Origin: an uncultured Clostridia bacterium
Lineage (GTDB): Bacteria; Bacillota; Clostridia; Christensenellales; UBA1242
Length of the DNA: 13,329 bases
Direction of reading: 5' to 3'
Assembly: GCA_900554955.1 (NCBI GenBank)
Contig: USJH01000007.1
Coordinates: 1 to 13,329, forward strand
Shown here piece by piece: positions 1 through 13,329 of the stretch; positions within the stretch are counted from its first letter, which is position 1; each line of letters starts with the position of its first letter. The position numbers and the translations under genes were made by a program. The notes beneath the pieces were generated by a model. The model was not told the DNA's origin. It ran no database searches and worked only from the letters and a program-made list of their open reading frames with translations.

Positions 1-1119
1 TGAAACATAGTCAAGACCAATCTTGTGACAGAATTCAATTGATGAAGGATCTCCACCGTGTTCACCACAGATTCCTGTGTGAAGTTCAGGACGAGTTTTT
101 CTTCCTTCAGTAACTGCAATATCCATAAGTCTGCCAACACCAGTTGTGTCAAGACGTGCAAATGGATCTGATTCATAAATCTTGTTTGCATAATATGATG
201 GAAGGAATTTTCCAGCATCATCACGGCTGAAGCCGAATGTCATTTGAGTAAGGTCGTTTGTTCCGAAACAGAAGAATTCAGCTTCTGTTGCAATGTCCCC
301 AGCTGTAAGAGCAGCACGTGGGATTTCGATCATTGTTCCAACTTCATATTTAAGGTTAGATTTAGCAGCTTTGATAACTTCGTCTGCTGTTTCAACAACA
401 ACATTCTTAACGAATTTAAGCTCTTTAACTTCACCAACAAGTGGAATCATGATTTGTGGAACAACTTTCCAGTTTTTATGTTTCTTTTGAACATTGATTG
501 CAGCTTTAATGATTGCACGTGTTTGCATTCTTGCAATTTCAGGATATGTAACACTCAAACGGCAACCACGGTGACCCATCATTGGGTTGAATTCGTGAAG
601 GTCTGCAATGATTTGTTTGATTTGAGAAACTGTTTTGCCTTGTGTTTTTGCCAAAGCTTTAATGTCTTCTTCAGCTGTTGGAACGAACTCGTGAAGAGGT
701 GGATCCAAGAATCTGATTGTTACAGGATAGCCTTGTGATGCTTCATAAAGACCTTCAAAATCTTCTTGTTGCATTGGCTCAATTTTTGCAAGTGCAACTT
801 CTCTTTCTTCAAGAGTGTCTGAGCAAATCATTTCACGGAAAGCACCAATTCTTGCAGGATCAAAGAACATGTGTTCTGTTCTGCAAAGTCCAATTCCATG
901 AGCGCCAAGTTCGAATGCTCTTTGAGCATCTGCAGGAGTATCAGCGTTTGTGCGAACTTCAAGAGCTCTATATTTGTCAGCAAGTTTCATGATTCTTCCG
1001 AAATATCCGCTGTTTGGATCTGCTGGAACAGTTTTAATGATTGTGTTATAAATGTTACCAGTTGAACCATCAAGAGAAATTCCGTCACCTTCATGATAGG
1101 TTTTTCCACCAAGAGTGAA
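1..1119 (-). pseudogene. ppdK: Pyruvate, phosphate dikinase, C-terminal part (out of frame with its N-terminal part, cut by window edge)
   Basis: This is the PEP/pyruvate-binding half of pyruvate, phosphate dikinase, read in a different frame from the N-terminal half that precedes it on the same strand. The frame is open without a stop from about 1119 to base 1. Recognisable PPDK blocks appear in order: FTLGGKTYHEGD, SLDGSTG, RTNADTP, GLCRTEHMFF, LDPPLHEFVP, EFNPMMGHRGCRL, GTMIEIPRAAL, FGTNDLTQMTFGFSRDD and ICGEHGGDPSS. The Cys of the last block (codon 67-69) is the family's catalytic residue for the pyruvate site, so the catalytic parts survive. Roughly the last 20 residues lie beyond the window. 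No convincing start with a ribosome binding site is seen for this part alone, so it was presumably once translated as one protein with the upstream part. A sequencing or assembly error cannot be excluded. Confidence 0.88.
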
Positions 1120-2561
1120 GAATCCATCTTGATTTCGCCACAACCTGAAACGCAGCATGTTCCCATTCCACGAGCAACAACGGCAGCGTGAGATGTTTGA
1201 CCACCACGAACTGTCAAGATACCTTGAGCATATTTCATTCCTTCGATATCTTCAGGTGATGTTTCAAGACGAACAAGAACAACTTTGTGTTTTTGTTTTC
1301 CAAGACGAACTGCATCTTCAGCTGTGAACACGATTGTTCCGGCAGCAGCACCAGGAGAAGCAGCAATACCTTTACCAACAAGGTTGTTTTTGTCTGCATC
1401 TTTCAATGCTTTTGCATCAAATGTTGGGTGAAGAAGCATGTCAAGAGTTTTAGCATCAATTTGCATTAATGCTTCTTGTTCTGTGATCATTCCTTCATCG
1501 ATCAAGTCACAAGCGATACGAATCGCAGCAGCAGCTGTTCTTTTTCCATTTCTTGTTTGAAGCATGTAAAGTTTCTTGTCTTCAATTGTAAATTCCATGT
1601 CTTGCATGTCTCTATAGTGATTTTCAAGAGTTGTGCAAATTTGTTTGAATTGTTCATAAACTTCAGGCATAACTTCAGCCATTTTTTGAATTGGCATTGG
1701 AGTTCTTACACCGGCAACAACGTCTTCACCTTGAGCATTCATAAGGAACTCACCCATAAGACCTTTTTCACCAGTTGCAGGGTTACGTGTAAATGCAACA
1801 CCAGTTCCAGATGTTTCACCCATGTTACCAAATGCCATCATTTGAACGTTAACAGCAGTTCCCCAAGAATAAGGAATGTCGTGATCCATACGATAAACGT
1901 TTGCACGAGGGTTGTCCCAAGAACGGAAAACAGCTTTGATAGCTTCGAAAAGTTGTTCTTTTGGATCTGATGGGAAATCTTTTCCAAGTTGCTTTTTATA
2001 TTCTGCTTTAAATTGATTTGCAAGTTCTTTCAAATCTTCTGCAGAAAGGTCAACGTCATAAACGATGCCTTTTTTCTCTTTCATTTGGTCGATAAGTTTT
2101 TCGAAATATTTCTTTCCAACTTCCATAACCACGTCAGAGAACATTTGAATAAATCTTCTATAACAGTCATATGCCCAGCGTGGGTTTCCACTCTTTTTAG
2201 CAAGAGTTTCAACAACTTCTTCGTTAAGACCAAGGTTAAGGATTGTATCCATCATTCCTGGCATTGATGCACGAGCACCTGAACGAACAGAAACAAGCAA
2301 TGGATTTTCTTTATCACCAAATTTTTTGCCAGTGATTTTTTCCATTTTTGTGATGTTCTTCATGATTTCGCTACGAATTTGATCGTTGATTTGTCTGCCA
2401 TCTTCATAATATTGAGTGCAGGCTTCGGTTGAAATTGTGAAACCTTGAGGAACAGGAAGACCAATTTTTGTCATTTCTGCAAGGTTAGCACCTTTTCCGC
2501 CAAGAAGGTTACGCATTGTAGCATCGCCTTCGCTGAACAAGTAAACATATTTTTTAGCCAT
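987..2561 (-). CDS. ppdK: Pyruvate, phosphate dikinase, N-terminal part, ending in a frameshifted tail
   Basis: Pyruvate, phosphate dikinase interconverts pyruvate, ATP and phosphate with PEP, AMP and pyrophosphate. In anaerobes it often works in the glycolytic direction. As read the protein is 524 residues. Residues 1-480 are normal PPDK: the ATP-grasp nucleotide-binding part begins with LLGGKGANLAEM and contains SVRSGARASMPGMMDT. The phosphohistidine domain carries GGQTSHAAVVARGMG, with catalytic His458. After GCGEIKMD (residue 480) the frame is lost, and about 44 unrelated residues follow to a stop at 987. The complete family protein is about 870-880 residues, so this product would lack the PEP/pyruvate domain and should be inactive alone. 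The start is supported by AAGGAGA about 10 bases upstream and by a good promoter further up. It lies downstream of recO but is separated from it by a terminator. Confidence 0.9.
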   Translation of the reverse strand: MAKKYVYLFSEGDATMRNLLGGKGANLAEMTKIGLPVPQGFTISTEACTQYYEDGRQINDQIRSEIMKNITKMEKITGKKFGDKENPLLVSVRSGARASMPGMMDTILNLGLNEEVVETLAKKSGNPRWAYDCYRRFIQMFSDVVMEVGKKYFEKLIDQMKEKKGIVYDVDLSAEDLKELANQFKAEYKKQLGKDFPSDPKEQLFEAIKAVFRSWDNPRANVYRMDHDIPYSWGTAVNVQMMAFGNMGETSGTGVAFTRNPATGEKGLMGEFLMNAQGEDVVAGVRTPMPIQKMAEVMPEVYEQFKQICTTLENHYRDMQDMEFTIEDKKLYMLQTRNGKRTAAAAIRIACDLIDEGMITEQEALMQIDAKTLDMLLHPTFDAKALKDADKNNLVGKGIAASPGAAAGTIVFTAEDAVRLGKQKHKVVLVRLETSPEDIEGMKYAQGILTVRGGQTSHAAVVARGMGTCCVSGCGEIKMDSSLLVEKPIMKVTEFLLMVQLVTFITQSLKLFQQIQTADISEES

Positions 2562-2603
2562 TAAATATTTTTCTCCTTATTGTTTTTGTTATTCACGTTT
2601 TTA

Positions 2604-2633
2604 ATTATACAATATTACACCATCAAAAATCAA
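2604..2633 (-). promoter_or_regulatory. Sigma-A type promoter of ppdK
   Basis: On the minus strand TTGATT (2628-2633) and a perfect TATAAT (2604-2609) are separated by 18 bases. They lie about 43 bases before the ppdK start and just after the recO terminator, so ppdK appears to be its own transcription unit. Confidence 0.65.
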
Positions 2634-2667
2634 ACATATAGAAAAATTTATAAAACTTTTTTGGCAC

Positions 2668-2691
2668 AAAAAAAGCCTGCAAGTGCAGACT
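2668..2691 (-). terminator. Intrinsic terminator of recO
   Basis: Read on the minus strand, a GTCTGC/GCAGGC stem with an ACTT loop, closed by an outer A-T pair, is followed directly by seven T. It begins about 10 bases after the recO stop codon and precedes the ppdK promoter. Confidence 0.85.
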
Positions 2692-2700
2692 TAATATTGA

Positions 2701-3450
2701 TTATTCAAAATATTTTGAAAGACAAGTTATCTTTTCGTTTGTTCTGAAATAGAACTGTTTAACCGCAAGTTTAAGCATGTTTGTAAGCTGCTCACGTGAA
2801 GAAAACTTGAGAGTTGCAAGTGAATTAATATCACAACTATTGATATTTTTCAAAATTGCCCACTCTCCTTTTTCAAGGTGAACACTTTGAATGTGATTTT
2901 CACACGAATTACAAATTACCCCACTTCCTTCATATACAAGCCCGGCAGAAACTTCATTTTTCATGCTTTTACCACAATTTCCACAAATGTCAAGGTCAAA
3001 ACCAAAACCCGAAAGTTTTAAGCTTTCAATTATAAATTTGATTAATGTTGCAGTTGGCTCTGACTTTTCATATGCCAAAACCTTCAAACAATTTAACAAA
3101 AGTTTGAAAAGCTCAAAATTACTTTCCCCTTCTTGAGAAATTTTTCCAGAAATTTCAAGCATGGCACTTGCAAGAACATAACTATCAAGATTATATGCGA
3201 GATCATAAAAAGTATCATGAACATAACAATCAGTAACTGTATATCTTCCGCCTTTTTCTGCTAAAACAAATTCGCCAAGACAAAACGGACTTGCACAAAC
3301 CGCAAGCTTTGCTTTTGGTTTTTCAACTCCACGAATCACAGCAAAAAACCGCCCAAGTTCTGGGCTGAATATTTCAAGAAGTCTTGCAGCATCTGTTGTG
3401 TGTGGGCTCGACTTCAAAACAATGCCTATTGTCTTTACACTTTCTGCCAT
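2701..3450 (-). CDS. recO: DNA repair protein RecO
   Basis: RecO is a cytoplasmic recombination mediator that helps RecA load onto single-stranded DNA coated with SSB, together with RecR. At 249 residues it has the usual length. The N-terminal OB-fold part starts with a typical strand (KTIGIVLKSS) followed by the LLEIFSPELGRFFAVIRG block. The C-terminal helical part carries a zinc ribbon with Cys156, Cys159, Cys180 and Cys183 (CGNCG and CNSC), as in Firmicutes RecO. The start has AAGGA 6-7 bases upstream. Its place two genes after era on the same strand matches the usual era-recO order. A -10-like TATAAT lies at 3502-3507 on the minus strand, but no convincing -35 goes with it. A terminator follows the gene. 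Confidence 0.93.
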   Translation of the reverse strand: MAESVKTIGIVLKSSPHTTDAARLLEIFSPELGRFFAVIRGVEKPKAKLAVCASPFCLGEFVLAEKGGRYTVTDCYVHDTFYDLAYNLDSYVLASAMLEISGKISQEGESNFELFKLLLNCLKVLAYEKSEPTATLIKFIIESLKLSGFGFDLDICGNCGKSMKNEVSAGLVYEGSGVICNSCENHIQSVHLEKGEWAILKNINSCDINSLATLKFSSREQLTNMLKLAVKQFYFRTNEKITCLSKYFE

Positions 3451-3514
3451 TATTTTTCCTTCGTGGTGTTTTTATTTATAATTGTTATATATATTGGTTT
3501 TATTATATAGCATA

Positions 3515-3546
3515 TGCTTAATAAAAATTCACATCTATATTAAGCA
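3515..3546. repeat. Inverted repeat upstream of recO
   Basis: TGCTTAATA (3515-3523) and TATTAAGCA (3538-3546) form a perfect 9-bp inverted repeat around a 14-base loop. It has no T-run on either side, so it is not a typical terminator. It sits just upstream of the possible -10 of recO and could be an operator or an mRNA leader hairpin, but the function is unknown. Confidence 0.4.
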
Positions 3547-3591
3547 CATCATGCATATATCAATTGCCGAAACTTATCTTCAAATTTTTTA

Positions 3592-3611
3592 TGCATAGGA
3601 AAACTTATGCA
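3592..3611. repeat. Short perfect inverted repeat between recO and the small gene
   Basis: TGCATA and TATGCA form a 6-bp stem with an 8-base loop, about 20 bases past the stop of the small unknown gene at 3632. There is no T-run on the minus strand, so a terminator role is weak. Confidence 0.3.
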
Positions 3612-3631
3612 ATTGGATAAATTTCATAAAA

Positions 3632-3853
3632 CTACATTTCGTTTTGCTCTTCATCTTCAAGAAGTTGTTTTTGAAGTTTTTTTCTGCCCCTTAACACTTC
3701 TCTTTGACCTGCAATTGTTCCATAAACTTGAATGTTACCAGGCTTGATTCCGGCTTCTTTATTTCCATAAATAAACAAATCATATGATTTTCCAAGACCT
3801 TTTTGAAGTTTTTCAATCGTCTTTTGATTTTCAGTTGATGTTAAAAATTCCAT
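3632..3853 (-). CDS. Small protein of unknown function (73 aa) between era and recO
   Basis: I do not recognise this protein. The start is taken at the ATG at 3853 because an AAAGGAGAA ribosome binding site sits 6-7 bases before it. A TTG further upstream at 3889 would add 12 residues but has no such site. The product has 73 residues with no membrane segment and no signal peptide. It starts MEFLTSTENQKTIEKLQKG, has a Gly-containing middle (YGNKEAGIKPGNIQVYGTIA) and ends in a basic then acidic tail (RGRKKLQKQLLEDEEQNEM). A -10-like TATAAT is seen on the minus strand at 3900-3905 without a clear -35. It occupies the slot where Bacillus has the small gene yqzL, but I see no resemblance to YqzL. 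Probably a soluble cytoplasmic protein. Confidence 0.72.
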   Translation of the reverse strand: MEFLTSTENQKTIEKLQKGLGKSYDLFIYGNKEAGIKPGNIQVYGTIAGQREVLRGRKKLQKQLLEDEEQNEM

Positions 3854-3953
3854 GTCACATTCTCCTTTATATATTTCAATTTTTGCCAACCAAGCGGGAA
3901 TTATACAAGATTATTTTGTCTGATTTTGTTTTTATTAAAAGCACTTTCAAACT

Positions 3954-3988
3954 GCTATGTCACGCATAGGTCTTATGTCTGGCATAGC
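3954..3988. repeat. 35-base near-perfect palindrome downstream of era
   Basis: The 35 bases pair end to end around base 3971: the GCTATG/CATAGC outer stem continues inward to about 15-16 pairs, with one C-C mismatch and three G-T wobbles as read on the plus strand. It lies about 30 bases after the era stop codon. No T-run follows on the minus strand, so it could be an RNA 3'-end stabiliser, a weak terminator or a repeat element. Confidence 0.45.
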
Positions 3989-4016
3989 ACCAAACAATTC
4001 CCAATTTATCTAGGTT

Positions 4017-4907
4017 TTAGCCAATATCTTTAATGTTATATCCAAACTCTTCAAGGGCATTTTTGTCCTGTTTCCAGCCCTCACGAACCTTTACAAAAAG
4101 CTCAAGCAAAACCTTTTCGCCAGTAAGTCTTTCAATGTCTTCCCTTGCACTTGTTCCAATCTTTTTAAGCATTGATCCATGAGAGCCAATGATAATTTGT
4201 TTGTGACGCTCGCTTTCACAAATGATTGATGCACCAATTTTTACAAGGGTTTTAGTTTCTTTATAAGTTTCAATTTCAACAGCGATTCCGTGTGGAATTT
4301 CTTCTTGCAAAAACAAAAGTGCTTTTTCACGAATTATTTCTGCTGTCATGAAACGGAAGTTTTTATCAGTGTATTGATCACGTGGATAATATGCTGGACC
4401 TTCTGGTAAAACTGAAAGCACTGCCCTGTCAATCTCTTCAAGATTTCTCTTTTTAAGAGCAGAGATAACAACAAATTGCTTTACAAATTGGAAATCATTA
4501 AGTTTTGCCAAAATTGGATAAAGTTTTTCATAAGATGAAATGTCAACCTTATTCACAACAACAAAAACTGGAATTTTACTTTCTCGATATTTTTCAATAA
4601 GCTCAAAATCAAAATTATTTATTTTTGTTGCATCTAATAAAATCATGATTGCATCAACATCGTTTTGTGCCGACTCGGTGCTTTTTTGAAGATATTTAGC
4701 AAGTCCGCTTGTTCCGTTATAAATTCCAGGAGTGTCAACAAAAACAATTTGATAATCTTCGCCGTTTTTGATTCCTAAAATTTTATTTCTTGTTGTTTGT
4801 GGTTTAGGGCTTGTGATTGCAACCTTTTCGCCAACCAAAGCATTTATAAGTGTGCTCTTGCCAACATTTGGTTTTCCTATCACCGCAACAAATCCGCTTT
4901 TAAACAT
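4017..4907 (-). CDS. era: GTPase Era
   Basis: Era is an essential GTPase that binds the 3' end of 16S rRNA and helps mature the 30S subunit. The 296-residue length is normal. The GTPase domain shows G1 GKPNVGKS (11-18), G3 DTPG, G4 NKVD and G5 SAL, with the TTR of the switch I region around residue 40. The C-terminal KH domain shows the typical IIIG-x-x-G block as IIIGSHGSMLKKIG; the loop reads GSHG instead of the common GKGG. The ribosome binding site AAAGGTG overlaps the stop codon of ybeY, and only 10 bases separate the two genes, so they are co-transcribed and probably translationally coupled. Both proteins act in small-subunit maturation. Confidence 0.96.
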   Translation of the reverse strand: MFKSGFVAVIGKPNVGKSTLINALVGEKVAITSPKPQTTRNKILGIKNGEDYQIVFVDTPGIYNGTSGLAKYLQKSTESAQNDVDAIMILLDATKINNFDFELIEKYRESKIPVFVVVNKVDISSYEKLYPILAKLNDFQFVKQFVVISALKKRNLEEIDRAVLSVLPEGPAYYPRDQYTDKNFRFMTAEIIREKALLFLQEEIPHGIAVEIETYKETKTLVKIGASIICESERHKQIIIGSHGSMLKKIGTSAREDIERLTGEKVLLELFVKVREGWKQDKNALEEFGYNIKDIG

Positions 4908-4917
4908 ATTTTCACCT

Positions 4918-5391
4918 TTAAATTATTTTTTTAGTTTTTAAGATTTTTGCAACAGCATCTTCAACTGGTTGCATTTGCATGAAGTCTTCATCTTTAATGT
5001 GATCATATCCCATCAAGTGAAGTGTGCTGTGAACAGCAAGCTTGCTAACTTCTGCTTCAAGTGTTTGATTATATTCTTTTGCCTGAGCTTCCGCTTGCGA
5101 CAAACAAATTGCCATGTCACCAAGATGAACATCATCTTTATGCATGAACACCTTCTTCCCAAGAAGCTCCCCAGCATTTATTGAAAATGATGGAAAACTT
5201 AACACATCGGTTGTTTTGTCAATATTTCTTGTTCGTTTATTAAGGTCTTTCATTTCGCCAGCATCAACAAACATTACACAAAGTTCAAGTTTTTTATGAT
5301 CTTGTCCAAGATAGTCGAGAGTTTCGATTATTGATTTCTTCACAACATCTTTAATTTTAAGAGTTGCTTTGTTTACAAATTCAATTTTCAT
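4918..5391 (-). CDS. ybeY: Endoribonuclease YbeY (rRNA maturation factor)
   Basis: YbeY is a zinc-dependent RNase involved in 16S rRNA 3'-end processing and ribosome quality control. The 157-residue protein carries the defining motif HSTLHLMGYDH (121-131), whose three His (121, 125, 131) bind the metal, and the upstream block KTTDVLSFPSF (59-69). The start is the ATG at 5391, preceded by GGGGAAGGAA; a GTG at 5406 in the same frame is five codons earlier and lacks a ribosome binding site. It is the first gene of the ybeY-era unit and is divergent from yqfC. Confidence 0.95.
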   Translation of the reverse strand: MKIEFVNKATLKIKDVVKKSIIETLDYLGQDHKKLELCVMFVDAGEMKDLNKRTRNIDKTTDVLSFPSFSINAGELLGKKVFMHKDDVHLGDMAICLSQAEAQAKEYNQTLEAEVSKLAVHSTLHLMGYDHIKDEDFMQMQPVEDAVAKILKTKKII

Positions 5392-5410
5392 TATTCCTTC
5401 CCCCACTTAT

Positions 5411-5440
5411 ATTTTATCACATTCAAAAAGCGGTTGGCAA
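5411..5440 (-). promoter_or_regulatory. Sigma-A type promoter of ybeY-era
   Basis: TTGCCA (5435-5440) and TAAAAT (5411-5416) on the minus strand are 18 bases apart and 20 bases before the ybeY start. The match is good but not perfect. Confidence 0.5.
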
Positions 5441-5452
5441 GCAAAGGTGTTA

Positions 5453-5482
5453 GTCATTATATACAAATCTTTTGCATAACAT
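5453..5482 (+). promoter_or_regulatory. Possible sporulation sigma (sigma-E-like) promoter of yqfC-yqfD
   Basis: GTCATTAT (5453-5460) and CATAACAT (5475-5482) are separated by 14 bases. This resembles the sigma-E pattern, with its CATA-n-n-n-T type -10 and 13-14 base spacing. yqfC and yqfD are known members of the mother-cell sporulation programme in Bacillus, which fits. The weak point is distance: the predicted start of transcription would fall at about 5489, only about 8 bases before the yqfC start codon and inside its GGTG motif. Confidence 0.35.
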
Positions 5483-5496
5483 TTATTGGTGAAAAC

Positions 5497-5757
5497 ATGA
5501 GCTATTTTGACGAAAACTTAAAATCTTTAAACATTTCCGAACTTGCAATTGAAACGACAACAGTGCATTTTATTTTGCATAAAGGGATTATTGTTGAAGG
5601 GTTTAAAAAAATATTTGAACTTTCAGAAAACAAAATTACACTTGCACTAAAAACAGGTGAAACCCTTATAGTCACTGGCGATAAACTTGAAATTAAAGAG
5701 ATTGCAAAAGGTGAAATTTCTGTTGCTGGAGAAATATATAACATTCAAGTTAAATAA
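5497..5757 (+). CDS. yqfC: YqfC family sporulation protein
   Basis: The 86-residue product matches the YqfC/YabP family of small sporulation proteins in size and pattern: a short N-terminal part, then beta-rich sequence (TTTVHFILHKGIIVEGFKKI, ENKITLALKTGETLIVTGDK, ISVAGEIYNIQVK). The exact biochemical role is not known; Bacillus members are made in the mother cell. The start is the ATG at 5497 with a weak GGTG site 5 bases before it. The extra 21 codons back to a TTG at 5434 look non-coding and overlap the promoter region. It is followed after 8 bases by yqfD, as in other spore formers, and the two surely form one operon. The pair points the opposite way from its usual neighbours ybeY and floA. 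Confidence 0.82.
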   Translation: MSYFDENLKSLNISELAIETTTVHFILHKGIIVEGFKKIFELSENKITLALKTGETLIVTGDKLEIKEIAKGEISVAGEIYNIQVK

Positions 5758-5765
5758 GGTTTTAT

Positions 5766-6905
5766 ATGGACAAAACATTTTATACACTATCAATTTCAGG
5801 GCTAAATTTGCACCACGCCATAGAATATTTTGAGCGTGAGCATTTTCATGCTAAAAACCTTTCAAGAACCGATAAAAACACATTATTTGTTACTCTTCCA
5901 AAATCTGAATATAAAAAGTTCCGATCAGAAAATTTTGCAAGGACATTCAGAATTAAAATCATAAAAAGATCTGGAAATGAAGAAACTATCTCATCACTTC
6001 TTCGACACATTGGACTTTTTCTTGGGCTTATTGTTGCTGCCTCTTCGGTTGTTCTTTGCACAAACCGAATCTTCGCTGTTGAACTTTGCGAAGAAAACCA
6101 CACTTGCAAAAATCAGCAACAATGTATTTTTTTTGGTGAAAATAAAAACAAACTTTTAGAAAGTTTGAAAGATCTTGGAATTGCAAAAGGAAAAAGCCTT
6201 CCACTTAGAAATTCAAACCGAGAAATTGAGCAAAAACTCATAAGACAATTTAAACAAATTTCTGGGGTTACAATAAGACAAAACGGTGTAAAAATTGTTG
6301 TCGAAATTAAAGAGGCAACTTTGCGAGAAGAAGAACACATTTCAAATCTTGTCTCCCCCGTAAGTGGTGTTATTGTAACAAGCACAATAAATTCCGGAAA
6401 AAGCCATGTTAAAAATGGCGATATTGTTTTAAAAGGACAAACTCTTGTTTCTCCAGAAAACAACAAAAACGTTTCTGCAAGTTTTGAAATTCGAACATTT
6501 TATCACGAAACAATGGTTTATAGCGATAACATCACATCATATAAAAGGACTGGCAAAAAATATACAATTAACAACATAGAATTTTTTGGTTTAAAACTTA
6601 AATCAAACAAAAAGCAACCTTTCAAAATTTATGAAGCAAAAACCACAAAAAGATATATGTTTTATAATCTCTTCTTCCCTTTCACAAGCACATCAACAAC
6701 ATTTGAAGAGTTGAAAAAGGAAGAAACCGTGGTTCCATTCGAGCAAGTTGAAGACATCTTGAAACAAAAATTATATGCCGAAACAAAAGCCAACCTGCCA
6801 TCAAATGTTGAAGAAAAAAACAAAACCTTTGCAACTTTCAAAGAAAAAGACAAAACCCGATTAGATTGCTATATTGAAGCAATTGTGACAGTTTCTGCAG
6901 CATAA
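5766..6905 (+). CDS. yqfD: Sporulation protein YqfD
   Basis: YqfD is a membrane protein of the mother-cell sporulation programme; its mechanism is not established. The 379-residue length fits the family. Residues 1-75 form a cytoplasmic N-terminal domain rich in beta strands and basic residues. One membrane segment lies at about 82-99 (IGLFLGLIVAASSVVLCTN). The outer part has a POTRA-like stretch (about 125-185, LLESLKDLGIAKGKS ... QISGVTIRQNGVKIVVEIKE) and then a segment with SPVSGVIVT and NGDIVLKGQTLVSP, as in other YqfD proteins. Two Cys pairs around residues 108-120 (CEENHTCKNQQQC) just outside the membrane are notable. The ribosome binding site TAAGGT overlaps the yqfC stop codon. Two hairpin terminators follow. 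Confidence 0.9.
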   Translation: MDKTFYTLSISGLNLHHAIEYFEREHFHAKNLSRTDKNTLFVTLPKSEYKKFRSENFARTFRIKIIKRSGNEETISSLLRHIGLFLGLIVAASSVVLCTNRIFAVELCEENHTCKNQQQCIFFGENKNKLLESLKDLGIAKGKSLPLRNSNREIEQKLIRQFKQISGVTIRQNGVKIVVEIKEATLREEEHISNLVSPVSGVIVTSTINSGKSHVKNGDIVLKGQTLVSPENNKNVSASFEIRTFYHETMVYSDNITSYKRTGKKYTINNIEFFGLKLKSNKKQPFKIYEAKTTKRYMFYNLFFPFTSTSTTFEELKKEETVVPFEQVEDILKQKLYAETKANLPSNVEEKNKTFATFKEKDKTRLDCYIEAIVTVSAA

Positions 6906-6958
6906 AAAAACAATTTATCACAAGAATTATAAATTTCAAAGTGTGACAAATTGTTTTT
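6906..6958. terminator. Hairpin after yqfD
   Basis: Two 17-base arms (6906-6922 and 6942-6958) pair with one A-C mismatch around a 19-base loop. The right arm ends in TTTTT and the left arm starts with A, so it could stop transcription from both sides. It begins right after the yqfD stop codon. Confidence 0.65.
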
Positions 6959-6972
6959 AGTTTATATTGAAC

Positions 6973-7014
6973 AATAATAAAACCACCAAACTAAAACTTG
7001 GTGGTTTTATTATT
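6973..7014. terminator. Bidirectional terminator between yqfD and the convergent gene, overlapping that gene's stop codon
   Basis: A perfect 17-bp stem (6973-6989 with 6998-7014) contains the CCACC/GGTGG core flanked by A/T-rich ends, with an 8-base loop. The loop contains the stop codon of the minus-strand gene (6991-6993), and the last coding codons of that gene form one arm. T-rich tails occur in both directions. Confidence 0.85.
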
Positions 7015-7944
7015 TTTATGTCTTGGATTGTTTATCGCATCAACAATGATCATGGTTTCTGGATCAATCTTATCAAGAATTTTTTCTCCACGGGATTTTG
7101 TGTTTTTCTTCTCTTCAAATGAGCCACCATATTGCATTAATGCTTCGCCAAAATTTGGATCTCTAAGGCTGTCATCAACCCTTGAAAGCATTTCTTGGTT
7201 TTTTTGCTCAATTTGTTTTGCTTGTGACTCGGCAGAAGCAATCGCCCCATGAACACCAATACCAGTTATTCCTGACAAGTTGCCATCTTCACTTACGTGC
7301 AATCTTTCAGTAAAATGTGTTCTATCACCAATTGTTGGAGCTCTGAGAGGACTTCCTTTTGGAGCATTGATTTGAAAGAACCATGGATCATTTTGCTCGG
7401 AATATTCATATTCTCTTGTTCCGAAACGTTCAACAGGCTTTTTCTTCACATCGGTTGCATGAACTTGTTCTTCAGGTTCTTGAGCTGCTGGTTCTTCTTC
7501 GATTTTGTTTCCATTTTTATCAAACACTCTTGAAACAGAAGGATTTCTGCTTCCATTTTTTAGTGCTTTTTTGTTGATTTTCAATTCGGTGTGTGGACGA
7601 ATCACATAAAGCCCTTTCTTTTCCTTTTCTTTTTCAAGAGTTTTTTCTTTTTCTACACTTTCAGTTTTCGCTGACTCGCTTTTTTCTTCTTTTTGTTTGT
7701 CGTCTTTTTTCTCTGCCGACTTCACAACAGGTTCAACTTTTGCCTGTTCTTTCCCGCTGCCTTGTTTTTGTTTTGTCTTGTCTTCTTTTGGTTTTGAATC
7801 TGGCTTTTCTTTCTTCGCCTTCTTCTCTTTAGGCTTTTTTTCTTTCTTGTCTTTCTTCTTTTTTTTGGAAAAGAAAATTTGCCATATTGCAACAATGACT
7901 AATGCTCCAAATCCAAATATAAGCAAAATTTCAATAAGATTCAT
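6991..7944 (-). CDS. Membrane-anchored protein of unknown function with long Lys/Glu-rich segment
   Basis: I do not recognise this 317-residue protein. Residues 4-25 are one strong membrane segment (IEILLIFGFGALVIVAIWQIFF), followed at once by a basic run (SKKKKKDKKEKK). By the positive-inside rule the rest should therefore be cytoplasmic. Residues 26 to about 112 are almost only K, E, S, D and Q and probably extended or coiled. From about 113 the sequence is more varied (GLYVIRPHTELKINKKALKNG). It includes a possible short fold around FGTREYEYSEQNDPWFFQIN and a region with NLSGITGIGVHGAIASAESQ, then a helix-like stretch and a basic tail ending NNKTTKF. The start has an AGAAGGA site 6 bases upstream. 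It sits downstream of floA on the same strand but beyond floA's terminator, and directly after a hairpin-rich repeated element that would form its mRNA leader. A scaffold or anchor role is only a guess. Confidence 0.75.
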   Translation of the reverse strand: MNLIEILLIFGFGALVIVAIWQIFFSKKKKKDKKEKKPKEKKAKKEKPDSKPKEDKTKQKQGSGKEQAKVEPVVKSAEKKDDKQKEEKSESAKTESVEKEKTLEKEKEKKGLYVIRPHTELKINKKALKNGSRNPSVSRVFDKNGNKIEEEPAAQEPEEQVHATDVKKKPVERFGTREYEYSEQNDPWFFQINAPKGSPLRAPTIGDRTHFTERLHVSEDGNLSGITGIGVHGAIASAESQAKQIEQKNQEMLSRVDDSLRDPNFGEALMQYGGSFEEKKNTKSRGEKILDKIDPETMIIVDAINNPRHKNNKTTKF

Positions 7945-7959
7945 AATTTTTCCTTCTGC

Positions 7960-8043
7960 CTCTCTACCGAACCTCGTCGAAACTCATGTTATTAATTCGT
8001 TTTTAGCAAAAGCTAAAAAGCTTCATCTTTCACATGGTTTCTC
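7960..8043. repeat. Dispersed structured repeat, copy 1 (hairpin domain H1)
   Basis: This is the left copy of a repeat also found at the right end of the window. Bases 7976-8043 align with 13263-13329 at about 61 of 67 positions, with one single-base gap. A shorter flank (CTCT-n-TACCGAACC, 7960-7973) is also shared. It folds as an outer stem GAAAC/CATGT (7979-7983, 7985-7989) with ACATG/GTTTC (8032-8041), leaving one bulged base at 7984. Inside is a perfect 8-bp hairpin TTTTTAGC/GCTAAAAA (8000-8007, 8012-8019) with loop AAAA. Both copies have the same orientation. Its function is unknown. Confidence 0.8.
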
Positions 8044-8046
8044 CTT

Positions 8047-8194
8047 TCCCCACAAGATTTCTTTCGAAATTTTGCGGGGACCCTATAACTTACCTCACCC
8101 TTGCTCATCTTTTCGGTTTAAAGCTTCAAACAAGAACCGCCGATGTAACAACGGATACTACCGGAAACCTTGTTTTAACCTTTAAACTCGAAAA
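8047..8194. other. Candidate structured RNA or palindromic element (domains H2 and H3) next to repeat copy 1
   Basis: Two further strong foldings follow repeat copy 1. H2 (8047-8080) is a hairpin of 14 pairs with one mismatch, a CCCC/GGGG base and a TTTC loop. H3 (8110-8194) is a long nested helix: TTTTCG with CGAAAA, GTTTAAAG with CTTTAAAC (one bulged T), a 4x4 internal loop, AAACAAG with CTTGTTT, then short CCG/CGG helices in the head. The G/C-rich motifs stand out from the AT-rich surroundings. On the minus strand this would be the leader of the gene at 6991-7944; on the plus strand it precedes no gene. No known riboswitch, SRP, RNase P or tmRNA motif is recognised. Confidence 0.6.
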
Positions 8195-8272
8195 TCTAAA
8201 CAAATCTGTTGCTTTCCGTTTTCAAATTTTCTATGGTTATATAATAAGATTATGTTTTTTTATTACATATAC

Positions 8273-8290
8273 TATATACATAAGTATATA
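8273..8290. repeat. Small inverted repeat in the floA 3' region
   Basis: TATATAC and GTATATA pair around ATAA. Right beside it CATGG (8293-8297) and CCATG (8304-8308) form another 5-bp hairpin. These are short and AT-rich, so function is uncertain. Apart from these and the repeat element, bases 8195-8319 show nothing else I can support. Confidence 0.3.
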
Positions 8291-8319
8291 CACATGGCTT
8301 TCACCATGCAAATTAAATC

Positions 8320-8348
8320 AAAAGCCCGCAATTTAATTCGGGCTTTTT
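8320..8348. terminator. Intrinsic terminator of nfeD-floA
   Basis: AAAAGCCCG (8320-8328) pairs with CGGGCTTTT (8339-8347) around a 10-base loop. On the minus strand it ends the floA unit a few bases after its stop codon. T-runs exist on both strands, so it can act in both directions. Confidence 0.85.
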
Positions 8349-8349
8349 A

Positions 8350-9450
8350 TTAGTTATTATTTCCAGTTGGTTTAATTCTATTTCTTGGGAAAGGCATTGA
8401 TGGCATTACTGGACCTTCTTGACTTGAAGAGTCATCGCCGTCACCAGATTTTTTGCTAAGAGATTTTCTCATATCGGTGTCAGCTTGAAGGTTCTTCATG
8501 TTATAATAGTCCATCACACCCATTTTTCCACTATTTAATGCTTTTGCAAGAGCTTTTGGAACTTCAGCTTCAGCTTCGATAACCAAAGCTTTCATTTCTT
8601 CAACTTTTGCCTTCATTTCATTTTCAGTTGCAATCGCATTGCATTTTCTTTCTTCGGCTTTTGCTTGCGCAATTCGTTTTTCAGCTTCAGCATTTGCAAT
8701 GTCAAGTTCAGCACCAATGTTTCTTCCAACATCAATATCAGCAATATCAATTGAAACAATTTCATATGCAGTTCCTGTGTCAAGCCCCTTGTTTAAAACT
8801 GTGCTTGAAATCAAGTCTGGGTTTTCAAGAACGATTTTGTGGGTTGCAGCAGAACCAATTGTTGTAACAACCCCTTCACCAACACGGGCGATGATGGTTT
8901 CTTCACCTGCACCAAAAATTTGCATATGCATGTTTGAAATAACAGTAACTTTAACTTTAACCTTAAGTTCAATTCCGTCTTTTGCCATTGCAGAAATTTC
9001 AGGAGTTTCAATAATTTTTGGAACAACCGAGTTTCGAACAGCTTGATATACATCACGTCCAGCAAGGTCAATTGCTTTTGCAGTTTGAACTGACAAGTCC
9101 ATGTTTGCAGAGTGTGCAGAAATAAGTGCTTTCACAACTCTTTCAACATCGCCATTTGCCATATAGTGAGTTTCAAGCTCATCAATTGTAATGCTTGCAA
9201 GTCCAGCCTTTTTTGCAGTGATATAGGTTAAAACAATTTTGTTCACATCAACCTTTCGCATTTTCATTCCGATAAGTTTGCTCATTGGAACGTGTGCAGA
9301 TGAGACAATCGCACGAAACCACAAACGAAGTGGAACCAAACACAAAATTACAATTATTGCCGCAAGTAAAATTGCGCCAGCAACTGAAAGCCCAATTATC
9401 CAGCCAAGAGACAACTTTGCAAGCATGCCTTCATAAACTAAATTTGTCAT
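8350..9450 (-). CDS. floA: Flotillin-like protein FloA
   Basis: FloA (YqfA) is a membrane-associated scaffold of the flotillin/SPFH class that organises functional membrane microdomains in Firmicutes. The 366-residue protein has a hydrophobic N-terminal segment (about 16-42, [18 protein letters not shown]) and a short amphipathic stretch. Next comes the long SPFH region with [18 protein letters not shown], the beta-rich [15 protein letters not shown], and [21 protein letters not shown]. After this is the Ala/Glu-rich coiled segment ([37 protein letters not shown]). The last 30 residues are a low-complexity Gly/Ser/Pro/Asn tail that makes it somewhat longer than the Bacillus protein (331 aa). 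The start has AGGAAGGAAAG just upstream. It follows nfeD after 12 bases and shares its promoter. Confidence 0.96.
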
Positions 9451-9462
9451 TTCTTTCCTTCC

Positions 9463-9990
9463 TTATACAATTTTTTCAACAACGATTTTTTGAGCGTAAA
9501 CCTTTTTCACTCTTACTCTTGAGCCCGCAAAGATATATTCTTTTGTTGTTGTAACATCATATACCTTTTCATCAAACTCAGCTTTGCCAGACGGCTTTAA
9601 GTCGGCAACAACAACTCCGCATTTGCCAAGCAAGAACGAATAGTCTGGGTTGCCTTCTTCAGTTGTTGGAATTTTGTTTCCTTTTACAATTATCATTGCT
9701 TTGTTTTTGCGATGAGTTTTAACAATGTTATAAACAATTTTTACAGCAGCAACAACAAAAGCAATCAGAATGATGCACCAAAAAATATAAAAGATAATTT
9801 CATTTGAAGAAACTTCTGTTGTAATACATCTTTCAGTTATTGCACCAACCGTCATCAAAAGCCCAGCAACCCCGGAAATTCCGAAACTAGGAATGAAAAT
9901 TTCCAAAACAAACAAACCAATTGCCAAGGCAAACAGAACATAAAACACTGCGTCTGCCCCGCTGAAAAGTGTTAGAAACGCTTTAAACAT
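9463..9990 (-). CDS. NfeD-like membrane protein
   Basis: This is the short NfeD type that pairs with flotillins (compare Bacillus yqeZ/yuaF partners); the role is to assist flotillin microdomains, with detail unknown. The 175 residues hold three membrane segments, at about 14-32 (AVFYVLFALAIGLFVLEIF), 36-52 (FGISGVAGLLMTVGAI) and 64-88 (EIIFYIFWCIILIAFVVAAVKI). A soluble C-terminal OB-fold domain follows (about 116-175), with LLGKCGVVVADLKPSGKAEFD and the typical GSRVRVKKVYAQKIVVEKI end. The large serine-protease domain of long NfeD proteins is absent. Its start is preceded by AAGGGGGAAAG, and a strong promoter lies upstream. floA follows after 12 bases. Confidence 0.9.
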   Translation of the reverse strand: MFKAFLTLFSGADAVFYVLFALAIGLFVLEIFIPSFGISGVAGLLMTVGAITERCITTEVSSNEIIFYIFWCIILIAFVVAAVKIVYNIVKTHRKNKAMIIVKGNKIPTTEEGNPDYSFLLGKCGVVVADLKPSGKAEFDEKVYDVTTTKEYIFAGSRVRVKKVYAQKIVVEKIV

Positions 9991-10049
9991 TTTCTTTCCC
10001 CCTTTTGTTTGTTTTGAAATTTGGTTATGCTTTTCTTCTATGCAAAAAT

Positions 10050-10078
10050 ATTATATCATATCAACACACACTTTTCAA
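10050..10078 (-). promoter_or_regulatory. Sigma-A type promoter of nfeD-floA
   Basis: TTGAAA (10073-10078) and a perfect TATAAT (10050-10055) on the minus strand are 17 bases apart, about 60 bases before the nfeD start. This is the best promoter match in the window. The remainder of the intergenic stretch, 10079-10233, is AT-rich with nothing I can support beyond a short AAAGC/GCTTT hairpin near 10204. Confidence 0.75.
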
Positions 10079-10233
10079 TAGCAAAATGTCAAAATTTTAG
10101 CGAAGCTTTTATTGTTTTGTGAACCATATTTTATGTAAAATAAAAGAATATTCTTATCTTTTTTTTGCACGTAAAATATTAAAAAATCGAATTTTCAATT
10201 ATTAAAGCAAGGGCTTTCATATTAAATTTTTAC

Positions 10234-10263
10234 TTGTTCCTGTTATCAATTTTGTGTTACAAT
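10234..10263 (+). promoter_or_regulatory. Promoter of the SASA-domain lipoprotein gene
   Basis: TTGTTC (10234-10239) and TACAAT (10258-10263) are 18 bases apart, and a TG one base before the -10 makes it an extended -10 promoter. Two near-identical AAAGGAAAAT stretches follow (around 10280 and 10294); only the second is placed to serve the ATG at 10307. Confidence 0.5.
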
Positions 10264-10306
10264 AAAATAAATAAAAAATAAAGGAAAATATATAAAGGAA
10301 AATTTC

Positions 10307-11194
10307 ATGAAAAAAGTATTAAGCACAATTTTTTTGTTTGCCTTTACGTTTATTGCTCTTTTTGGTTGCAGTGCAAAACCTAAAATCAATAGTTTAAATT
10401 TGAGTTTTGATTTTGTTATCAATGACACCTTGGAAGATGGAAACAACAAAGATGTGAAAGTTATTATTTTGGCAGGACAATCAAATGCAACTGGGGTTGC
10501 ACATACAGAAATTCTTAAAGAAAAAGTTTCCGAAGAGAAATATATTGAATATGTAGCTGGTCAAAAGAACGTTTATATTAACTATGACACCGAAAATGGA
10601 TTAAATAAATCAGACGGTTTTGTCCACACAAATGTAGAGTCATATTATGCTTTTGGGCCAGAAATAGGTCTTAGCGAAAGTCTTGGACAAGAACAAGACG
10701 AATATTTCATTATTAAATATTCATATGGTGGCAGCAACCTATATGAACATTGGAAAAAAGAAAATCAATGCTTATTCAAGGGATTGGTTGAATTCACAAA
10801 TAAATCCATTGAATATCTTGAAAGCAAAAATTATAATCCTCATATCGTGGCAATGTGCTGGATGCAAGGCGAAAGTGATGCTTTTGGCGAAACCAGCAAA
10901 AAATATTTTGAGAACACCAAAAAATTTGTAAATTCAATTCGTCAAGAATTCGGAGATATCAAATGGATTGATGCGGGCATTAGCGATTGTCAATATTGGG
11001 AAAAATACAAAACCATAAATGAATGCAAGTTAAAATTCAGTAAACTTGCAGATAACAACTATTATATAGATACAATAGCAGAGAAGTTGACATATACCTT
11101 AGAGCCACAAGAATCTCCAGATCTTGCCCATTATGATGTTCTTTCACAAATAAAATTAGGGCACTTATTTGCAAAGGCAATCATAGAAAATTAA
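10307..11194 (+). CDS. Lipoprotein with sialate O-acetylesterase-type (SASA, SGNH hydrolase) domain
   Basis: A predicted surface lipoprotein esterase. Residues 1-21 form a lipoprotein signal peptide: MKK, a hydrophobic core and lipobox LFGC with Cys21. The mature part is an SGNH-type hydrolase of the SASA family: GQSN (57-60) holds the nucleophile Ser59; GGSN (141-144) and QGESD (187-191) are the middle blocks; and D272-L-A-H275 near the C-terminus supplies the Asp and His of the triad. The full-length domain is present in 295 residues. Family members remove acetyl groups from sialic acid or from plant polysaccharides such as xylan; the substrate cannot be told from sequence. It stands alone between a promoter and a bidirectional terminator, with no sugar-use genes nearby. 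Its start has AAAGGA 7-8 bases upstream. Confidence 0.85.
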   Translation: MKKVLSTIFLFAFTFIALFGCSAKPKINSLNLSFDFVINDTLEDGNNKDVKVIILAGQSNATGVAHTEILKEKVSEEKYIEYVAGQKNVYINYDTENGLNKSDGFVHTNVESYYAFGPEIGLSESLGQEQDEYFIIKYSYGGSNLYEHWKKENQCLFKGLVEFTNKSIEYLESKNYNPHIVAMCWMQGESDAFGETSKKYFENTKKFVNSIRQEFGDIKWIDAGISDCQYWEKYKTINECKLKFSKLADNNYYIDTIAEKLTYTLEPQESPDLAHYDVLSQIKLGHLFAKAIIEN

Positions 11195-11374
11195 TATAAA
11201 CTCTCTTTTTTAAAATAAAAAAATATTAAATTTGTTCGCACAATATTCAAATGGTATTTCCATTTCAAACAATTTTAAAAAAAACAATCATATTTGAAAA
11301 CAACACTAAAAACTATTATCTTCTTACTCCTAAGACACACACAAACAATGTTCAATATTTTTTGAAATCAAAAC

Positions 11375-11413
11375 AAAAAAAAGGAACTTTGCACCACTGC
11401 ATTGTTCCTTTTT
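11375..11413. terminator. Bidirectional terminator between the lipoprotein gene and the ogg gene
   Basis: AAAAAGGAAC (11378-11387) pairs with GTTCCTTTTT (11404-11413), and an inner TGCA/TGCA helix closes a CCAC loop. A-rich and T-rich flanks give a T-run in both directions, which suits the convergent genes. The rest of 11195-11374 is AT-rich, with only a small AAATGG/CCATTT hairpin at about 11249-11265. Confidence 0.85.
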
Positions 11414-11438
11414 CATTTTCACAAGGTTCAAAATGACC

Positions 11439-11459
11439 AGCCATTTTCACCTGGTTTTT
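11439..11459 (+). terminator. Possible second plus-strand terminator next to the ogg stop codon
   Basis: ACCAG and CTGGT form a 5-bp stem followed by TTTT. The left part can instead pair in a competing AAAATG/CATTTT hairpin. It is a weak backup to the terminator 30 bases before it. Confidence 0.35.
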
Positions 11460-11460
11460 G

Positions 11461-12297
11461 CTAGATTTCAATTTTGTTTTTCTGGAAATAATTGAACAAA
11501 TATTGCTGTACTATGCCAGACATAGTTTCGAATTTATCTGACAAAAACGCACTTATCTCTGGTCTTGTCATTTCACCTTTATAGAAATATTTTCGATATA
11601 CTTTTTCAATCCAAGTGTCAACCGGAAAACACTCGGTGCGGTTGAAGCCAAAAAGCAAAATGCACGATGCAACCTTTGGCCCCACCCCTGGCAAAGACTG
11701 AAGCCAGATATCGAGTTCTTTTGTTTGCAAAAGTTGTTTTTCAGAAATGTTTGTTTCGCTTAAAATTTTTGCTGTTTGCATTAAAAATTTGTCACGATAT
11801 CCAGCACCAAGATTTTTAAAAAACTCTTCTGGCATTTTTGCTAAAACTTTTGCAGATGGAAATGCTTTATATTTTTCATTTATCGGTTCGCCAATTTCAG
11901 AAATTTTTTCAATGATTTTTTGAATACGTTTAATATTGTTGTTCTGTGAAACAATAAATTGAAAAATTATTTCTTCAGGTTCACCTTTCGCGATTCTTAT
12001 TCCCTTTCCAAATTCAATTGCATCTTTCAAAATTGGTTCGGCTGATAGCTTCTGTTTTATTTCACCATAATCAGTGTCAAGGTCAAAAAATTCTACAAAT
12101 CGCTCAGGATTATTAGACTCAATAATCACATTATCCCCTTCTTCATATATGTGAGCAAGGTTCTTTCCTGTGATCACGTCAAAACCGTTTTCTGTTTCAA
12201 AAAATCGGAACATTTGCCCGCAAGACAAAATTGACTTTGCATCGAAGTCTTCGTTCTTTTTAAAAACAATTTTATCACCAACAATTTGATATTTCAT
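11461..12297 (-). CDS. ogg: 8-oxoguanine DNA glycosylase/AP lyase, OGG1 type
   Basis: This enzyme removes 8-oxoguanine from DNA and nicks the abasic site by its lyase activity. The 278-residue protein has the OGG N-terminal domain (about 1-110, with SCGQMFRF at 25-32). The HhH-GPD domain has the family's NNN motif at 119-121 (SQNNNIKRI), the hairpin LPGVGPKVA (202-210) with catalytic Lys208, and PVDTW with catalytic Asp227. This is the OGG1-like form found in clostridia, not MutM. The start at 12297 is the only sensible one, since an in-frame stop lies 12 bases upstream, yet no Shine-Dalgarno sequence precedes it. A TAACAT -10-like motif ends six bases before the ATG. It is divergent from the metallopeptidase-like gene and convergent with the lipoprotein gene. 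Confidence 0.93.
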   Translation of the reverse strand: MKYQIVGDKIVFKKNEDFDAKSILSCGQMFRFFETENGFDVITGKNLAHIYEEGDNVIIESNNPERFVEFFDLDTDYGEIKQKLSAEPILKDAIEFGKGIRIAKGEPEEIIFQFIVSQNNNIKRIQKIIEKISEIGEPINEKYKAFPSAKVLAKMPEEFFKNLGAGYRDKFLMQTAKILSETNISEKQLLQTKELDIWLQSLPGVGPKVASCILLFGFNRTECFPVDTWIEKVYRKYFYKGEMTRPEISAFLSDKFETMSGIVQQYLFNYFQKNKIEI

Positions 12298-12303
12298 GCC
12301 ATA

Positions 12304-12332
12304 ATGTTACACCAAATACAAAGAAAACACAA
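12304..12332 (-). promoter_or_regulatory. Possible promoter giving a leaderless ogg transcript
   Basis: On the minus strand TTGTGT and TAACAT are 17 bases apart, with TAACAT ending six bases before the ogg ATG. Transcription would start at or near the start codon, which fits the lack of a ribosome binding site. Both hexamers are imperfect. Confidence 0.35.
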
Positions 12333-12349
12333 GCACACGGCAAATTATT

Positions 12350-12378
12350 TTGACAAACTGAAGAAAATATTGTAACAT
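12350..12378 (+). promoter_or_regulatory. Possible promoter of the metallopeptidase-like gene
   Basis: A perfect TTGACA (12350-12355) and TAACAT (12373-12378) are 17 bases apart. The predicted transcript would begin close to the GGAG ribosome binding site at 12385, giving a very short leader. Confidence 0.5.
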
Positions 12379-12395
12379 ATGCATGGAGAAAAAAT

Positions 12396-13004
12396 ATGCT
12401 TTTCGTTTATAACAAATTTAAACTTAGAAAATGGAAAAAATACAGTTCGGTCAAACGTCTTGAAATTTTACAAGCACTTGAAAACAAACTTGCAAAAAAG
12501 AACCATCGTGACCCGATTCCTGTTGTTGTCCATGAAAATGCAAACTGGAATTGTTTTGGAATGTTTTCAGTTGTTCATGGCAAAAAACTTATATATGTCC
12601 ATGAAAATCTTATTCTTGACCCAGGGCTTCGTTTCCATGCTCTTGAAACAATTATTCATGAAGGAAGACATGCAACACAATATGTTGCCATCACAAAAAA
12701 GAACTTACACTGGTGGAACTTTCGTGAAAAACGTTGGAAAACCAACTTTTCCGGCTATGTTTCTGCAACCGAAGATGCGATTATGTATAACAATCAAGAA
12801 GTTGAGCGTGACGCACAAAGATACACAATTAGAATGCTTGAAAAACTTGAATATAAATATCACAACGAAGAAGATTTTTACAAAACCGTTAACCGAAACA
12901 TCAACCGTTATGAAAAGGCCGAGCAAGATGCAAAACGAAAATATGGGCTTTTCTATCGCTATAAAATGCGTAAACGTATTGATGACAGAAGCAATTGGAG
13001 ATAG
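12396..13004 (+). CDS. Putative zinc metallopeptidase (HExxH, gluzincin-like), cytoplasmic
   Basis: A 202-residue protein whose family name I cannot give. It has a clear zinc-binding signature: IIHEGRHATQY, with His88, Glu89 and His92 as HExxH. About 43 residues later comes NNQEVERDAQRY, where Glu135 or Glu137 could be the third zinc ligand, as in gluzincins. There is no signal peptide or membrane segment, so it should act in the cytoplasm. The N-terminal 45 residues and the C-terminal 40 are highly basic (for example KFKLRKWKKY, RKYGLFYRYKMRKR), which could mean nucleic acid or ribosome contact. The start at 12396 has GGAG 7 bases upstream. An overlapping open frame from 12379 is a shadow. 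Similar small HExxH proteins occur on mobile elements, but no mobile gene is seen here. It ends inside its own terminator. Confidence 0.78.
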   Translation: MLFVYNKFKLRKWKKYSSVKRLEILQALENKLAKKNHRDPIPVVVHENANWNCFGMFSVVHGKKLIYVHENLILDPGLRFHALETIIHEGRHATQYVAITKKNLHWWNFREKRWKTNFSGYVSATEDAIMYNNQEVERDAQRYTIRMLEKLEYKYHNEEDFYKTVNRNINRYEKAEQDAKRKYGLFYRYKMRKRIDDRSNWR

Positions 13005-13042
13005 AAAAAGAAGCTCGAAAGTGCTTCTTTTTTTCTATCTCC
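12997..13042 (+). terminator. Strong terminator overlapping the stop codon of the metallopeptidase-like gene
   Basis: The arms 12997-13014 and 13023-13042 pair over 18 bp with a two-base T bulge and an 8-base loop. The right arm contains seven T in a row. The left arm includes the last two codons and the stop TAG (13002-13004), so the hairpin starts inside the gene. Confidence 0.85.
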
Positions 13043-13073
13043 AGTGAAAAGTGAAGAGTGAAGAGTGAAGAGT
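13043..13073. repeat. 7-base tandem repeat (AGTGAAG)
   Basis: Four consecutive 7-base units (AGTGAAA, then AGTGAAG three times) and a partial fifth follow the terminator. A related GTGAAGAGT recurs at about 13133-13141. Bases 13074-13186 are otherwise AT-rich with no gene I can support. Confidence 0.8.
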
Positions 13074-13186
13074 TAGGGATATACAATCAAATTAAAAAAT
13101 AAAAATTCTTTCTACTTTACAAGTAAAAATACGTGAAGAGTAAAAATATTTATGTGCTTATTTTCTTTCTTCCCCTAGCAAGGCAA

Positions 13187-13260
13187 GTTTTGCATGATAG
13201 TTCGTTATCACTCACATAATAGCAAAACAATATGTTCCGGCTCTTTACCGAACCGCCGGA
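13187..13260. other. Hairpins flanking repeat copy 2
   Basis: GTTTTGC (13187-13193) pairs with GCAAAAC (13222-13228) and encloses a small TGATA/TATCA hairpin with a TTCG loop. Next, TCCGGC (13236-13241) pairs with GCCGGA (13255-13260) around a 13-base loop holding the shared TACCGAACC. The second hairpin is missing from repeat copy 1, which lacks the seven bases of its right arm. Confidence 0.55.
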
Positions 13261-13329
13261 GCGTCGAAACACATGTTAATAATTCGTTTTTAGCGAAGCT
13301 AAAAAGCTTCATTTGTTACATGGTTTCTC
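13241..13329. repeat. Dispersed structured repeat, copy 2 (cut by window edge)
   Basis: This is the right copy of the H1 repeat, in the same orientation as the one at 7960-8043. It keeps the outer GAAAC-n-CATGT/ACATG-GTTTC stem with a different bulged base (A instead of T). It also keeps the perfect TTTTTAGC/GCTAAAAA hairpin, but with loop GAA instead of AAAA. Between copies the stems are unchanged, and the six substitutions and one gap lie in the bulge, the loop or the unpaired linkers. The window ends within the shared sequence (TGGTTTCTC), so the H2 and H3 domains may follow outside. Confidence 0.8.

Follow-up and report, generated by a model that had tools for sequence, protein, structure and literature searches.

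A dispersed double-hairpin element in one bacterial order, best read as a loop-preferring mobile element

The window analysed here, i.e., the whole stretch of 13,329 nt, contains two copies of a dispersed hairpin-forming repeat, named copies A and B. Copy A lies upstream of a gene for a Lys-rich protein of 317 aa, 29 nt before its ATG, with a floA-like gene on the other side. The features of this locus and of copy B are listed below, with the basis of each in brackets; model R1 and alignments A2 and A4 are described further on.

6991–7944, minus strand: gene for the 317-aa Lys-rich protein (open reading frame, ORF)
7958–7973, minus strand: GGTTCGGTAGAGAGGC, immediately following copy A and matching the 3' part of a further dispersed hairpin (GCCGCCGGYTCGGTAGAGAGGCGGAAC)
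7974–8084, minus strand (5' end 8084, 3' end 7974): copy A, complete element (model R1)
7974–7978, minus strand: single-stranded tail GACGA, with which the element ends on its 3' side (rows of A2 and A4)
7979–8041, minus strand: two-tier hairpin P2/P3 with base GAA...TTC and an inner internal loop (fold, covariation of helix 2)
8000–8019, minus strand: P3 stem TTTTTAGC/GCTAAAAA within P2/P3
8042–8045, minus strand: single-stranded foot AGGA between both hairpins (rows of A2 and A4)
8047–8084, minus strand: hairpin P1, GGG-TCCCC...GGGGA (GGGTCCCC...GGGGA) (RNA fold, covariation of helix 1)
8350–9450, minus strand: floA-like gene (so named by reading), flanking copy A on the side away from the 317-aa gene (ORF)
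13,235–13,260, minus strand: hairpin CTCCGGC-GGTTCGGTAAAGA-GCCGGAA adjoining copy B, of the same family as that beside copy A (sequence, fold)
13,261–13,329, minus strand: copy B, a second element of which the window edge leaves only the 3' part (model R1)

The 317-aa protein had 31 homologues and no Pfam match. Its gene is placed between the floA-like gene and yqfC/yqfD-like genes, and the latter (a yqfC-like gene named by reading and yqfD identified with Pfam, 5434–6905) are inverted relative to the surrounding minus-strand genes. Homologues of the floA-like gene were found in six relatives at 83–90% identity. In some relatives from the order, floA is followed by different short genes with a similar end motif (e.g., ILGEILNEPRFK). 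Elsewhere in the window, a presumed pyruvate phosphate dikinase (by reading) is split between two minus-strand frames, 1–1158 and 987–2561, that overlap at 987–1158, which suggests a frameshift or an assembly error.

A sequence-only reading had described the repeat as a hairpin unit recurring at the right window edge, with conserved stems and changed loops. The recurrence is real: 7975–8043 and 13,262–13,329 share their orientation and 62 of their 69 aligned positions (89.9%). As claimed, the two copies differ only at the bulge base, in the P3 loop (where there is a one-base indel) and in linkers that do not pair; read on the minus strand, copies A and B each have a perfect P2 stem (GAAACCATGT with ACATG-(A or T bulge)-GTTTC) and a perfect P3 stem. 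The description holds for this pair but not for the family, in which stems vary with compensatory changes. Similarly, the interval marked out is a genuine repeat but only part of a longer minus-strand element, which includes the second hairpin at 8047–8084. Fold z-scores for copy A were −4.0 on the plus strand and −2.9 on the minus strand (0 of 200 shuffles as good in either case), and those for copy B were −3.4 (plus strand, 2 of 200 shuffles as good) and −3.0 (minus strand, 0 of 200). The core pattern taken from the copies occurred twice in the window and in none of 200 shuffles.

Model R1 matched copy A over its full length (1–115, 76.8 bits, E 2.2e-22), copy A being one of the 20 rows from which the model was built. 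Copy B, which is outside these rows, scored 23 bits (E 4e-5) in a search that allowed for its truncated 5' end and 13.5 bits (E 0.007) when searched with no filters. Both copies are directly followed by a hairpin sequence: copy B by a whole hairpin of the GCCGCCGGCTCGGTAGAGAGGCGG family and copy A by GGTTCGGTAGAGAGGC. The genomes G751 and G730 contain the hairpin GCCGCCGGYTCGGTAGAGAGGCGGAAC without interruption, and in G730 seven copies of the element have the 3' part of this hairpin immediately behind them. Judging from these sequences, this hairpin was probably the insertion target of copy A.

An exact pattern of the repeat yielded seven matches in a collection of species genomes, none of which continued as the repeat, and blastn against phage and plasmid records returned weak partial matches only. 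Relatives were reached through the window neighbours, floA and the 317-aa gene. With a profile built from homologues of the 317-aa protein (A1), strong matches (E 6e-45 or better) were obtained in six genomes out of 147 from a single GTDB family. The profile had no matches among 248 genomes drawn from the order and 15 among 391 drawn from the class, all at 25 bits or less. We took these class matches to be chance matches of Lys-rich sequence; one of the genomes, G103, led to the right family. On its own, floA was a poor guide to relatives because the protein from the window forms a long branch. In G751 (locus L047), the interval between floA and the 317-aa gene carries a related two-hairpin element of quite different sequence, again with a P1-type hairpin. 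The two ends common to these elements gave the scan pattern AGGAGAA-N45-75-TTCGACG, which gave 44 matches in G730 (23 in forward and 21 in reverse orientation), 13 in G751, nine in G741 and four in G653; the reversed pattern, used as a control, gave zero or one match per strand and genome. The pattern was not found in G675, G713, G103 and G174, the first three of which did have matches to model R1; G174 had none.

The anatomy of the element was assessed on alignment A2, which consists of 20 diverse copies from nine sources (104–115 nt) and is the source of model R1. The consensus reads GGGG-P1(CCCC...GGGG)-AG-AGGA-P2(GAA...TTC, with the inner P3 hairpin)-GACGA, and most of the copies shown adopted this shape when folded singly. 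The sequences of P1 and P2 are different and the two fold independently, i.e., they do not form an inverted doublet. The ends of the element, GGGGTCCCC and TTCGACGA, are not inverted copies of each other, and there are no terminal inverted repeats. A short minus-strand peptide (ATG TGA or ATG TAA after GAGAAACC) was considered and dropped, as it is absent from the other A2 rows. Rfam had no match on the element, in the window at E ≤ 1 or in eight element loci at E ≤ 0.1. The Rfam scan of a relative showed an M-box magnesium riboswitch (RF00380) at L050, positions 2251–2418.

Both helix 1 (P1) and helix 2 (P2/P3) covary. In A2, 13 of 20 pairs changed on both sides (8.3 ± 1.4 in shuffled alignments), with 64 double-change cells (21.7 ± 4.6 shuffled) and a covariation of 0.415 (0.189 ± 0.017 shuffled; 0.08–0.19 in slid controls). 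A second alignment, A4, was made from 36 model hits in seven other genomes (34 distinct rows). Its covariation was 0.463 compared with 0.155 ± 0.012 shuffled, in an alignment that was fitted to the model and so favours the structure. Even the GAA/TTC base pairs covary in A4, to GCA/TGC and AAA/TTT. The constancy of AGGAGAA and TTCGACG in A2 is partly built in because the copies were picked with that pattern, and each of the two motifs was present in just 11 of the 34 full-length A4 rows. AGGA and GACG were found in 20 of 20 A2 rows, in all 34 full-length A4 rows, which were found with the model, and in 22 and 21, respectively, of the 23 rows of a mixed set (A3). As these tetranucleotides are kept while the flanking pairs vary, the constant parts of the element are the single-stranded AGGA and GACG.

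The distribution of the element was estimated with R1 at E ≤ 0.001 per genome. Matches were found in 74 of 147 genomes of the family and in 84 of 248 genomes of the order, with 11 positive genomes common to both lists. The order sampled is that of G003, which holds locus L006, and we take it to be Christensenellales. The G730 draft had 54 matches in 1,165,779 bases, nine of which carried a flag for truncation at an end; in a control of 152,485 bases from 32 other loci, there were no matches at E ≤ 0.01. Copy number among the sampled relatives ranged from none detected to more than 50; the E-values are rough, and with the best 25 or 15 candidates scored per genome, high counts are to be read as "at least". 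In a viral collection, a strict pattern picked out nine contigs, and model R1 matched six of these over its full length (four of them share one copy together with its flank), whereas the reversed pattern matched no stretches compared with nine for the pattern itself. Looser patterns added a full-length match in one of 25 further contigs. One contig from this collection, L320, has three element matches within a 13-kb stretch and is possibly host or prophage DNA.

Two expectations of the sequence-only reading were borne out in relatives: there are many copies, as in G730, and several carry compensatory pairs. Its suggestion of selection on structure agrees with the covariation above shuffled levels in A2 and A4, for both hairpins. 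It had left the choice between a small palindromic mobile element and a family of small structured RNAs; signs of the former were found, but the latter gained no support from Rfam or from the orientation of the copies in G730.

The placement of copies was analysed mainly in G730. For 39 copies with P1, the upstream gene was on the same strand in 20 cases, on the opposite strand in 13 and lacking in six; the downstream gene was on the same strand in 15 cases, on the opposite strand in 21 and lacking in three. No clear orientation bias relative to genes was thus seen in this genome. A predicted ORF was overlapped by 11 of the 39 copies; these ORFs were only 103–139 aa long and were presumed to be spurious. 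Paralogous candidates for empty sites were found for 32 of 88 loosely matched G730 copies. By eye, 25 of the 32 were plausible (rows 17, 29, 75, and 82 being weak), and seven were contig-end or self matches. The empty sites were often other dispersed hairpins (CTGGTCGAAGACC, CCCCCGCATGCGGGGG, GACC-TTTTT-GGTC, and GCCGCCGGCTCGGTAGAGAGGCGG), and the element was also found nested in its own P1 loop. A position syntenic with G730 could be identified for three of 24 loci from relatives, and a regular expression found all three empty. Further dispersed hairpin families (e.g., GGCTCCCCCTCGACGGAGGGAGCTGGTCGAAGACCTGAGGGGG) nest with the element at L132, L110, L064, and other loci of G730/G751.

Insertion into tRNA genes was examined by scanning the junctions of chosen loci and then those of 199 loci and the G730 contigs. 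Sites were accepted if the element ended in TTYGACG or, in one tRNA-Pro copy, CCGCGACG. Since the sequence following the element belongs to a tRNA gene, these junctions can be located exactly. Ten distinct tRNA-linked sites were recovered. Seven junctions fell in loops: the T-loop of tRNA-Glu, tRNA-Trp (three genomes), tRNA-Lys (two genomes) and tRNA-Ser, the D-loop of tRNA-Ser (opposite orientation) and tRNA-Leu(AAG), and the anticodon loop of tRNA-Pro. Two were near misses, in the T-stem of tRNA-Gly (2 nt before the loop) and the D-stem of tRNA-Leu(CAG) (1 nt before the loop), and a copy at tRNA-His (L075) ended just before the tRNA, outside any loop. With loops taken as 22 of 75 positions, the binomial P was 0.004 for seven of the nine junctions inside tRNAs and 0.009 for seven of ten, with tRNA-His counted as a miss. 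A tRNA-Met row from G730 was dropped as a P1-like piece rather than an element end, as were second registers or motifs inside the same tRNA-Leu(AAG) and tRNA-Lys genes, which are not element ends. Outside tRNAs, six of 11 hand-picked empty sites lay in the loop of a predicted hairpin, compared with 163 of 600 random intergenic positions; three of the six belong to one repeat family. These predicted folds are suggestive of, at most, a weak loop preference there.

The two sides of the element behaved differently. At the tRNA sites and at several others, the 3' junction keeps to a fixed position, about one base beyond TTCGACG, and in many copies a flanking duplication starts 1 nt after this motif. 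The 5' side is ragged: dispersed hairpins show no duplication, and at some of them one target arm is lost. Duplications at tRNA sites measured 79 bp (L058), ~82 bp (L257), ~88–90 bp (L065), and ~85–91 bp (L254), and others were shorter or partly decayed; a fixed target-duplication length was rejected, as lengths vary among sites. L094, L137, and L285 are tandem duplications of a larger unit and were left out of the clean sites. The element thus shows neither the terminal inverted repeats nor the short, constant-length target duplication of a MITE.

Some tRNA genes carried copies in more than one genome. G730, G751, and G694 have one at tRNA-Trp, apparently at the same locus as judged from common neighbours; the hairpins of these copies are alike in shape but have nothing in common in sequence. 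A copy at tRNA-Lys was found in G653 and again in G730. Instead of recent mobility, such recurrence could mean an insertion hot spot or long conservation of shape in place, and the latter would point to a function. The tRNA-Trp arrangement at L053, L060, and L257 consists of a terminator, an inverted T-arm, the element, and a second tRNA 3' end. By eye, several tRNA genes of G730 have their own 3' end repeated in inverted orientation downstream of the terminator. Because these inverted ends occur with or without the element, palindrome growth may, on sequence grounds, be a general habit of G730 that contributes to the junctions.

We consider it likely that copies A and B are non-autonomous mobile elements of ~100–120 bp found in one bacterial order, and the best reading is a mobile element that consists of two hairpins, prefers loops, and has no match in Rfam. 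Mobility is backed by dispersal, both orientations, compensatory changes in the two hairpins, nesting, empty sites, the fixed feet, the tRNA junctions in loops, the duplications and copies on contigs classed as viral; against it, no mobilising enzyme was found, copies recur at tRNA-Trp and tRNA-Lys, the loop preference is weak outside tRNAs, the tRNA-His copy is outside any loop, 11 of 39 G730 copies overlap a predicted ORF, and no polymorphism between strains was seen. Movement in the form of a folded single strand is quite possible, though somewhat less likely than not. The strand would be single-stranded DNA or, with less likelihood, RNA, and a putative enzyme acting in trans would recognise the feet of the hairpins. 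The 3' end of the element would be attached to a target hairpin at its exposed loop, and the 5' side would be finished imprecisely, with no duplication, with the loss of one target arm or with a duplication of ~50–90 bp. Since the tRNA has to remain intact, the survivors at tRNA genes would be limited to insertions that bring a duplication with them. We put forward the complete version only tentatively and hold it to be rather unlikely as a whole: a hitherto undescribed loop-seeking pathway, acting across the order and its phages, in which the 3' GACGA tail would be joined into the loop of a folded DNA hairpin or tRNA and a second cut would give rise to the long duplications, with an enzyme that would be neither Y1 nor reverse transcriptase (RT).

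Folded DNA stem-loops are the recognition sites or targets of other systems too. The attC sites of integrons resemble the element in this respect. So do group IIC introns, which set a precedent for the recognition of a DNA stem-loop target (PMC10190682); unlike these introns, the element shows no ribozyme, and RVT_1 was not found in G730.

The search for a mobilising enzyme covered Y1_Tnp, RVT_1, internal ORFs (in G730) and neighbouring genes, and found none. A long autonomous copy with an internal ORF was not detected in G730, the sole genome searched in this way. Eleven ORF families near copies were common to at least three genomes. As partners, they were rejected: most are, by reading, genes or opposite-strand frames at loci fetched with floA or the 317-aa gene, and the LexA-like and RNase H-like families come from the three tRNA-Trp loci.

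The element could alternatively be a REP/REPIN-like sequence moved by a RAYT or an IS200/IS605 Y1 transposase, which we regard as unlikely. AGGA would then be the 5' guide tetranucleotide, P2 the right-end hairpin, GACGA the cleavage site, and P1 the left-end hairpin. The right ends of IS200/IS605 elements consist of a tetranucleotide, a hairpin, and a cleavage site, a layout that the element fits, and insertion into dispersed hairpins without duplication is also in keeping with Y1 transposition. REP/REPIN sequences are likewise short, extragenic, and hairpin-forming, with compensatory changes, tandem arrays, and mutual insertion (PMC3116915), but REPINs are inverted doublets with conserved ends, whereas the two hairpins here differ and are not inverted copies, and the element has an order-wide consensus. 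The 79–91 bp duplications at tRNA sites do not fit Y1 transposition either. Y1_Tnp (PF01797) scored above the cut-off in only one of 12 genomes tested, G486, and was not detected in the G730 draft, G751, and G741, three richer genomes; G631, which is also element-rich, was outside this sample.

Template switching at replication forks stalled by palindromes would need no dedicated enzyme. It would account for regions full of nested palindromes, for target hairpins that sometimes lost one arm, and for the several G730 tRNA genes that are followed by their own inverted 3' end even where there is no element (by reading). The AGGA and GACG feet, constant across the order, and the fixed 3' junction are left unexplained, and we find it doubtful that template switching alone made the copies.

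A multi-copy structured RNA kept for a host function, i.e., a 3'-UTR element or a small RNA, would suit the strong covariation, the position of copy A just upstream of a start codon, and the apparently shared tRNA-Trp locus with its different hairpin sequences in three genomes. We judge it quite improbable in view of a copy number that varies between sampled relatives from none detected to over 50, the lack of a clear orientation bias in G730, the nesting and empty sites, and the copies on contigs classed as viral. The outline of the element, a hairpin, a short hinge, and a hairpin with an internal loop and a tail, is that of H/ACA guide RNAs, whose hinge motif ANANNA is fitted by the AGAGGA of the element. 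An H/ACA guide RNA was rejected: the tail is GACGA rather than ACA and the element behaves as a dispersed repeat. To our knowledge, there is no bacterial H/ACA machinery.

A SINE-like retro-element, whose folded RNA would be copied at a nicked target by an RT acting in trans, matches the fixed 3' junction, the ragged 5' junction, and the variable duplication or loss of target that mark TPRT, but is very unlikely, as RVT_1 was not found in G730, G751, G653, G486, and G725 (E ≤ 0.001) and its presence in 35 of 147 family genomes, 18 of which carry the element, is what chance predicts from 74 of 147.

Among known repeats, the mobile double-hairpin reading of our element has its closest likeness in outline in mitochondria. 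Paquin et al. (2000) is reportedly the reference for the double-hairpin elements of Allomyces mtDNA. According to PMC2800124, these elements and those of sponge mtDNA are, like ours, tandem hairpins that are dispersed and mostly intergenic; they are tolerated inside rRNA genes and presumed mobile by a mechanism that is not settled, and transposition through an RNA intermediate, in line with a retro-element, has been suggested for Allomyces. Two tandem hairpins, dispersed and largely intergenic, are what we found. Our element differs in its occurrence in bacterial chromosomes and contigs classed as viral, its fixed single-stranded feet, its order-wide compensated stems, and its junctions in tRNA loops with duplications, and by this analogy, we would limit the likeness to shape. 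BOX, RUP, and SPRITE of pneumococcus are also small, dispersed, structured repeats inserted in one another (PMC3049150). BOX and RUP have terminal inverted repeats, target duplications, and a proposed partner IS each, and no partner IS was found for SPRITE; unlike BOX and RUP, our element lacks inverted repeats at its ends and has either no duplication or a long one. Within the openly licensed literature searched, we found no description of the element; the families in a systematic catalogue of stem-loops from 40 bacterial genomes (PMC2267715) lay outside this comparison.

Small hairpin repeats abound in bacteria, many with a mode of spread still to be explained. For the element described here, two features give direct and testable clues to mechanism: only the shape and two short single-stranded motifs are constant across the order, and hairpin loops are preferred at tRNA genes. 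The element also shapes the genomes that carry it. In the G730 draft, nine of 54 matches run into the end of a contig, copies adjoin tRNA and protein genes, and some are carried on contigs classed as viral.
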